A DNA stretch of 64,000 nt from Rhabdothermincola sediminis (lineage in GTDB: Bacteria > Actinomycetota > Acidimicrobiia > Acidimicrobiales > Acidimicrobilacustridaceae), in the NCBI RefSeq assembly GCF_014805525.1, contig NZ_JACFSZ010000018.1, positions 1-64,000 on the forward strand, in the 5' to 3' direction. The position numbers and the translations under genes are program-made. The notes under the pieces are model-generated. The model ran no database searches. It saw only the letters and a program-made list of their open reading frames with translations, and had not been told where the DNA came from. The number at the start of each line of letters is the position of its first letter. Within the stretch, counting starts at the first letter, position 1. Below, one piece after another: positions 1 through 64,000 of the stretch.

Positions 1-136
1 TGCACAATGCCGCCGCGTCGAGCAACTCACGATCCGGGCGAGACGTCCCTTGCATCGGCCCATTCTTTTCGATCCACGCCCCCAACGCGAATCGACCCGC
101 CCACCCGATTGCTCAGCAGTCTCCTAGGAGGCGCCG

Positions 137-349
137 TCACCTGAGGAGGCTGGCCAACCCCCACAGGGCCGCGATGGTGCCGATGGCGATCATCACCACG
201 CTTCGCCCGAGTGGTGGGCGGGCAAGCTCTCCTTCCGGTGTCTCCGCCCGGGGGCGCACCAGCGCGAGGAGGGTGCCGAGCGCGAGCGCGGCGCCCATGG
301 CCAACACCAGCCAGGCCAGCAGGTCTTCGCCGAGGAACAGCACCGCCAC
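137..349 (-). CDS. small two-helix membrane protein, unknown function
   Basis: The 70-residue product has two hydrophobic segments, roughly residues 9-30 and 50-69, separated by a short charged Arg/Glu/Pro loop, which suggests a hairpin in the membrane. The only usable in-frame start is the GTG at 349; a stop lies a short distance further upstream in the same frame, and I see no clear ribosome binding site. I do not recognise a family. A frame-shifted open frame covers the same DNA, but only this frame gives a coherent membrane-protein composition. It may be monocistronic, since no partner is visible at the left edge. Confidence 0.5.
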   Translation of the reverse strand: MAVLFLGEDLLAWLVLAMGAALALGTLLALVRPRAETPEGELARPPLGRSVVMIAIGTIAALWGLASLLR

Positions 350-713
350 AGGATCGTCCAGCGGGCCGACCCACGCCAGAACCGGTCCCCCATCGTGACC
401 CCAGCGCTCACCCGGCCCTCATCCTGTCGACCGACCCCGCTGGAGCTCTACCCGAAAAAACCACTCAAGGTGGTCCCGCGACCTGCCGATGGACGAGTGT
501 CGGTGGACATCGCCCCCACCGGCGCACATCGGGGACGGGCGGGGGTCGCAACTCCCTCCAAACGCATCGCCACCAGCAACTCTCACGGGTTCTGGCGCCT
601 TCGTGGCCTCCGCCCCCCTCGGATCTCCACGACCCCAGGACCCTCCATGCCTGGGGTCGTGGCGCGTGGGACCCCGAGCCACCACGTCCATCCTCGGTCA
701 GCCGCTCGGATCA
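350..713. other. non-coding gap
   Basis: Between the small membrane protein and the end of the next minus-strand gene there are about 360 bases in which I see no convincing gene. Open frames exist on both strands, as expected at this GC content, but their translations are Arg/Pro-rich shadows. A short A-run (near 456-461) is the only compositional irregularity. Confidence 0.4.
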
Positions 714-1430
714 TCAGCCGCCGCCAGGGACTCCCCCGACCACGTTGCCCGCTTCGTCGCGGGCGTCGTACGCCTGATCGGCCTCGACCCGCAGGTCGGC
801 CTCGCTCACATCGCCACGCACCGTGGCCGCCTCGAAGCGATCGACCGCCCCGGTCTCGCGGGTCAACTCGAGCAGCGTCATCGCCCCGGTGGTCGGGTCG
901 AAGCACATGCGACTGCGCGCGCCGTAGGTGGGGTCCGGGTACGGGCGGTCCTGGTCGAGCACGAAACAGCCCTCGCCGTCGCGGCGCACCCGGTAGAGGG
1001 GGTAGGCAGGATCGAAGTAGGACTTCAACACCTCGACGTCCCGGTCGACCTGCTCCTGCCAAGGACGAACCTCCCCGGTGGGCGCGCACCGCAACCGGCC
1101 ATCGGTCGCCGAGGTGCAGTTGAGGCTTCGCCCCTGCAGCGTGCCGGTCACGCTGCCGAGTTGGCGCCGCAGGGAGTCCGGGGGGCGCTGCACCACGAGC
1201 GCCGCCGACCCGAGTTGGCGCCCGTCGGGCATCGTCCGGGTGAAGGTGGCCTCGACGACGTAGGTCCCTTCCCGGCTGCGCCGGTAGGCCGTGAGTAGTT
1301 CCTCGATCGGCTGAGCCTGGTCCGGGGCCCGCTCGAGCGACCCGGACGCGACCAGAGCGGCGGCGGCCAGCATCCCCGCCACCGTGCCTGCGAGGGCAGC
1401 CACGACCGCGTGCCGGCGGGGCAGGATCAC
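714..1430 (-). CDS. membrane-anchored or exported protein, unknown function
   Basis: The 238-residue product starts with a short basic segment followed by a hydrophobic Ala/Val/Leu stretch (about residues 8-29), so it is anchored or secreted. The rest is an extracytoplasmic domain with alternating beta-strand-like segments and four Cys residues that could form disulphides. The pattern (a YVVEATFTR-like strand, then repeated short strands) loosely recalls LolA/LppX-type lipid-binding folds, but this is inference. I chose the GTG at 1430 because the signal-like segment follows it directly; the longer open frame upstream runs into the divergent VOC gene region and has shadow composition. No operon partner is evident. 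Confidence 0.6.
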   Translation of the reverse strand: MILPRRHAVVAALAGTVAGMLAAAALVASGSLERAPDQAQPIEELLTAYRRSREGTYVVEATFTRTMPDGRQLGSAALVVQRPPDSLRRQLGSVTGTLQGRSLNCTSATDGRLRCAPTGEVRPWQEQVDRDVEVLKSYFDPAYPLYRVRRDGEGCFVLDQDRPYPDPTYGARSRMCFDPTTGAMTLLELTRETGAVDRFEAATVRGDVSEADLRVEADQAYDARDEAGNVVGGVPGGG

Positions 1431-1591
1431 GTCCGGCGACGGTAGCCGTGCCGCCCCTCCGACACGGCGCGCCCACCGACGCGACCACGGCCATGGTGGT
1501 ACACCGGGCGCGGGCGTGGGATCCTGGCGCGGCGTCGTGCGGGGCCGCGCGACGGCCACGTCCCCATCCGGGGGCGGGAAGGGGGAGGACC

Positions 1592-2125
1592 ATGGGGTTC
1601 CATCACGTAGCGCTCGCCGTTCGCGATCTGGAGGTGACCCACCGCTTCTACACCGAGGCCATGGGCTTCGAGCTGGTGAAGATCGTCGTCGGCCCGACGG
1701 AGAGCGAAGGGGGGTGGGCCAAGCACGCCTTCTACGACACCGGTGGCGACGGCCTGATCGCCTTCTGGGAGCTCCACGACGAGAGCATCCCGCCATTCGA
1801 CCCTGCGATCTCGACCGGCCTCGGTCTCCCGGCATGGGTGAACCACCTCGCATTCGCAGCCGAGCTGGACGACCTGCCCGCCAAGCGTGACCGCTGGCTC
1901 GAACAGGGCTACGACGTGATGGAGCTCGACCACGGCTTCTGCGTCTCGGCCTACACCGTCGACCCGAACGGGATCCTCGTCGAGTGGTGCGCGGATGCCC
2001 GCCCGCTCGACGAGCGCGACCGGGTCTCGGCGCACCGCCTGCTCACCGATCCACACCCGCCACTCGAGGACATGCCCACCCCGGTGTTCCACCAGGCCCG
2101 CCGGGTCGCCACCTCGCCAGCGTGA
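1592..2125 (+). CDS. VOC-family (glyoxalase/bleomycin-resistance fold) protein
   Basis: A 177-residue vicinal-oxygen-chelate protein. It begins [10 protein letters not shown], the usual first strand with a metal-ligand His, has a second His in WVNHLAFA and a Glu in the terminal strand ILVEWCAD. These are the three positions that bind the metal in this superfamily. Such proteins are glyoxalases, extradiol dioxygenases, isomerases or antibiotic-binding proteins; the substrate cannot be read here. The start is supported by a GGGGGAGG ribosome binding site just upstream. The C-terminal 30 residues form a Pro/Arg-rich tail. It lies 35 bp upstream of the alpha/beta hydrolase, so the two may be co-transcribed. 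Confidence 0.85.
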
Positions 2126-2160
2126 CCGGAGGCAACCTGCGAGACCCGCGTCCTCGAACC

Positions 2161-3372
2161 ATGAACCTCGGGGTGACGGCGGCGGGAGGCTCGGCGGGAA
2201 GGCCGGCGCTCGGCTACTGGCCCGATCCCGCCGACGACCCCGGACGACCGCTCGGGCGCGAACCCGTGGCTCTGATCACCTCCGACGGTGCGGTGGTACG
2301 GGGCATCCTCTGGACGCCGCCCGGCGACACCCCGTGGCGGACCGCGGTGGTGCTCGCTCACCCCCGCGGCGACTTCAGTGTGCACTACGCCTGCCCGCTG
2401 CTCGCCGCCGCAGGCTACGGGGTGCTCGGGTTGGCGACCCGCTACGTCAACAACGACACCGACTGCCTGCACGAGAAGTGCGTCGTCGACGTCGAGTGCG
2501 CGGTGGCCGAGATGCGTCGTCGCGGGGCCGTGCAGGTGGTGCTGCTCGGCAACAGCGGCGGAGGATCGTTGATGGCGCTGGCCCACGCCCAGGGCGCGCA
2601 GCGGGGCGAACCCCTCGGCGACGCGTTCGTGGCGTTGGCTGCTCATCCGGGCGAGGGGGTGTTCATGCTGCAGGTGATCGACCCGTCGGTCACCGACGAG
2701 AACGATCCCTTCTCGGTCGATCCGTCGCTCGACATGTACGACCCGGACAACGGCTGGCGCCCATGGCCCGAGCCGTCGAGCTACGACCCCGGCTGGCTGG
2801 CCACCTACCGGGCCGCGCAGCGGGAGCGTGTGGCCCGGATCGATGCCATGGCACAGGCGGCGCTCGAGGAGCGCCAGGCGGCACGGGCCTCGTTGGCGCA
2901 GTTCGAGCGCGGTTCGCGGGGCTGGATCGATGCCCGCCGGCGAGCCGTCCACGCTCGATACCTCACCATCTACCGCACCCTCGCCGATCCGGCGTACCTC
3001 GATCCGTCGATCGATCCGGACGATCGCCCACTCGGCACGGTGTTCGCCCACCCCGATCCGCATGACGCCAACTACGGCTACGGCGGGCTGGCCCGGACGA
3101 TGACCGCACGGGGTTGGCTGTCGACGTGGTCGGGGCTGTCGTCGCGCGCTGCGTTGGCCCACACGATGCCCTCCGTGCAGGTGCCCACCCTCATCGTGCA
3201 CCCCACAGGTGACACCGAGATCCGCTTGCACCAGGCAGAGGCGATCCGCGATGCCTCTGGCGCCGACGACCTCACGTACGAGCTGATCGTGGGAGCGCCG
3301 CACTACCTCCACGGCTACCGCCGGGAGACGCTCGACCTGGTGATCGACTGGCTGCGATCACGAGGGCTCTGA
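2161..3372 (+). CDS. alpha/beta-hydrolase family protein
   Basis: A 403-residue cytoplasmic hydrolase. The nucleophile elbow reads LLGNSGGGS (G-x-S-x-G), followed by a candidate acid in HPTGDTEIR and a His near the C terminus in PHYLHG, giving a complete Ser-Asp-His triad. Between them lies a large insertion of about 150 residues, rich in Arg, Ala and Tyr, which probably forms a lid. It is longer than a minimal hydrolase (about 270). It follows the VOC gene on the same strand. Substrate unknown; an esterase or C-C hydrolase acting with the VOC enzyme on aromatic ring-cleavage products would be conceivable, but nothing here proves it. The ATG at 2161 is chosen from the usual N-terminal length. 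Confidence 0.85.
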
Positions 3373-3469
3373 CGGACCAGACCTCGGCGGGATCCGGTGT
3401 CACGGCAGACGCCGAGGGTCAGCGGCGCCGAGGTGCGGGCTGCGGCGAGCGGCCGGGACAACCGGTTGG

Positions 3470-5506
3470 TCAGGCGCCGCGAGCCATGTTGGCGAACTTG
3501 GTGTAGTGATCGAGGAACGCCAGGCGCACGACCCCGGTCGGGCCGTTGCGGTGCTTGCTGACCAGGATCTCCGCCGTGCCACGATCGGGCGAGTCGGGGT
3601 GGTACACCTCGTCCCGATAGATGAACAGCACGACATCCGCGTCCTGCTCGATCGAGTTGTGCACCACCACGCCCTCGGCCACGAAGTTGTGGGTGCCCGG
3701 CACCGTGGCGTCGTAGACTGGCTCCTCGCCCAGCTCGGTGATGCCGACGATGCAGTCCCACCACACGTCTCCGTGGGCGAGGTCGGCGAGCACCGGGTCC
3801 GGCACCAGTTCGGCCAGACGGGTCACCTGCTCCCGAGTGAGCGGTTCGCCGTACACCTGGTCGAGGAAGGCATCCCGGCCACCGAAGCCCGACTCCAGGT
3901 CGCGCACGTCCACCCCGAGGTTCGGGAGGACCTTGCGCACGTAGGTCCACACCTCTCTCGGTACCACCGGAGTGGAGTGGCCGCCGCCGGCCCCTACCGA
4001 CGGCGGCCACCTCCCCTCTCCGGGCACGGCCACGAAGTCGCCCACGTCGAGCTTCTCGAGGGGGAACCAGCCCTCGAGCGCGAGGAACGGGTGGTTCGCG
4101 CTCGCCTTGATGCACCGCCCCGAGGCCAAGCGCATCTCGTAGACGGTCTTCACACCGCTCGGGAACACGTGCGAGAGCCGACCCACCCTGAGCCGGTAGT
4201 GCTCATCGAGGGTCCAGATGGGCACGTCCCGCTCGTCGCGCTCGAGCAGCTCGCCCATCGTGACCTGCTCACCGGTGTCGGCTCTCGTCAGACGGGTGTC
4301 GGCGGTGAGACAACCCGACTCACGTAGGTCCGCGAGGATCGGTCGCTTGTCCGCGCGCAGCTCCAAGGAGCGCGACAGCTGTGACAGCGCCAGCACCGGG
4401 CACTCGAGCTCGCGTGCGAGGATCTTGAGGCCCCGGCTGATCTCGCTCACCTCCACCTGGCGGTTCTCGGCCGTGGAACGCCCGGTCATCAGCTGCAGGT
4501 AGTCGACCACCACAAGACCCAAATCGCCGATGCGAGCCTTGAGACGCCGGGCCTTCGAACGCAGCTCCATGATGGTGAGGTTCGGGTTGTCGTCGATCCA
4601 GATCGGCGCCTCGGCGAGCCGGCCGGTCGCGTGGGCGATCTTCTGCCAGTCACCTTCGGTGAGCACCCCGTTGCGCACCCGTTTGGAGTCCACCCGGGCC
4701 TCCGCGCAGAGCATGCGCTGGGTCAGCTCGAGCTGGCTCATCTCCAGCGAGAAGATGAGCACGGGACGACCGGCTTCCACGGCCACGTTGGTGGCGATGC
4801 ACAGCCCGAGCGCGGTCTTGCCCGCCGAGGGGCGCGCGCCGAGCACGTACAGGGCGCTGTCCTGGAGGCCGGAGAGGAGCTCGTCGAGGTCGATGAAGCC
4901 GGTGGGTGCACCGGTGATCGCGTCGCCCCGCTCGTAGAGCGTCTCGAGCCGGTCGAGGTTGGCGTCGAGTAGATCGTGGATCGGCGCCATGGTGTCGGTC
5001 ACCCTGCGCTGAGCCACGTCGAACACCAGCGACTCCGCCCGGTCGACCACCTTGGTGACGTCGTCGGGCACCTCGTAGCCCATCTCGGCGATCTCGCCGG
5101 CCACGCCGATGAGCTTGCGGAGCAGCGCGTGCTCTTCGACGATCCGCGCGTAGCGCTGAGCGTTCGAGGTGGCGGGGGTGGACGCCTGCAGGTCGGCGAG
5201 CACCGCCTGGCCGCCGATCGCTTCGAGCAGCCCCGCTCGGCGCAGCTCTTCGGCCACGGTGACGGGATCGGCCGGCTCCCCCGCCGCCGAGAGGTTCGTG
5301 ATGGCCTCGAAGATGTGGCCGTGGGCGGGCTTGTAGAAGTCGCTGGCGTCGAGGATCTCCGTCGCCGCGGCGATCGCGTCCTTCGACAGGAGCATCGCTC
5401 CGAGCAGCGACTCCTCGGCTTGGAGGTTGTGCGGTGGCACCCGGCCGGACCGGTCGGGGCGGCCGGCGGCACGAGGCGGGGCGAGATCGTCGATGGGAGC
5501 GCTCAT
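3470..5506 (-). CDS. dnaB: replicative DNA helicase DnaB with in-frame mini-intein
   Basis: The 678-residue precursor splices to a DnaB of about 459 residues, the usual length. The N-terminal helical domain (residues about 25-130) carries the typical PHNLQAEESLLGAML motif. The RecA-like domain has Walker A GARPSAGKT (223-231), Walker B LVVVDYLQLM (331-340) and the DLRESG segment. The helicase unwinds the fork and loads primase. An intein (C399-N617) interrupts DLRESG/SIEQDAD. The start at 5506 begins MSAPIDD; the open frame further upstream is not DnaB-like. It follows rplI on the same strand after a 346-bp gap, the usual rpsF-ssb-rpsR-rplI-dnaB neighbourhood. Confidence 0.97.
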   Translation of the reverse strand: MSAPIDDLAPPRAAGRPDRSGRVPPHNLQAEESLLGAMLLSKDAIAAATEILDASDFYKPAHGHIFEAITNLSAAGEPADPVTVAEELRRAGLLEAIGGQAVLADLQASTPATSNAQRYARIVEEHALLRKLIGVAGEIAEMGYEVPDDVTKVVDRAESLVFDVAQRRVTDTMAPIHDLLDANLDRLETLYERGDAITGAPTGFIDLDELLSGLQDSALYVLGARPSAGKTALGLCIATNVAVEAGRPVLIFSLEMSQLELTQRMLCAEARVDSKRVRNGVLTEGDWQKIAHATGRLAEAPIWIDDNPNLTIMELRSKARRLKARIGDLGLVVVDYLQLMTGRSTAENRQVEVSEISRGLKILARELECPVLALSQLSRSLELRADKRPILADLRESGCLTADTRLTRADTGEQVTMGELLERDERDVPIWTLDEHYRLRVGRLSHVFPSGVKTVYEMRLASGRCIKASANHPFLALEGWFPLEKLDVGDFVAVPGEGRWPPSVGAGGGHSTPVVPREVWTYVRKVLPNLGVDVRDLESGFGGRDAFLDQVYGEPLTREQVTRLAELVPDPVLADLAHGDVWWDCIVGITELGEEPVYDATVPGTHNFVAEGVVVHNSIEQDADVVLFIYRDEVYHPDSPDRGTAEILVSKHRNGPTGVVRLAFLDHYTKFANMARGA
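3656..4312 (-). other. DnaB mini-intein (219 residues)
   Basis: The segment starts with Cys (CLTADTRLTR) and ends VVVHN, followed by Ser as +1 residue: the canonical C...HN/S splice junctions. Block B reads SANHPF, with the His that activates the N-terminal junction; block F is VYDATVPGTHNF. It sits exactly between ESG and SIEQDAD in the helicase core, the same point as the well-known Synechocystis DnaB intein. At 219 residues it is too short for a full LAGLIDADG homing endonuclease. About 90 residues between the splicing blocks look like a decayed endonuclease remnant, ending in LTREQVTRLAEL. Splicing should be autocatalytic; the insertion keeps the reading frame. Confidence 0.95.
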
Positions 5507-5852
5507 GGAAGCCTCACACTGACGCACGCACCCTGGGGATCGTAAGACGGACAACCCAGGGTTTTCCGGTGGACCGCTCTGGGGACGCGCTGTGGACACC
5601 CGACCGAGCGCTGTGGGTGACGTGAGCACCCGGAACCCTTCCCTTGCGGGTGCATGGCAGAAGGGTACGGACGGACCTCAGGCGGGTGGTGGATCCTGGG
5701 TGCTCGGCCTGCGCTCAGGTGCATGCCGCCATCATGCGGGGGGCCACTGACAACGACTCGATCAGGCCTCACCCGCCCGCGACGCCTCGAGATGGGCACG
5801 CGGTGACGCGGCGCCACGGAGGCGCTGTGTCACCGCAGATCCACGGGCAGGA
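5507..5852. other. rplI-dnaB intergenic region
   Basis: This 346-bp stretch separates rplI from dnaB, both on the minus strand. It probably carries the dnaB promoter and leader. I see no credible gene. A DnaA-box-like TGTGGACAC lies near 5592. No clear hairpin terminator was found. Confidence 0.4.
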
Positions 5853-6299
5853 TCAGCCGGCGATGACGTCCACCGTGATGGCGAACTCCACGTCCGAGTG
5901 GAGCTTGGCCTGCACCGAGTGGGTACCGAGGGTCTTGATGGGCTCATCGAGGTGCAGGAGCTTGCGATCGAGCCGGATGCCCGTTTGCGACGCCACCGCC
6001 TCCACGACATCGGCCGTGGTGACCGAGCCGAAGAGCCGTCCCTCGGTCCCGGCCTTGGCGGCCACGGTGATCACCGCGGGGACGAGCACCTTGGCGACCT
6101 CTTCGGCCGCCCCCCGGTCGGCGGCATCCTTCAGGTCGCGCGATCGGCGCATCGACGCGGCTTGCGCCTCGACCCCCGGCGTCGCCTTGATGGCGAGGCC
6201 TTTCGGCACCAGGAAGTTGCGGGCATAGCCGTCGGCGACGTCGACCAGATCACCCTTCTTGCCGACGCCTCGCACATCCGTGCGCAGCAGCAGCTTCAT
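5853..6299 (-). CDS. rplI: 50S ribosomal protein L9
   Basis: The 148-residue product begins [17 protein letters not shown] and contains the L9 signature with [13 protein letters not shown]. The N-terminal domain binds 23S rRNA domain V; a long helix leads to the C-terminal domain. Length is normal. The start codon overlaps the rpsR stop by one base (TGATG), so translation is probably coupled. It is the last gene of the rpsF-ssb-rpsR-rplI operon. Confidence 0.97.
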
Positions 6300-6742
6300 C
6301 AGGCCTCTACCTCCCCGCGAGCGTCGTCGCCCGGCGCGCCCACCTCGACGTAGAGGGTGTCGACGCCGCCCACCATCTCGGCCGTCTCGGCGTCGCCCAG
6401 CGCCTCGACATCACGGTCCTCCCGCGGCACACGGTCCTCGCGAGGCGCCCGATCACCTCGGTCACGGCCACCCCGCTGGGTCGTGACCCGGCTGGTGTAC
6501 GGCAGCAGCGCCATCTCCCGGGCATTCTTGATGGCCCGGGCGATCTCCTTCTGTTGCTGGGAGTCGTTGCCCGTGACGCGCCGGGCGCGGATCTTCGCCC
6601 GATCGGACATGAATCGGCGGAGGAGGTTGACGTCCTTGTAGTCGACGTACTCCACCCGCTCGATGGTGAGGATGCTGGTCTTCTTCTTGCTGCGGCGGGC
6701 GTTGTCCTTGTTCTTGCCACGCCTGGTAGCGGTCTTGGCCAT
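6299..6742 (-). CDS. rpsR: 30S ribosomal protein S18 with long acidic C-terminal tail
   Basis: Residues 1 to about 87 form a normal S18 core, with the [20 protein letters not shown] and [11 protein letters not shown] motifs that bind 16S rRNA next to S6. S18 is usually 70-90 residues; this protein has 147. Residues 88-147 form an extra tail, first Arg/Asp-rich with a duplicated PREDR unit, then acidic. The tail is in frame up to the rplI overlap and has no internal stop. The start overlaps the ssb stop by one base. The core call is certain; the function of the tail is unknown. Confidence 0.95.
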
Positions 6743-7185
6743 CAGAACGGCTCCTCGTCCGGGTAGTCGGGCACGGGCTCCGGCGATCCACCGCGACTGC
6801 CACCGTCGAAGCCCTCACGGCGCTCGTTGCGCTGGACGGTCGCGGTCGCCCAGCGCAGGCTCGGGGCCACCTCGTCGGCGATGATCTCCACCTTCGAGCG
6901 CTTCTCGCCGTTGTCCGTCTGCCACGAGCGCTGGTTGAGTCGACCCGTGACCACCACCCGGGTGCCCTTCTGGAGCGACTCGGCGACGTTGTCGGCCATC
7001 TCGCGGAAGCAGCTCACGTCGAAGAACGACGGCTCGCCCTCCTCCCACTGACCGGTCTGGGGGTTGCGACGGCCGCTGTTGATGGCGACGCCGAACGACG
7101 CCACGGCCATGCCGCTGTTGGTGAAGCGCAGCTCTGGGTCTCGGGTGACGTTCCCGACGATGGTGACGGTGTTTCCAACTGCCAT
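6742..7185 (-). CDS. ssb: single-stranded DNA-binding protein
   Basis: The 147-residue product has an N-terminal OB fold ([21 protein letters not shown], about residues 1-110), a short Gly/Arg/Pro linker and the acidic tip DYPDEEPF that recruits partner proteins in bacterial SSBs. The linker is shorter than in mycobacterial SSB. The ATG at 7185 is supported by a GGAGGAG ribosome binding site; the longer frame upstream gives an Arg-rich non-homologous extension. It lies between rpsF and rpsR, the standard operon position, and supplies SSB for replication and repair. Confidence 0.97.
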
Positions 7186-7204
7186 GGGGATGCTCCTCCT
7201 CCCC

Positions 7205-7546
7205 TCAACCGGCCTCGGCCGGGGTCGCCTCGCCGAGCAGGCCACGCCGGGCGGCTTCGCGATCGGGGAGGCGGATCACCTTGTGGCGGACGACCTCGTC
7301 CGCGAGGCGGAGGGAGCGCTCGATGTCGTGGAGGTCACGTGCCTCGGTCACGATCTCGAGCACCACGTAGATGCCCTCCCACTTGTGGTTGATCTCGTAG
7401 GCGAAGCGCCGCTTCCCCCACAGATCAGTGGTGGCGACCCTGCCACCACCCGCCTCCACCTGCCGGCCGATGGCGGCGAGGCTCGCGTTGACGGCGGCGT
7501 CGTCGGTGTCGCCGTCGTAGATGACCATCAGTTCGTACGCTCGCAC
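7205..7546 (-). CDS. rpsF: 30S ribosomal protein S6
   Basis: A 113-residue S6 protein starting (GTG) MRAYELMVIYDGD, with the central WGKRRFAYEINHKWEGIYVV strand pair. It pairs with S18 on the platform of the small subunit. A GGAGGTGATGG ribosome binding site precedes the GTG. It is the first gene of the rpsF-ssb-rpsR-rplI operon, 19 bp from ssb. The 5' leader can fold into a GC-rich hairpin (see 7589-7609). Confidence 0.97.
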   Translation of the reverse strand: MRAYELMVIYDGDTDDAAVNASLAAIGRQVEAGGGRVATTDLWGKRRFAYEINHKWEGIYVVLEIVTEARDLHDIERSLRLADEVVRHKVIRLPDREAARRGLLGEATPAEAG

Positions 7547-7588
7547 GGCGAGCCATCACCTCCCTGTGGACCACGGCGGGTTGCCGGG

Positions 7589-7609
7589 GCCCCGGCCCGG
7601 AGCCGGGGC
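7589..7609 (-). promoter_or_regulatory. GC-rich hairpin in the rpsF leader
   Basis: GCCCCGGC and GCCGGGGC form a perfect 8-bp stem around a 5-base loop, about 45 bases upstream of the rpsF start. Many bacteria have an S6:S18-binding autoregulatory structure in the rpsF leader, with a CCG in the bulge or loop. This hairpin is in the right place, but I cannot confirm the motif by eye. It could equally be a terminator remnant. Confidence 0.35.
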
Positions 7610-7784
7610 AGGGTCGTCTCGGAACGCGCCAGGGTAGTGGACGCGCGACGCCACTGCCCACCGGCACCAGCGCCTCCAGCGCTCCGCTGCCTTCCCTGCC
7701 CGCGGACGATCATGCGACGAGTATGCAGGCGGGCTGGGACAACATCGGTCGGGGGCCGGCGGTCGAGCCCCGCAGACGGCCCGC

Positions 7785-8651
<867 letters not shown>

Positions 8652-8787
8652 CGCGAGCCTCCTTCATCCCGTCCAGCGCCCCGTGGCTGCCGGCGGTGAT
8701 CGACACTGTACCCGGGCGCCGGGATCGACAGCACGTCCGGATCGCGCGAGGCGGTAGCGTGCCGCGTGTGAGCGGGAGACGTCACCT

Positions 8788-8994
8788 GTGACGGTCGTCG
8801 GCACCTGCGAAAGCTGTGGCCGCGACGAAGAGGAACTGGTGCTGGTGCGCCGCCTCTACGTCACCCCGGAGGCGTGGGACACACCGGGAAGGGTGGACGT
8901 GGCCGGCGAGGAATGGTGGTGCTTCGTGTGCCGCACGCACTATCCGCACCACAGCGACGGCGAGGACACCGGCTGGCCGCAGCCCGGCGGCTGA
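8788..8994 (+). CDS. small Cys-rich (zinc-ribbon-like) protein
   Basis: A 68-residue protein with a CESC pair near the N terminus and a CFVC pair plus a HYPHH cluster near the C terminus. This is enough for one zinc site of the rubredoxin or zinc-ribbon type. The centre is rich in Trp and acidic residues. Start GTG at 8788. I do not recognise a named family. It lies between the divergent panB and the penicillin-binding protein and is probably cytoplasmic, with no signal or membrane segment. Confidence 0.6.
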   Translation: MTVVGTCESCGRDEEELVLVRRLYVTPEAWDTPGRVDVAGEEWWCFVCRTHYPHHSDGEDTGWPQPGG

Positions 8995-9087
8995 CGGACG
9001 GCGTCTCCCTCCCGCGGCATTCCCCCTCTCAAACCGTTCACCCGCGTGTGGTCCCGCAGCACCCGCCGATGAACGGATCGCCGGGAC

Positions 9088-11307
9088 TCAACCGCCGGGG
9101 GTCGAAGTGCTCGTGGTGCCCGGTGCCGTCGTGGTCGTCGTCGGCGCGGTGGTGGTCGTGGTGGCGGGCGCCGTGGTGGTGCTCGTGGCGGGCGTGCTCG
9201 TGGACGTCGGCGGAACGGTCGTGTCCGACGGCTTGGGCGCGGTGCCTGGAACGAACGTGTCCGAGGTGGCCGGCGCGAGCCGGGGGCGCTCGAAGGGGCA
9301 GGAGGGAAGGCCGTCGGTGGCCTTGGTCATGTACTTGCGCCAGATCGTCGCCGGGAACGAGCCGCCGGTGACCGCTTGGCCGTGGACGCTGCGCATGTAG
9401 CGAACGGGCTCGCCGGGCGCTCCCGGGTACCCCATCCACACCGCGGTGGTCAGCGAGCACGTGTACCCCACGAACCAGGCATCGCGGTAGTTCTCCGTCG
9501 TTCCGGTCTTGCCGGCGGCCGGCTTGCCGATCCGTGCTCCGGTGCCGGTGCCGCTCTCGATCACCTGCGACAGCGTCCAGTTCACCTGTGCGGCCACGTC
9601 CTCGGAGAGCACTCGTTCACGGCGCGACGGTGCTTCGTACAGCAACGCCCCCTTGGCGTCGGTCACCCGGGTGACCACGAACGGCCCGAGGTGCTCGCCG
9701 CCGTTGGCGAACGTCGAATAGGCGGTCGCCATGTCGAGCACCGACACGTTGCTGGTGCCGAGCACGATGGAGGGCACCTCGTCGAGGTGGCTGGTGACAC
9801 CCATCCGCCTGGCCATCGCGGCCACGTTCTCCGGGCCGATGTCGAGGCCCAGCTGGGCGTACGCGGTGTTCGAGGACTTGCGGGTGGCGTCGACCAGGTT
9901 GAGCTGACCGAGCCCGGCATCGGCGTAGTTCGCCACCGTCCAGTCCGCGCCCCCGTCCGCACCCTTGAAGACCCTCTTGGCCGGGGCGTCGTACACCTTG
10001 CTCAGAGGCACCCCTTGCTCCAGCGCCTCAGCCAGAGCGATCGGCTTGAACGAGGAACCAGGCTGGCGACCCGACCCACCCCCCTCCGCGCCGACCGCCA
10101 AGTTCACCCTCGACGACGCGAAGTCCAACCCGCCCACCATGGCTCGCACCCGACCCTGGGGGTCGATCGACACCAGCGCGGCTGCGGGGTCGCCCGGGCG
10201 ATCGAGCGTGGAGGTGATGGCCGAGATGGCCTCCTCCTGGAGGTCGAAGTCGAGGGTGGTGTACACACGCAGACCACCCCCGTAGACCTCGGCGTCGGTG
10301 AACCCCGCGTGCTTCACCAGCCATTGGCGGACGTAGTCGACGAAATACTCGGTGCCCAGCTCCGGGCGGGCGACGCGCCCGAAGTTGCCGGTGTTCGTGC
10401 GGGTCAGCACGTCGTCCCACCCGGCGGCGACGGCGGCGTCGTAGTCCTCCTGGGTGATGGAACCCGTCTCGAGCATGGCGGCGAGCACGCTGCGGCGCCG
10501 GTTCGTCGCCTCCTCGCGTTGCGGCGCGGCCCGGGGATCGATGTCGGGGAGCTTGGCGTCAGCGAGCTCCGGCGCCCGGATCAGGCCAGCGAGGTAGGCG
10601 GCCTGGGACAGGTTCAGCTCCTCCACATCGATCCCGAAGTACGTCTTGGATGCTGCCTGCACGCCATAGGCCCCTCGCCCGAAGTAGATGACGTTGAGGT
10701 AGCGGGTGAGGATCTCCTCCTTGGAGAGCTCCCGCTCCACCTTCACCGCCAGGGCGGCCTCCTTGATCTTGCGGTCCAGGGTCCGCTCCTGGCTGAGGTA
10801 CACGTTCTTGACGTACTGCTGGGTGATGGTCGACCCACCCTGGCGGATCCCTTCGCTGCGCACGTTCGCCCACAGCGCTCGCGCGATGCCGAGCGGGTCG
10901 ACACCCTTGTGTTCGAAGAAGGCGCGGTCCTCAGCCGCCACCACGGCGTCGATCAGCACCTGCGGGAGCTGGGCGTAGGTGACGCTCACCCGGTCCACTC
11001 CCCCCGACAGCTGGGCGATCGAGTTGTCGGCGTTGCACCCGGTGGTCACGTCGGCTGCGCAGATGAAGGTGGTCTGCAGCAACGGCGGCTCGGACGACGG
11101 CAGGGGCACCTGAGCGAACAGGTAGCCGGCACCGGCGACGCCCAGGATGAGAAGCAGACCGACGAGGAACAGCCCGCGTCGCCACCGCCAGAGGAGGCCA
11201 CGACGACCACCAGCGTCCCCGTGGCCACGCCCGTCCGGCGGCTTCGGGCGCTGGCCGCGAACGCTCCCGGCACGTGGACGGTGCTGCTTCGATGACCTCG
11301 TCGTCAT
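9088..11307 (-). CDS. class A penicillin-binding protein (transglycosylase/transpeptidase)
   Basis: The 739-residue bifunctional enzyme has a basic cytoplasmic tail, one membrane helix (about 46-65), a GT51 transglycosylase domain with AAEDRAFFEHKG (catalytic Glu about 126) and RQGGSTITQQYVKN, and a penicillin-binding domain with SSFK (Ser418/Lys421), SSN (478-480) and KTGT (600-603). It polymerises and cross-links peptidoglycan on the outer face of the membrane. The last 70 residues are a Thr/Pro/Ser-rich low-complexity tail that may span the cell wall. It is 21 bp downstream of the DUF5318 gene, probably co-transcribed. A PonA-type symbol would be a guess. Confidence 0.95.
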   Translation of the reverse strand: MTTRSSKQHRPRAGSVRGQRPKPPDGRGHGDAGGRRGLLWRWRRGLFLVGLLLILGVAGAGYLFAQVPLPSSEPPLLQTTFICAADVTTGCNADNSIAQLSGGVDRVSVTYAQLPQVLIDAVVAAEDRAFFEHKGVDPLGIARALWANVRSEGIRQGGSTITQQYVKNVYLSQERTLDRKIKEAALAVKVERELSKEEILTRYLNVIYFGRGAYGVQAASKTYFGIDVEELNLSQAAYLAGLIRAPELADAKLPDIDPRAAPQREEATNRRRSVLAAMLETGSITQEDYDAAVAAGWDDVLTRTNTGNFGRVARPELGTEYFVDYVRQWLVKHAGFTDAEVYGGGLRVYTTLDFDLQEEAISAITSTLDRPGDPAAALVSIDPQGRVRAMVGGLDFASSRVNLAVGAEGGGSGRQPGSSFKPIALAEALEQGVPLSKVYDAPAKRVFKGADGGADWTVANYADAGLGQLNLVDATRKSSNTAYAQLGLDIGPENVAAMARRMGVTSHLDEVPSIVLGTSNVSVLDMATAYSTFANGGEHLGPFVVTRVTDAKGALLYEAPSRRERVLSEDVAAQVNWTLSQVIESGTGTGARIGKPAAGKTGTTENYRDAWFVGYTCSLTTAVWMGYPGAPGEPVRYMRSVHGQAVTGGSFPATIWRKYMTKATDGLPSCPFERPRLAPATSDTFVPGTAPKPSDTTVPPTSTSTPATSTTTAPATTTTTAPTTTTTAPGTTSTSTPGG

Positions 11308-11328
11308 GGGGTCGGGGCCGCAGGCGGT

Positions 11329-11733
11329 TCAAGCGGAGCGGGCCGGGTTCAGCACGAAGGTACGCGCCAAGTGGTTCCAGGAGCACTCGGGGCACACCTC
11401 CACCACGTAGCAGGCGAAATCGCCACGGCGCTCAGCGAGCGACCGCAGCTCCGCTCGCGAGGTGACGCAACGTCCGTGCGCCGGCAGCCGCGGTCCGAAC
11501 ACGTACGTGACCAGCACCACATCGGCGCCTGCACAAACAGGGCACCGCTCACCGGAGGGTTCGCTGCACTCGCGGGCCGCCCGCACCAACTCGGGATGGG
11601 CATCACAGATCTCGTGCCGGGCCAGGCGACCGCGATGGAACTCCGCGAGCACTGCCTGGCGCGCCAGCCGGTAGTCGACCTCACCGGGGGTACCGGACGG
11701 GCCGCCACGGAGGGCACCGGGGCCAAAGCTCAC
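11329..11733 (-). CDS. DUF5318 family protein
   Basis: The 134-residue product fits the actinobacterial DUF5318 family: VDYRLARQAVL near the N terminus, RCPVCAGADVVLVTYVFG in the middle and CYVVEVCPECSWNHL near the end. The two CxxC pairs suggest a zinc ribbon. Function is unknown. In many actinobacteria this gene precedes a class A penicillin-binding protein, as here. The GTG at 11733 is chosen because it gives the usual short N terminus; the frame continues upstream but with shadow-like composition. Confidence 0.85.
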   Translation of the reverse strand: MSFGPGALRGGPSGTPGEVDYRLARQAVLAEFHRGRLARHEICDAHPELVRAARECSEPSGERCPVCAGADVVLVTYVFGPRLPAHGRCVTSRAELRSLAERRGDFACYVVEVCPECSWNHLARTFVLNPARSA

Positions 11734-11887
11734 GGGGCTCCAGGGTAGCGACCGATCCAGCCTGCGGGCGGAGTGGGGTGCCCCGATCCTCGAGCGGTTC
11801 CCAGCGGTGCGGCTGTCCGGTGCGTCGGCAACGGTAGGTGATGGTGGCGGCCTAGCGGCTGGCGTGCCACACTTAGGGCCCGAATCG

Positions 11888-11899
11888 GCATTCGAATGC
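11888..11899. promoter_or_regulatory. 12-bp perfect palindrome upstream of the LamG gene
   Basis: GCATTCGAATGC is a perfect inverted repeat ending 34 bases before the start codon at 11934. Its position in a short leader suits an operator for a dimeric regulator, but no regulator gene is adjacent. It stands out as AT-richer than the surrounding DNA. Speculative. Confidence 0.3.
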
Positions 11900-11933
11900 T
11901 CCGTATCGGCTCCGAACGAGGTGGCGGGGGGCG

Positions 11934-12824
11934 ATGACCCACGACAAGTTGGACGACGGCCGACACCGCGAGGGGCGGCGCTCGTTCCTGAAGAAGGTAG
12001 GGCTGGGCGCCGCGGTTGCGTGGACCGCACCCACGATCGCCTCCAGCCGGGCGCTAGCTCAGAGCACCTGCGGCATCTCCGGCCCCAACGACATCACCAA
12101 CCTCCTCGCCTGGTGGGACGGCGCTGATCCGACGACCATCAACCCGCCCACCAACCCACTCACCGACGTCGCCCTGCAAACCTGGGCCGACAAGTCGGGG
12201 AACGGCTACGACCTGGTCCAGAACACCGCCGCGAACCAACCAACCTGGCGGTTCAACACGGGCATCAACGGGCTCGGATCGGTGGAGTTCGACGGAACCG
12301 ATGACTGGCTGGAGACCGCCCTCACAGTGCTCAACGGTCTCACGGACGTCACCGTCTTCTACGTGGCCGCCAACGACGTGTCGCCCGACGGGCCGGTCCT
12401 GTGGGGCTACGACTCCAGCGCAGGCAACAGCACCAACGCCTGGCAGGTGGCCGGGGCGGATGTGACAGGGTCGCTCACGGGCGAGTCGTTCACCCTGGCC
12501 TCGAACGGCAACGCTGCCGGCACGACCAACGCCGACTACACGCTCGGGACCGACATCGTCACGATCACCCAGACCACGACCCTCAGCACCCTGCGCGTCA
12601 ACCTCACGGCCCGTACCCTGAGCCTGGGCAACCCGGCGCTGGACCTCACCCCGAGCGCAGCGGTCGGCGGCAACGCAGACACCTTGCGGGTCGGCGGTGA
12701 CGACCTCGCGGCACAGACCGTGTTCGACGGCATGATCGGCGAGATCATCATCTACGACCGGGTCCTCAATGCCACGGAGATCGATCAGGTCGAGTGCTAC
12801 CTGAACCTCAAGTGGTACCTGTAA
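11934..12824 (+). CDS. Tat-exported LamG/concanavalin-like domain protein
   Basis: A 296-residue protein with a twin-arginine signal (RRSFLKKVGLGAAVAW, followed by an Ala-rich region and an ALAQ cleavage site near residue 43), so it is exported folded. The mature part is one beta-rich domain. LLAWWDGAD, WADKSGNGYDL, VEFDGTDDWLET and GEIIIYDRVLNATEIDQVECYLNLKWYL are typical of concanavalin/LamG-like domains, which bind glycans. Low charge and many Thr and Asn residues are typical of secreted proteins. No enzyme motif is visible. It appears monocistronic. Confidence 0.8.
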   Translation: MTHDKLDDGRHREGRRSFLKKVGLGAAVAWTAPTIASSRALAQSTCGISGPNDITNLLAWWDGADPTTINPPTNPLTDVALQTWADKSGNGYDLVQNTAANQPTWRFNTGINGLGSVEFDGTDDWLETALTVLNGLTDVTVFYVAANDVSPDGPVLWGYDSSAGNSTNAWQVAGADVTGSLTGESFTLASNGNAAGTTNADYTLGTDIVTITQTTTLSTLRVNLTARTLSLGNPALDLTPSAAVGGNADTLRVGGDDLAAQTVFDGMIGEIIIYDRVLNATEIDQVECYLNLKWYL

Positions 12825-12900
12825 TCCGCCCATCGGCGCGGGCCCGGACTCCGAAAGGTCATCCCCGTCTTCCCGAGCGTGTGCGGGCAGACTGGCGCTG

Positions 12901-13686
12901 ATGCCCGACCAGCCCGACGACCTGACGAGCACCCATCCGAGCGGACACCTCCGCCCTGCCCCCGATCCCACTGAGGATCTGCAGCCCGACGCCGGCGGGT
13001 CCCGATCGCCGCTCTCGGCCGTCTTCCCCGCCACCGTGTCCCTGCCGGACGACGTGGTGTCCTACGGACCCGACATCGCCACCGAGGCCGTCTTCAGGCT
13101 CCTCGGCCACCTGGAGGGCAAGCGGGTCCTCGAGCTCGGCTGCGGCGCCGGCCAAGCAGCCGTCGCGCTCGCCTACCAGGGGGCGCACGTGATCGCTGTC
13201 GACCCTTCGCACCGGCGACTGGAACAGGCCCGCAACGCTTGCGAACGCGCTGAGGTCCGGGTGGAGCTCCACCAGAGCGATCTGGCCGAGCTCGCCTTCG
13301 TGCGGGCCGACACCATCGACGTGGCCTTGAGCGTCTACGCGCTGGCTTCGGTCACCGACCTGGACCGGGTCTTCCGCCAGGTCCACCGGGTGCTGCGCAC
13401 CGGGTGCCCGCTGGTGTTCTCGCTGCCCCACCCGGCCCTACGGGTGGCCGAGGGCAACTCCTACTTCGACCGCTCCCCGTTGGCGTGGGACACGGGTGAC
13501 GCGACAGGCCAGGAGCAGCCGCGCACCATCAGCGAAGTCTTCACGAGCCTCACCCGGGCGAACTTCCGGGTCGATGCCTTACTCGAGCCCGAGCCCCTCG
13601 ACGGGCCACGCTCGGCGCTGTGGAAGCCTGCCATGGAGCGGGCGCCCGCCACCCTGCTGGTGCGGGGCCGCAAGGAAGGCATCTGA
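12901..13686 (+). CDS. class I SAM-dependent methyltransferase
   Basis: The 261-residue protein has the Rossmann-like methyltransferase motif I VLELGCGAGQAAVALA (about residues 75-90), an acidic end of strand 2 (VIAVDPS), a motif II/III region with IDVALSVYALASV and a later LRTGCPLVFSLPHP strand. The first 45 residues are a Pro/Asp-rich, likely disordered extension. Substrate unknown; small-molecule methyltransferases of this type (UbiE/COQ5-like) are common. Followed by a strong hairpin that probably ends the transcript. Confidence 0.88.
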   Translation: MPDQPDDLTSTHPSGHLRPAPDPTEDLQPDAGGSRSPLSAVFPATVSLPDDVVSYGPDIATEAVFRLLGHLEGKRVLELGCGAGQAAVALAYQGAHVIAVDPSHRRLEQARNACERAEVRVELHQSDLAELAFVRADTIDVALSVYALASVTDLDRVFRQVHRVLRTGCPLVFSLPHPALRVAEGNSYFDRSPLAWDTGDATGQEQPRTISEVFTSLTRANFRVDALLEPEPLDGPRSALWKPAMERAPATLLVRGRKEGI

Positions 13687-13696
13687 GCGGAACGAC

Positions 13697-13722
13697 CGGT
13701 GGGGGCCCAAGGGCCCCCACCG
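13697..13722 (+). terminator. hairpin after the methyltransferase gene
   Basis: A perfect 12-bp inverted repeat (CGGTGGGGGCCC / GGGCCCCCACCG) with a two-base centre lies 11 bases after the methyltransferase stop. No U-run follows, which is common in GC-rich actinobacteria. It may also serve the convergent pcnA transcript. Confidence 0.6.
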
Positions 13723-13896
13723 CGCGCATCGCCAACAGCACGGCCGGGACCGAAAAGAACGCGGCCCGGCGCCTTCGGTTCGAGTCACCGGGGCCGGGTT
13801 CGCTCTAGCTCCCCGCAGGCGCAGCGACCAGTTCAACCTGCGGATCATCACTTCCCCGCCGGTCACCGCGAACGGTGACGGGACGTGCAGACGATA

Positions 13897-15327
13897 TCAC
13901 CCTTCGTGCTGATCGCCAAGCGGCGGCGGCGTATGCGCAGCCTCTGGCTGCGTTGCCCACCACTCGTCCAGCCGGCGGAAGGCCTCCTCCCGCCCGAGCG
14001 GCCCCTGCTCCAGCCGCAGCTCCAGAAGGTGCTCCAGCGCCCGACCCACGAGGGGTCCCGGTTCGATGCTCAGATGAGCCATCACCTCCCGACCATCAAG
14101 GTCCGGCCGGATCGAGGCGAGCTCCTCCTTCGCGGACAGTTCCTCGATACGCCGCTCGAGCTCGTCCATGCGAGCGGCGAGGGCCCGGGCCTTGCGCTCG
14201 TTGCGGGTCGTGCAGTCACAGCGCGTGAGCTCGATCAGCTCGTCGAGCAATGGCCCGGCATCGCGAACGAAGCGGCGCACCGCACTGTCCGTCCAGCCCA
14301 TCTTGTACGTGTGGAACCGGAGGTGCAGGTACACGAGCCGGCTCACGGCCTCGACGTCCTCGTTGGAGTACCGCAGCTCACGCATGCGGTGTCGGGTCAT
14401 CCGGGCGCCCACCACCTCGTGATGATGGAAGGACACGCCGTTCTCGCCGTAGGCCCGCGTCCGGGGCTTGCCGACGTCGTGGAACAGGGCTGCGAGGCGA
14501 ACCAGCCGGCGAGGAGAGGTCTTGGCCACCACCGCGATGGTGTGGGTCAACACGTCCTTGTGGCGGTGGATCGGATCTTGCTCCAAGCGCATGGCGGGAA
14601 CCTCGGGCAGGAACTCCTCCATCAGCCCCGTGTCCACGAGGAACCACAGACCAGGTGACGGGTCCGCAACGACCAGCAGCTTGTCGAGCTCGTCCCGAAT
14701 CCGCTCCGCGGAGACGATCGCCAACCGGTGGTGCATCCGCTCTACCGCCGCCGTCAACTCGGGAACCGGGCGCAGCCCGTACCCGGCGATGAAACGCGCC
14801 GCCCGCAACATCCGCAGTGGGTCGTCGGCGAAGGACTCCTCCGGTGACAGAGGCGTCCGCAGTCGCGACGCCGCCAAGTCGGCCGCCCCGTCGAAGGGAT
14901 CGATCAGCTCCGGCTCAGGCAGCGCGAGCGCCATCGCGTTCACCGTGAAGTCACGGCGCGACAGGTCGCTCTCGACCGCATCCGCGAACCGCACGTCGGG
15001 CTTACGGGAATCCGGCACGTAAGCCTCGGCGCGATGGGTGGTGATCTCGAAGGTCCATTCCCCACGCTTGACGCCGATCGTCCCGAAGCGCTCCCCCTGG
15101 GTCCACACCGCGTCGGCCAGATCACGCACGAGCTGCTTGGTCTGTTCGGGGCGGGCGTCGGTGGTGAGGTCGATGTCACGATCGGCGCCCAGCTCGCGAC
15201 CGACGAGCAGGTCACGCACGATCCCACCTACGAGGTAGAGCCGGAACCCGGCCGCGGTGAAACGATCAGCGAAAGGTCGCGCCTGGTCGAGCACGGGTCG
15301 CAGCCGGTCCGGGATCACGGCGGGCAA
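13897..15327 (-). CDS. pcnA: CCA tRNA nucleotidyltransferase (PcnA/Cca family)
   Basis: The 476-residue enzyme adds CCA to tRNA 3' ends. The nucleotidyltransferase core shows LVGGIVRDLLVGRELGADRD and DIDLTT with the metal-binding Asp pair, the second SRRDFTVNAMA motif and the RMLRAARF tRNA-binding region. An HD domain follows, with LAALFHDVGKP. The length and HD domain match the mycobacterial PcnA type. The only tRNA in this window lacks an encoded CCA, so such an enzyme is required. It begins the syntenic block that leads to the origin. Confidence 0.95.
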   Translation of the reverse strand: MPAVIPDRLRPVLDQARPFADRFTAAGFRLYLVGGIVRDLLVGRELGADRDIDLTTDARPEQTKQLVRDLADAVWTQGERFGTIGVKRGEWTFEITTHRAEAYVPDSRKPDVRFADAVESDLSRRDFTVNAMALALPEPELIDPFDGAADLAASRLRTPLSPEESFADDPLRMLRAARFIAGYGLRPVPELTAAVERMHHRLAIVSAERIRDELDKLLVVADPSPGLWFLVDTGLMEEFLPEVPAMRLEQDPIHRHKDVLTHTIAVVAKTSPRRLVRLAALFHDVGKPRTRAYGENGVSFHHHEVVGARMTRHRMRELRYSNEDVEAVSRLVYLHLRFHTYKMGWTDSAVRRFVRDAGPLLDELIELTRCDCTTRNERKARALAARMDELERRIEELSAKEELASIRPDLDGREVMAHLSIEPGPLVGRALEHLLELRLEQGPLGREEAFRRLDEWWATQPEAAHTPPPLGDQHEG

Positions 15328-15371
15328 CGCTACCGGCCGCCCCGCAGGGCATCGCCAGCGGAGGCGATCCG

Positions 15372-16385
15372 TCAGGGCCAGCCGGCCTCGTCGCGGATCC
15401 GCCGGACCGCCTCGACCACCGCCCGTCCCGCACCGCCGGAGGTCGCCGGTTCAGGCCGGTAGTCGACCTCGACCAGCCGAGCCAACGACGCGCCCACCGA
15501 GAGGCCCAGCGCTGCGAGGTCGTAGCCTCCCTCGAGGATCAGCAACCGCCGGCCCGCGGGCACCAGCTCGCAGAGCTGGGCCGTGAGATCAGCGAAGTCC
15601 CCGGCGCGCAGACCGAGCCCGGTCAGCGGGTCGGCGCGATGGGCGTCGTAGCCAGCAGACACGATCAACCAGGTGGGATGCCAGTGGTCGACCACCGGAG
15701 CGACGAGCACGTCGAACGCGAGTCGGTAGACATCTCCCGTCGCGCCAGCGGGGAGCGGCACGTTGATCGTCATCCCTGCCCCTTCACCGCGCCCCGTCTC
15801 CTCCAGAGAGCCGGTACCCGGGTAGAGCGGGTACTCGTGGAACGAGACGTACAGCACCCGGGGGTCGTCGTAGAACGCGTCCTGCGTGCCGTTGCCGTGG
15901 TGCGCGTCGTAGTCGACGATCAGCACCCGCTCACCACGGTCGGCGAGCGCGGCTGCCGCCACGGCCACGTTGTTGACCAGACAGAAACCCATGGGGCGGG
16001 TGGGCGTCGCGTGGTGGCCAGGCGGGCGTACCGCGCAGAACGCCACCTCGGCCTCGCCCGCATCGAGGCGCTCGATGGCATCCAACCCGGCACCGGCCGC
16101 GAGGAGCGCGGCCTCGTACGAGCCCTCGGAGACCGCGGTGTCGGCGTCGATCCGGCCGCCCCCCATGATCGACAGCTCCTGCAGCGCTCGCAGGTAGCGA
16201 CCGGGATGTACCCGTTCGATCGCCGCTTCCGGAGCGGGGCGTGGCTCGAACGGTGCGACGGCTTCGGTGATCCCGGCTTCCTCGATGCCCTGCGCCACCG
16301 CCGCCAGCCGCTCGGCTCGTTCCGGGTGCCAACGACCAGGATCGTGCTTCTCGAACAAGGGATGGGTGGCCAGCAGGACGGTCAC
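15372..16385 (-). CDS. histone-deacetylase-family (acetoin utilisation/acetylpolyamine hydrolase-like) protein
   Basis: A 337-residue zinc hydrolase of the arginase-deacetylase fold. RPPGHHATPTRPMGFCLVNN carries the catalytic His pair; VLIVDYDAHHGNGTQDAF carries the zinc-ligand Asp and His; SAGYDAHRADPL supplies the further Asp ligand. Bacterial members remove acetyl groups from polyamines or from lysines. The GTG at 16385 (VTVLLATHPLFEKHDPG) gives the family N terminus; the frame upstream is not homologous. It is divergent from a GNAT acetyltransferase 81 bp away, which may act on the opposite reaction. Inserted in the pcnA-DUF6049 synteny. Confidence 0.9.
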   Translation of the reverse strand: MTVLLATHPLFEKHDPGRWHPERAERLAAVAQGIEEAGITEAVAPFEPRPAPEAAIERVHPGRYLRALQELSIMGGGRIDADTAVSEGSYEAALLAAGAGLDAIERLDAGEAEVAFCAVRPPGHHATPTRPMGFCLVNNVAVAAAALADRGERVLIVDYDAHHGNGTQDAFYDDPRVLYVSFHEYPLYPGTGSLEETGRGEGAGMTINVPLPAGATGDVYRLAFDVLVAPVVDHWHPTWLIVSAGYDAHRADPLTGLGLRAGDFADLTAQLCELVPAGRRLLILEGGYDLAALGLSVGASLARLVEVDYRPEPATSGGAGRAVVEAVRRIRDEAGWP

Positions 16386-16466
16386 GAGGCGAGGGTACCC
16401 CTCACCTCGGGAGCACGGGCTCGCCCCATCCCGGTCGTACTCGCGGCCGTATCCTCGTCGAGGATC

Positions 16467-17192
16467 ATGGGAAAGATGGATCTGCTGCATCGGGGGTCCG
16501 AACGGCTCCGGATCACGCCGTGGCGCGGCGATCCGTCCGTCGCGCAACTGACCCCCACCGCGGGGATGGTTCCCACTGCGAGAGCGATCCGCCGTTCCCT
16601 CGACGCGCTCGCGGCGGAGGGCTACCGATCAGTCCTCACCTCCGCCTTGACGCTCGACGAGCAGTACCCGTTCCTCGAGGCCGGGTTCGGGGTGCACGAG
16701 CGCCTGCACCTCTTGCGCCACGATCTCCGTGACCTACCGGACGGTCCCTTGCCACCCGGGACGCGCCTGCGGCGCGGGCGCCGCCGTGATCGCACGCCGG
16801 TGCTCATGGTCGACGGTGCCGCATTCCAGCCCTTCTGGAGGTTCGACCAGGCGGGCTTCGACGACGCTCGCCAGGCAACCCCGTCATCGAGGTTCCGGGT
16901 CGTCGATGCTGGGGCGGTGGCCGCCTATGCCATCACCGGCCGGGCCGGTTCGGTGGGCTACCTGCAGCGCCTCGCCGTGCATCCCGACCATCAACGTCGC
17001 GGGCTCGGCACCGCGCTCGTCGCCGATGCCTTACGCTGGGCTCGCCGTCGAGGAAGCGCCTGGGTTCTGGTCAACACCCAGGAGACCAACCAGGACGCGC
17101 TGGCGCTCTACCTACGCCTCGGCTTCGTGCAGCAGCCCCACGGGCTGGCTGTGCTCGAGCACCCGCTCGATCGGCGCGGGAAGCGTGCATGA
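16467..17192 (+). CDS. GNAT-family N-acetyltransferase
   Basis: The 241-residue protein has a C-terminal GNAT domain: VGYLQRLAVHPDHQRRGLGTALV is the acetyl-CoA-binding motif A (R/Q-x-x-G-x-G/A), followed by NQDALALYLRLGF, the usual strand-helix motif B. The N-terminal 120 residues resemble a degenerate GNAT half, as in tandem acetyltransferases. Substrate not readable. Its stop overlaps the start of the DUF6049 gene (ATGA), so the two are translationally coupled. The start at 16467 has a weak GGATC context; the upstream frame runs through the opposite-strand deacetylase and is rejected. Confidence 0.85.
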   Translation: MGKMDLLHRGSERLRITPWRGDPSVAQLTPTAGMVPTARAIRRSLDALAAEGYRSVLTSALTLDEQYPFLEAGFGVHERLHLLRHDLRDLPDGPLPPGTRLRRGRRRDRTPVLMVDGAAFQPFWRFDQAGFDDARQATPSSRFRVVDAGAVAAYAITGRAGSVGYLQRLAVHPDHQRRGLGTALVADALRWARRRGSAWVLVNTQETNQDALALYLRLGFVQQPHGLAVLEHPLDRRGKRA

Positions 17193-19459
17193 CGCCTTCG
17201 ACCGGCCGAACCTGCCGGCCACGGCTCCGCTCGACCCCACTGCTGGTCACCCTGGCCACAATCTTCGCCTCGCTCGGCCTGGCGACCGTCAGACCGCTCG
17301 CAGGGGCAGGAGCCATACCTGAGCTTGCCGGCCCGGCCCGCCTCGAGCTGGTCGATCAGACGGCTTGGGTGGCGCCGGAAGGCACGTTCGAGCTCCGCCT
17401 CCGCATCCTCGATCCACCGCCCGAGGCGCGGCTCGCGGTCACGGTCCACCCCGCGGTGTCGTCACGCGCTCGCTTCGAGCAGTCCATCCGGGGGCAGAAC
17501 CTCGGCGCACCGCTGCGGCCGGGCCCACCGGCCTGGCCTCTCGACGCGCTGGCCGCAGGGGCCGACACCTACCGGGTGGCGGTGCCGGTCAGCACGCTGG
17601 CGACTCCCCCGTTCGGCGTCCGCCTCAGCTCGCCGGGGGTGTACCCCGTCAGCGTGGCGATCACCGACCGCGACGGCGGCCCGGTCACGCAGCTGGTGAC
17701 CCACCTCGTGCGGCTCCCCGCGAGCGGCTCGGCAGGGGTGCCGCTGGCGGTGTCCATCATCGCCCCGCTCGAGGCGGGCTCACCGTTGCGCCCGGACGGT
17801 TCGGTCCGGCTCAGCCGCGACGACCGCGAACGCCTCGGGAGCACGATCGCCGCTCTGGCGACCACGGTCGACGTACCACTCACCCTGGCGCCGTCTCCCG
17901 AGGTGATCGACGCGCTGGCCATCGCCCAACAACAGGGGGAACCGGATCTGCTCGGTCCCCTGGCTCGCAGCCTCGGCGCCCGCCAGGTCCTGCCCCGCCC
18001 CTACGCCACCATCGACCTTCCGGCCTGGACACGCGGCTCACAGACCGACCCGGACACCGACATCGGGCTGACCCGCCAGCTGGCCACCGGCAGCGAGGTG
18101 GTCGCTGCCCTGCTCGGCACCTGGCCCGACCCGAGGACCTGGCTCGCTGACCACACGATCGACGACGCCACTCTGGGCCGCCTGAGGGCCGCCGGGGTCT
18201 CCCAGGTCGTGCTACCCGCCGACCGGCTCGACGACGAGGGCGGGCGGGGAACCACGGCGGACCATCTCGCCTTCGACGTCCGCGACCGCGAAGGTGGGAC
18301 GCTGCAGGCGGTGCAGACCGATCCCAGCCTGGCGGAGCGGCTGCTCGCCACCTCCGATCCCGTCCTCAACGCCCACCTGGTGCTCGCTGACCTGGCGGTG
18401 CTCGCGCTCGAGCGCCCGTCCCAGTCGCGGGGTGCAGTCTTCTCTCCCCCCGGGAGCTTCGCGATCCCGCGTGCGAGCTGGGACGCGTTGCTCCAGGGCC
18501 TCTCTCACCGCTCCCCACCGGGAGCGGACCCCCTCGTGAGCCCGGTGACGCTCGACGACCTGTTCCGAGCGGTCGACATCGCCACCACCGGCCGAGCAGG
18601 CACCCGATCACCGCTGGTGCGCGAGCTTGCCGCCGCCTTCTCCGAAGGCGACGTCAGCACGCTGGCCGCCGACAGCGCGGCCATGTGGAGCCGGATCGAC
18701 TCGTTCGCATCGATGCTCGAGCCCCCGACGCCGGTGGAGCCAGGCGCCGCGGGCTCCGGTAGCGACCAGGGCGTTGTCGCGCCGAGCGTGGCCCGAGAGC
18801 TGGTCTGGCCGATGCGGCGCCTGGTTCTGGCCGCCGGCGCGGCCGACCTGGACGAGCCCGAGCGGGACGCCTTCCTCACCGCCGCCGATGTGGCCGTCCA
18901 GGCCCGGCTCGCGGCGATCACTCTTCCCGGGCCTCAACAGATCACGCTGACCGAGCGCACCAGCCGGGTCCCGCTCACCTTCGAGAACCAGCTCGATCAT
19001 GCGGTCACCGTGGAGGTGGCGCTGCAGAGCGAGAAGCTCGAGTTCCCGGGTGGCGACCTCCAGGTCCTCACACTGCCGCCGAAGGAGACCACCCGCTACG
19101 AGATCACCGTCGAGACCCGCTCCTCAGGTGCGTTCCCCATGGAGGTCACCATTCGCTCACCCGACCGAGGCCTGGTGCTGGGCGCCACCCGGTTCTCCGT
19201 GCGCTCGACGGCCATCTCGGGGATCGGGCTGCTGTTGTCCGCCGTGGCCGGCGCGTTCCTGCTGCTGTGGTGGGCGCGTCATTTCCGTGATGTGCGCCGG
19301 AGCCGGCGGCTGGTCTCCCCCAACCATCCCGCCTCGCGTCCGGTGAGCAGCCCCCGTTCCCCGAGTCCCACGGCGGGGTCCGCTACGCTCCCCCGATCGG
19401 TCGGCGCGGAGGGCGCCGCCAGCGGGGGAGACCATGCCCGGAGTCCAGATCGTCACTGA
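17189..19459 (+). CDS. DUF6049-like extracytoplasmic membrane protein
   Basis: The 756-residue product has an N-terminal hydrophobic signal segment (about 15-35), a large extracytoplasmic region of mixed beta and alpha composition, and one C-terminal membrane helix (ISGIGLLLSAVAGAFLLLWWA, about 680-700) followed by a basic Arg/Ser/Pro-rich cytoplasmic tail. This matches the DUF6049 protein found between pcnA and mviN in mycobacteria (Rv3909 type). Function unproven; its neighbours suggest a role in envelope assembly. Its end overlaps the start of DegV by 26 bases. Confidence 0.8.
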   Translation: MTPSTGRTCRPRLRSTPLLVTLATIFASLGLATVRPLAGAGAIPELAGPARLELVDQTAWVAPEGTFELRLRILDPPPEARLAVTVHPAVSSRARFEQSIRGQNLGAPLRPGPPAWPLDALAAGADTYRVAVPVSTLATPPFGVRLSSPGVYPVSVAITDRDGGPVTQLVTHLVRLPASGSAGVPLAVSIIAPLEAGSPLRPDGSVRLSRDDRERLGSTIAALATTVDVPLTLAPSPEVIDALAIAQQQGEPDLLGPLARSLGARQVLPRPYATIDLPAWTRGSQTDPDTDIGLTRQLATGSEVVAALLGTWPDPRTWLADHTIDDATLGRLRAAGVSQVVLPADRLDDEGGRGTTADHLAFDVRDREGGTLQAVQTDPSLAERLLATSDPVLNAHLVLADLAVLALERPSQSRGAVFSPPGSFAIPRASWDALLQGLSHRSPPGADPLVSPVTLDDLFRAVDIATTGRAGTRSPLVRELAAAFSEGDVSTLAADSAAMWSRIDSFASMLEPPTPVEPGAAGSGSDQGVVAPSVARELVWPMRRLVLAAGAADLDEPERDAFLTAADVAVQARLAAITLPGPQQITLTERTSRVPLTFENQLDHAVTVEVALQSEKLEFPGGDLQVLTLPPKETTRYEITVETRSSGAFPMEVTIRSPDRGLVLGATRFSVRSTAISGIGLLLSAVAGAFLLLWWARHFRDVRRSRRLVSPNHPASRPVSSPRSPSPTAGSATLPRSVGAEGAASGGDHARSPDRH

Positions 19460-20270
19460 CAGCGCCTGCGACCTCGAACCCGAGGAGGCCGACCGACACC
19501 GCATCCGAGTGGTACCGCTCTCCATACGATTCGGTGACCGGGAGTTCATCGACCGGGAGGAGCTCTCGGTCGAGGAGTTCTACGAACGGATGGCGGCGTC
19601 CGACACGTTGCCCGAGACCGCAGCGCCACCGCCGGGCAAGTTCGAGCAGGCTTTTCGGGACGCTGCCAACGACGGAGCCGACGCGGTGGTGTGCATCAAC
19701 CTGTCGAGCGCGTTGTCGGCCACGATGCAGTCGGCACAGAACGCGGCGGCCGCCGTGGCCGACGACATCGACGTGCGCATCGTCGATTCGAGGTCGATCA
19801 CCGGTGGCCTCGGGATCCAGGTCGTGGAAGCCGCGAAGGCTGCCGCCGACGGCAAGAGCGTCGACGACGTGGTGGCCGTCGTGGAGGATCTGGTTCCACG
19901 AACCGAGATCTACGGCGCTCTGGACACGCTTGAGAACCTCAAGAAGGGGGGGCGCATCGGCAACGCCCGAGCCCTGCTCGGTTCCATGTTGTCGTTCAAG
20001 CCGCTCATCCACATCGCCGACGGAGCGGTGGAAGAGGCCGGAAAGCCGCGGACCCGCAAGCGTGCGCTCGAGGCACTACGCGACAAGCTCTTCGCCGAAG
20101 GCGACGTGTCCCACCTGCGGGTCTGCCACGGCGAGGCCCCCGACCTCGAGGAGTTCCTGGAGCTCATCTCCCCCCGTTACCCACGCGAAGAGATCACCGT
20201 CTGCAAGATCGGCGCGGTGATCGGCACCCACGGCGGCCCTCGCATCATCGGTGTCTGCTACGTGAAGTAG
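19434..20270 (+). CDS. DegV-family fatty-acid-binding protein
   Basis: The 278-residue cytoplasmic protein has the DegV pattern: MPGVQIVTDSACDLEPEEA at the start, NLSSALSATMQSAQNAA in the middle, VDSRSITGGLG, and the late LKKGGRIGNARALLGSMLSFKPLI. In Firmicutes this family (FakB) presents fatty acids to a FakA kinase; no FakA is visible here. The start has a GGGGGAG site inside the previous gene. It is inserted between DUF6049 and the kinase, where mycobacteria have mviN. Confidence 0.92.
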   Translation: MPGVQIVTDSACDLEPEEADRHRIRVVPLSIRFGDREFIDREELSVEEFYERMAASDTLPETAAPPPGKFEQAFRDAANDGADAVVCINLSSALSATMQSAQNAAAAVADDIDVRIVDSRSITGGLGIQVVEAAKAAADGKSVDDVVAVVEDLVPRTEIYGALDTLENLKKGGRIGNARALLGSMLSFKPLIHIADGAVEEAGKPRTRKRALEALRDKLFAEGDVSHLRVCHGEAPDLEEFLELISPRYPREEITVCKIGAVIGTHGGPRIIGVCYVK

Positions 20271-20322
20271 CGCCCGGCGGCTCCGACCGTCACGTGCCGG
20301 CGCCAACTACCGTGGGTCTGCC

Positions 20323-21957
20323 GTGTCCGGTCCCGCCACCAGCCCGCCACCTGGCCCTCGGGGAGCCTCAGACGCGCCGGTCCCAGCGCGACCGGCCGCA
20401 CCTCACCCCGGTCTGATCCTCGCGGGCCGGTACGCCCTGCGGCACCTGATCGCCAAGGGCGGGATGGCTGAGGTCTGGGAGGGCGTCGACCACGTGCTCG
20501 AGCGGCCGGTCGCCCTCAAGCTGCTGCACGCGCACCTGTCCTCCGATCAGGCCTTCACCGCCCGGTTCCGGGCCGAGGCCATCGCCGCAGCCCGGCTCCG
20601 TCACCCCTCGATCGTGGCCATCTTCGACACCTGTCACGATCAGGGCCACGAGGCGATCGTCATGGAGCTCATTCGTGGAAGGACGGTGCGCGAGTTCCTC
20701 GACGAGCACGGACCCCTCGATCCCGACGACGCGATCCACCTCGGCACACAGGTCGCGGACGCCCTCACCGTCGCCCACCGTGCCGGAGTCATCCACCGCG
20801 ACATCAAGCCGGCGAACATCCTGTTGTGCGACGACGAGCGGGTCATGGTCACCGACTTCGGAATCGCCAAGGTGTACGGCGGGTCCGATCTGACCAGTAC
20901 CGGCACCATGCTCGGGACCGTGAAGTACCTGGCTCCCGAACAGGTCGCTGGCCGACCCGTTGACCCTCGCGCGGATCTGTACTCGCTCGGCGTGGTGCTC
21001 TACGAGTGCCTGACCGGACGGCCACCGTTCACCGGCGACGCGGCAGCGGCGGTCGCCCTCGCCCGGCTTCACCAACCGGTGCTGCCGGCGCGGGCCCTTC
21101 GCCCTGAGCTCCCCGAGCGCCTCGACCGTGTTCTGCTGCGGGTCCTGGCGAGAGAGCCCGACGATCGCTACCCGGACGCGCCTGCGTTCCGAGCGGCCCT
21201 GCTCGCAGCCGGCGCAGAGCCGAGGCCAGGCCCCGCTCCGAGCCTCGCAGGGGACCGGACGGCCATCACGGCTCGTCTCGCGGATCCCGACCCGACCTCC
21301 GTCTCGCCGGTCGCGGGAGCGGTGCCGACGGTCGCAGCGGCAGCGCCCACACCTCACCAGGTGCCGCCATCGCCGGCACGCCGCTCACGCCGGCGATGGG
21401 TGCTGGCTGCTGTCCTGGCGGGCGTGGCTGCCACGTCCATGGCTGTGGCGGCGGTCCTCGTGTCCCGTACCAGCGGCGACGAGATGCTGCTCCCCCGCCC
21501 GGGCCTCTCTGGTCGGGCGCCGGTGACGATCCCCATCAGCTCCGTGCAACCGTTCGACCCCGCCGGTGACGATCACGAGAACGATGCACAGGCGAACCTG
21601 GCCGTCGACGGTGACCCTTCGACTTCGTGGCGCACCGAGACCTACCAGACTCGCCAGTTCGGCAACCTCAAGGACGGTGTGGGCCTGGTGGTCGCGCTCC
21701 CCGCTGCTGCCCGGCTCGGTCGTCTCGAGGTGAGCTCGCCCACCAACGGGTGGGCTGCGTCGGTGCACGTGGCCGCGACCCTCCCGCCGGATCTCGCTGG
21801 CTGGGGCCGACCGGTGGACGCGTCCGAGGGGATCCAGGGTGATGCCACATTCGATCTACGTGGCACCTCCGGTGCCTTCGTACTCCTGTGGATCACCGAC
21901 CTCGGAGACGGGCCGGGCCGGGTGGAGGTCGAGGAACTGGCGGTGATCGGCCGCTGA
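20323..21957 (+). CDS. transmembrane Ser/Thr protein kinase with extracytoplasmic F5/8-type-like domain
   Basis: Of 544 residues, 35-295 form a complete Hanks-type kinase: the glycine loop AKGGMAEVW, Lys66 in VALKLL, HRDIKPANILL (158-168), DFG (178-180) and LAPEQ. A Pro/Ala-rich juxtamembrane linker, one helix (about 359-380) and an outer domain of about 150 residues follow. That outer domain (AVDGDPSTSWRTETY, GVGLVVALP) is like the discoidin-like tail of mycobacterial MviN. In mycobacteria MviN carries a catalytically dead kinase; here all catalytic residues are present and the MurJ membrane part is missing. Candidate target: the nearby CwlM-like protein. GTG start at 20323. Confidence 0.92.
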   Translation: MSGPATSPPPGPRGASDAPVPARPAAPHPGLILAGRYALRHLIAKGGMAEVWEGVDHVLERPVALKLLHAHLSSDQAFTARFRAEAIAAARLRHPSIVAIFDTCHDQGHEAIVMELIRGRTVREFLDEHGPLDPDDAIHLGTQVADALTVAHRAGVIHRDIKPANILLCDDERVMVTDFGIAKVYGGSDLTSTGTMLGTVKYLAPEQVAGRPVDPRADLYSLGVVLYECLTGRPPFTGDAAAAVALARLHQPVLPARALRPELPERLDRVLLRVLAREPDDRYPDAPAFRAALLAAGAEPRPGPAPSLAGDRTAITARLADPDPTSVSPVAGAVPTVAAAAPTPHQVPPSPARRSRRRWVLAAVLAGVAATSMAVAAVLVSRTSGDEMLLPRPGLSGRAPVTIPISSVQPFDPAGDDHENDAQANLAVDGDPSTSWRTETYQTRQFGNLKDGVGLVVALPAAARLGRLEVSSPTNGWAASVHVAATLPPDLAGWGRPVDASEGIQGDATFDLRGTSGAFVLLWITDLGDGPGRVEVEELAVIGR

Positions 21958-21978
21958 GACTCCCGCGAGGTGGGAAGG
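21942..21978. repeat. 37-bp direct repeat, left copy
   Basis: It covers the last codons and the stop of the kinase gene plus 21 bases beyond. An identical 37-base copy begins 413 bases downstream. The copies bound an insertion of 376 bases. Because one copy overlaps a gene end, the pair could be attachment-site-like or the trace of a duplication. Confidence 0.9.
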
Positions 21979-22354
21979 TAGGCCAATCCCAATCTCCACT
22001 TCGGCGTATGGACTGAGGAGGAGACTGGTGATGTGTGGTTCGATTTGAGCGAGGTGTTCGATGACATCGAGGAAGCTCGCCGCAAGGCTAGGTCCCGCAA
22101 CGAGAAGGCGATGTGGGACATCGCTGGCGGGAGAGAGGTGCCCACCGGAGGTACCGGTGGTACAGAGACCACCGTTTCCGCGTCTGGAGGAGGACTGCGT
22201 GAATCGCAAGACGTTCAAGGTGCCCGAGAACTGGCAGGAGATGACTCCCGAGGAGAAGGACGAGTTCCTCGAGGCGGTGCTGGACGAGGCCATCGGCCCG
22301 GTCCAGGAGCAGCCATCACTACAGCCGTCGACCCCAGACGACGAATCCGAGGCG
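21979..22354 (+). other. insertion between the direct repeats
   Basis: These 376 bases lie between the two 37-bp repeats and interrupt the kinase-sigma spacing. Their codon composition is less GC-biased than the flanks. Two short open frames with strong GGAGGAG-type sites are found in it (22033 and 22199). No transposase, recombinase or terminal inverted repeats are visible. The left open frame continues upstream only to a TAG at the repeat edge, so it looks cut at the repeat. Confidence 0.6.
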
Positions 22355-22359
22355 GGTGA
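22033..22359 (+). pseudogene. truncated open frame in the insertion
   Basis: From the GTG at 22033 (site GAGGAGGAG nine bases upstream) the first 50 residues look protein-like: WFDLSEVFDDIEEARRKARS, then WDIAGGREVPTGG. Reading upstream without a start, the same style continues (NLHFGVWTEEETGDVW) up to a stop at the repeat boundary, so this may be the tail of a longer gene. The last 55 codons overlap the next open frame and have shadow composition. Most likely a decayed fragment; no family recognised. Confidence 0.35.
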
Positions 22360-22402
22360 TCGGCCGCTGAGACTCCCGCGAGGTGGGAAGGGGCACCGCT
22401 AG
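22199..22402 (+). CDS. small acidic protein, unknown
   Basis: A 67-residue open frame begins at GTG 22199 with a perfect GGAGGAGG site five bases upstream. It starts MNRKTFKVPENWQEMTPEEK and has an acidic amphipathic stretch, then runs into the second 37-bp repeat, which encodes its basic tail (PLRLPRGGKGHR). The clean ribosome binding site argues for real expression. No family recognised. The tail was presumably acquired from the repeat. Confidence 0.45.
   Translation: MNRKTFKVPENWQEMTPEEKDEFLEAVLDEAIGPVQEQPSLQPSTPDDESEAGDRPLRLPRGGKGHR
22355..22391. repeat. 37-bp direct repeat, right copy
   Basis: This copy is identical over 37 bases to 21942-21978, which spans the kinase stop codon. It ends 50 bases before the sigma factor start. 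See the left copy. Confidence 0.9.
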
Positions 22403-22441
22403 GCTCGGCCGATCCGGGGGGAGGCCGACGACCGAGCGCTG

Positions 22442-22981
22442 GTGTCCGCCGCTCAGGCGGGTGGCCGGGACGCGCTCGAGGCCCTGCTGCGCCGGCACTA
22501 CGACCGCATCCATGCCCTCTGCCGCCGTCTCACCGGCCACGACGAGGACGCGCTCGACGCCACCCAGGAAGCCCTCCTTGCGATCGTGCGGGGGCTCGAC
22601 CGATTCGACGGACGGGCCGCGTTCAGCACGTGGAGCTACCGGGTGGCGACCAACACCTGCCTCGACCAGCTCCGCCGACGGAGGCGGCGCCCCGAGCCCG
22701 CTCCGCGGGACACGGCCACTGACGACCCGGCGGTCCCGAGCTTCGACCAACTCCTGAGCGACCGCCTGGCCATCGACGAGGTGCTCGCCACCCTGGCACC
22801 CGAGTTCCGGGCCGCGGTCGTCCTTCGCGACGTGCTGGGGCTCGACTACGCCACGATCGGCGAGGTGTTGGACATCCCACCGGGCACGGTACGGTCTCGC
22901 ATCGCCCGGGGCCGAGCCGCGCTCGCGGATCAGCTCGGGAACCTCAATCCCTCCGTCGACGTCCCAACAGACAGACCATGA
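22442..22981 (+). CDS. ECF-type RNA polymerase sigma factor (SigM-like position)
   Basis: The 179-residue protein has sigma region 2 (LLRRHYDRIHALCRRLTG, DALDATQEALLAIVRGLDRFDGRAAFSTW with the -10-recognising region) and region 4 (LAPEFRAAVVLRDVLGLDYATIGEVLDIPPGTVRSRIARGR). It lacks region 3, as ECF factors do. It directs transcription of a stress regulon and occupies the sigM position of mycobacteria. The anti-sigma gene overlaps its stop (ATGA). The start is uncertain: GTG 22442 is the first usable codon, while a GGGGGGAGG lies 17 bases further up. Confidence 0.92.
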   Translation: MSAAQAGGRDALEALLRRHYDRIHALCRRLTGHDEDALDATQEALLAIVRGLDRFDGRAAFSTWSYRVATNTCLDQLRRRRRRPEPAPRDTATDDPAVPSFDQLLSDRLAIDEVLATLAPEFRAAVVLRDVLGLDYATIGEVLDIPPGTVRSRIARGRAALADQLGNLNPSVDVPTDRP

Positions 22982-23883
22982 CGGACGTGACCCCCCCACA
23001 CCTTCCCCCCGACGACGAGCTCGTCTCCGCGGTCCTCGACGGTGAGGCGTCGGCGGAGGAGGAGGCCCAGGTGCTCGCAGACCCTGACGCCCGGGAACGC
23101 TTGGAGCGCTTTCGGGAGCTCGCAGCCCGCCTCCGCACCCCGGTCGCCCCATTGGAACCCGCGGTGCGAGCACAGCTCATCGACCGCGCTCTCGCAGCTC
23201 GTCCCAGCCACGGCCGCCACGAGGACCCCGACCCTGCAGCGCACGGTCGGGACCAGGCATTGCCCCCTCCGGGGCCGGACCGACACCCGGCAATGCTCGC
23301 TGCCAGGTCTGCGTTGGCCATCGCCGCCGCCGTGGCGGTGGCGATCGCCACGTTCGCTCTGCTCCGCTGGGACCGCACGGCGAGCCACACCGACGTCGCG
23401 TCCGGCCCTCAGCCGGACCGTACGGAGACCTTCGCGGAGGTGGGCGCCGAAATCCGTGGTGGGACCTCCCCACGCGACGCTGCCACCCCCGAACCAACCG
23501 CTTCCGGCGAGGAGCGCACACCGGAGGCGGCGCCGATCGGCGAGCCCCAGCTCGGGACGTTCACCAACGCGGAGGATCTCCGGCAGGCGGTCCGCGAGGC
23601 CTACGGGACCACTGGCTCGACCGCCCAGACCCCGAGCGGCACCGCACCGGATCGGCGAGCCTCCGACCTTCCGGCGAACACCGCCACGATGGGTCCGTCG
23701 CCTTGCGCACCCCTCGCCAGGACCACCGAACCCTCGCTCGGCCCATGGGTGTATGCGGCTGGCCTGACCTATCGGGGCGTAACGGCGTATCTCGACGTGT
23801 TCGCTCCCGGCGACGGCTCTCCTGCGATCGTCGTGGTCACGGCGGTGGAAGGTTGCCGCATCCTTGAGCGATTCACGCTCTGA
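22978..23883 (+). CDS. membrane anti-sigma factor
   Basis: The 301-residue protein overlaps the sigma gene by four bases. The N-terminal part (DDELVSAVLDGEASAEEEAQVL) is the usual cytoplasmic helical sigma-binding domain, without the HxxxCxxC zinc motif. One membrane helix follows (about 106-127), then an extracytoplasmic Pro/Thr/Glu-rich linker and a small C-terminal domain (about 230-301) with two Cys that could be redox-linked. It probably holds the ECF factor inactive at the membrane until an envelope signal arrives. The adjacent trxB-trxA genes make a redox signal plausible, as proposed for sigM regions. Confidence 0.85.
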   Translation: MTDVTPPHLPPDDELVSAVLDGEASAEEEAQVLADPDARERLERFRELAARLRTPVAPLEPAVRAQLIDRALAARPSHGRHEDPDPAAHGRDQALPPPGPDRHPAMLAARSALAIAAAVAVAIATFALLRWDRTASHTDVASGPQPDRTETFAEVGAEIRGGTSPRDAATPEPTASGEERTPEAAPIGEPQLGTFTNAEDLRQAVREAYGTTGSTAQTPSGTAPDRRASDLPANTATMGPSPCAPLARTTEPSLGPWVYAAGLTYRGVTAYLDVFAPGDGSPAIVVVTAVEGCRILERFTL

Positions 23884-23972
23884 TTTCCCTGCCACTGCCC
23901 TCCGCTCCCTCGTCGGAGGAGAGTGCCGGAAGGCGGCGAAGCTCGGCGCCTTCCGGGACTAGGATCGCCGGC

Positions 23973-24308
23973 ATGGCCAGCCCGATCGATCGCGCGCTGC
24001 CGATGGCCGACCGGTCGACCCCGGCGGACGACTGGCCTGCCCAGGCGACGGGCGCCATCGTCAACGTGGTCGACCAGGTCCGCGACAAGACGACGGGGCC
24101 GATCCTCACCGCCTCGCGGGCGCTGGTCTTCGGGTTGATCACCATCGTGCTCGCCAGCATCGTCGTGGTCCTGGTGATCGTCGCCCTGCTGCGACTGCTC
24201 AACGAGTTGCTGCCGGCCGTCTGGCTCACCTACCTGATCGTCGGGGCGTTCTTCACCGGGGTCGGGGCAATCCTGTTCCGGAAGCGACACGCGCCGCCCT
24301 ACCTCTGA
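23973..24308 (+). CDS. two-helix membrane protein
   Basis: The 111-residue product has a polar N-terminal 45 residues and then two long hydrophobic helices (about 50-73 and 81-100), ending in a short basic tail. It resembles small actinobacterial phage-holin-like or DUF1469-like membrane proteins but lacks a diagnostic motif. It lies between the anti-sigma factor and trxB, same strand. Confidence 0.65.
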   Translation: MASPIDRALPMADRSTPADDWPAQATGAIVNVVDQVRDKTTGPILTASRALVFGLITIVLASIVVVLVIVALLRLLNELLPAVWLTYLIVGAFFTGVGAILFRKRHAPPYL

Positions 24309-24401
24309 CGGATACCCCCGGGAATAGCTCTGCCCACGACCCGTTTGCGGGGACACCTCCGTGACCAGCTGCCAGGACCACTCCACCGTGGAAGGACTCA
24401 C

Positions 24402-25367
24402 ATGACGACCGACGTACGCAACGTCATCATCATCGGCTCCGGTCCCGCGGGCCTGACCGCAGCCATCTACACCGCCAGGGCCAACCTCCACCCCCTCGTG
24501 ATCGAGGGCGAGCCGTCATCGACCAGCGATCAACCCGGTGGCCAGCTCATGCTCACTACCGAGGTCGAGAACTTCCCCGGCTTCCCGGAAGGCATCATGG
24601 GCCCCGAGCTCATGTCCCGCTTCCGCGACCAGGCTCTGCGGTTCGGAGCAGAGATCGTCACCGAGCGGGTCACGAGAGTCGACCTGTCGAGCAGGCCGTT
24701 CGGGGTCTGGGTGGGTGACCCCCAAGCCGAGCAGCCCACCTACCGCAGCCGCGTCGTCATCGTGTCCACCGGGGCCCGCTCGCTCATGCTGGGTCTCGAG
24801 GGTGAGCGACGCCTGCTCGGCCACGGCGTCTCGACCTGTGCCACCTGCGACGGTTTCTTCTTCCGGGGTCAGCACATCGCAGTCGTCGGAGGTGGCGATT
24901 CGGCGGTCGAAGAAGCCACGTTCCTCACGAAGTTCGCCGAGAAGGTCACGCTCATCCACCGGCGTGACGAGCTGCGGGCCTCGAAGATCATGCAGGAACG
25001 AGCCTTCGCCAATCCCAAGATCGAGATCCTCTGGAACCACGTGGTCGACGAGGTGCTGGGGACGACCACCGTCGAAGGCCTCAAGGTTCGCAACGTCCTC
25101 ACCGGCGAGGTCTCCGAGCTCGCCGTGACCGGCCTGTTCGTGGCGATCGGCCACCAGCCCAACACCGACCTGTTCAAGGGACAGCTGGAGATGGAGGACA
25201 CGGGATACCTGATCACCCGCGAGGGCACGCGTACCAACGTCGAAGGGGTCTTCGCGTGCGGTGACGTCCAGGACCACGTCTACCGCCAGGCGATCACCGC
25301 TGCCGGCTCAGGGTGCATGGCCGCTATCGACGCCGAGCGGTGGCTGGAGGCACAGCCCCATCCATGA
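24402..25367 (+). CDS. trxB: thioredoxin reductase
   Basis: A 321-residue flavoprotein with FAD motif IIIGSGPAGLTAAIYTAR, redox pair CATC (STCATCDGFFF), NADPH motif VVGGGDSAVEEA and the late GVFACGDVQDHVYRQAITAAGSGCMAA. It reduces thioredoxin with NADPH. The ATG at 24402 has a GGAAGGA site. It precedes trxA as in the mycobacterial trxB2-trxC pair. Confidence 0.97.
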   Translation: MTTDVRNVIIIGSGPAGLTAAIYTARANLHPLVIEGEPSSTSDQPGGQLMLTTEVENFPGFPEGIMGPELMSRFRDQALRFGAEIVTERVTRVDLSSRPFGVWVGDPQAEQPTYRSRVVIVSTGARSLMLGLEGERRLLGHGVSTCATCDGFFFRGQHIAVVGGGDSAVEEATFLTKFAEKVTLIHRRDELRASKIMQERAFANPKIEILWNHVVDEVLGTTTVEGLKVRNVLTGEVSELAVTGLFVAIGHQPNTDLFKGQLEMEDTGYLITREGTRTNVEGVFACGDVQDHVYRQAITAAGSGCMAAIDAERWLEAQPHP

Positions 25368-25483
25368 GCGGATCGGTATCGCGCTACGGTGAGCGCTGCG
25401 ATGACGCGTCGGCGCGCACGGAATGTCGGCCGCGGTCTGCACGTTGATGTGAGTCCCGCTCGTAGCCCTAGAAGGATCCAGTG

Positions 25484-25807
25484 ATGTCCGTATCCGTCAC
25501 CACGCTCTCCGACGCCACCTTCGATGAAGAGGTGCTCGGGGCCGATCAGCCGGTCCTCGTCGATTTCTGGGCCGAGTGGTGCGGACCCTGCAAGATGATC
25601 GCCCCCGTCCTCGAGGAGATCGCCGCCGAACACCCCGGTCTGCGGGTCGCCAAGCTGAACGTGGACGACAACCCTGACATCCCACTCCGCTTTTCGGTGA
25701 TGAGTATCCCAACGCTTATCGTTTTCAAAGATGGCAAGGAGGCGACCCGTATCGTCGGAGCCAGGGGCAAGGCGCAGCTCGTACAGGAGTTGAGCCAGTT
25801 CCTCTGA
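25484..25807 (+). CDS. trxA: thioredoxin
   Basis: A 107-residue thioredoxin with VLVDFWAEWCGPCKMIAPVLEEIA, including the WCGPC active site, and the cis-proline segment SIPTLIVF. It is a general disulphide reductant. The ATG at 25484 is preferred over the GTG one codon before, because the GAAGGA site is then seven bases away. Called trxC in mycobacteria at the same position. Confidence 0.96.
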   Translation: MSVSVTTLSDATFDEEVLGADQPVLVDFWAEWCGPCKMIAPVLEEIAAEHPGLRVAKLNVDDNPDIPLRFSVMSIPTLIVFKDGKEATRIVGARGKAQLVQELSQFL

Positions 25808-25854
25808 TCCTCGAGGGTCAACCCCATCCCGACTGATGAGAGCGGGGGGTTCTG

Positions 25855-26862
25855 GTGCCTGAGCGTCCCACCTCTGCGAGCCCGACCACCCTTCCGTTGC
25901 TGCCCGACGCCTGCGGCGAAGCGGTGCGCGACCTCCAGCAGCGGCTCACCGCGCTGGGCCAGGAGATCGATCCCGGCGAGCTGGGAACGTTCGGTCCGAG
26001 CACCGAACGGGCCGTGCGGCGATTCCAGGAGAGCCGGGGTCTCCTGGTCAACGGCTCGTGCGATGCGCCGACGTGGGCGGCGTTGGTGGAAGCGGGCTAC
26101 CGACTCGGTGATCGGCTGCTCTACCACCGCAACCCGATGCTCCGCGGCGATGACGTGGCCGCTCTCCAGTTGCGGCTCGGAGCGCTGGGATTCGACGCCG
26201 GCCGCGTGGACGGCATCTTCGGCCCCAACACCGAAGCCGCCTTGAAGGACTTCCAGCGAAACACCGGACTCACGACCGACGGGGTCTGCGGGCGCGACGT
26301 GCTCGCCACGCTCGATCGGCTCGGCGGCCGCGTCGACCACAACTCAAACGTTGCCGGGGTCCGCGAACGTGACCGTCTCCGGCACTCGCCGCGTGCGCTC
26401 CATGACCGCCGAGTCGCTATCGGCGACGGGGGTGGACTGGAGGTGGTGGTCAGCGCCATGGCCAGGGATCTGCAGGGCAAGGGCGCGGTGGTGGCCGTGC
26501 TCAACCATCCTGACCCGTCGATCCACGCCCGGGAAGCCAACGAGTTCGACGCTGACGTCTACCTCGGGCTCGGCTTCGGTGACCAGGATGTCTGCCGATG
26601 CACCTACTACGCCACGACGGGCTTCGAGAGCGCCGGTGGGCATCACCTAGCTGATGTCCTCACCACCACCCTCCACCGGCAAGCCGGACTCCCCGTCTCT
26701 GAGAGCCGGGCGATGCGATTGCCGATCCTCCGGGAGACCCGGATGCCCGCCGTGATGTGCTACCTGGGACCAGTGGATCAGGTGGTCGCCCGCACCGCCG
26801 CCGTCGCCGAAGCCCTGGTCACCGGGCTGATCCAGTGGGTGGAGGATCCGGTCGTCACGTGA
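25855..26862 (+). CDS. cwlM: CwlM-like peptidoglycan-binding / degenerate amidase protein
   Basis: The 335-residue protein has two peptidoglycan-binding domains (about 17-80 with TFGPSTERAVRRFQ; 95-155 with DGIFGPNTEAALKDFQ) and an Amidase_3-like domain (about 180-330). The zinc motif expected at the start of the last domain (DPGHGG) reads AIGDGGG, and the later His ligands are not recognisable. In mycobacteria CwlM is a cytoplasmic, non-enzymatic activator of MurA controlled by PknB phosphorylation; a similar regulatory role fits this degenerate domain. No signal peptide. It is convergent with parB. GTG start at 25855. Confidence 0.88.
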   Translation: MPERPTSASPTTLPLLPDACGEAVRDLQQRLTALGQEIDPGELGTFGPSTERAVRRFQESRGLLVNGSCDAPTWAALVEAGYRLGDRLLYHRNPMLRGDDVAALQLRLGALGFDAGRVDGIFGPNTEAALKDFQRNTGLTTDGVCGRDVLATLDRLGGRVDHNSNVAGVRERDRLRHSPRALHDRRVAIGDGGGLEVVVSAMARDLQGKGAVVAVLNHPDPSIHAREANEFDADVYLGLGFGDQDVCRCTYYATTGFESAGGHHLADVLTTTLHRQAGLPVSESRAMRLPILRETRMPAVMCYLGPVDQVVARTAAVAEALVTGLIQWVEDPVVT

Positions 26863-26883
26863 CACCGGCCTCTCACCCAGACT

Positions 26884-26953
26884 GCTTCATGTGACAGATG
26901 CCACTGAAGTCGAACGGTTGACCACAGGGTTTGTCACAGGTTGTGGATCAACC
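26884..26953. terminator. two hairpins between convergent cwlM and parB
   Basis: The first hairpin (about 26884-26909) pairs CTTCA-GTG with CACTGAAG around a short loop with one bulged base. The second (26916-26953) pairs GGTTGACCACA with TGTGGATCAACC, again with one bulge. They fill the gap between convergent genes, so each can end one transcript. Confidence 0.5.
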
Positions 26954-26985
26954 AGAGCCTCCCGCGGCCACGAGCGGACAGATGC

Positions 26986-27909
26986 TCAGGTCGTTCCCGA
27001 TCCTGCCGTGATCACCCCGTAGATCCGCTCGAGGTCGTCAAGAGAGGCGAACTCGATGATCACTCTCCCGCGATCGGCACCGAGCGTGACCTTCACCCTG
27101 GTATCGAGACGATCCGCGAGCAGGGCCTCGAGCTCCAGGATGGCTGCCGGCCTGGTCTCTCCCGGTTCGTGTCGGCTCGATGTCTCGACCGGCGACGGAG
27201 CGACAGGTGCTACCCCCTCGGTCGTCGGAGGCTCGTCACCTTGCACCTGCCGGCGCACCAGCTCCTCGACCTCCCGCACCGTCAACTCCTCAGCCACGGC
27301 CAACCGGGCCAGCTCTTCCTGAAAGGCCTGATCCGGCACCCCGAGGATGGCCCGAGCGTGGCCTGCGGAGAGTTGACCCTCCGCCACCATCTTCTGGACC
27401 CCTCCAGGCAACTGGAGCAATCGAATCGTGTTCGCTACCGCCGAGCGGCTCTTGCCCACTCGGGTCGCCACCTGATCCTGGGTCAACGAAAAGTCATCGA
27501 TGAGCTGCTGGTAGGCCGCCGCCTCCTCCAGCGGGTTCAGATCCTCTCGATGCAGGTTCTCGACCAGCGCTTGCTCCAGCGACTGTTCGCTCTGCACCGT
27601 CCGTACCAACGCGGGGATGGTCGCCAGGCCTGCCCTCTGCGCTGCTCGCCATCGCCGCTCACCGGCGATCAGCTCGTACAGGTCAGTGCCAGCCGGACGG
27701 ACCAGGATCGGCTGCAGGACGCCGACCTCCCGGATGGACGCGGTCAGCGAGGCCAGCGCCTCCTCATCGAAATGTGAGCGGGGTTGGTACCGGTTGGGTT
27801 CGATCTGGGTGATCGGGAGCTCCCGGAGCTGGGGACCTCCGTCACCCGACTCCTCTGAGGCGGGGATGAGTGCCCCGAGACCCTTACCCAACCCGCTGCG
27901 CCGCGCCAC
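26986..27909 (-). CDS. parB: chromosome-partitioning protein ParB
   Basis: The 307-residue CTP-dependent clamp binds parS and spreads. The N-terminal GLGKGLGALIP motif, the nuclease-like CTP domain with ELIAGERRWRAAQRAG, the helix-turn-helix LTQDQVATRVGKSRSAVANTIRLLQLP and a C-terminal dimerisation domain are present, with a Thr/Pro-rich linker. The GTG start at 27909 follows GGAGG. It overlaps the parA stop by 26 bases. A parS site lies upstream of parA. Confidence 0.96.
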   Translation of the reverse strand: MARRSGLGKGLGALIPASEESGDGGPQLRELPITQIEPNRYQPRSHFDEEALASLTASIREVGVLQPILVRPAGTDLYELIAGERRWRAAQRAGLATIPALVRTVQSEQSLEQALVENLHREDLNPLEEAAAYQQLIDDFSLTQDQVATRVGKSRSAVANTIRLLQLPGGVQKMVAEGQLSAGHARAILGVPDQAFQEELARLAVAEELTVREVEELVRRQVQGDEPPTTEGVAPVAPSPVETSSRHEPGETRPAAILELEALLADRLDTRVKVTLGADRGRVIIEFASLDDLERIYGVITAGSGTT

Positions 27910-28903
27910 CGCTGACCTCCTTCGCCAGCTCCCGGTAGGCGATCGCGCCTCGGGAACTCGGATCAAACGTGATGATCGGCTGACCGAACGACGGGGCCTC
28001 GGACAACCGCACGGTGCGCGGCACGACCTGCCGCAACACCTTGTCACCGAAATGGGCTCGTACCTCGCTGGCCACCTGATCCGCCAGCTTCGTGCGGGCA
28101 TCGAACATGACCAGCACGATGGCGCTGACCTCGAGGTCGGGATTCAGGTTCCGTTGCACCAAGTCGACGTTGCGGAGCAGCTGACCCAACCCCTCCAGCG
28201 CGTAGTACTCGCACTGGATCGGCACCAGCACCTCCGTCGCCGCCGCAAAGGCGTTCACAGTGAGCAGGCCGAGCGATGGTGGACAGTCGATCAGGATGTA
28301 GTCGTAGTCGTCACGGACTTCCCGCAACGCCTTGCGGAGCTTCAACTCCCGGCTGAACGCGGGAACGAGCTCGATCTCGGCCCCGGCGAGATCGAGGCTC
28401 GCAGGAGCCACGAACAGCCCTCGGACCGATGACCCCTCGATGCAGTCATCGAGGGGGACGTCGTTGATGATCACGTCGTACATGGAGGCGTCGAGGGCTC
28501 TGATGTTGATCCCGAGCCCGGTCGAGGCGTTCCCTTGCGGATCGAGATCGATGACGAGCGTGCGGTAGCCCAACTCCGCAAGGCACGCCCCCAGGTTCAC
28601 CGCAGTGGTCGTCTTCCCCACCCCTCCCTTCTGGTTGGCGATCGCGATCACCCGGGGTAATGGCCGCCGGACCGTGGCCGGTGCTCCTGCCTCGATGATT
28701 CGCTCGGCCAGATCGATGTCCTCCGGTAGGTCGATGGCGGCGTCCGGTGACGAGTCAACCTGGTCGACGTCGCGCTCCGACGGTTCGTCGGTCGACGGCG
28801 GCTGGGCCTCAGTTACCGCTGCCTGGGTCGGTTGCCCAGGCAGGAACCTGCTCAGGATGCCGAACGCGGGACGTCCACCGCTTCCGCTGGATTCGGGGGT
28901 CAC
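27884..28903 (-). CDS. parA: chromosome-partitioning ATPase ParA
   Basis: A Walker-type ATPase with the deviant KGGVGKTTTAVNLG motif, LVIDLDPQGNASTGLG and DYILIDCPPSLGLLT. It drives ParB-parS movement. The first 80 residues are an acidic, disordered N-terminal extension rich in Asp, Ser and Pro. The GTG at 28903 (339 residues) is chosen for its GGAAGGA site; an ATG at 28933 gives ten more residues but has no site. Between rsmG and parB as in other actinobacteria. Confidence 0.95.
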   Translation of the reverse strand: MTPESSGSGGRPAFGILSRFLPGQPTQAAVTEAQPPSTDEPSERDVDQVDSSPDAAIDLPEDIDLAERIIEAGAPATVRRPLPRVIAIANQKGGVGKTTTAVNLGACLAELGYRTLVIDLDPQGNASTGLGINIRALDASMYDVIINDVPLDDCIEGSSVRGLFVAPASLDLAGAEIELVPAFSRELKLRKALREVRDDYDYILIDCPPSLGLLTVNAFAAATEVLVPIQCEYYALEGLGQLLRNVDLVQRNLNPDLEVSAIVLVMFDARTKLADQVASEVRAHFGDKVLRQVVPRTVRLSEAPSFGQPIITFDPSSRGAIAYRELAKEVSGGAAQRVG

Positions 28904-28951
28904 TGACCCATCCTTCCTTTCGAACAGCGTCATGGTCAAGCACCGTGGCGG

Positions 28952-28967
28952 TGTTTCACGTGGAACA
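28952..28967. other. parS centromere site
   Basis: TGTTTCACGTGGAACA differs at one base from the consensus parS palindrome TGTTTCACGTGAAACA. It lies between parA and rsmG, the usual place near the origin. ParB would load here and slide outward. No second copy was found in the window. Confidence 0.9.
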
Positions 28968-28972
28968 CCCGG

Positions 28973-29611
28973 TCAGTGGAACAGCGGTCGCTTCGCCGGG
29001 ATCCCGACCCGGCGCGGGAAGCGCTCCGGACAGAGCCTCGCCTGCCTCAATGCTTGGATTCCGTGAGTGACGCCTTCTGGTTCGAACCCAAGCTCCGCCA
29101 GCTCCTCCGCCGGCCAGCGCTGTCGCGCCTGGGGGTATGGCGGCTCGCTCACCAGCAGGTAGCCGTCCTGCCGCAGGAAACCCGTTGCGCACTCAGCGGT
29201 GACCGCCGGTGGCCCGAAGCTCCGAACCACCACCAGGTCGATCTGGTGACGGAGCTGCGTATCCCGGGCCAGCAGCTCCGCACGACCCCACCGAACCGAG
29301 ACCCGGTCGGCCAGACCTAGGGTGCTGACGGCCTCTTGGAGGAACGCCGCACGACGCTCGCCAGCCTCGACCAGAACCCAGGTGAGTTCGGGGTGGTCAA
29401 CAGCGAGCGCCAGACCAGGCACCCCGCCGCCACTGCCCAGGTCAACAGCGCGGACGAAGAGCGCTCCCCGCACCAGGAGATCGTCGATCCGACACCTGAA
29501 ACGCTCGGCCTGCCGGACGTGCTCGTCCACGGGTCCCGGACCGAGAAACCCCCTGCGCCGTGCCTCTTCGAGCACCGCCAGCAGCGCTGCCCGTTCAGAG
29601 GACGCGCTCAC
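28973..29611 (-). CDS. rsmG: 16S rRNA (guanine-N7) methyltransferase RsmG
   Basis: The 212-residue methyltransferase (GidB) modifies G527 of 16S rRNA. The SAM-binding segment is AVDLGSGGGVPGLALA, followed by WVLVEAGERRAAFLQEA and VVVRSFGPPAVTAECA. GTG start at 29611. It lies between jag and parA as in the conserved origin block. Length slightly above the E. coli protein. Loss of this enzyme is known to give low-level streptomycin resistance in mycobacteria. Confidence 0.94.
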   Translation of the reverse strand: MSASSERAALLAVLEEARRRGFLGPGPVDEHVRQAERFRCRIDDLLVRGALFVRAVDLGSGGGVPGLALAVDHPELTWVLVEAGERRAAFLQEAVSTLGLADRVSVRWGRAELLARDTQLRHQIDLVVVRSFGPPAVTAECATGFLRQDGYLLVSEPPYPQARQRWPAEELAELGFEPEGVTHGIQALRQARLCPERFPRRVGIPAKRPLFH

Positions 29612-29660
29612 TCGCGGGCCTCGCCGGTCGCGGAGGCGGATCGCAGCGAGTAGTCCCGCT

Positions 29661-30662
29661 TCAGGGCTGCGGGACGATGATCACTCGGCGGCGAGGATCT
29701 TCGCCCTCAGAGAGCGTCGACACGCCGTCGATCGCATTCACCGTATCGTGGACGACTTTTCGATCGGCCGATCCCATCGGCTCGAGAGCCTTTTGCACCC
29801 CGGTCCGCTTGACCTCCTCGGCGACCGAGCGAGCGAACCGCTCCAGGGCCTGGCGGCGACGCTCACGGTATCCCGCCACATCCACGCGAAACCGTCCACG
29901 GTGAGCGCCTTGGGCCTGGCGCTGCACCACGGTCCGAGCGAGCTCCTGCAGGGCGACGAGCGTCTGCCCCTTGGGGCCGATCAACAGGCCGAGGTCGTCG
30001 CCTTCGATCCTCACTTCCAGGGTGTCGTCGTCGATGCGCACTTGCTGCACGTCGCCGTCGAGATCGAACGCGTCGAGCAAGCCTTCCAGGAAGGCCTCCA
30101 CGATGTCGCCCTGCTCCTCCAGAGAGACCTCCTCCACCGTCATGCCCGGCCCTCCTTCATCGGGGCTGCTCGACTTCGCCGCCTGTTCTGACGGTACCGC
30201 ACCAGCATCGGCTCCGCGCCCCGATGCACCTCGACCGCCGCCTCCCCGCCTGCGAGACCGTCGTGCACTCGTCGCCGCGGCTCGATTTCCAGCGGCTTCG
30301 GAGCTCTGGACGCTCGCAGCACCGCTGGCCTCAGTCGGACGCTCTTCCCCCGTCCGCGTCCCGGTCTGTCCCGCCTCCTGCCGCTTGACGGTCTTCGGCG
30401 ACCCCGCGCTCACCTCCTCGCGGCCCTTGTCGCCGGCTGACCGCCCCCGCCTCCGGCGCTCGCGACGGTCGGTCTTGGGTCGGGGCTGGGTCGGCTTGAC
30501 CCGGGCCCTCACCCGAGCCTCACGGCGAATCCGCCCGAAGAGCCCGGCCTTGGGCTCCTCGATCACCTCGAACTCCGCGTCACTCAGGTCGACGCCCAAC
30601 TGGTCGAGGGCTCGGTCCTTCGCTTCGTCCACCGTTCGCCCGGTGGTCTCCACCCACTCCAA
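29661..30662 (-). CDS. jag: Jag/KhpB RNA-binding protein
   Basis: The 333-residue protein has a Jag N-terminal domain (VETTGRTVDEAKDRALDQLGV), a long low-complexity linker of about 120 residues rich in Arg, Ala, Gly and Ser, a KH domain (VRIEGDDLGLLIGPKGQTLVALQ) and a C-terminal R3H domain. It binds RNA, and in Gram-positives works with KhpA in cell-division and elongation control. The TTG at 30662 gives the usual MEWVETTGRT start. It is six bases downstream of yidC. Confidence 0.92.
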   Translation of the reverse strand: MEWVETTGRTVDEAKDRALDQLGVDLSDAEFEVIEEPKAGLFGRIRREARVRARVKPTQPRPKTDRRERRRRGRSAGDKGREEVSAGSPKTVKRQEAGQTGTRTGEERPTEASGAASVQSSEAAGNRAAATSARRSRRRGGGGRGASGRGADAGAVPSEQAAKSSSPDEGGPGMTVEEVSLEEQGDIVEAFLEGLLDAFDLDGDVQQVRIDDDTLEVRIEGDDLGLLIGPKGQTLVALQELARTVVQRQAQGAHRGRFRVDVAGYRERRRQALERFARSVAEEVKRTGVQKALEPMGSADRKVVHDTVNAIDGVSTLSEGEDPRRRVIIVPQP

Positions 30663-30668
30663 CCTCGG

Positions 30669-31733
30669 CTACCTCTTCTTCTTGCGCGCCCGCGGCTGCA
30701 GAGCCCGCTGGCCTGTCCCGCCAGTCGCCTTGGGGGTGACCCGGCTCGCCCCAGCGTTGCGGCTCGCCGGCCGCTTGGCCGCCTTGGCCGTCTCCTGTTT
30801 CGCACTCTTGCCCGCCCCCCCGGTCTTGCCGGGCTCGTCCTTGCTGGGCGAGCTCTGCTTCTTGGCCGGCGCAGCAGCAGCCTTCTTGCCAGCCTCCCGG
30901 TTCGCCTTCAGTTCCGCCCGGGACATCCCGTAGATGCTGCGCGAGATGAACGCCTGCTGCCCGATGCGATAGAGGTTCGACACGGCGAAGTACAGGACCA
31001 GACCGACGGGGAGCCCGAACGAGATCACCGGCAGGAACACCGGCATGATGCGCATGATCATCTGTTGCTGTGGATTGATCTGCGCGTTGGGGTTGCGGCC
31101 CTGGATCTGTCGTTGCTGGACGAACCCGGTCACCCCGACGATGGCGATGAGAGCCAGATACGGCAACGCATGCACAATGCCGGTGCTCAACGCCTGGCTC
31201 GCCGACTCCGCCAGGTTCATCCCCAGCGGCCCACTCATCGTCGTCGAGCCATGCAGGGCCTGGTACATCTCCGTGTCAGGGCGGATGAAGGCTGGATCGA
31301 ACGGACGTTCGATCACCGGTGTTGTTCCCGGCGTCCTCCCCACCCCGAGCTGACCCGTCACCCAACCGGCATCGAACCCGAACGAGCTCTCCCGCCGGGT
31401 GAGGCCACGAAGCACCTGGTACAGCACCAGGAAAACCGGCATCTGCACGAGCAGGGGGAGGCAACCTCCCAACGGGTTGAGGTTGTTCTCCTTGTAGAAC
31501 TTGAGAAGCTCCTCGTTGAGCCGCTGGCGATCGTCCTTGTACTGCTGCTGGATCTTGCGGATCTCCGGCTGGAGCTGCTGCATGACCATCATGGACCGGG
31601 TGCCCTTCAGGGTCAGCGGCGTCACGATGATCATCACGAGCAGGGTCAGCATTGTGATGGCGAACGCGTAGCTGTGCACCAGCCCGTAGAAGAACGACAG
31701 GATCGAGGCGAAGAAGTCGAAGAACGCGTTCAT
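30669..31733 (-). CDS. yidC: membrane protein insertase YidC
   Basis: The 354-residue Oxa1-family insertase has an N-terminal helix, a cytoplasmic coiled-coil loop (MVMQQLQPEIRKIQQQYKDD), the NPLGGCLPLLVQMPVFLVLY helix, and further helices up to PVGLVLYFAVSNLYRIGQQAFI. The last 80 residues are a basic Lys/Ala-rich tail, typical of the ribosome-binding tails of insertases lacking the large periplasmic domain. It lacks a lipobox. The start overlaps the yidD stop by one base. Confidence 0.96.
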   Translation of the reverse strand: MNAFFDFFASILSFFYGLVHSYAFAITMLTLLVMIIVTPLTLKGTRSMMVMQQLQPEIRKIQQQYKDDRQRLNEELLKFYKENNLNPLGGCLPLLVQMPVFLVLYQVLRGLTRRESSFGFDAGWVTGQLGVGRTPGTTPVIERPFDPAFIRPDTEMYQALHGSTTMSGPLGMNLAESASQALSTGIVHALPYLALIAIVGVTGFVQQRQIQGRNPNAQINPQQQMIMRIMPVFLPVISFGLPVGLVLYFAVSNLYRIGQQAFISRSIYGMSRAELKANREAGKKAAAAPAKKQSSPSKDEPGKTGGAGKSAKQETAKAAKRPASRNAGASRVTPKATGGTGQRALQPRARKKKR

Positions 31734-32014
31734 CAAGCGGCCTTCCGTTGCGTGGTCGACGAGGAGGGTCGGGCCAGCGGCTCGGGCACGGGGTCCCAAC
31801 CGTGGCCGCCCCACGGGTGGCAGCGACCCAACCTGCGGGCGGCCAACCAACCACCGCGCACCGCACCATGGATCTGGATGGCCTCGAGCGCGTAGGTGGA
31901 GCACGTCGGCGTGTACCGGCACGGCGACGGGCGCCATGCGAAGACCCACTGGTAGGCCCGGATGGACGCCATCAACAGGCGAGCCGGGAGCCGGGCCGGG
32001 CGCGACTCGTTCAC
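31733..32014 (-). CDS. yidD: YidD membrane protein insertion efficiency factor
   Basis: The 93-residue protein has the YidD signature [37 protein letters not shown] with all three conserved Cys, followed by GGHGWDPVP. It is a membrane-associated helper of YidC. Start GTG at 32014 overlaps the rnpA end by four bases. The tail is Ser/Thr-rich. Confidence 0.95.
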
Positions 32015-32517
32015 CCGCGCCCCTTCCCCACACGCTCCAGCGCTGCTGTCACGTTGCTCCTCAACTCCTCATGAGACAGTGCCACGGCGTCCGGATCCAC
32101 GCCGATCAGGTACACCCCTGGCCCGAGTGGACTGTCCACATCCCGGGCCAGCTCCACCAGGACTCCTCGGAGGCGTCGCCGGATACGGTTGCGGACCACC
32201 GCTGAGCCCACCCGCCTGCTGACCGCGAACGCGACCCTCGGTGGCTGGTGCCGCTCGCCCGGGGTCTTCGCGGGCAGGTGGGTGACCCGAACCGGCCCAG
32301 AGCGGGATCGCCTTCCGTACCGCCGGAGCGCGTCGAAGGTCCGGCGGTCCCGGACTCGCCAGATCAGGCGGACAGTCGCTGCCGCCCCTTCAAGCGACGA
32401 GCCCTCAGGACTCGGCGTCCCGCTCGCGTCGACATGCGGTGCCGGAAGCCGTGCCGCTTGGCTCGGCGACGGTTGTTGGGCTGAAACGTTCGCTTCACCT
32501 CTTGCCTCCTCGACCAC
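32011..32517 (-). CDS. rnpA: ribonuclease P protein component (start unusual, overlaps rpmH)
   Basis: The RnpA core is clear: [42 protein letters not shown] (the RNR motif) and the C-terminal helix. It binds the RNase P RNA and processes tRNA 5' ends. No ATG, GTG or TTG occurs in frame between the core and GTG 32517. Two starts are possible. GTG 32517 with a GAGGGAGG site gives 168 residues and places rpmH fully inside rnpA in another frame, as known in Thermus. CTG 32367, overlapping the rpmH stop as CTGA, gives a normal 118 residues. I list the long form; the start is unresolved. Confidence 0.85.
32364..32498 (-). CDS. rpmH: 50S ribosomal protein L34
   Basis: The 44-residue product, starting at GTG 32498, reads [22 protein letters not shown] at its start (motif positions 1-22) and has the Arg/Lys-rich L34 remainder. 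A perfect AGGAGG site precedes it. It is the first gene of the rpmH-rnpA-yidD-yidC-jag series. It lies within the open frame of rnpA. Confidence 0.96.
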
Positions 32518-32935
32518 CGAGCCTCCCTCGGCTGGCGGCGTTGTGGAAATCCGAGTGGCGAGACCCTCCGGCACATGGGGCGCCACCCGGCCGCGCGTCC
32601 CGACGACCACTCGCGCGTGTCTCGGCGCGACTCGCCAATGCTGGCCCCGAGGGTAGAACCGTGGTCCTGAGACGGGCAACCCGGCTCGGGTCAACCCCCG
32701 GCTCACCCCTGAAAACCCCTCCTGACCAGCCCGTTCTCGGCCATCGCGGGTGCCCCGTGCGCGACCGTCCACAGGGTGCTACGGTCGCCCATCGCACCGA
32801 ATCGACTCGTTCGCCCCTCGACGAAGACGGTCGGTCGCAACCAGGCTGGCTACCCCCGAAAGGGCGCCAGCCACGTTTTCCACAGTTGTGGACTCCGTTG
32901 TGGACGTGATGGTACCCAAGGAGGCGTACGGGCTG
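32518..32935. other. rpmH-dnaA intergenic region with DnaA-box-like sites
   Basis: This divergent region holds the promoters for rpmH/rnpA and dnaA. I see DnaA-box-like nonamers at 32765-32773 (CCGTCCACA), 32876-32884 (TTTTCCACA), 32887-32895 (TGTGGACTC) and 32899-32907 (TGTGGACGT); one more (TGTGGACAG, 32955-32963) is inside dnaA. The cluster just before dnaA suits autoregulation and may be part of the origin. No gene is apparent. Confidence 0.6.
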
Positions 32936-34348
32936 GTGGAGCGAGCGGACGAGTTGTGGACAGCATGTGCGGAGATCCTTCGCGAGCAGGTCTCCGAAGC
33001 TGTCTGGCTCACCACCTTCAACGCCGCCGAGCCCTTGGAGCTGGCCGATGGGCAACTCCGCTTGGCCGTGCCGAGCAGCGTCGTGCGGGACCGTATTGAA
33101 GGCCGCTACCTGACGCTGGTGCGCAGTGCCCTCGCCGACGTCGGTGGCGGAGCCGTCGAGCTCCGGATCGAGGTGCACACGGAGGGTGACCAGGCAGCGA
33201 CTCGAGATGAGCTCCCATCGGGGACCCATCCCGACAGCCAGGACATCCACAGCCCTGTGGACAACGGTCATCAGCTGCTCGGCAGATCCGACGACATCGG
33301 TTCCCGCCGGGGGCGGGAGCCGGATTTCGTCAACCCTCGCTACACGTTCGAGGCCTTCGTCATCGGCACGTCGAACCGATTCGCTCACGCCGCCGCGCTC
33401 TCCGTGGCAGAGACCCCGGCTCGCTCCTACAACCCGCTGTTCATCTACGGCGACGCAGGCCTGGGCAAGACCCACCTCCTCCAGGCGATCGCGCACTACG
33501 TCAACGAGAACTACCCGACCTTCGTGGTGCGCTACGTAACCACCGAGACGTTCCTCAATCAGTTCGTCGACGCCATCCGCGCCGGCGCCATGGCCGACTT
33601 CAAGAAGCGCTACCGCGAGGTCGACGTCCTGCTGCTCGACGACATCCAGTTCATCGAGAAGAGCGAGCAGCTCCAGGACGAGTTCTTCCACACGTTCAAC
33701 GCCCTCTACCAGGCAAACCGCCAGATCGTCCTGTCCTCGGACCGCCCGCCAGATGCCATGGCCACGCTCGAGGAGCGGCTCCGCAGCCGGTTCAAGATGG
33801 GGCTCACCACCGAGATCAACCCACCCGAGCTCGAGACCCGGCTGGCGATCCTCCGGAAGAAAGCCGAGAACGAACCGGTGCCTCCACCACCGGAGGTCCT
33901 CGAGTTCATCGCCTCACACATCACCAACAACATCCGTGAGCTGGAGGGTGCACTCATCCGGGTCTGTGCCTACGCGAGCCTCACCGACGAGAAGCTCTCG
34001 GTCGATCTCGCCGAACGGGTGCTCTCGGATCTCATCACCGACAGCGGGCCCAAACCCATCACCCCCGAGCTCATCATGCGCAAGACCTGCGAGATGTTCG
34101 GCTACTCGGAAGAGGAGATCCGGGGCAAGAGCCGGCGGCGGCCCCTCGTCACCGCCCGCCAGATCGGCATGTACGTGTTCCGGGAGATGACCGATCTGAG
34201 CTACCCCGCCATCGCGCGCGAGTTCGGCGGCCGAGATCACACAACGGTCATCCACGCCGTCGAGAAGGTGGGCGCCCTCATGAAAGAACGCCGGCAGGTC
34301 TACGACCAGGTGACCGCACTCACCCAGGCCGTCCGGAGCGGATCCTGA
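32936..34348 (+). CDS. dnaA: chromosomal replication initiator DnaA
   Basis: The AAA+ initiator (470 residues from GTG 32936) has domain I with [14 protein letters not shown], a short domain II, Walker [12 protein letters not shown], Walker [11 protein letters not shown], and domain IV with the DnaA-box-recognising [16 protein letters not shown] prefer GTG 32936 for its AAGGAGG site, 11 bases upstream; an in-frame ATG at 32909 gives nine more residues but no site. Domain II is short compared with Streptomyces. A perfect box TGTGGACAA lies inside the gene at 33256-33264. Confidence 0.96.
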
Positions 34349-34616
34349 CCTGCTCGACCCCGCGGGGACGGCGTGTCGATGGGGAAGACACCGTGGAGAA
34401 GTCTGTGGATCGGACGCCCGCCAGCGTGGACATCTGCCCGGTGATCCCCCGACGTCCCCGACGACCATGCCAACCTGTGAAGGACTGGGGATGGCCCCAG
34501 GACAGCAAAACCATCCCTGACCTGGCTCAACGGGTAGATGTCCACAATCCCCAGCCCCTACTACGGCTACTACCAGCTATCAGTCAACTAGAAGAGATAG
34601 AGAAAGCGAGCCTGCG
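34349..34616. other. oriC: candidate oriC (dnaA-dnaN intergenic)
   Basis: The dnaA-dnaN gap is the usual actinobacterial origin. It contains DnaA-box-like nonamers TGTGGATCG (34404-34412) and ATGTCCACA (34538-34546, one mismatch to TTGTCCACA), and further partial TGGACA motifs. The last 60 bases before dnaN are the most AT-rich DNA in the neighbourhood, suitable as an unwinding element. Box density is lower than in Streptomyces, so the functional origin may include the boxes upstream of dnaA. Confidence 0.65.
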
Positions 34617-35729
34617 GTGAAGTTCCGGTGCGAACGCGACAAGCTCGTCGAGGCCCTCAGTGCTGCGCAGCGAGCGGTGACCAACCGGGGCAGCAGCCTG
34701 CCGGTGCTGTCAGGAGTCCGGCTGGAGCTCGCGGGGGATCGCCTGCGGGTGACTGGCAGCGACCTCGATCTCACCATTTCCGCAACCATCGAGGTCGCAG
34801 CAGGTGACGACGGTGTCGGGGTGTTGCCCGCGAAGCTCGTGACCGACATCGTCCGAGCGCTGGGCCCAGGAGCGGTCGAGGTCGAGGTCGATGACGACGA
34901 GGCGCGCATCGTGGCAGGCCGGTCGCAGTTCGCGGTGCGGACCATCCCGGCTCACGAGTTCCCCCAACTCCCGGAGCCGGCCGACCAATCCGTGGAGCTC
35001 GACGCCCAGGCCTTCGCCGACGCCTTGCGGCAGGTGGTCTCCGCGGCGAGCGTGGATGAGGCCCGACCGATCCTCACCGGGGTGCTGATGGCTGCCGAAG
35101 CTGACGGCCTCCGCCTCGTGGCCACCGATTCGTACCGGCTAGCGGTGCGTGATCTTCCCGGGACGTCGGTCCTGGAGCCCGACCAGAGCGTGCTCGTCCC
35201 CTCTCACGCCCTGAAGGAGCTGACCCGCCTGCTCGGTGACGCGTCGACCATCACCCTGCGTCTGGGGGAGCGGGACGCGTCCTTCGAGCTCGACGGGATC
35301 GGCGACCTGAGCGCTGTGCGGCTGATGACCCGGCTCATCGAGGGAGAGTTCCCCAACTACCGGGGCCTCATCCCGAAGAACCAGCCGAACCGGCTGACCG
35401 TGGAGCGGGAGGGGCTGCTGGAGGCGCTCCGGCGGGTACGCCTGCTCGCTCGGGAGGCCACGCCCGTTCGCCTGGTCATGAGGCCGGACAGCCTCGAGCT
35501 CCTTGCCGTCACCCAGGACGTAGGCCAGGCCCATGAGGAGCTCGACGCGAAGTACGAAGGCACCGAACTGACGGTGGCCTTCAACCCGGAGTACCTGATC
35601 GCGGGCATCGAGGTCACTCCTGGCGACGAGATCACCCTCGAGACGATCGACGCGCTGAAGCCGGCGCTCGTGCACAGCCTCGGTGACACGGAGTTCCTGT
35701 ACCTGCTGATGCCGGTGCGGGTGAGTTGA
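34617..35729 (+). CDS. dnaN: DNA polymerase III beta sliding clamp
   Basis: A 370-residue clamp with three repeated domains. The N terminus MKFRCERDKLVEALSAAQRAV, the middle LRLVATDSYRLAVRD and the C-terminal end LLMPVRVS (the hydrophobic partner-binding pocket region) match DnaN. Start GTG 34617. It tethers polymerase at the fork. recF follows after six bases. Confidence 0.97.
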   Translation: MKFRCERDKLVEALSAAQRAVTNRGSSLPVLSGVRLELAGDRLRVTGSDLDLTISATIEVAAGDDGVGVLPAKLVTDIVRALGPGAVEVEVDDDEARIVAGRSQFAVRTIPAHEFPQLPEPADQSVELDAQAFADALRQVVSAASVDEARPILTGVLMAAEADGLRLVATDSYRLAVRDLPGTSVLEPDQSVLVPSHALKELTRLLGDASTITLRLGERDASFELDGIGDLSAVRLMTRLIEGEFPNYRGLIPKNQPNRLTVEREGLLEALRRVRLLAREATPVRLVMRPDSLELLAVTQDVGQAHEELDAKYEGTELTVAFNPEYLIAGIEVTPGDEITLETIDALKPALVHSLGDTEFLYLLMPVRVS

Positions 35730-35735
35730 CGCCCC

Positions 35736-36827
35736 TTGTATCTGCGCCGGCTCTGGCTCGACGACTTCCGTAACTACGAGCACGCCGAGGTCGACCTGGC
35801 CCGTGGGTTGACCGCGGTGATCGGCGACAACGGACAGGGCAAGAGCAACCTGGTCGAGGCGATCGGCTACCTCGCGACGCTCTCGTCGTTCCGTGGGGCA
35901 CCGAACGAGGCCCTGGTCCGCAAGGGTCGGGATCGGGCGGTGGTTCGCGCCGAGGGCGAGCGCGCCGGTCGGTCTCTGCTGATCGAAGCGGAGATCGCCG
36001 CCCACGGCCGGGGCCGGGTGCTGGTCAACAAGCAACGGCTGATGAGGAGCCGGGATCTCCTGGGGGCACTGCGGGTGACGATCTTCGCCCCTGACGACCT
36101 GGCGCTGGTCAAGGGAGCTCCGGTGGAGCGCCGCCGGTTCCTCGATGATGCTCTCGTCGCCGTCCGGACGAGCAACGACCTGCTCCGCACGGAGTACGAG
36201 CGAGTCGTGCGGCAGCGCAACGCGCTGCTCAGGCAGGCCGGCGGCCGGCTCACCCCGGACATCGAGACGACCCTGGAGGTCTGGGATGCCAAGCTGGTCG
36301 AGACCGGTGAGGCGCTAGCCGCGCAACGGGTGTGCCTGCTCGAGGCGTTGGAGCCGTACCTCTCGAGATCCTACGACCAGGTCGCTGGGGCCTCAGCGGC
36401 GGTCACCGCCCGTTACGTGGCGCCCTGGCGCGAGCACGGCCTCGCTGCTGCCCTCGACGATGCCCGGCGGGACGAGCTGCGTCGCGGCGTGAGCCTGGTC
36501 GGGCCCCATCGTGACGACGTGGAGCTGCGGATCGAGGACTTGCCGGCCCGCACGCACGCGTCGCAGGGCGAACAACGCTCGCTGGCCTTCGCGCTGCGCT
36601 TGGCCGTGCACGCCGCGGTCACCGAGGCGGTCGGTGCGCCGCCACTGCTGGTGCTCGACGACGTGTTCTCCGAGCTCGACCCCGGCCGGAGCGACGCCCT
36701 GCTGCGAGCGTTGCCCCCGGGCCAGACGGTGCTGACGACCGCCGCGTCGTTGCCGTCCGGGGCACGATGCGAGCGCTTGCTGCAGGTGTGTGACGGTCTG
36801 GTGGCGGAGCGATCTCCGGTGTGGTAG
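35736..36827 (+). CDS. recF: DNA replication and repair protein RecF
   Basis: The 363-residue SMC-like ATPase has Walker A GDNGQGKSNLVEAI (about 31-44), the signature ASQGEQRSLAFALRLA and Walker B LLVLDDVFSELD. It loads RecA at gaps with RecO and RecR. The start is TTG at 35736, six bases after dnaN, suggesting coupled translation. Length normal. Confidence 0.95.
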   Translation: MYLRRLWLDDFRNYEHAEVDLARGLTAVIGDNGQGKSNLVEAIGYLATLSSFRGAPNEALVRKGRDRAVVRAEGERAGRSLLIEAEIAAHGRGRVLVNKQRLMRSRDLLGALRVTIFAPDDLALVKGAPVERRRFLDDALVAVRTSNDLLRTEYERVVRQRNALLRQAGGRLTPDIETTLEVWDAKLVETGEALAAQRVCLLEALEPYLSRSYDQVAGASAAVTARYVAPWREHGLAAALDDARRDELRRGVSLVGPHRDDVELRIEDLPARTHASQGEQRSLAFALRLAVHAAVTEAVGAPPLLVLDDVFSELDPGRSDALLRALPPGQTVLTTAASLPSGARCERLLQVCDGLVAERSPVW

Positions 36828-36941
36828 CCGAGCAGGTCCGGCATGTGCCCGGCGAGGGAGGTGGGGCGCATCGGTTGGGGCTCGTCCCGGTCTGATCTCG
36901 TCCCGGCCTGACGTGGTCTGCTCAGGCCATACTCTCGGGCG

Positions 36942-37280
36942 ATGAGCTGGCGGCCGCTCCCCACGAGCGACGGGAACGATTCCCAACCGGAGCGGCTGGC
37001 GCACAGCCTCGACCGCGTGGTCCGGCACCTGGGGGGCTCGTCGGCCGGCGCCGTCGGTGGCCTGTTCGGCTCCTGGGAGCAGATCGTCGGCGAGCGCGTG
37101 GCTCGGCACGCCACGCCCTCGGCACTGCGGGACGGGGTCCTGGTGGTCGCCGTCGACGACCCCGCGTGGGCGACCCAGCTACGGTTCCTCGAGGGCGAGA
37201 TCCTGGGCCGGGTACGGGAGGTGCTGAACCTTCCGGAGCTAGCTCGCCTGGAGGTTCGCGTTCGCCGATCGACGGGTTGA
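36942..37280 (+). CDS. DUF721 (DciA-like) protein
   Basis: The 112-residue protein contains the DUF721 core GSWEQIVGERVARHATPSALRDGVLVVAVDDPAWATQLRFLEGEIL. DciA proteins of this family recruit the replicative helicase in bacteria that lack DnaC/DnaI, which fits the absence of a loader here. In mycobacteria the same position holds Rv0004. The N-terminal 20 residues are poorly conserved. It is followed by a 188-bp gap with the gyrB promoter. Confidence 0.88.
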   Translation: MSWRPLPTSDGNDSQPERLAHSLDRVVRHLGGSSAGAVGGLFGSWEQIVGERVARHATPSALRDGVLVVAVDDPAWATQLRFLEGEILGRVREVLNLPELARLEVRVRRSTG

Positions 37281-37417
37281 TCAGCTCGCCCGGGAGCCCT
37301 CCGCGAGGTGCGCTGTTCGACGGAAGCGTCGCCCACGGCTGGTAGACTTCGATCATTGTGATCGGTGCCGTCGAGCAAGCTTTTCCTACGTGTTCCGGCG
37401 ACGATCTCCCCAGATGA

Positions 37418-39406
<1,989 letters not shown>

Positions 39407-39420
39407 GGGATGCCGCTGCC

Positions 39421-41886
39421 ATGACCGACGTGATTCCCCCCGACGACGGCGAGACCCGAGCAGGGCTCGACGTCCAACAGATCGAGATCCAGGAGGAGAT
39501 GGAGCGCTCCTTCCTGGACTACGCGATGTCGGTCATCACGGCGCGGGCGCTGCCCGACGCTCGCGACGGTCTCAAACCGGTGCACCGCCGGATCCTGTGG
39601 GGCATGTACGACTTGCGCGCGCTGCCCGACCGGCCCACTCTCAAGTGCGCCCGGGTCACGGGCGAGGTGATGGGCAAGTACCACCCGCACGGCGACAGCG
39701 CGATCTACGACGCGCTGGTCCGGATGGGGCAGGACTTCTCGCTCCGCCATCCTCTCATCCACCCGAAGGGCAACTTCGGCTCACCGGACGACCCGCCTGC
39801 CGCGTCGCGCTACACGGAGTGCCGGCTGGCCCCGATCGCGCTGCAGATGCTCGAGGGCATCGACGAGGAGACGGTCGACTTCGCCGACAACTACTCGGGT
39901 GAGTTCACCGAGCCGGTCGTGCTCCCAGCCCGCTTCCCCAACTTGCTCGTCAATGGCAGCCAGGGCATCGCGGTCGGCATGGCCACGAACATCCCCCCGC
40001 ACAACCTCGCCGAGGTCGTCGAGGCGGTGATCCATCTCCTGGACCACCCCGACGCGACCCCGCAGGACCTCATGCAGTTCGTGACCGGTCCGGACTTCCC
40101 CACCGGCGGTCTCATCATGGGCCGTCAAGGCATCATCGACGCGTACACCACCGGGCGAGGCTCCATTCGCATCCGGGGCAAGGCCGAGATCCAGGAAGGC
40201 ACCCGCAACGACCAGATCATCATCACGGAGCTTCCCTACCAGGTCAGCCCTGACGCGGTGCTCACGAAGGTTCGGGACCTCGTCGAAGCCCGCGAGCTCG
40301 AGGGCATCGCCGACCTGAACAACGAGTCCGCCAAGGGTCAGCTCCGGTTGGTGGTGAAGCTCAAGAAGGACGCACCCGCACTCGTGGTGCTCAACAACCT
40401 CTACAAGCGCACGCCGCTGCAGACCAACTTCGCGGTCAACTGCGTCGCGCTGGTCGACGGGGTGCCACGCACGCTCAACCTCCGCGACGCGCTGGTCGCC
40501 TACATCGATCACCAGGTCGAGGTGATCACCCGCCGTTCGCAATTCCGCCTCGACAAGGCCCGAGCTCGGGCTCACATCGTCGAAGGTCTCATCAAGGCCC
40601 TGGACCTCATCGACGAGATCATCGCCACCATCCGCGCTTCCGACGACAAGGCCGCGGCCCGCACGGCGCTGATGGCCGAGCCGTTCTCGTTCAGCGAGGT
40701 GCAGGCCGAGCACATCCTCGATATGCAGCTCTCCCGGCTCACCCGTCTCGGTCGCACCCAGCTCGAGGAGGAGCTGGCCGAGCTGCGGGAGACCATCGCG
40801 GAGCTCGAGGCCATCCTGTCCGACGAGGGTCGACTCCGGGGCGTGATCAAGACCGAACTGGGGGAGATCAAGGAGGGCTACGGAGAACCTCGACGCAGCC
40901 AGATCACCTTCGATGTGGGCGACCTCGACATCGAGGACCTGATCGAGGACGAAGAGCTCGTGGTGACGATGTCGGCGAAGGGCTACATCAAGACGATGGC
41001 GTCCGACGTCTTCCGCACCCAGAGCCGAGGGGGTCGCGGGGTAGCGGGCGCGAAGCTCAAGGACGAGGACTACGTCACTCACATCATCCACACCTCCGCG
41101 CACGCGTACCTGCTGTTCTTCTCCAGTCGCGGGCGGGTGTACCGGCTGAAGGCGCACGAGATCCCGATGAAGGAGCGCACCGCACGGGGCACGGCGATCG
41201 TGAACCTGCTACCGCTCCAGCCGGGAGAGACGATCCAGTCGATCATCGACACCCGGGACTACGAGACGAATCGGTTCCTGTTCTTCTGCACGAAGAACGG
41301 CCAGGTCAAGAAGACGAAGTTCACCGAGTACGACTCGTCGCTGAGGACCGGACTGATCGCACTGAACCTTCGCGAGGGTGACGAACTGGTGAAGGTGATC
41401 CCCACCAATGGCACCGACGACATCTTCCTCGTGAGCCGGAAGGGCATGGCGATCCGCTTCTCCGAAGAGGAGGTGAGGGCCATGGGACGGGCGGCGGCAG
41501 GCGTGCGCGGCATGCGGCTCAAGGAAGGCGACCAGGTCGTCTCCTGTGACGTGGCTCGCGACGACGCCAGCATCCTGATCGTCACCAATGGTGGATACGG
41601 CAAGCGCACCCAGCTCGACAGGTTCAACCGGCAGGGCCGGGGCGGCCAGGGGGTGCGCGGCATCAAGCTCACGGCGAAGAAGGGCGAGGTGGTCTCCGCG
41701 TTCATGGTCGGCCTCGATGACGAGATCTTCGTGATCGCGTCGAGCGGGGTGGTCATACGCATGCCGGTGCGGCAGATCTCGTCCCAGGGCCGCGATGCGA
41801 CCGGGGTGCGAGTGATGAACCTCGACCCCGACCAGGTCGTCGCGGCGGTGGCGCCGGTGCTGCAAGCCGACGACGATCAGAACTGA
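39421..41886 (+). CDS. gyrA: DNA gyrase subunit A
   Basis: The 821-residue subunit has the catalytic Tyr131 in ASRYTECRL. The quinolone region reads [16 protein letters not shown] with Ser93 and Asp97 (E. coli Ser83/Asp87), the unmutated residues. The C-terminal beta-pinwheel includes a GyrA box, QGRGGQG. It breaks and rejoins DNA to introduce negative supercoils. No intein is present, unlike some mycobacterial gyrA genes. Confidence 0.97.
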
Positions 41887-41906
41887 TCACTCGCTCGCCC
41901 GTATCG

Positions 41907-41920
41907 CCGGCTCGAGCCGG
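41907..41920. terminator. palindrome after gyrA
   Basis: CCGGCTCGAGCCGG is a perfect 14-bp palindrome, 20 bases after the gyrA stop, and is followed by TTGTCTCTT. It can form a short stem and may be a weak terminator. Confidence 0.35.
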
Positions 41921-41964
41921 TTGTCTCTTCCCCCGCCTGCTGTCGCTAGCGGAAGGACACGCGG

Positions 41965-42300
41965 ATGGGAGAAAGACGGGCTACACGGGCGGCGGTCGGT
42001 CGAGCCTGCGTTGATACCGGGCAGGTGGCTCCGCTGCTCGCGCTGGTGGTGATCGTCGCCGCCGTGGGGATGTTGTTGATCGCTCGGGTGGCGGCGACCG
42101 CCGGCGAGCGAGCCCGGGCCCGCAACGCCGCCGATGCGGCGGCTCTGGCAGGGGTGAGCGGCACCGAGGCGGACGCCAGGTCGTTGGCGGAGCGGAACGG
42201 TGGCGTGCTCGTGCGCTTCGTGCGGGTCGAGCGTGTTGTGGAGGTCACGGTCCGGGTAGGGGGCTCCCGTGCCTCAGCACGGGCCACCCGAGAAGGCTGA
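41965..42300 (+). CDS. TadE/TadG-like single-pass protein
   Basis: A 111-residue protein with one N-terminal helix (about 22-42) in the pattern DTGQVAPLLALVVIVAAVGML, preceded by the short Arg-rich leader and followed by ARNAADAAALAGVSG. This is the signature of TadE/TadG-like pseudopilins or Flp-associated proteins. The C-terminal part is a small, Val/Arg-rich domain. There are no other tad genes nearby. Start ATG 41965 with GGAAGGA. Confidence 0.7.
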   Translation: MGERRATRAAVGRACVDTGQVAPLLALVVIVAAVGMLLIARVAATAGERARARNAADAAALAGVSGTEADARSLAERNGGVLVRFVRVERVVEVTVRVGGSRASARATREG

Positions 42301-42465
42301 ACCGCAGGACCCGCCATCGTTGCCGAGGACGCCCGCCATGCCGTCGGGAACGGGTGTGCCCCGGCGGCCGGTCGTCCCTGGGCGGTCGGTCCAGGAAGCC
42401 CGTTGGATGATGGTCTGGACGGTGCGGGAGAGCTCACCCTACGTGATCCCGTACACTTCCGGGCG

Positions 42466-43128
42466 ATGGCGACCGATCCCCTCCCCGCCCGATCGGCGGG
42501 CGACGACGCGTTCCTCGACGAGCTGGCGGCGTCGGTGGTGGTGTCGGAGGCGATCCTCGATCCCCCGGCCGGTGCGACGGCCCACGGCGGTGGGGTCAAC
42601 GGAGAGCGGTATGGCGAGGAGACGTCGAGCCGCCCGCAGCCCACGTCGATCCCCACCGGGGTGCCGCTGCAAGCCCGGCAGGTCGAGCGGCTCGTCCGGG
42701 GAGTCCGTCTGTGGTCGGTGCTGCGGGTGTCGCTGGTCTTCTACAGCTGCCTCTGGTTGGTGACCACGGTGGCCGGCGTGATCCTGTGGCGGATGGCGCT
42801 CTCTGGCGGCCTGCTCGACAACGCCGAGAGCTTCCTGGCCGAGATGCTGTCCCTGGAGTCGTTCTCGATCGACGGTGGAACGGTGCTGCGCGCCTCGGTG
42901 TTCGCCGGGGTGGTCTTCGCCGTCGCCGGCACGACGATGACGGTCCTGCTGGCCTTGCTGTTCAACTTGATCAGCGAGCTCACCGGCGGGATCCGCCTGG
43001 CCGTGGTGGAGCTCGAGACCGCTCGTCCGGTCACCGCCGACGATCTGCGCGGCGGCAGGCTGCCGGCTCGGTGGGCTCGACGCGCGGCGCCCCGTTCGGG
43101 CTCGCCGGCCGCCGACCGCGTCCGCTAG
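42466..43128 (+). CDS. DUF3566 family membrane protein
   Basis: The 220-residue protein has a long disordered N-terminal region (about 1-65), then LRVSLVFYSCLWLVTTVAGVILW and VFAGVVFAVAGTTMTVLLALLFNLISELTGGIRLAVVE, the two helices of DUF3566. This family sits directly after gyrA in actinobacteria. Function unknown. The ATG at 42466 begins MATDPLPARS; the longer frame upstream is less likely. tRNA-Ile follows. Confidence 0.85.
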   Translation: MATDPLPARSAGDDAFLDELAASVVVSEAILDPPAGATAHGGGVNGERYGEETSSRPQPTSIPTGVPLQARQVERLVRGVRLWSVLRVSLVFYSCLWLVTTVAGVILWRMALSGGLLDNAESFLAEMLSLESFSIDGGTVLRASVFAGVVFAVAGTTMTVLLALLFNLISELTGGIRLAVVELETARPVTADDLRGGRLPARWARRAAPRSGSPAADRVR

Positions 43129-43145
43129 CGTTCATCCTCCGGTAC

Positions 43146-43219
43146 GGGGCTATAGCTCAGTCGGTTAGAGCGCATCCCTGATAAGGATGAGGTCGCTGGT
43201 TCGATTCCAGCTAGCCCCA
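43146..43219 (+). tRNA. tRNA-Ile (GAT anticodon)
   Basis: The acceptor stem GGGGCTA/TAGCCCC, D-arm GCTCAGTCGGTTAGAGC, anticodon loop CTGATAA (anticodon GAT) and T-arm CTGGTTCGATTCCAG are all present. The 3' CCA is not encoded, so the pcnA product must add it. It lies after gyrA-DUF3566, the common actinobacterial position. Confidence 0.97.
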
Positions 43220-43269
43220 CCCCCAGCGCACGCCTGTTGCAGCGCTCGACGACCTCCGGAGACCCGCCC

Positions 43270-43407
43270 ATGAAGATGGTCCGCAAGGCACTGATCGCCG
43301 TCGGCCTGGCAGGCATCGTCGCGGCGATCTTGCGGTTGCGAGGCACGGGCGGCACCCCTCCCAAGGATGGGGGCTGGCGAGAGCTGGCTGGCCCCGAGCT
43401 GAGCTGA
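43270..43407 (+). CDS. 45-residue single-helix protein
   Basis: The short product MKMVRKALIAVGLAGIVAAI (residues 1-20) has one hydrophobic helix after a basic start, then a polar tail WRELAGPELS. It lies between tRNA-Ile and the next gene. Small proteins with this layout (basic start, helix, polar end) are common next to origin tRNA genes of actinobacteria. No function known. ATG at 43270. Confidence 0.5.
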   Translation: MKMVRKALIAVGLAGIVAAILRLRGTGGTPPKDGGWRELAGPELS

Positions 43408-43421
43408 CCGGGGTCACGACG

Positions 43422-44411
43422 ATGCGTGTCGCCGTCCTGGGGGCGGGTGCGGTGGGTGCCCGCCTGGCACGCCAGCTCGTGTCGACCGAGCAGGTGTCGG
43501 AGGTGGTGCTGCGAGACCCGAACCGGTCCCGCCTGGAGGACGTGGCCCGCTCGCTCGGGGAAGGTGCGATCGCCGACCAGTCCGGCTTGCTCGAGCCCCT
43601 CGACGCTGAAGTGGTCGTGCTGGCCGGCGATCCAGGCGCTCACGACGTCCTCGCAGCTCGGTTCCTGCGGGCCGACCAGCACGTCGTCTCGGTGAGCGAC
43701 GACCTCCGGGACGTGCGGGCGTTGCTCGAGCTCGACAGCGAGGCGCGGGAGCGGGGCCGGGCGGTGGTGGTCGGGGCGGGGTTCGCCCCCGGGCTCACGT
43801 GTGTGCTCGCGGCGCACGGCGCGCGCCGCTTCGACGCGGTGGACGAGGTTCACGTCGCCAAGGTCGGCACCGGTGGGCCGGCGTGCGCCCGCCAGCACCA
43901 CCGAGCGCTCGGTCGCATGGCTCTCGACTGGCGGGAGGGTGGCTGGGTGCAACGACCTCCCATGTCGGGGCGGGAGCTGTCATGGTTTCCTGACCCGGTC
44001 GGCGCGCAGGACTGCTACCGCGCCGCGCTCCCCGACGCCCTGCTGCTCGTCCCGGCGTTCCCGGGGGTCCAGCGGGTGACCTCTCGCGTGGCCGCCACCC
44101 GTCGCGACCGCCTCACCGCTCGTCTACCGATGCTCTGGCCGACCCATCCCGAAGGTGGCCCGGGCGCGGTGCGGGTGGAGATCCGGGGCCGACGAGGTCG
44201 CGCTCGTGAGGTGGTCGTGTTCGGGGCGATGGACCGGCCGGCGGTGGCAGCGGGAGCGGTCGCGGCGGTGGCCGCGTGGTGGGCGGCCGAGGGCCGGCTC
44301 GCTCGCCACGGAGCTGCCGGGCTCGCTGAGCTGGCGGAACCGCTCCCGTTCCTGCTCGAGCTGGGCCGCCGCGGTGTGCGTGCCGCGGTGTTCGAGGGCG
44401 ACGCGCCGTGA
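43422..44411 (+). CDS. NAD(P)-binding saccharopine-dehydrogenase-like protein
   Basis: The 329-residue product starts with a Rossmann motif, VAVLGAGAVGARLARQL, followed by a middle segment with VVVGAGFAPGLTCVLAA and GRARAVVVGAG-like turns. This is the saccharopine-dehydrogenase NADP-binding domain; the second half is divergent and Ala/Arg-rich. Substrate unknown. It begins 14 bases after the small helix protein. Confidence 0.75.
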   Translation: MRVAVLGAGAVGARLARQLVSTEQVSEVVLRDPNRSRLEDVARSLGEGAIADQSGLLEPLDAEVVVLAGDPGAHDVLAARFLRADQHVVSVSDDLRDVRALLELDSEARERGRAVVVGAGFAPGLTCVLAAHGARRFDAVDEVHVAKVGTGGPACARQHHRALGRMALDWREGGWVQRPPMSGRELSWFPDPVGAQDCYRAALPDALLLVPAFPGVQRVTSRVAATRRDRLTARLPMLWPTHPEGGPGAVRVEIRGRRGRAREVVVFGAMDRPAVAAGAVAAVAAWWAAEGRLARHGAAGLAELAEPLPFLLELGRRGVRAAVFEGDAP

Positions 44412-44607
44412 GGGCCCGAAAACGGCCCATCTAGTGCGTTCGACCTAGGCCTGGTCACGGTTCGCGCGACTGATGGTTTCCTGCGACACGTAGCGCGCGC
44501 CCTCGCGTTGCGGATACATGACGTCTCGGGTGCTTGCCCTCCGCTCTCCTAAAGTCGCGCTGCCTGGTGGACGAAAATCTCGGGGCGTTGTGACTGGGAG
44601 GGTCCGC

Positions 44608-45453
44608 ATGCGAAGCGACAAGGGCGAGGCTCACGATCTCACCGCGTTGATCGAAGAGCATCTCCCGCTCGTGAAGCACATCGTGTTCCAGGTAGCCGTG
44701 CACTTCCCGCGTCACGTCGATCGGGACGAGCTGGCACGAGCAGGCGCGCTCGGACTGGTGGAGGCCGCCCGGCGGTACGACGAAGCCCGGGGTGTGCCGT
44801 TCGACCGTTTCGCCGCGCAGCGCATCCGCGGTGCGATCCTCGATGCCGTACGAGCCGCCGACTGGGCTCCCCGCTCGGTGCGCACGCTCGCCCGGAAGCT
44901 CGAGTCGGTCGAGCAGCGCCTCGCCACCCAGTTGGGTCGGCTGCCAGGTCCGGCGGAGATGGCCGAGGCGCTGGGCATGACCCGGGCAGAGTTGGCTCGG
45001 CTGCAGGACCGACTGTTCCGTTCGGTGGTCCTGGCACTCGAGCACGAGGTGACCGACGACAGCGACGAGGACCTCACCCTGGTCGACGTGCTGTGCGACC
45101 GGGCCCAGGTCGAGCCCCTGGAGGAGCTCGAGACCCGCGAGCTCCACGCCTACCTGCGTGATGCCGTCGAGCTCTTGCCGGAGCGGCAACGGTTGGTGAT
45201 CGTCGGCTACTTCCTCGAAGGTCGCAGCTCGCAGGAGCTCGCTCGCTTCCTCGGGGTGACCGAATCGCGAGTGTCCCAGCTGCGCTCCGAGGCCCTGGCC
45301 ATGCTCAAGGAGGGCATCGAAGCCCAGTACTCCGGATCGGTGACCGCTCCGGAGCAGGCGAGCGGGCGGGTGGCCCGCCGGAAGGCGAGCTACGCGGCAG
45401 CGATTGCCGATGCCAGCGCGTGGCGGAGCCGGCTCACCTCGGTCGCCGTCTGA
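44608..45453 (+). CDS. WhiG/FliA-type sigma factor
   Basis: The 281-residue sigma factor has regions 2 (LVKHIVFQVAVHFPRHVDRDELARAGALGLVEAARRYDEARG), 3 (RKLESVEQRLATQLGRLPGPAEMAEALG) and 4 (LPERQRLVIVGYFLEGRSSQELARFLGVTESRVSQLRSEALAML), the sigma-28 layout. WhiG controls sporulation in Streptomyces and FliA flagella elsewhere; neither gene set is in this window. The last 40 residues are an Ala/Arg-rich tail. ATG 44608 has a GGGAGGG site; a GTG at 44590 is possible. Confidence 0.88.
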   Translation: MRSDKGEAHDLTALIEEHLPLVKHIVFQVAVHFPRHVDRDELARAGALGLVEAARRYDEARGVPFDRFAAQRIRGAILDAVRAADWAPRSVRTLARKLESVEQRLATQLGRLPGPAEMAEALGMTRAELARLQDRLFRSVVLALEHEVTDDSDEDLTLVDVLCDRAQVEPLEELETRELHAYLRDAVELLPERQRLVIVGYFLEGRSSQELARFLGVTESRVSQLRSEALAMLKEGIEAQYSGSVTAPEQASGRVARRKASYAAAIADASAWRSRLTSVAV

Positions 45454-45518
45454 GCCGGGTCAGCCTCCCGGGTCGAAGCAGTCGATTTCGCGTCGCTACC
45501 AACCCCTCCGGTGAGCAG

Positions 45519-46214
45519 TCATCCGGGCCGGCGGTGGCGGAGGTAGAGCACCGCTGCTCCGCCGACGAGGACGGCGACCACCACGCCGAACACCACCAGC
45601 CCGGCGGTGCTCGCGGGCGAACCCTCGTCGGTGATCGCCGAGCTGGGAGCCGTCGACGGTGGAGCGGTCGACGCCGGTGCCGTGGTGGTGGTGGTCGTGG
45701 TGGTGGGCGGGGCGATCGAGCGGGGCAGGGTGATCGAGGGGGCGACGTTGGGTGGCTCGGCGGCGCCGGGGGCGGGTACCTCGACCCAGGCCTCCTCGAG
45801 GTCACCGCACTGCTGGATGGTCTTCAACCAGATCGTCTCGCCGGCTTTGCCCCACACCCGCATCGTGGCGGTGAAGGTGATGCGCTGGCGGTCTGGCACC
45901 GACCCGCCGCTCCAGCCGAACTGGTCGGTCCCGAGGTCGACGACCCAGCCCGGTTGTGCTTGGGGGGTCACGTCGGCGACGTTGCTCGGGATCTGCACGC
46001 GCAGTGCGTTGGTGGGCCGACCCTGGCAGCCGTGGTCGAAGGTGAACTCGACGGTGACGATCCCGTCGTCGGTGACCTGTGTCGCCTTGGCGTTCACGTG
46101 CGCTGCGGCCACCGACGGGAACAGCAGCGAGCCAATGATGGCGGCGAGGGCCGAGCATGCGGCGTGGCGCACGGCGGCGGCGACTCGAGTGGCGTTGGCG
46201 TTCGATGCGCTCAT
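45519..46214 (-). CDS. YcnI-like (DUF1775) copper-binding protein
   Basis: The 231-residue protein has a signal peptide ending VAAA, so His39 becomes the first residue of the mature protein, as in copper-binding YcnI proteins. The DUF1775 domain (VTVEFTFDHGCQGRPTNALRVQIP, GETIWLKTIQQCGD) follows, then a Thr-rich linker and a C-terminal anchor helix (about 205-225). It works outside the membrane. Its ATG overlaps the CopC-CopD stop by one base, so the two form a copper operon. Confidence 0.88.
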   Translation of the reverse strand: MSASNANATRVAAAVRHAACSALAAIIGSLLFPSVAAAHVNAKATQVTDDGIVTVEFTFDHGCQGRPTNALRVQIPSNVADVTPQAQPGWVVDLGTDQFGWSGGSVPDRQRITFTATMRVWGKAGETIWLKTIQQCGDLEEAWVEVPAPGAAEPPNVAPSITLPRSIAPPTTTTTTTTAPASTAPPSTAPSSAITDEGSPASTAGLVVFGVVVAVLVGGAAVLYLRHRRPG

Positions 46215-48019
46215 CAGGTGATCTTCACGCGAAAGGTCGTCCGTTGCAGGTCGAAGTCGGTGAGCCGGGCGACGAGGCTGACGTCCCAGGTGCCGGCCAG
46301 CGGCATGTCGGCATCGCTCACCAGGAAGTGCCCAGGGCCGGCTCGCGGCACCTCCAGACGTAGCGGGCCGACGCCGCGCTCGGGCAACTCGAGCTCCACC
46401 GTCAGCGAGCGGGGCGCGTCGACGGGTCGACCCGACTGGTCGAGGTACTGCACGTGCATTGCATTCGGGCCCACCGCAGCGGGGGTGACGACCAGATTGA
46501 CCTGGTAGGAGCCTGCCGGCAGGGTCTGGTTGAAGACCACGGGGCTGGTGGCGATCGCGTCGCGGGGGGGTGTGGTGTAGACGAGTACGGAGGTGATCGC
46601 CAAGACCACCACGATGCCCAGCGCTTCGACCCGCACGGTCGTCGCGAGCCGTGACCACGCGGGTGAGCGTGAACCGGTCTGGACGGTCGTGGCGAGGACG
46701 GTCGGCGACCCCGCCTCGGCGGGCTCCTCGATCGCGGTGGGCCCGGGTCCGTCGCGGAGGTCGCCATCGTCCTGATCACGCAGGTCGGCCTCGATGTCGG
46801 GCACGAGACGGGAGCGGTTGTAGGCGGCGATGCCGACGATGGCGAGGGTGGCGAAGACCTTTGCCAGCACGAGGCGCCCGTAGGTGGTGGATCCCAGCGC
46901 CGAGCGGGAGCCCACCTCCTGCCAGGCGAGGATCGCCCCTGCCAGCACCAGCAGGACGAGCGTGACCGCCGCCAGGCTGGAGAACCGTGCCACCACGGCG
47001 GCCGTGGAACGCAGTAGCTGAGGATCCTCCGGTGCGTCTCTGAGCCGCCGCCGCAGGAGGAGGGCGAGCCCGACCAGCCCGCCGAACCACACCGCTGCCG
47101 TGATGGCATGCAGGGCATCAGCCGCGAGTGACACCGCCACGTCCGGTGCCTGGCGGCTGTGACCCCAGAAGATGAAGGCCATGGCGACCGCGAGCGCGCC
47201 GTAGAAGGCCAGCACTTGAGCGACGACCAAGCGGGTGGTGTCGGTGGAGACGTGCACGACGGCCAGCCCGATGAGCAGGACGACCGACTGCCAACCGAGG
47301 CCTTCGGCCAGCGCGCCCCGAAGGGTGGCGAGATCGGTCATGGCAGCGAGCCCTCGACCAGTGGTGAGCGCCGCCTGCAGCCCGATGGTGGTGACGGTGG
47401 ACAGACCGGCGACGAGCGCGGCGACGCGCACCACGGGGGTCAGCGACCAGCGGTCCGCACGCTGGTCGTGGACGAATGCCAGGAAGACGGCCAGGCCTGC
47501 TGCCAGCAAGGCAGCCACGTAGGTCACGAACCGGCTGACGGTGGCCGCGACGTCGTAGGCGGTGTCGCCCGAGGAGGTGAGTGGAGCGACGCGGGCCTCG
47601 TCGATCTCGGTGCCTTCACCTACGCCGAAGACGAACGCACCGCTGATCGGGTGGCCGTCGGCAGAGACCACCCGGTAGCTCGCGACGTAGGTGCCGTCCG
47701 CCAGTCCGGGGGGGAGTGACACCGTCAGGGTCTCGCCGGAGCCGGAGAGCGTGCTGTCGCCGTTGTCGACCTGGTCACCCTCGGCGTCGAGGACCCGGAG
47801 CCCGCCCAGATCGGTTGAGACCCGTTCACTGAACTGCACGGTGACCCTGCTCGGTGGCTCGGCGAGGACCTGTCCGCCAGCGGGGTCCGTGGCGACGACG
47901 ACCGCGTGGGCCGAAGCGGGCGTGGCGCCGGCGAGCAGCATGCCGAGGATCACGGTGGTCGTGGCGAGCAGGGCGGTGACGATCCGCAGCGACGTGCTGG
48001 TGCGGGCGCTGGCGCGCAT
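46214..48019 (-). CDS. CopC-CopD fusion copper protein
   Basis: The 601-residue protein has a signal peptide (cut after ASA, residue 37), a CopC domain with mature N-terminal His38 and DGHP (Asp121/His123), the copper-brace residues. A CopD part with about eight membrane helices follows, then an outer C-terminal YtkA/FixH-like domain (about 500-601). It probably imports or buffers copper for cuproenzymes. The start at 48019 is the ATG before the signal sequence. Coupled to ycnI. Confidence 0.92.
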   Translation of the reverse strand: MRASARTSTSLRIVTALLATTTVILGMLLAGATPASAHAVVVATDPAGGQVLAEPPSRVTVQFSERVSTDLGGLRVLDAEGDQVDNGDSTLSGSGETLTVSLPPGLADGTYVASYRVVSADGHPISGAFVFGVGEGTEIDEARVAPLTSSGDTAYDVAATVSRFVTYVAALLAAGLAVFLAFVHDQRADRWSLTPVVRVAALVAGLSTVTTIGLQAALTTGRGLAAMTDLATLRGALAEGLGWQSVVLLIGLAVVHVSTDTTRLVVAQVLAFYGALAVAMAFIFWGHSRQAPDVAVSLAADALHAITAAVWFGGLVGLALLLRRRLRDAPEDPQLLRSTAAVVARFSSLAAVTLVLLVLAGAILAWQEVGSRSALGSTTYGRLVLAKVFATLAIVGIAAYNRSRLVPDIEADLRDQDDGDLRDGPGPTAIEEPAEAGSPTVLATTVQTGSRSPAWSRLATTVRVEALGIVVVLAITSVLVYTTPPRDAIATSPVVFNQTLPAGSYQVNLVVTPAAVGPNAMHVQYLDQSGRPVDAPRSLTVELELPERGVGPLRLEVPRAGPGHFLVSDADMPLAGTWDVSLVARLTDFDLQRTTFRVKIT

Positions 48020-48047
48020 CGATCCATCGTGGCGCACCAGAGGGTGG

Positions 48048-48836
48048 TCAGGACAGTCGGCTCCGATCGAAGAGTCCCAGCACCTCGTGGTGGACCCGGC
48101 CGTTGGTGGCGACACCCGACAGCGCGACGGACCCGTCGAGCATGAGGCTCTCGTCGCCCTCGACGGTCGTGAACCGCCCGCCGGCTTCGCTGATGATCAC
48201 CGGCATCGGGGCGATGTCCCAGATGGCGACCCGGGGATCGAGCATCGCTTCGGCTCGCCCGGTCGCCACCAGCGCGAACCCGTAGCCGTCGCCCCAGGTC
48301 CGCAGGAGCGCACCTGAGGCCCGGACCGCCTCCAGGTGTTCAGGGGCCCAGGTGCCAAGACCCGAGGTGCACACACAGCCACCGTCCAGGGTGGGCCGGT
48401 CGCTGACCCGTGCGGGTCGCCCGTCGAAGAAGCATCCGAGGCCGCGCGCCGCGTACACCGTCTCGCCGAGTGCGGGGAGGTTGATGACCCCGACCGCGGG
48501 GCCCTCGTGGTCATAGAGCGCCAGCAGGTTGCTGTAGAGGGGAACGCCGTGGGTGAAGGCCTTGGTGCCGTCGATCGGGTCGATGATCCAGGTGCGCCCG
48601 CTCGAACCGCGGGAGTCGGGCTCCTCCTCACCGATGACGGCGTCATCGGGGTGGCGGGCCGCGAGTTGCTCCCGCAGGAACCGTTCCGCGGCCCGGTCGG
48701 CTGCGGTGACCGGGGTGCCGTCACCTTTGTGCTCGATCCCCAGTTCCTCGTCGTGGAACCACTGCAGCGTCAGCTCACCCGCGGCCCGGGTCAACGCCAC
48801 CGCCTCGTCGAGCAGCGCCTGTGTCATCGAGGTCAT
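48048..48836 (-). CDS. inositol-monophosphatase-family phosphatase (HisN-like)
   Basis: The 262-residue enzyme has the metal-binding GEEE segment, the WIIDPIDGTKAF motif and the late WDIAPMPVIISEAGG motif. The combination fits histidinol-phosphatase HisN of actinobacteria, though inositol monophosphatase is not excluded. It lies upstream of the copper genes on the same strand (28-bp gap), perhaps by chance. Divergent from the P450. Confidence 0.88.
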   Translation of the reverse strand: MTSMTQALLDEAVALTRAAGELTLQWFHDEELGIEHKGDGTPVTAADRAAERFLREQLAARHPDDAVIGEEEPDSRGSSGRTWIIDPIDGTKAFTHGVPLYSNLLALYDHEGPAVGVINLPALGETVYAARGLGCFFDGRPARVSDRPTLDGGCVCTSGLGTWAPEHLEAVRASGALLRTWGDGYGFALVATGRAEAMLDPRVAIWDIAPMPVIISEAGGRFTTVEGDESLMLDGSVALSGVATNGRVHHEVLGLFDRSRLS

Positions 48837-48887
48837 GGCCTGATCTTGGCAGGGCTAGGGTCGGCTTCGCCGGAAAGGGGACTGGCC

Positions 48888-50141
48888 ATGCCCGTCGTGT
48901 TCAACCCATTCGAGCCGGGGTTCTTCGATGACCCGTATAACCAGTACCTGCAGCTCCGAGAGCAGGACCCGGTCCACCTGAGTCCCTTGGGCCTGTGGAT
49001 GCTCTTCGACTACGACGACTGCTTCGCGCTCCTGCGCAACCCCCGCACCAGTGTGGACTTCGCGAACGAACACGAGCTGTCCACCGAGGCCCGGGCCGAG
49101 CGACTACGGATGTTCCAGGAGCTGTTCCCGGATCGCAGCCCTCGGGAGAGCACGGGCATCCTCTTCGTTGACCCCCCCGACCACACCCGACTGCGCAGCC
49201 TGATGTCGAAGGTGTTCACGCCGCGCCGCGTCGAGCAGCTCCGGGGAACGGTGCAGGAGCTGGTCGACGAGTTCCTCGACGAGGTCACGACCGAGGGGCG
49301 AATGGATCTCATCGCCGACCTCGCGTTCCCGCTCCCGTTCACCGTGATCTCGGAGATGCTGGGCATGCCCGAAGCCGATCGCCTCCAGCTCCGCGAGTGG
49401 TCGCACGCGATGGTCAAGATGCTGGACCCCATCCTCACACCCGAGGAGATGAGGTCGGCGGTGACGGCCGCGGAGCACATGTTCGACCACATCGCCGAGG
49501 TGATCCGCTGGAAGCGGGACCACTTGGCCGAGGACCTTCTCTCCGCGCTGATCACCGCTGAGGAGGACGGCGACGTGCTCTCCTCGGAGGAGCTCACGGA
49601 CCAGGTCAGCCTCCTGTTCGTCGCCGGACACGAGACCACCGTCAACCTCATCGGCAACGGGGTGCTGGCCCTGCTGCGGAACCGTTCCCAGCTCGAGCTG
49701 CTGCAGCGCGATCACTCGCTCGATGCCAACGCGGTGGACGAGCTCCTCCGTTACGACAGTCCGGTGCAGTTCTCACGCCGGATCACACTGGAAGAGGTCC
49801 GTTTCGGCGATCGGGTCATCGAGCCGGGCCGGTTCGTCATGACCTGCCTGGGTTCGGCGAATCACGACCCGGCCGTGTTCGGCCCTGATGCGGACCAGCT
49901 CGATGTGCGCCGTGCGACCGCGGGCCGGCACCTGGCGTTCGGGAGCGGCATCCACCACTGCCTGGGCGCCGCACTCGCCCGGCTGGAAGGCCAGGTGGCC
50001 ATCGGCACGCTGGTGCGGCGATTCCCCGACCTGGACCTCGCCACCGATCAGCCCCGCTGGAACAACCGCATCGTCCTGCGAGGCCTGGAGGAGCTGCCGC
50101 TGACCTTCACACCCACCACGGCTCGGGCCCGGGCTGGCTAG
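48888..50141 (+). CDS. cytochrome P450
   Basis: A 417-residue soluble P450 with the I-helix LLFVAGHETTVNL, the ExxR motif in DELLRYDSPVQFSRR and the haem ligand loop HLAFGSGIHHCLGAALARLE. The length is that of a bacterial class I enzyme, so it needs a ferredoxin and reductase, not seen here. The ATG at 48888 follows GGAAAGGGG. An alcohol dehydrogenase gene begins nine bases after its stop. Substrate unknown. Confidence 0.95.
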   Translation: MPVVFNPFEPGFFDDPYNQYLQLREQDPVHLSPLGLWMLFDYDDCFALLRNPRTSVDFANEHELSTEARAERLRMFQELFPDRSPRESTGILFVDPPDHTRLRSLMSKVFTPRRVEQLRGTVQELVDEFLDEVTTEGRMDLIADLAFPLPFTVISEMLGMPEADRLQLREWSHAMVKMLDPILTPEEMRSAVTAAEHMFDHIAEVIRWKRDHLAEDLLSALITAEEDGDVLSSEELTDQVSLLFVAGHETTVNLIGNGVLALLRNRSQLELLQRDHSLDANAVDELLRYDSPVQFSRRITLEEVRFGDRVIEPGRFVMTCLGSANHDPAVFGPDADQLDVRRATAGRHLAFGSGIHHCLGAALARLEGQVAIGTLVRRFPDLDLATDQPRWNNRIVLRGLEELPLTFTPTTARARAG

Positions 50142-50150
50142 GGTCGAACC

Positions 50151-51251
50151 ATGCGTGCCGCTGTCCTGGAGGCGTACGGCCAACCGCTTCGCATCTACGA
50201 CGACGTGGAGATCGAGCCCCCGGCCGCCGGCGAGGTGCGGGTCCGGGTCCACCACTGTGGCGTGTGCCATTCCGATCTCAGCGTCGTCGACGGTCTGCTC
50301 CCCGCCCCCGTGCCGAGCATCCTCGGCCACGAAGCGGCAGGGGTCGTCGAGGAGGTGGGAGCGGGGGTTCGTGTCGTCGCGCCGGGCGACCCGGTCGTGC
50401 TCACCGCGTGCCCGCCGTGCGGGTCCTGTTACTGGTGCCAGCGGGGGGAGTTCAGCATCTGCGTGAACAGCTCGGGCTTGATGACCAGCACCCTGCCCGA
50501 CGGTGGCACCCGCCTCAGTCGGCAGGGCGGCCTGCTGTACCGGGGGCTCGGCGTGGGAGCCTTCGGTGAGCTGGTCACGGTGCAGGAGGCGGCCGCGGTG
50601 CGGATCCCCGAGGGAGTCCCGCTGGATGTGGCCTGTGTGATCGGCTGCGCCGTGCAGACCGGGGTCGGCGCGGTGATCAACACCGCGAAGGTGGAGCCCG
50701 GTGCCACCGTGCTCGTGACGGGCCTCGGTGGGGTGGGCCTGTCGATCGTGCAGGGCGCGGTGCTCGCCGGCGCGGGCCGGATCGTGGTGAGCGACCCGGT
50801 GGCTGCCCGGCGCGAGGCAGCTCGCCGTTTCGGCGCCACCGACGAGCTCGACCCCGCCCAGACCGACGTGGTCGCCGCGGCGCTCGAGCTCACCGGCGGC
50901 ATCGGCGCCGACTACGCGTTCGAGGCCGCCGGGAAGGTGGCGCTGCTCGAGACCTGCCTCCAGGCCACCCGCGCCGGTGGCACCACGGTCATCGTGGGTG
51001 TCCCCCCGATCGACGAGCCGCTCACCATCTCACCGGTCGCGCTGTTCCAGACCACGGAGAAGAAGCTCGTCGGATCGCTGCTCGGCAGCGTGCACGCAGC
51101 GCGCGACATCCCCCGCTTGGTCGCACTGTGGCAGGCCGGGCGCCTCGATCTCGACGGGCTGGTCACCTCCCGCCGTCCTCTCGCCGAGGTCAACGAGGCG
51201 GTCGACGACCTGCGCCAGGCCCGTGGCATCCGGACGGTGCTCTCGCTGTAG
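50151..51251 (+). CDS. zinc-dependent alcohol dehydrogenase
   Basis: The 366-residue MDR enzyme has catalytic zinc ligands in CGVCHSD and GHEAAG, structural zinc Cys in CPPCGSCYWCQRGEFSIC, and the NAD motif VLVTGLGGVGLSIVQGA. It could oxidise an alcohol made by the adjacent P450; the tight spacing suggests an operon. ATG 50151. The chain length and both zinc sites match class III-like ADHs. Confidence 0.93.
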   Translation: MRAAVLEAYGQPLRIYDDVEIEPPAAGEVRVRVHHCGVCHSDLSVVDGLLPAPVPSILGHEAAGVVEEVGAGVRVVAPGDPVVLTACPPCGSCYWCQRGEFSICVNSSGLMTSTLPDGGTRLSRQGGLLYRGLGVGAFGELVTVQEAAAVRIPEGVPLDVACVIGCAVQTGVGAVINTAKVEPGATVLVTGLGGVGLSIVQGAVLAGAGRIVVSDPVAARREAARRFGATDELDPAQTDVVAAALELTGGIGADYAFEAAGKVALLETCLQATRAGGTTVIVGVPPIDEPLTISPVALFQTTEKKLVGSLLGSVHAARDIPRLVALWQAGRLDLDGLVTSRRPLAEVNEAVDDLRQARGIRTVLSL

Positions 51252-51272
51252 GCCTGATGGCAAGATGGCGAG

Positions 51273-51548
51273 ATGAGCGACACCGATCCCCGCCGTGACG
51301 CGGCGATCCACCGGCTGAAGGCCAAGCGCGACTTGCGTACCAACCTCGTCAGCTACGTGGTCGTGAACGCCTTCCTCGTCTTGATCTGGGCGGCGACGGG
51401 AGCCAACTTCTTCTGGCCCATCTTCATCATCGGTGGTTGGGGTTTCGGTCTGGCCATGCACGCCTGGACGGTGTACGGGCAGAAGCCCATCACCGAGGAG
51501 GACGTGACCCGCGAGATGGAGCGTCGCGGCGGCGACGTCGTCGAGTGA
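51273..51548 (+). CDS. 2TM-domain protein
   Basis: The 91-residue product contains the 2TM domain: a basic N-terminal region (AIHRLKAKRDLRTNLVSYVVVNAFLVLIW) followed by a second helix NFFWPIFIIGGWGFGLAMHA and the tail ITEEDVTREMER. Such domains occur alone or attached to histidine kinases. Role unknown. It lies between the alcohol dehydrogenase and the membrane glycosyltransferase-like gene. Confidence 0.85.
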   Translation: MSDTDPRRDAAIHRLKAKRDLRTNLVSYVVVNAFLVLIWAATGANFFWPIFIIGGWGFGLAMHAWTVYGQKPITEEDVTREMERRGGDVVE

Positions 51549-51561
51549 TCGCGCGAACGGC

Positions 51562-53415
51562 GTGTTTTCCTCGACTAAGCGTGCCGGAACCTGGGCGCGC
51601 GACCACTGGCCGGGACTGTTCGGGCTCCTCGTGGTCGCGATCGTCGTGGCCCCGGTGCTGGTGTCGGGCCTGGCCGGGTTGCGGAGGGACTGGCTGCCGG
51701 CCGGCGACTGGGCGCTGCTGGAGCTGCGCACCCGCGATGTCGCGACCAGCGCGACCCCGCTGACCGGTCCGTACTCGCGATTCGGCTGGAACCATCCGGG
51801 ACCGTTGCTGTTCTGGCTGCTCGCGGTTCCGTACCGACTCTCGGGCTCGGCGTCCGGCTCGCTGCTGTTCGCGGCCGCCATCGTGAACGCGCTGGCAGCG
51901 GCGGGGATGGCGGTGGTGGCCTGGCGGCGAGGAGGGTCCGTCCTGCTGGGGGGAACGGCTGTCGCGCTCGCGTTGGTGATGACCCACCTCGGTCCGTCGT
52001 TCCTGCGCGATCCGTGGAACCCATCGGTGACGGTTCTGCCGTTCGCCCTGCTGGTGATGCTGTGCTGGTCCGCGGTCGAAGGTGACGGCGCCGCACTCGT
52101 GGCGTCGGTGGTGGTCGGTTCGTTCCTCGTCCAGAGCCACGTGGGCTTCGCGCTGCTGGTCGGGGTGTTGTGGGTCGTGGCCGGCGTGGGCTTCGTGCTG
52201 GCGTCACGGGACCGGGGGCGCCGGCGGGCCCGCTTCCTGGTGGTGGCAGGAGTGCTGCTCGCGCTCATCTGGGCGCCGGTCCTGGCCGACCAGGTGGCCG
52301 GAACGGGCAACGTCTCGGCGCTGCTGAGCTACTTCGGGCGCGGTGGCGAGGCCACGGCCGGACTGGGGCGGGCGGTGGGGATCGCGGCCCGTGAGCTGGG
52401 CGAGGTGGCTCCGTGGATGGGTGGCCGGGAGATCGTGGCTCCCGCCGACGGATCGGTGGAATCGGCCCCGATGCCGGCGCTGCTGGTGCCGGCGTTGGCC
52501 TTCGGGTTCGCGGCGTGGGTGGCGTGGCGGAGTCGATCGTTGGCCGCGCTGCGGTTTCAAGCGGTCGTGGCCGTGGCCGCGGTCGCCGGAGTGCTCTCGG
52601 TCTCGCGGATCACGGGCGACGTCTACAACTACCTGATCCGCTGGTGGTGGGTGATTGGCGCGCTCTGGTGGGTCTCGATCGCCTGGTCGCTGTGGTGCGG
52701 GTGTTCGAGCGTGCTGCTCCGCCACCCGAGCCAGGGCAGGAGCCGGCAGCTTCGCGCCGGAGCGGTGCTGGCTGTCGGCGCGCTCGCAGCCGCGCTCGGG
52801 TTCTCGGTGCGGACGATCGATGGCGTGGACCGGGTGGGTACGCCCGACGGCGAGTGGTACGTGCAAGTGGAGCCCGTCGTCGGTGAGCTCGTGGCGCGTG
52901 CACCCCGGCCGGGGCCGGCGCTGGTGCGGTTCCGGGGTACCCGCGACGCCTCGGTGGGGGACGCCCTGAGACTGCAGCTCGAGCGGGCCGGGGTCCCCGT
53001 CGTCGTCGACGACGATCTGGTGTTCAAGTTCGGCGAGTCGCGCCGAGCCAGCGATCACCCGCCCCAGTACGTGGTGTGGGTGGTGATGGGATCCGCGGTG
53101 ACCGAGATGGAGCAAGGTCCTGTCGCCAGCGGCACGCTCGAGGAGATCGCCCGCTGGGACCCGCTCACGACCGAGCAGCGGGCGTGGCTGGTGTCGGCGC
53201 AGGAGCGCCTCGCCAGCCAGCTCCGCGCGGCGGGCAGGGATGACCTGGCGGACGCGGCGGTGTCGGGGGGAGACATCCGTGAGGCCCGGGGCATCGAGGG
53301 GGTGGATGACGGGCTGTGGCAGGCGATCACGACCGCCCGGTTGCGAGGGGACCCGATCGCGGTCTTGATCGGCCCGCCGGGCGCTGATCCCGGCATTGGT
53401 GCCGATCCCCTCTAG
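51562..53415 (+). CDS. polytopic membrane protein, glycosyltransferase-like
   Basis: The 617-residue protein has about ten hydrophobic helices up to residue 420 and a soluble extracytoplasmic C-terminal domain of about 190 residues. The segment PYSRFGWNHPGPLLFWLLAVPYRLSG at the first outer loop resembles GT-C type (GT39/GT87) mannosyltransferase-like proteins, but the Asp pair expected in the first loop is not clear (DWALLELRTRD is the best candidate). GTG start at 51562. The next gene is a flavin oxidase. Confidence 0.7.
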   Translation: MFSSTKRAGTWARDHWPGLFGLLVVAIVVAPVLVSGLAGLRRDWLPAGDWALLELRTRDVATSATPLTGPYSRFGWNHPGPLLFWLLAVPYRLSGSASGSLLFAAAIVNALAAAGMAVVAWRRGGSVLLGGTAVALALVMTHLGPSFLRDPWNPSVTVLPFALLVMLCWSAVEGDGAALVASVVVGSFLVQSHVGFALLVGVLWVVAGVGFVLASRDRGRRRARFLVVAGVLLALIWAPVLADQVAGTGNVSALLSYFGRGGEATAGLGRAVGIAARELGEVAPWMGGREIVAPADGSVESAPMPALLVPALAFGFAAWVAWRSRSLAALRFQAVVAVAAVAGVLSVSRITGDVYNYLIRWWWVIGALWWVSIAWSLWCGCSSVLLRHPSQGRSRQLRAGAVLAVGALAAALGFSVRTIDGVDRVGTPDGEWYVQVEPVVGELVARAPRPGPALVRFRGTRDASVGDALRLQLERAGVPVVVDDDLVFKFGESRRASDHPPQYVVWVVMGSAVTEMEQGPVASGTLEEIARWDPLTTEQRAWLVSAQERLASQLRAAGRDDLADAAVSGGDIREARGIEGVDDGLWQAITTARLRGDPIAVLIGPPGADPGIGADPL

Positions 53416-53454
53416 CCGCGGGAAGGGCGAGGTGACGGGCGCGATGATGCCGGG

Positions 53455-54834
53455 GTGGAGCAGCTCGACACCGACGTGGTGGTGGTGGGAGCCGGTCTGG
53501 CCGGCCTGTCAGCGGCCCGGCGCCTTCGCCGCTCGGGCCGGGAGGTCCTCGTGGTGGAGGCCCGTGACCGGGTCGGCGGCCGCACGCTCTCCCGGGACGT
53601 CGGAGAGGGCGTCGTGCTCGATCTCGGTGGCCAGTGGGTGGGACCGGGACAGGATCGGGTGCTGGCCCTCGTGGCCGAGCTCGGCCTGTCGAGCTTCCCC
53701 ACCTGGACTTCTGGCGACAGCCTGGCGGGGATCGGGCCCACCCTGGCTCGCTTCCGCGGATCGGTGCCGAAGCTGCCCCCGCACGTCCTGGCCGATGCGC
53801 TCCAGGCCCAGCTGCGGCTCGACCGCCTCGCTCGCAAGGTGCCCCTCGACCGGCCCTGGGCCGCACCGAAGGCCCCAGCCTGGGACTCGATGACCTTCGA
53901 GTCCTGGATCCGGCGCAGTGCCCGCACCGCTGGAGGGCGCGAGTACTTCCGCATCATCGCCGAGGCCGTCTTCGCGGCCGATGCCTCGTCGTTCTCCCTG
54001 CTGCACGCGCTGGCGTACATCCACGCTGGCCAGGGTGTGGACCGACTCATCGGCACCCGGGGCGGCGCACAGCAGGACCGGCTCGACGGTGGCGCGCAGC
54101 AGCTCGCGATCGGGTTGGCCACCGAGCTGGATGAGCGGATCCGCCTCGGTCACCCCGTGCGCCGCATCGATCACGGGACGGACGTTGGCCCGGGCGGCGG
54201 CGTGCGGGTGGTGGCCGACGGTCTCACCGTGCGGGCCCGCCGAGCGATCATCGCGGTGCCACCGACACTGGCCGGGCGTATCGCCTACTCACCACCGCTG
54301 CCGGCTGATCGTGACCAGCTCACCCAGCGGATGCCCGCCGGCGCGGTGATCAAGTGCCAGGTTCTCTATGACGAGCCGTTCTGGCGGCACGACGGGCTCA
54401 ACGGCCAGGTCGCCACCAGTCAGCCGCCGGTGAAGGTGACGTTCGACAACTCGCCGCCCGGGGGGAGTCCAGGAGTGTTGCTCGCCTTCGTCGAGGGGCG
54501 TGCCGCGGTGGAGCTCGGCCGGGTCTCCTCCGCCGAGCTGCGGGCGGAGGTGGTGGAGTCGCTGGCGCGCTTCTTCGGCAATCGGGCCCGGCGCACGGTC
54601 GAGTTCGTCGCGCACGACTGGCAGGCGGAGGAGTGGACCCGGGGCTGCTACGGGGCCCACCTCCCGCCAGGGGTGCTCACCCAGTTCGGGCCGGCGTTGC
54701 GCCGGCCGGTGGGCCCGATCCACTGGGCCGGCACCGAGACCGCCCTGGTATGGACCGGCTACATGGAAGGAGCCATCGAATCCGGCGAACGGGCGGCACG
54801 GGAGGTGGAGGAGCAGCTCGCTCGCACCACCTGA
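53455..54834 (+). CDS. flavin monoamine-oxidase-family protein
   Basis: The 459-residue flavoenzyme has DVVVVGAGLAGLSAARRL (FAD motif), the VVEARDRVGGRTLS segment and the late YMEGAIESGERAA motif. Such enzymes oxidise amines with FAD and oxygen. No covalent-flavin SGGCY motif is seen. GTG start. Convergent with the SDR gene, nine bases apart. Confidence 0.92.
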   Translation: MEQLDTDVVVVGAGLAGLSAARRLRRSGREVLVVEARDRVGGRTLSRDVGEGVVLDLGGQWVGPGQDRVLALVAELGLSSFPTWTSGDSLAGIGPTLARFRGSVPKLPPHVLADALQAQLRLDRLARKVPLDRPWAAPKAPAWDSMTFESWIRRSARTAGGREYFRIIAEAVFAADASSFSLLHALAYIHAGQGVDRLIGTRGGAQQDRLDGGAQQLAIGLATELDERIRLGHPVRRIDHGTDVGPGGGVRVVADGLTVRARRAIIAVPPTLAGRIAYSPPLPADRDQLTQRMPAGAVIKCQVLYDEPFWRHDGLNGQVATSQPPVKVTFDNSPPGGSPGVLLAFVEGRAAVELGRVSSAELRAEVVESLARFFGNRARRTVEFVAHDWQAEEWTRGCYGAHLPPGVLTQFGPALRRPVGPIHWAGTETALVWTGYMEGAIESGERAAREVEEQLARTT

Positions 54835-54843
54835 GGACGACGG

Positions 54844-55632
54844 TCAGAGATCGGGTAGGCCCAGGTCGAAGTTCGGGGTCTCGATGCCGCCGTCCACCTC
54901 GAGGACCTTGCCTGTCAGGTAGGAGCCGGCAGCGCTGGCCAGGTAGAGCACCGCCAGCGCGATGTCCTCCGGCTCACCGAGGCGCTTGAGGGGGGTCTTG
55001 GCGATCATGGCTTCACGTAGCTCGTCGTTGGTGAGCACCACCTCGAGGGCCGAGGTGGCGGTGGACCCGACAGCCACCGCGTTGACCCGGATCCGCGGCG
55101 CGAGATCGGCCGCCATCAACCGGGTGAGGTGTGCCAGCGCGGCCTTCGCGGTGCCGTAAGCGGCGAAGCCCCGAGCGGTCAGCCGGCCCATCGTCGAGGA
55201 GATGTTCACCACGGAACCGCCGCCGGCCGCGAGCATGTGGGGCACGGCCAGCTTGGTGAGGGTGAACGCGGTGCTCACGTTGAAGTGGAACGCGGACTCG
55301 AGGAATCGCTCGGAGGTATCGAGCAAGGCCCGAGGCTCGGTCCCGCCGGCATTGTTGACCACGATGTCGATCCGGCCGAGCTCAGCGATCGCGGCATCGA
55401 CGACCCCGCTGAGGGTGGAGGTGTCGCTCACGTCGGCGGGAACCACGATCGCTCGCCGGCCGAGGGCGGCCACCGCTGTGGCCACCTCGTCGAGCTGGGA
55501 TTCGGTGCGGGCGGTGAGCACCACGTCTGCACCCTGCTCGGCCAAGGCGAGGGCACAGGCCCTGCCGATTCCTCGGCCAGCACCGGTGATGATGGCGGCG
55601 TGATCGTCGAGACGGAAGCGATCCAGGAGCAT
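54844..55632 (-). CDS. SDR-family oxidoreductase
   Basis: The 262-residue classical short-chain dehydrogenase has [30 protein letters not shown] (Ser) and YGTAKAAL (Tyr-Lys). It ends [11 protein letters not shown], the usual C-terminal segment. NAD(P) use and substrate are not readable. ATG 55632. Confidence 0.92.
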
Positions 55633-55850
55633 GACCGCACGCTAGTGGAGGGTGGCGCCCCGCTCCGCCGGTGCGGGCCGAACCCGCTCGCCCCCGGGGG
55701 CTCGTGATGCCTGGTGGTGACCGGCTCAACCCTTCCCCCGGAGGTGCCGATGAACTAACCTAGGACGACCTGCGGGCGGGTCGTGGGCCGTGCTCCGTGG
55801 CGCACGAGGGGTTGCTCTCTCCGGTCGAGTGCGAGCACGAGGAGGAAGCG

Positions 55851-57197
55851 ATGCCGCCACGCCCCCCGGCGAACCGGCTTGTGTCGTGGACCTCCCGCGT
55901 GCCGCGCGGCCCGCTGGTGGTGGTGGGCGTGCTCGTGGGCCTGCTGGTCACGGCCCCGGTGGCGCCCCCGCCGGCCGCAGCCCGAAGCGCTGATGCAGCG
56001 AGCGAGCGTGAACGGGTACGCAGCCAGCGGGCCGAGCTCGCGCTGCAGATCGACACCCTCCAGGCCGACGATGTGGCCATCGACCGGGCCTTGCGCGACA
56101 TCGAGGCCAACGTGCGAGCCGAGCAGGGCAGGCTGGCTGATGCCCGCCGGAACGCAGACGAGGCCGTGAAGCGTTGGTGGGAGGCGCAGGCCTCTGCCGA
56201 CCGGAAGGCCCAGGAGGTCGACGCGCTGCGGTCCCGCATGGCCCAGGTGGCCGTCGAGGCGTACGTCGAGCCGCCGGGGCACGACCTCCTCGATCGTCTC
56301 AAGGCCGACACCGCCACCCAGGCTGCGGAGAAGGAAGCACTGCTCTCGACTCGAGCGGTGCGCGCCAGCGATCTGATCGACCAGTTGCGGGCTGCCCAAC
56401 GAGAACTCGAGCAGGAGCGGCACGCCGCCGAGCAGGCCAAGGCCGAAGCCGAGGAGCAGGCGGCGGACGCCGAGCGCCGGCTCGCCGACTACGAAGCAGC
56501 ACGTGCCCGCCAGAAGCAGTTCGCGGCCAGCGTCGACGAACGGCTGAGCGCCAAGCTCGCCGAGGCGGACGCGCTGGCGGCGATCGACGCGGAGCTCGCA
56601 GCCCAGATCCGGGCGGAGCAGCTCGCGATGGCTGAACGCCTGCGGGCCACCAACCCCGAGCCCACGCCACCGTCGGACCCCGGTGGGGCGCCACCGCAGC
56701 AGCCGGGCCCGACACCACCGAGCACGACACCCCCCGCACCGTCGCCACCTGCAGGCCCGCCCACGACCTCGCCACCACCCCCACCTCCCCCACCTCCCCT
56801 CAGCACGCCGCCCCTGCGCACCGTGCGCGGCATTACCGTGGCCGCATCGATCGCGGACCAGCTGGAAGCGCTGCTCGCCGCGGCGGTCGCGGACGGGTTC
56901 GTCCTGGGTGGGAGCGGCTACCGAGACATCAACCAGCAGATCGCCCTGCGGCGCCAGAACTGCGGCGCCAGCGCCTATGCGATCTACGAGATGCCGGCCA
57001 GCCTGTGTACGCCACCGACCGCCATTCCCGGGACCTCGATGCACGAGCGGGGCCTGGCGGTCGACTTCACCTGGAACGGTCGGGCGATCGTGAGCCGTGA
57101 CAGCCCGGCCTTCCAGTGGATGGCCGCCAACGCGGGGCGCTTCGGCTTCATCAACCTCCCGAGCGAGCCCTGGCACTGGTCGGTCACGGGACGCTGA
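55851..57197 (+). CDS. coiled-coil VanY-type D-Ala-D-Ala carboxypeptidase
   Basis: The 448-residue protein has a signal or anchor helix (20-40), a coiled-coil region (about 50-255, heptads rich in Ala, Glu and Arg), a Pro/Thr-rich linker and a VanY domain with SMHERGLAVDF (the SxHxxGxAxD zinc motif) and EPWHWS. The coiled coil is like the CwlO/FtsX-controlled hydrolases, which here would regulate a carboxypeptidase. ATG 55851 with a GAGGAGG site; the longer upstream frame is rejected. Confidence 0.88.
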   Translation: MPPRPPANRLVSWTSRVPRGPLVVVGVLVGLLVTAPVAPPPAAARSADAASERERVRSQRAELALQIDTLQADDVAIDRALRDIEANVRAEQGRLADARRNADEAVKRWWEAQASADRKAQEVDALRSRMAQVAVEAYVEPPGHDLLDRLKADTATQAAEKEALLSTRAVRASDLIDQLRAAQRELEQERHAAEQAKAEAEEQAADAERRLADYEAARARQKQFAASVDERLSAKLAEADALAAIDAELAAQIRAEQLAMAERLRATNPEPTPPSDPGGAPPQQPGPTPPSTTPPAPSPPAGPPTTSPPPPPPPPPLSTPPLRTVRGITVAASIADQLEALLAAAVADGFVLGGSGYRDINQQIALRRQNCGASAYAIYEMPASLCTPPTAIPGTSMHERGLAVDFTWNGRAIVSRDSPAFQWMAANAGRFGFINLPSEPWHWSVTGR

Positions 57198-57247
57198 GGG
57201 CCCCGCCCGAGCCGCCGAGGCATGAGCGTTCCGTAAGATGCCGGTCC

Positions 57248-57982
57248 ATGACTCCGGAAGACGCAGCGCGAGCCTCGGCCGATGCGGTCGGCGGGATCTC
57301 GAGCCTGTTCATGCTGGCCCCGAGCACCTACGCGAGGGGAGCAGAGCTGGGCTTCGACGGCATGGACTTCTACGTGGCCGGTCGAGGGTCCGCGCTGGGT
57401 GAGGTCGACGCGGATGTCGTGGCCGCGGCCTTCGTGTTCTTCCACCCGCCGTCGGTGCGCCGGATGTGGGAGGCCAGTGCCTCGGTGATGTCACGCCGCG
57501 ACGCGGCCGCGGCCTGGGTGGCGGCGTGCCACGACTGGGCGCGGGACCACGTGCCCGACGACTTCGACGCCGTTCGGCTGGCGGCGCTCGCCGGGCAGGT
57601 GGTCGAGGCGGCGAGCCCGGCAGGGGCGCCGCTGTTCGCCGGGTGGCGGGCGCTCGAGGAGCCGCCGGTCGATGACGCCAGAGCGCTGGCGGTGCATCGC
57701 ATGAACGGCTTGCGGGAGCTCCGGGCGGCGCTGCACGGCGCGGCGGTGCTCTCCAGCGGGCTGGCGCCACTGGAAGCGGTGCTGGTGAGGACCCCGCACA
57801 TGGCCGGCATCTTCGGGTGGCCCGAGCCGTACCCCGACGTGGCTGGCGTGGCGGAGTCGTGGGCGTCCGCCGAAGCGGCCACTGACGCCATGATGGGCCG
57901 GGTGCTCGGGGTGCTCGCGCCGGCCGAGCTGGAGGAGTTCGTGGCCCTGAGCAGCGCCCTCCACGGCGCGCTCAGCGGGTGA
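57248..57982 (+). CDS. SCO6745-family helical protein
   Basis: The 244-residue product resembles the actinobacterial SCO6745 family: GFDGMDFYVAGRGSALGEVDADVVAAAFVFFHPPSVRRMW and the Ala-rich helices after it, ending GMAP-like ALRA segments. Probably a two-domain helical protein with a winged-helix-like second half. Function unknown. ATG 57248. Convergent with the GT39 gene, nine bases apart. Confidence 0.75.
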   Translation: MTPEDAARASADAVGGISSLFMLAPSTYARGAELGFDGMDFYVAGRGSALGEVDADVVAAAFVFFHPPSVRRMWEASASVMSRRDAAAAWVAACHDWARDHVPDDFDAVRLAALAGQVVEAASPAGAPLFAGWRALEEPPVDDARALAVHRMNGLRELRAALHGAAVLSSGLAPLEAVLVRTPHMAGIFGWPEPYPDVAGVAESWASAEAATDAMMGRVLGVLAPAELEEFVALSSALHGALSG

Positions 57983-57991
57983 CCGCCGGGT

Positions 57992-59560
57992 TCAGCCGTA
58001 GCGACGCAGGGCCGGCCAGATGCTGTCCCAGCCGGCCAGCGGGCCGCGAGCGAGGATGATCGGCTGCCCGGCCTCCTCGTTGTCCAGACCGGCCGGGTTG
58101 GTGACGAACCCCACCACCTCCACCGAGCGGAAGTGCTGGCTCAGCGTCTCCGGTGGGAGCCCGACCGCGACCACCGCGGTGGTCGTCGCCGGCGGAGGTC
58201 CCCACCACCACAGGTCGTTGTGGCCGCTGTAGGGCTCGGGCAGGCCCCGACCACCCCCGTAGTGCACCACCGCGCCGTGCTCGCCGTAGTTCGCGGTGAG
58301 GACCACCGCGTGGGCCCGCTCGGCGGGGGCGAGCCGGCGGTAGGCGTCGGCGAGCTGGTCGGTCAGCTCGGGCCAGCCGTACATCTCCCCGAACTCCGCG
58401 TTCACACTGATGATCGGGCCGAGCGCATCGGCCGGGAGCACCGGGACCGAGAACGGCAAGGTGAACACCCCGGCGGCCACTGCAGCAGCGACGGCCACTC
58501 GACGCAGGACGGCGTCCTGGCGCTCGATCACGATCGCACCGGCGGCGAGCAGGACGAAGACCACCGGCGCCAGGTAGTAGGACTTGCCGCCCAGGAACGT
58601 CATCGAGACGGTGACGAGCAGCGCCAGACCGCCGAGGGCGCGGAAGCTGGCGGCGTCCCGAGCCCGCACCAGCCACCACAGCCCCGGGCCCCAGATCACC
58701 AGGGAGGTGACACCCGTCAGCACCAGCACACCCGGGAGGCACAGCAAGATGCCGAGCGCGCTGGCGTTCTTGGCTTGCAGCGCCTCGCTCATCTCGAAGA
58801 CGGGCCAGCCGTGCCGTGCCTGCCACCACAGGTTCGGCGCCCAGATGGCCAGCGCGAGCACGCCGCCGGCGAGGGCAGTGGGTCGCACGAGCAGCGACCG
58901 CCGGGCGGACAACAGCAACCCGACGACGAGACCGAGGGCGAGGAACACCACGGCGTGCTTGTTGAGCAGCCCCACCCCTGCCACCGCGCCGATGGCCAGC
59001 CAGAGCCGGTCGTCGCCGGTGCGAAGCATGCGGGCCGCCAGCACGAGGCACGCGCCCCACACCACCAGGTCGAACGACGTGGTGCTCAGCACCATCGCGG
59101 GGGTGTGGAACAGGGGGATCAGCGCCGCGGTGCCGGCCGCGAGGAGCTGTGCTCGCCGGCCACCACCGAGCTCACGCACGAGCAAGGCGATGAGCACCAG
59201 CACCGCGACGCCGGCGAGGGCGGGGAAGACCCGCAGCCCCGGCAAGGAGTTGCCGAACACCTCGCTGGCGAGCCTGGCCACCGCAGGGGTGAAAGGGGGC
59301 TGGTCGACGTAGCCCCAGGCCAATCGCTGCCCGCAGGCCATGAAGTACAGCTCGTCGCGGTGGTACCCGTAGCGGGTGCCGACCACCATCGCGGTGGCGA
59401 ACAGGGCCACGGCGATCGTCGCCAGCCCAGCCCAGGCGACGGGCGGGAGGCGGGCCGCAGTGGTCTCCGGCGAACGTGGCGGCTGCCGGCCCGGTGCGAT
59501 CCCAGCCCGGGGAGTCGGGGGATCGGGAGGGGTGCGGCCCCCCGGAGGGCGCCGGGGCAT
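57992..59560 (-). CDS. GT39-type membrane glycosyltransferase
   Basis: The 522-residue protein has about nine to ten membrane helices. The first outer loop reads YGYHRDELYFMACGQRLAWGYVDQPPFTPAVARL, with the Asp-Glu pair and PPF segment of ArnT/PMT-like GT-C enzymes. It transfers a sugar from a polyprenyl phosphate to an outer-surface acceptor. The last 120 residues form an outer domain. It is nine bases after the AAA+ gene, the last gene of a three-gene operon. Confidence 0.88.
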   Translation of the reverse strand: MPRRPPGGRTPPDPPTPRAGIAPGRQPPRSPETTAARLPPVAWAGLATIAVALFATAMVVGTRYGYHRDELYFMACGQRLAWGYVDQPPFTPAVARLASEVFGNSLPGLRVFPALAGVAVLVLIALLVRELGGGRRAQLLAAGTAALIPLFHTPAMVLSTTSFDLVVWGACLVLAARMLRTGDDRLWLAIGAVAGVGLLNKHAVVFLALGLVVGLLLSARRSLLVRPTALAGGVLALAIWAPNLWWQARHGWPVFEMSEALQAKNASALGILLCLPGVLVLTGVTSLVIWGPGLWWLVRARDAASFRALGGLALLVTVSMTFLGGKSYYLAPVVFVLLAAGAIVIERQDAVLRRVAVAAAVAAGVFTLPFSVPVLPADALGPIISVNAEFGEMYGWPELTDQLADAYRRLAPAERAHAVVLTANYGEHGAVVHYGGGRGLPEPYSGHNDLWWWGPPPATTTAVVAVGLPPETLSQHFRSVEVVGFVTNPAGLDNEEAGQPIILARGPLAGWDSIWPALRRYG

Positions 59561-59569
59561 GCGCGAACG

Positions 59570-60955
59570 CTAACGAACGGTGTCGGAGGCACTCAAGGCG
59601 GGCAGCGTGGTCATCGGCGGTGGTTGCGGCCCACCGGGGGAGCCCGGGTGGCCGTTGCCACTGCTCGCAGCCCGTTCACGGGTTGCGTGGGTGAAGTAGA
59701 TGCCGACCACCCGGTCCACGTTGCTCCGGTCGAGCACCGGTGGCTCCCCGCGGTACGCGCACACGGCGCGCAGGATCTTGCACACCTCGTGGGGGAGGTA
59801 GGGGCGCAGGTCACCGTCTCCGTGGCGGCGGCTCACCTCGCGCAGGTACTCCTCGGCCCCGGGCTCGATGGCGATGCCGTATCTGGCCGCCGCGCTGCGC
59901 AGCACGACGTCGAACTCCGCGTCGTCGATCGAGGGGACGAGGATCTTGTTCTGGATCCGCCGGAAGAATGCCTCGTCGCCCAGGCTGGCCGGCTCCAGGT
60001 TGGTGGAGAACACCACCTTCACGTCGAAGGGGATCTCGAACCGCACGCCGTAGGCCAGCGAGAGGTAGTCGACCCGGCGGTCGAGAGGCACGATCCAGCG
60101 GTTGAGGAGTTGCTCAGGGGTCATCGACTGGCGCCCGAAGTCGTCGATGATCAGCAGCCCGTTGTTGGCCTGCATCTGGATCGGGGCCAGGTAGACCCCG
60201 TTGCTGGACTCGTAGGTGAGGTCCATCATCGAGGTCGTCAACTCCCCGCCGGCGATGACCGACGGCCGGCGGCAGAGCACCCAGCGTGGGTCGAGTTCGG
60301 CCGGCTGCTCCGGCACGGCCTCGTGCACGACCGGGTCGTAGACGGTGATGATCTGGCTGTCGACCTCCACCGCGCGGGGGATGAACACGTGGTCACCGTG
60401 GACCCGGATCAGCCGCTCGGCCAGGCTCGTCTTGCCCGTGCCCGGGGGGCCGTACAGGAAGATCGCGCCGGGCGTCAGTAGCGCCGGACCGAGCTCGTCG
60501 AGCAGCCAGTCGCTGACCACCAGGTCCGCGAAGGCCTGACGCATCGAGTCCCGGGTCACCACCGGGTGCGCGCTCTGCGCCCGCACGACCTGCACGTACT
60601 GCTCGAGCGCCACCGGGGCCGCGCCGGCATAGCGGCACAGCTGCATCCGCTCGATCGCCGCAGCCCGGCCCTGCTGGGTGAGCTCGAGCTGGTAGTCGAA
60701 GCCGTCGAGACCGAGGACCTCCAGGTGGCGTAGTTCCCGGAGGTCTTCGATGACCTTGGACGTGACCGCCACGCTCAGGCCGAGCGCGGTGGCCAGCTGG
60801 AGTGTGGAGGTCCTCCCCTCGAACAGCGCCCGTCGCAGGATGAGGTCCTGCACCAGGGCGAGTGGGATGCCGAGCTCCTCGATCGTGCGTGGGGCGCGCA
60901 AGTCGATCGTCTGTGGCTGGTGCAACGTCTCGCCTCCGTGGTCCCCGAAGGCCAT
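59570..60955 (-). CDS. winged-helix AAA+ ATPase
   Basis: Of 461 residues, about 20-100 form a winged helix (TLQLATALGLSVAVTSKVIEDLREL). The AAA+ domain has Walker A FLYGPPGTGKTSLAERL, Walker B NGLLIIDDFGRQ and a sensor-1 VVFSTNLEP. The family is often annotated only as an AAA ATPase and its clients are unknown. It is between an anchored Thr-rich protein and a GT39 enzyme, all transcribed together. ATG 60955. Confidence 0.85.
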   Translation of the reverse strand: MAFGDHGGETLHQPQTIDLRAPRTIEELGIPLALVQDLILRRALFEGRTSTLQLATALGLSVAVTSKVIEDLRELRHLEVLGLDGFDYQLELTQQGRAAAIERMQLCRYAGAAPVALEQYVQVVRAQSAHPVVTRDSMRQAFADLVVSDWLLDELGPALLTPGAIFLYGPPGTGKTSLAERLIRVHGDHVFIPRAVEVDSQIITVYDPVVHEAVPEQPAELDPRWVLCRRPSVIAGGELTTSMMDLTYESSNGVYLAPIQMQANNGLLIIDDFGRQSMTPEQLLNRWIVPLDRRVDYLSLAYGVRFEIPFDVKVVFSTNLEPASLGDEAFFRRIQNKILVPSIDDAEFDVVLRSAAARYGIAIEPGAEEYLREVSRRHGDGDLRPYLPHEVCKILRAVCAYRGEPPVLDRSNVDRVVGIYFTHATRERAASSGNGHPGSPGGPQPPPMTTLPALSASDTVR

Positions 60956-60992
60956 CGGCGGATCCAGGCCCGACCTTGAGCTGCTCTCCGGG

Positions 60993-61511
60993 TCAGGAGG
61001 ACCAGCAGCGCCCGGTTCTCGAGCACAGCCGGCCGGACATGGTGAAGCTGTCGGCCGTGAACTCGGCGTCCTCGACGCCTCCGTCGAAGGCATCCTGGAC
61101 GGTGTCGTAGATCTCACCGGTGGTGACGTCCATCTCCGACAAGCACTCGTCGAGGGACCAGAACGTGCCAGGGTCCTCCGGGTCCTCCATCTGCCCGTCG
61201 GGGCTGAGCCCGAAGATCGCCCGGCAGGTCTGCTCGAAACCTTGGCGGTAGGCATCGCGCAGCGCCGCCAGTTCGGCCGGGTCCTCGGTGGTCACCGGGC
61301 TGCTGGTCGGCGTCGTGGTCGTCTCCGGCACCGCGACGGTCGTGGTGGTGGTGGTCTCGACCGTGGTGGAGGTGGTCGGCGGGGGCAGGGTCGTGGTGGC
61401 CGCCTGGCCGTCGCCGTCGCGACCGCGACCGGTGAGAAGCGCGACGGCGATCACGGCCGCGATCGCCACCAGGATGGCCGCACCGATGGCGAGCTTGCGG
61501 TTGGTCGACAT
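60993..61511 (-). CDS. anchored Thr-rich protein
   Basis: A 172-residue protein with an N-terminal helix (about 7-27), a Thr/Pro-rich linker with runs of Thr (about 38-73), and a small acidic C-terminal domain with four Cys. It is probably anchored in the membrane and exposed outside. Function unknown. First gene of the operon with the AAA+ ATPase and GT39 gene; divergent from a lipoprotein gene. Confidence 0.75.
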   Translation of the reverse strand: MSTNRKLAIGAAILVAIAAVIAVALLTGRGRDGDGQAATTTLPPPTTSTTVETTTTTTVAVPETTTTPTSSPVTTEDPAELAALRDAYRQGFEQTCRAIFGLSPDGQMEDPEDPGTFWSLDECLSEMDVTTGEIYDTVQDAFDGGVEDAEFTADSFTMSGRLCSRTGRCWSS

Positions 61512-61626
61512 CGTGGGTGGATCACCTCGTCTGCGGGGAAGCCGCAGCATACCGGTGCCCGGCCGCTCGCCGTCCGCGCGGTGGGTGACCGGGCGCTCTC
61601 GGTGGTCCGCGCGAGAATCTCCGCCC

Positions 61627-62910
61627 ATGCGTCGCCGGGTCGTGCTGATCATCGCCGCCATCGTGTTGCTCGGGGGTTCGGTGGGCTGCTCGGGTGGCAG
61701 CAAGCCGGTGCTGCAGGACCTGCCGGGGGTGCAGGCGATGGCCAAGGTCCGGGAGGCCACCGTGGCCGCGGGCACCTTGCGCTACGAGGGCACCGTGACC
61801 GAAGGAGAGCGCAGCGGCGAGCTGTCAGGGGTGGTGGGAGCGTCGCCTCCTCGAGGGGAGCTCACCGTCCCGGTCTTCACCCCCGAGGCCGTGCTCCCCG
61901 CTTCGGTGCGCTGGAACGGCGATGACGTCTACATCGAGCGGGTGGCGGTCGGTGACGAGGCGGCGAGGCGGGCGGTCCCGCTGTTTTCGCGTCTGAGCAG
62001 CGATCCTCCCTGGGCCCGGTTCGGGCGCAGCACCCTCGCCGGCCCGCTGCTGGTGTCCTACGACCCGTTCCTGCTGCTCGATCGTCTCCGCGAAGCGAAC
62101 GTCTCGCTCGAAGCCACCGCCGGCGAGGAGGCGGGGGACGCCTCAGGGACCCGGTACCAGGCCGTGGGAACCGGTTCCGACGCGTCGGCCGGCGGTGGGC
62201 GCACCGAGCTGTGGGTGGACGACCAGGCGCGGCTGCGCCGGGCGCGGGTGGAGGGGGCCGGCTGGGTGATCGACTACCGGGTTCTCTCCTACGGTGACGA
62301 GGTCACCGTGGAGCCGATCCCCGCCGAGGAGCTGGCCGACGTGACCGCCGATCCCACCCAGCTCGCGTCGTCGAAGCCCGATGGTGATTTCGAGGCCGTC
62401 CGCTCCGGCACCACCGCCGGGGTGCGCTGGACGCTGCTGCGGGCGCCGGGTACGAACGGCGGGTCCTGCTGGCGTCTGGAGGCCGATCCGCCGCTCACCC
62501 CGGTGGGTGAGCACTTCTCCCCGTTCCCCGGGGGCGCTCGGTGCGTGCTCCCACCGTCGCCGGACGAGGACCTCGACCAGCGGATCGCCGTCGTGGTCGA
62601 CGCCGATGCGGTGCAGACCCCGTATGACGGGCTGGTGGTGGTGGTGCCGCCCGAGGTGCGCTCGGTGGAGATGGCCTACCCGGACGGGAAGCTGGTGCCG
62701 CTCGAGATCGACCGGGCGACGGGCACGGTGGTGTGGATCTCACCCCCGGAGCGACCGGGGGTGGTGCTGGTGGTGACCGATGCCGATGGTCGGACGGTGA
62801 ACTGCGGCCCCGGCTACGTCAGCGAGGTTGACGACGTGACCAAGCTGGGACCGGACGAGATCGCCAACCTGCGATCGCTGATCTGGAGCTGCGTGGCCGG
62901 CGAGGACTAG
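61627..62910 (+). CDS. predicted lipoprotein
   Basis: The 427-residue protein has a lipobox (LLGGSVGC, Cys21), so it is anchored by lipid to the outer leaflet of the cell membrane. The middle resembles LppX_LprAFG-like lipoproteins (GTLRYEGTVTEGERSGELSGVV, YIERVAVGD, then LWVDDQARLRRARVEGAGWVIDYRVLSY). The C-terminal part is a separate, Asp/Pro-rich domain with possible disulphides. ATG 61627. It ends at the same CTAG as the convergent gene. Confidence 0.75.
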   Translation: MRRRVVLIIAAIVLLGGSVGCSGGSKPVLQDLPGVQAMAKVREATVAAGTLRYEGTVTEGERSGELSGVVGASPPRGELTVPVFTPEAVLPASVRWNGDDVYIERVAVGDEAARRAVPLFSRLSSDPPWARFGRSTLAGPLLVSYDPFLLLDRLREANVSLEATAGEEAGDASGTRYQAVGTGSDASAGGGRTELWVDDQARLRRARVEGAGWVIDYRVLSYGDEVTVEPIPAEELADVTADPTQLASSKPDGDFEAVRSGTTAGVRWTLLRAPGTNGGSCWRLEADPPLTPVGEHFSPFPGGARCVLPPSPDEDLDQRIAVVVDADAVQTPYDGLVVVVPPEVRSVEMAYPDGKLVPLEIDRATGTVVWISPPERPGVVLVVTDADGRTVNCGPGYVSEVDDVTKLGPDEIANLRSLIWSCVAGED

Positions 62911-63497
62911 CTCGGCGCACCGGATCCGGTCGCCGGCGGGTTGATGGAGGTTGATGCCGGGACGGTGACGTCGGGTGGCGGTGGCTCGAAGCCGGCGTCG
63001 GTGCACATGTCCGAGCTCGGCCGGCCGAACAGCTCACCGAGCTGGTTGGCCACCTCGTGCGAGTCGGGCTCGATGACCCAGGTTCCCCCATCGACGTAGG
63101 GCAGGCTGAACCGCCAGTCCACCAGGTAGCCGCGCTCGCAAAGCTCCTCGGCCTTGGCTCGTACCCATCGCTGCTGGGCCGCGTCGTCGGCGAACCCGTA
63201 GAAGGTGAGATCCTCGCCGGAGCCCTCGCAGTTGCCCTGTGCAGCGGGCATGGCCCACCCGAGGCGGCGGTAGGTCTCGACGTAGGCCTCCCAGGCTTCC
63301 GGCCCGAAACCCTCGCAGCCCACCGGGCTGCCCTGCACCTGCTGGGCGAGCGCCGTGATCTCCCCCAGTGCCGACTGGTCCCAACCGCCGCGGTCGTAGC
63401 CCTTGTCGGTGGAGGAGTTGCAGGCCGCGACGACAAACAGGGCAGCAGCCGCCAGTGGCACGATCCTGCGTCGTGCTCGGGGGTGGGTCGGGACCAT
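62907..63497 (-). CDS. predicted lipoprotein, unknown
   Basis: The 196-residue product starts with a basic signal segment and the lipobox LFVVAAC. The mature part is Glu/Asp/Tyr-rich and has four more Cys, probably two disulphides, and a Pro-rich end. The start at 63497 has a GAAGGAG site; GTG 63530 is also possible. Its stop and that of the convergent lipoprotein share one CTAG. Confidence 0.7.
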   Translation of the reverse strand: MVPTHPRARRRIVPLAAAALFVVAACNSSTDKGYDRGGWDQSALGEITALAQQVQGSPVGCEGFGPEAWEAYVETYRRLGWAMPAAQGNCEGSGEDLTFYGFADDAAQQRWVRAKAEELCERGYLVDWRFSLPYVDGGTWVIEPDSHEVANQLGELFGRPSSDMCTDAGFEPPPPDVTVPASTSINPPATGSGAPS

Positions 63498-63605
63498 CGG
63501 GCGGGCTCCTTCGGGGATCGGTCGGGTCACGTGAGGTCGGGGAGTCGGCGCAGCGTAGTTCGGTTGTGATCAGGGGCGGTCTCGCGCGTCATGGCCAGGA
63601 CGCGA

Positions 63606-63633
63606 AGCAGCCCACCCCGGAGGGTGGGCTGCT
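63606..63633 (-). terminator. hairpin terminator
   Basis: A perfect 12-bp stem (AGCAGCCCACCC / GGGTGGGCTGCT) with a CGGA loop lies 40 bases beyond the stop of the partial gene at the right edge and upstream of the lipoprotein gene. It most likely ends the transcript of the right-edge gene. Confidence 0.75.
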
Positions 63634-63673
63634 CCACAGACCCGCGGTGCGAGCCTTTCGTCCGGTCAGACGA

Positions 63674-64000
63674 TCACGGGAAGCTCACCATGATCGAGCT
63701 GTCGAACGGCGGGGTCGGGCCGAGCAGGCTCAGCAGGCTGTCACCGTCGGTGCCGAACACAACCGCGGTGAGCTGATCGGTGCCAGCAATGCAGCCGAGG
63801 CCGGCGTTCAGGGAGCCAATCTGCGGCACGACCGCGCCGGCGCTCGGGGTGGTGTCGAGGTAGGACGGGGTGGTGACGGGGCCTGTGGTCGTGGCCACCG
63901 GCTGCTGCAGGAAGCCGCCGCTGACGTCACCGCCGACGCCGACGCCCTTGGTGACGATGCCGGTCACCGTGGCCGAGTCGAGGTAGGCCGGGTCGCTACC
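63674..64000 (-). CDS. partial secreted or repeat protein, runs off the right edge
   Basis: The frame is open from the window edge to its stop at 63674 (about 108 residues seen). Composition is Gly/Thr/Val/Pro-rich with a Cys near the end, like an exported or surface protein. The motif PAYLDSA recurs as PSYLDTT about 40 residues later, hinting at internal repeats. The N terminus lies outside the window; the GTG at 63967 is unlikely to be the true start. Confidence 0.65.
   Translation of the reverse strand, partial: GSDPAYLDSATVTGIVTKGVGVGGDVSGGFLQQPVATTTGPVTTPSYLDTTPSAGAVVPQIGSLNAGLGCIAGTDQLTAVVFGTDGDSLLSLLGPTPPFDSSIMVSFP

Follow-up and report, generated by a model that had tools for sequence, protein, structure and literature searches.

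Regulation of mycobacterial cell-wall synthesis by the MviN pseudokinase is well known. Mtb MviN is reported to act as a scaffold for docking that PknB phosphorylates, and Thr947 is reported as its PknB/FhaA site (Gee et al., cited in PMC10166564). The pseudokinase has been reported to be dispensable in mycobacteria (PMC6180346) but appears to be essential in C. diphtheriae (PMC10166564). Two general statements have been made about the family: that the extended pseudokinase domain is present only in arabinogalactan-bearing organisms (a C. diphtheriae study of 2023, PMC10166564), and that other ActPs3 members are without a carbohydrate-binding domain (a pseudokinase review of 2025, PMC12599244). 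Among open-licence publications we found no description of a live MviN-type orthologue, and in the accessible papers no explanation of the origin of the MviN pseudokinase.

Gene order at the MviN slot

We analysed a window (the whole stretch of DNA, 64,000 nucleotides) of Rhabdothermincola sediminis, to whose family Ca. Microthrix sp. UBA4742 (L197) is the closest named relative. A kinase gene lies here in the position of mviN, i.e. between a DUF6049-like gene and sigM-trxB-trxA-cwlM (the slot; Table 1). The local order is pcnA (reverse strand), HDAC-like (reverse strand), GNAT, DUF6049, DegV, kinase, sigM, anti-sigma-like, holin-like, trxB, trxA and cwlM-like, with parB/parA following on the opposite strand. 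The slot order is repeated in most of the 20 same-order genomes first examined, L078 being an exception, and its core (pcnA, a kinase or pseudokinase, sigM and trxB) recurs in numerous families elsewhere in the phylum.

Table 1. Features of the slot and of the kinase that it encodes
Feature	Position in window	Strand	Remarks
pcnA-like CCA-adding enzyme	13897..15327	-	left end of conserved slot; homologous ORF in relatives' slot; name from sequence
DUF6049 membrane protein	17189..19459	+	overlaps DegV by 26 bases here; in relatives, murJ directly after
DegV family protein	19434..20270	+	adjoins kinase across the order
Slot kinase	20323..21957	+	544 aa, GTG start; ORF and coordinates as in the first-pass annotation
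PknB-like kinase domain, aa 39-283	20437..21171	+	K66, H158-R159-D160, N165, D178-F179-G180 intact
Cytoplasmic juxtamembrane linker, aa 300-356	21220..21390	+	low-confidence region of model; D-R-T-A-I-T Thr patch
Single transmembrane helix, aa 357-383	21391..21471	+	AlphaFold
Extracytoplasmic CBM32/F5-8C-fold tail	21523..21954	+	homologue of MviN C-terminal domain
ECF sigma factor, SigM-like	22442..22981	+	
Anti-sigma-like protein	22978..23883	+	weak RseA_N / zf-HC2 / antisigma matches
trxB	24345..25367	+	
trxA	25481..25807	+	
CwlM-like protein, two PG-binding repeats	25855..26862	+	

Across Actinomycetota the slot is found in four states: an active kinase with murJ; an active kinase without murJ, as here; a separate pseudokinase beside murJ, which is the Streptomyces-like state; and a pseudokinase fused to MurJ, in Mycobacteriaceae and Rhodococcus. 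The first-pass annotation had stated that the mycobacterial slot holds mviN, with MurJ joined to a dead kinase and a tail, and this was confirmed at L138 and L140-L144, where a single frame of 1198-1501 aa encodes all three parts. The solved structure of the Mtb MviN pseudokinase (3OTV/3UQC/3OUN) is matched by L138 at 2e-149, and the Rhodococcus zopfii locus (L238) carries the same MurJ-pseudokinase-tail fusion.

Two further features of the locus were recorded. A perfect 37-bp direct repeat (21942-21978 and 22355-22391), the first copy of which spans the kinase stop codon, encloses 376 bp between the kinase and sigM, with a small ORF inside that matches DUF7167 weakly. When the genome was searched with 450 bp covering the repeats, no further copy of the enclosed segment appeared; the segment resembles a small insertion whose ends have been duplicated. 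In the CwlM-like protein Amidase_3 was not matched at E 0.1, and the amidase portion seems degraded, which would suit a purely regulatory role.

A putative receptor kinase with complete catalytic residues

Pfam identifies a Pkinase domain in the slot ORF (E 2.9e-46 at aa 39-283). The aligned catalytic positions K66, D160, N165, D178 and G180 are all kept, giving the set KDNDG against TIRYA in MviN, the latter matching the published degenerate motifs VALT/LSIDHPSR/Y (PMC12599244). The slot kinase has the conserved motifs and the fold of a Hanks-type Ser/Thr kinase, and not the degenerate VAIK/HRD/DFG of MviN/ActPs3. The first-pass annotation had claimed an active kinase with intact Lys66, HRD and DFG; ORF, coordinates and residues were all confirmed. 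An AlphaFold model (32 relatives, mean pLDDT 82.9) consists of the kinase domain, a disordered linker, a single helix (357-383) and a tail folded as a beta-sandwich, and its kinase part matches the structure of PknB at 42% identity with a TM-score of 0.93 on the target. No PASTA repeats were matched in the ORF or at its locus, and the NF033483 score (376 bits) falls below the cut-off of 450. From its sequence, then, the gene encodes a predicted receptor-type membrane protein kinase that keeps the full catalytic set and has an outer domain resembling sugar-binding domains.

The outer domain is homologous to the MviN tail

The slot kinase carries an MviN-type, carbohydrate-binding-like C-terminal outer domain. 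This tail, described earlier as of the same kind as that of MviN, aligns with the R. zopfii MviN tail by BLASTP (32% identity, E 3e-12) and with a profile of four mycobacterial/Rhodococcus tails by hhalign (99.7%, E 9.2e-26). Modelled alone (AlphaFold, pLDDT 95.5) it takes the CBM32/F5-8C jelly-roll fold, and Foldseek places it among CBM32 domains, the best match being the CBM32 of AlyQ (E 3e-7). No Pfam model reaches its cut-off on the tail, CBM_AftD matching only sub-threshold. The tail profile finds matches in 205 of 396 Actinomycetota genomes, mostly one in each.

Some of these tails sit outside the slot. At L139 (5821-7953) and L145 (3995-6268), mycobacterial loci, extra active kinases carry tails that branch within the MviN tails on a kinase domain unrelated to that of the slot kinases, an apparent tail transfer. 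Several other families show a second conserved arrangement, in which a non-slot kinase bearing a related tail and a PASTA-type kinase lie close together but on different strands (L152, L154, L162-L165, L167, L170, L171, L180 and L181).

Active slot kinases form one clade, and catalysis was repeatedly lost at the locus

The kinase tree unites every one of the 69 sampled active slot kinases in a single clade (SH-aLRT 97) that also holds 5 non-slot rows; the PASTA kinases and the majority of the remaining tail-bearing kinases lie outside it. This bears on whether an ordinary PknB-like kinase might have gained a CBM-like tail independently and landed in the slot, its likeness to MviN being convergent. 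Tails can evidently be shuffled, since related ones occur on kinases outside the slot, including the MviN-type tails of L139 and L145 on an unrelated kinase domain. However, the single slot-kinase clade, the common gene order, a tail homology well beyond a common fold, and a juxtamembrane motif shared with slot pseudokinases make convergence very improbable. The motif in question, [ST]E..W, occurs in 32 of the 69 active slot kinases (1.1 in shuffles) and also in the slot pseudokinases L124, L125 and L227, and as a sequence feature outside the kinase core it gives a separate link between dead and live forms. A Streptomyces-like pseudokinase profile clearly fits slot kinases best (163.0, against 126.1 for PASTA kinases); the MviN pseudokinase domain alone is too decayed to separate the two, scoring no better against slot kinases outside the order (122.7) than against PASTA kinases (125.1).

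Catalytic state and the presence of an adjacent murJ were both scored at 102 slot loci for which upstream DNA was available; the kinase is catalytically intact at 62 of them and degenerate at 40. Placed on a tail tree that excludes the kinase columns, the active and dead states need 13 changes, which we read as several to about a dozen losses because many branches of that tree, including deep ones, are weakly supported. We also asked whether dead kinases tend to occur beside murJ. The raw counts are suggestive (dead with murJ, 31; live with murJ, 24; dead without, 9; live without, 38), but supported branches provide only one independent pair, and we do not claim such a tendency.

murJ has left the slot in this branch

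The first-pass annotation had noted an absence of MurJ helices here, and no MurJ match was indeed found in the slot or within the kinase ORF; the kinase is not fused to the 14-TM MurJ domain that characterizes MviN. It had also proposed a genome-wide search for murJ, and this locates MurJ on another contig, with no MurJ-kinase fusion found anywhere. The one good MurJ (543 aa, E 6e-87, contig C7) is unfused and without a kinase, and is followed by a separate PspA-like ORF. A second, weak match (C1, E 4e-8) overlaps an ORF without a kinase that reads, by eye, as a MATE-like transporter.

In many relatives the slot reads DUF6049-murJ-DegV-kinase-sigM. At several same-order loci (L063, L064, L072, L073, L080, L193-L196, L201, L204, L226, L233 and L236) murJ is flanked by DUF6049 and DegV, and an active kinase follows downstream. 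Because DegV and the kinase adjoin murJ in many same-order genomes, we conclude that murJ left an older murJ-DegV-kinase cluster. That departure probably happened once, as the 32-row sub-clade of the kinase tree that includes the slot kinase is uniformly without a slot murJ (0 of 32 rows; the support for the sub-clade is only 84). The MurJ tree joins the genome's MurJ to same-order MurJs from outside the slot (97); depending on the rooting, it would be either the slot gene after a move or an ancient paralogue. As a separate observation, the murJ genes seen in the slot fall into two MurJ-family types that are very divergent, with ~3 changes per site on the branch between them; the rarer type predominates at L073, L076, L193-L196, L201, L223, L227, L146, L148, L149, L151, L159-L161 and L173.

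These data also bear on the earlier proposal in which MurJ gave way to DegV and the kinase and lipid II flipping came under their control. The slot has no murJ here and the kinase shares its tail with MviN, as that proposal would have it. Yet murJ, DegV and the kinase coexist in many relatives' slots, where DegV and the kinase are old residents, and the genome has a full-length murJ elsewhere. Replacement of MurJ by the pair is ruled out by synteny, and we regard the proposal as a whole as improbable. The slot kinase is still a possible alternative regulator of lipid II flipping in a genome that keeps a separate murJ, a PASTA kinase and FHA proteins; with murJ unlinked, MurJ as its target is not implied by position.

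Loss of catalysis probably preceded fusion

Family f124 belongs to the same order as Mycobacteriaceae (f91). Every match listed for f124 falls within a frame of 522-637 aa, which makes the gene separate from murJ; at L182 the murJ stop codon is visible ahead of the kinase frame. Most of the f124 loci examined carry VALT, with Thr replacing the beta-3 Lys as in MviN. The f91 frames measure 1198-1523 aa, and family f128 also has long frames, which may be fusions as well. Since the f124 pseudokinases are unfused and already carry the Lys-to-Thr change, catalysis was probably lost before fusion.

The relevance of this locus to how the MviN fusion arose, suggested earlier, is supported by the same slot, the same tail and a live, unfused kinase. 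We consider it likely that the slot gene is a free, catalytically intact orthologue of the dead, fused kinase-TM-tail module of mycobacteria; the sequence basis is the shared locus, the homologous tail, the single active clade, the repeated loss of catalysis and the departure of murJ in the genome's branch. More tentatively, at somewhat under even chances, the MviN module may be a relic of an ancient, phylum-wide envelope receptor kinase that coupled glycan sensing to lipid II export beside murJ. If its scaffold role outlived catalysis, the kinase could have died many times independently at one locus, with fusion in Mycobacteriaceae only after its death, and Acidimicrobiia like the present one would keep the live ancestor.

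A possible mechanism

R36, L59, D102 and T191 of the slot kinase are invariant in 32 homologues. By hand alignment we match them to PknB R10, L33, D76 and T171, the first three of which are residues of the back-to-back dimer. In the linker, an Asp-x-Thr patch is present in 44 of the 69 active slot kinases (16 in shuffles), reading DRTAIT in the slot kinase and DRTEIL or similar in mycobacterial MviN; in MviN the patch probably marks where the PknB/FhaA site Thr947 lies. Contig C11 of the genome encodes both FHA proteins (at 84249 and 84795) and a kinase with three PASTA repeats.

Because the dimer and loop residues are invariant and the Asp-x-Thr patch is enriched, we favour a model of ligand-dependent dimerization, autophosphorylation and FHA recruitment. 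The CBM32-fold outer domain would bind an envelope glycan or precursor, and binding would favour a PknB-type back-to-back dimer. The dimer would trans-phosphorylate its activation loop and juxtamembrane threonines, and the phosphothreonines would recruit FHA partners and so tune envelope synthesis. Where catalysis is gone, the domain would live on as a scaffold for docking, with PknB phosphorylating it, as reported for Mtb MviN. We put this whole scheme, a glycan-sensing, dimerizing receptor kinase that tunes envelope synthesis, at about an even chance.

Some loci lack parts of the module. In the genome's own family, the tail profile finds nothing in the slot kinases L252-L258 (frames 386-532 aa), and the same-order loci L262-L265 and L267-L271 read DUF6049-murJ-DegV-holin-trxB without kinase and sigM, an apparent joint loss. 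As tail-less slot kinases and kinase-less murJ/DegV loci exist, the module is better seen as a modulator than as an essential part, which agrees with the mycobacterial reports, though C. diphtheriae differs. The joint loss (some ten same-order loci without kinase and sigM yet with murJ and DegV) and the position of the kinase directly upstream of sigM would also suit a kinase that senses the envelope and phosphorylates SigM or the anti-sigma factor. Such a partnership seems unlikely: the kinase is kept where no sigM was found at the slot (L071, L075 and L253-L258), sigM is kept without the kinase (L259 and L261), and SigM is already paired with its own anti-sigma-like protein.

Comparison with described systems

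Kinase-TM-tail genes are found at the same locus phylum-wide, many of them with live kinases. As free genes they contradict, as general rules, both the restriction to arabinogalactan-bearing organisms (PMC10166564) and the absence of a carbohydrate-binding domain (PMC12599244). They form a natural series of genes that are live and unfused, dead but still unfused, or dead and fused, in which the role of the module, its scaffolding residues and sensing by the outer domain can be tested in organisms that allow a direct assay of the kinase.

With PknB/PknA and the PASTA Ser/Thr kinases (Stk1, NF033483) the slot kinase has in common the kinase fold, a single TM helix, an outer domain and an activation-loop Thr. 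It differs in having no PASTA repeats, and the genome's own PASTA kinases sit on other contigs. The predicted fold of its tail is that of CBM32 and F5-8 type C (discoidin) domains, with an identity of only 10-17%. The Streptomyces-like slot pseudokinases (L134-L137) share the slot, the tail family, a similar size and the unfused state, but they are catalytically degenerate with an adjacent murJ, where the slot kinase is intact. With Mtb MviN (ActPs3) it shares the locus, the order of kinase domain, TM and CBM-like tail, and a homologous tail, and its dimer-face residues L59/D102 align by hand with MviN L750/D793; unlike MviN, it is unfused, its catalytic residues and activation loop are present, and murJ is absent from its slot.
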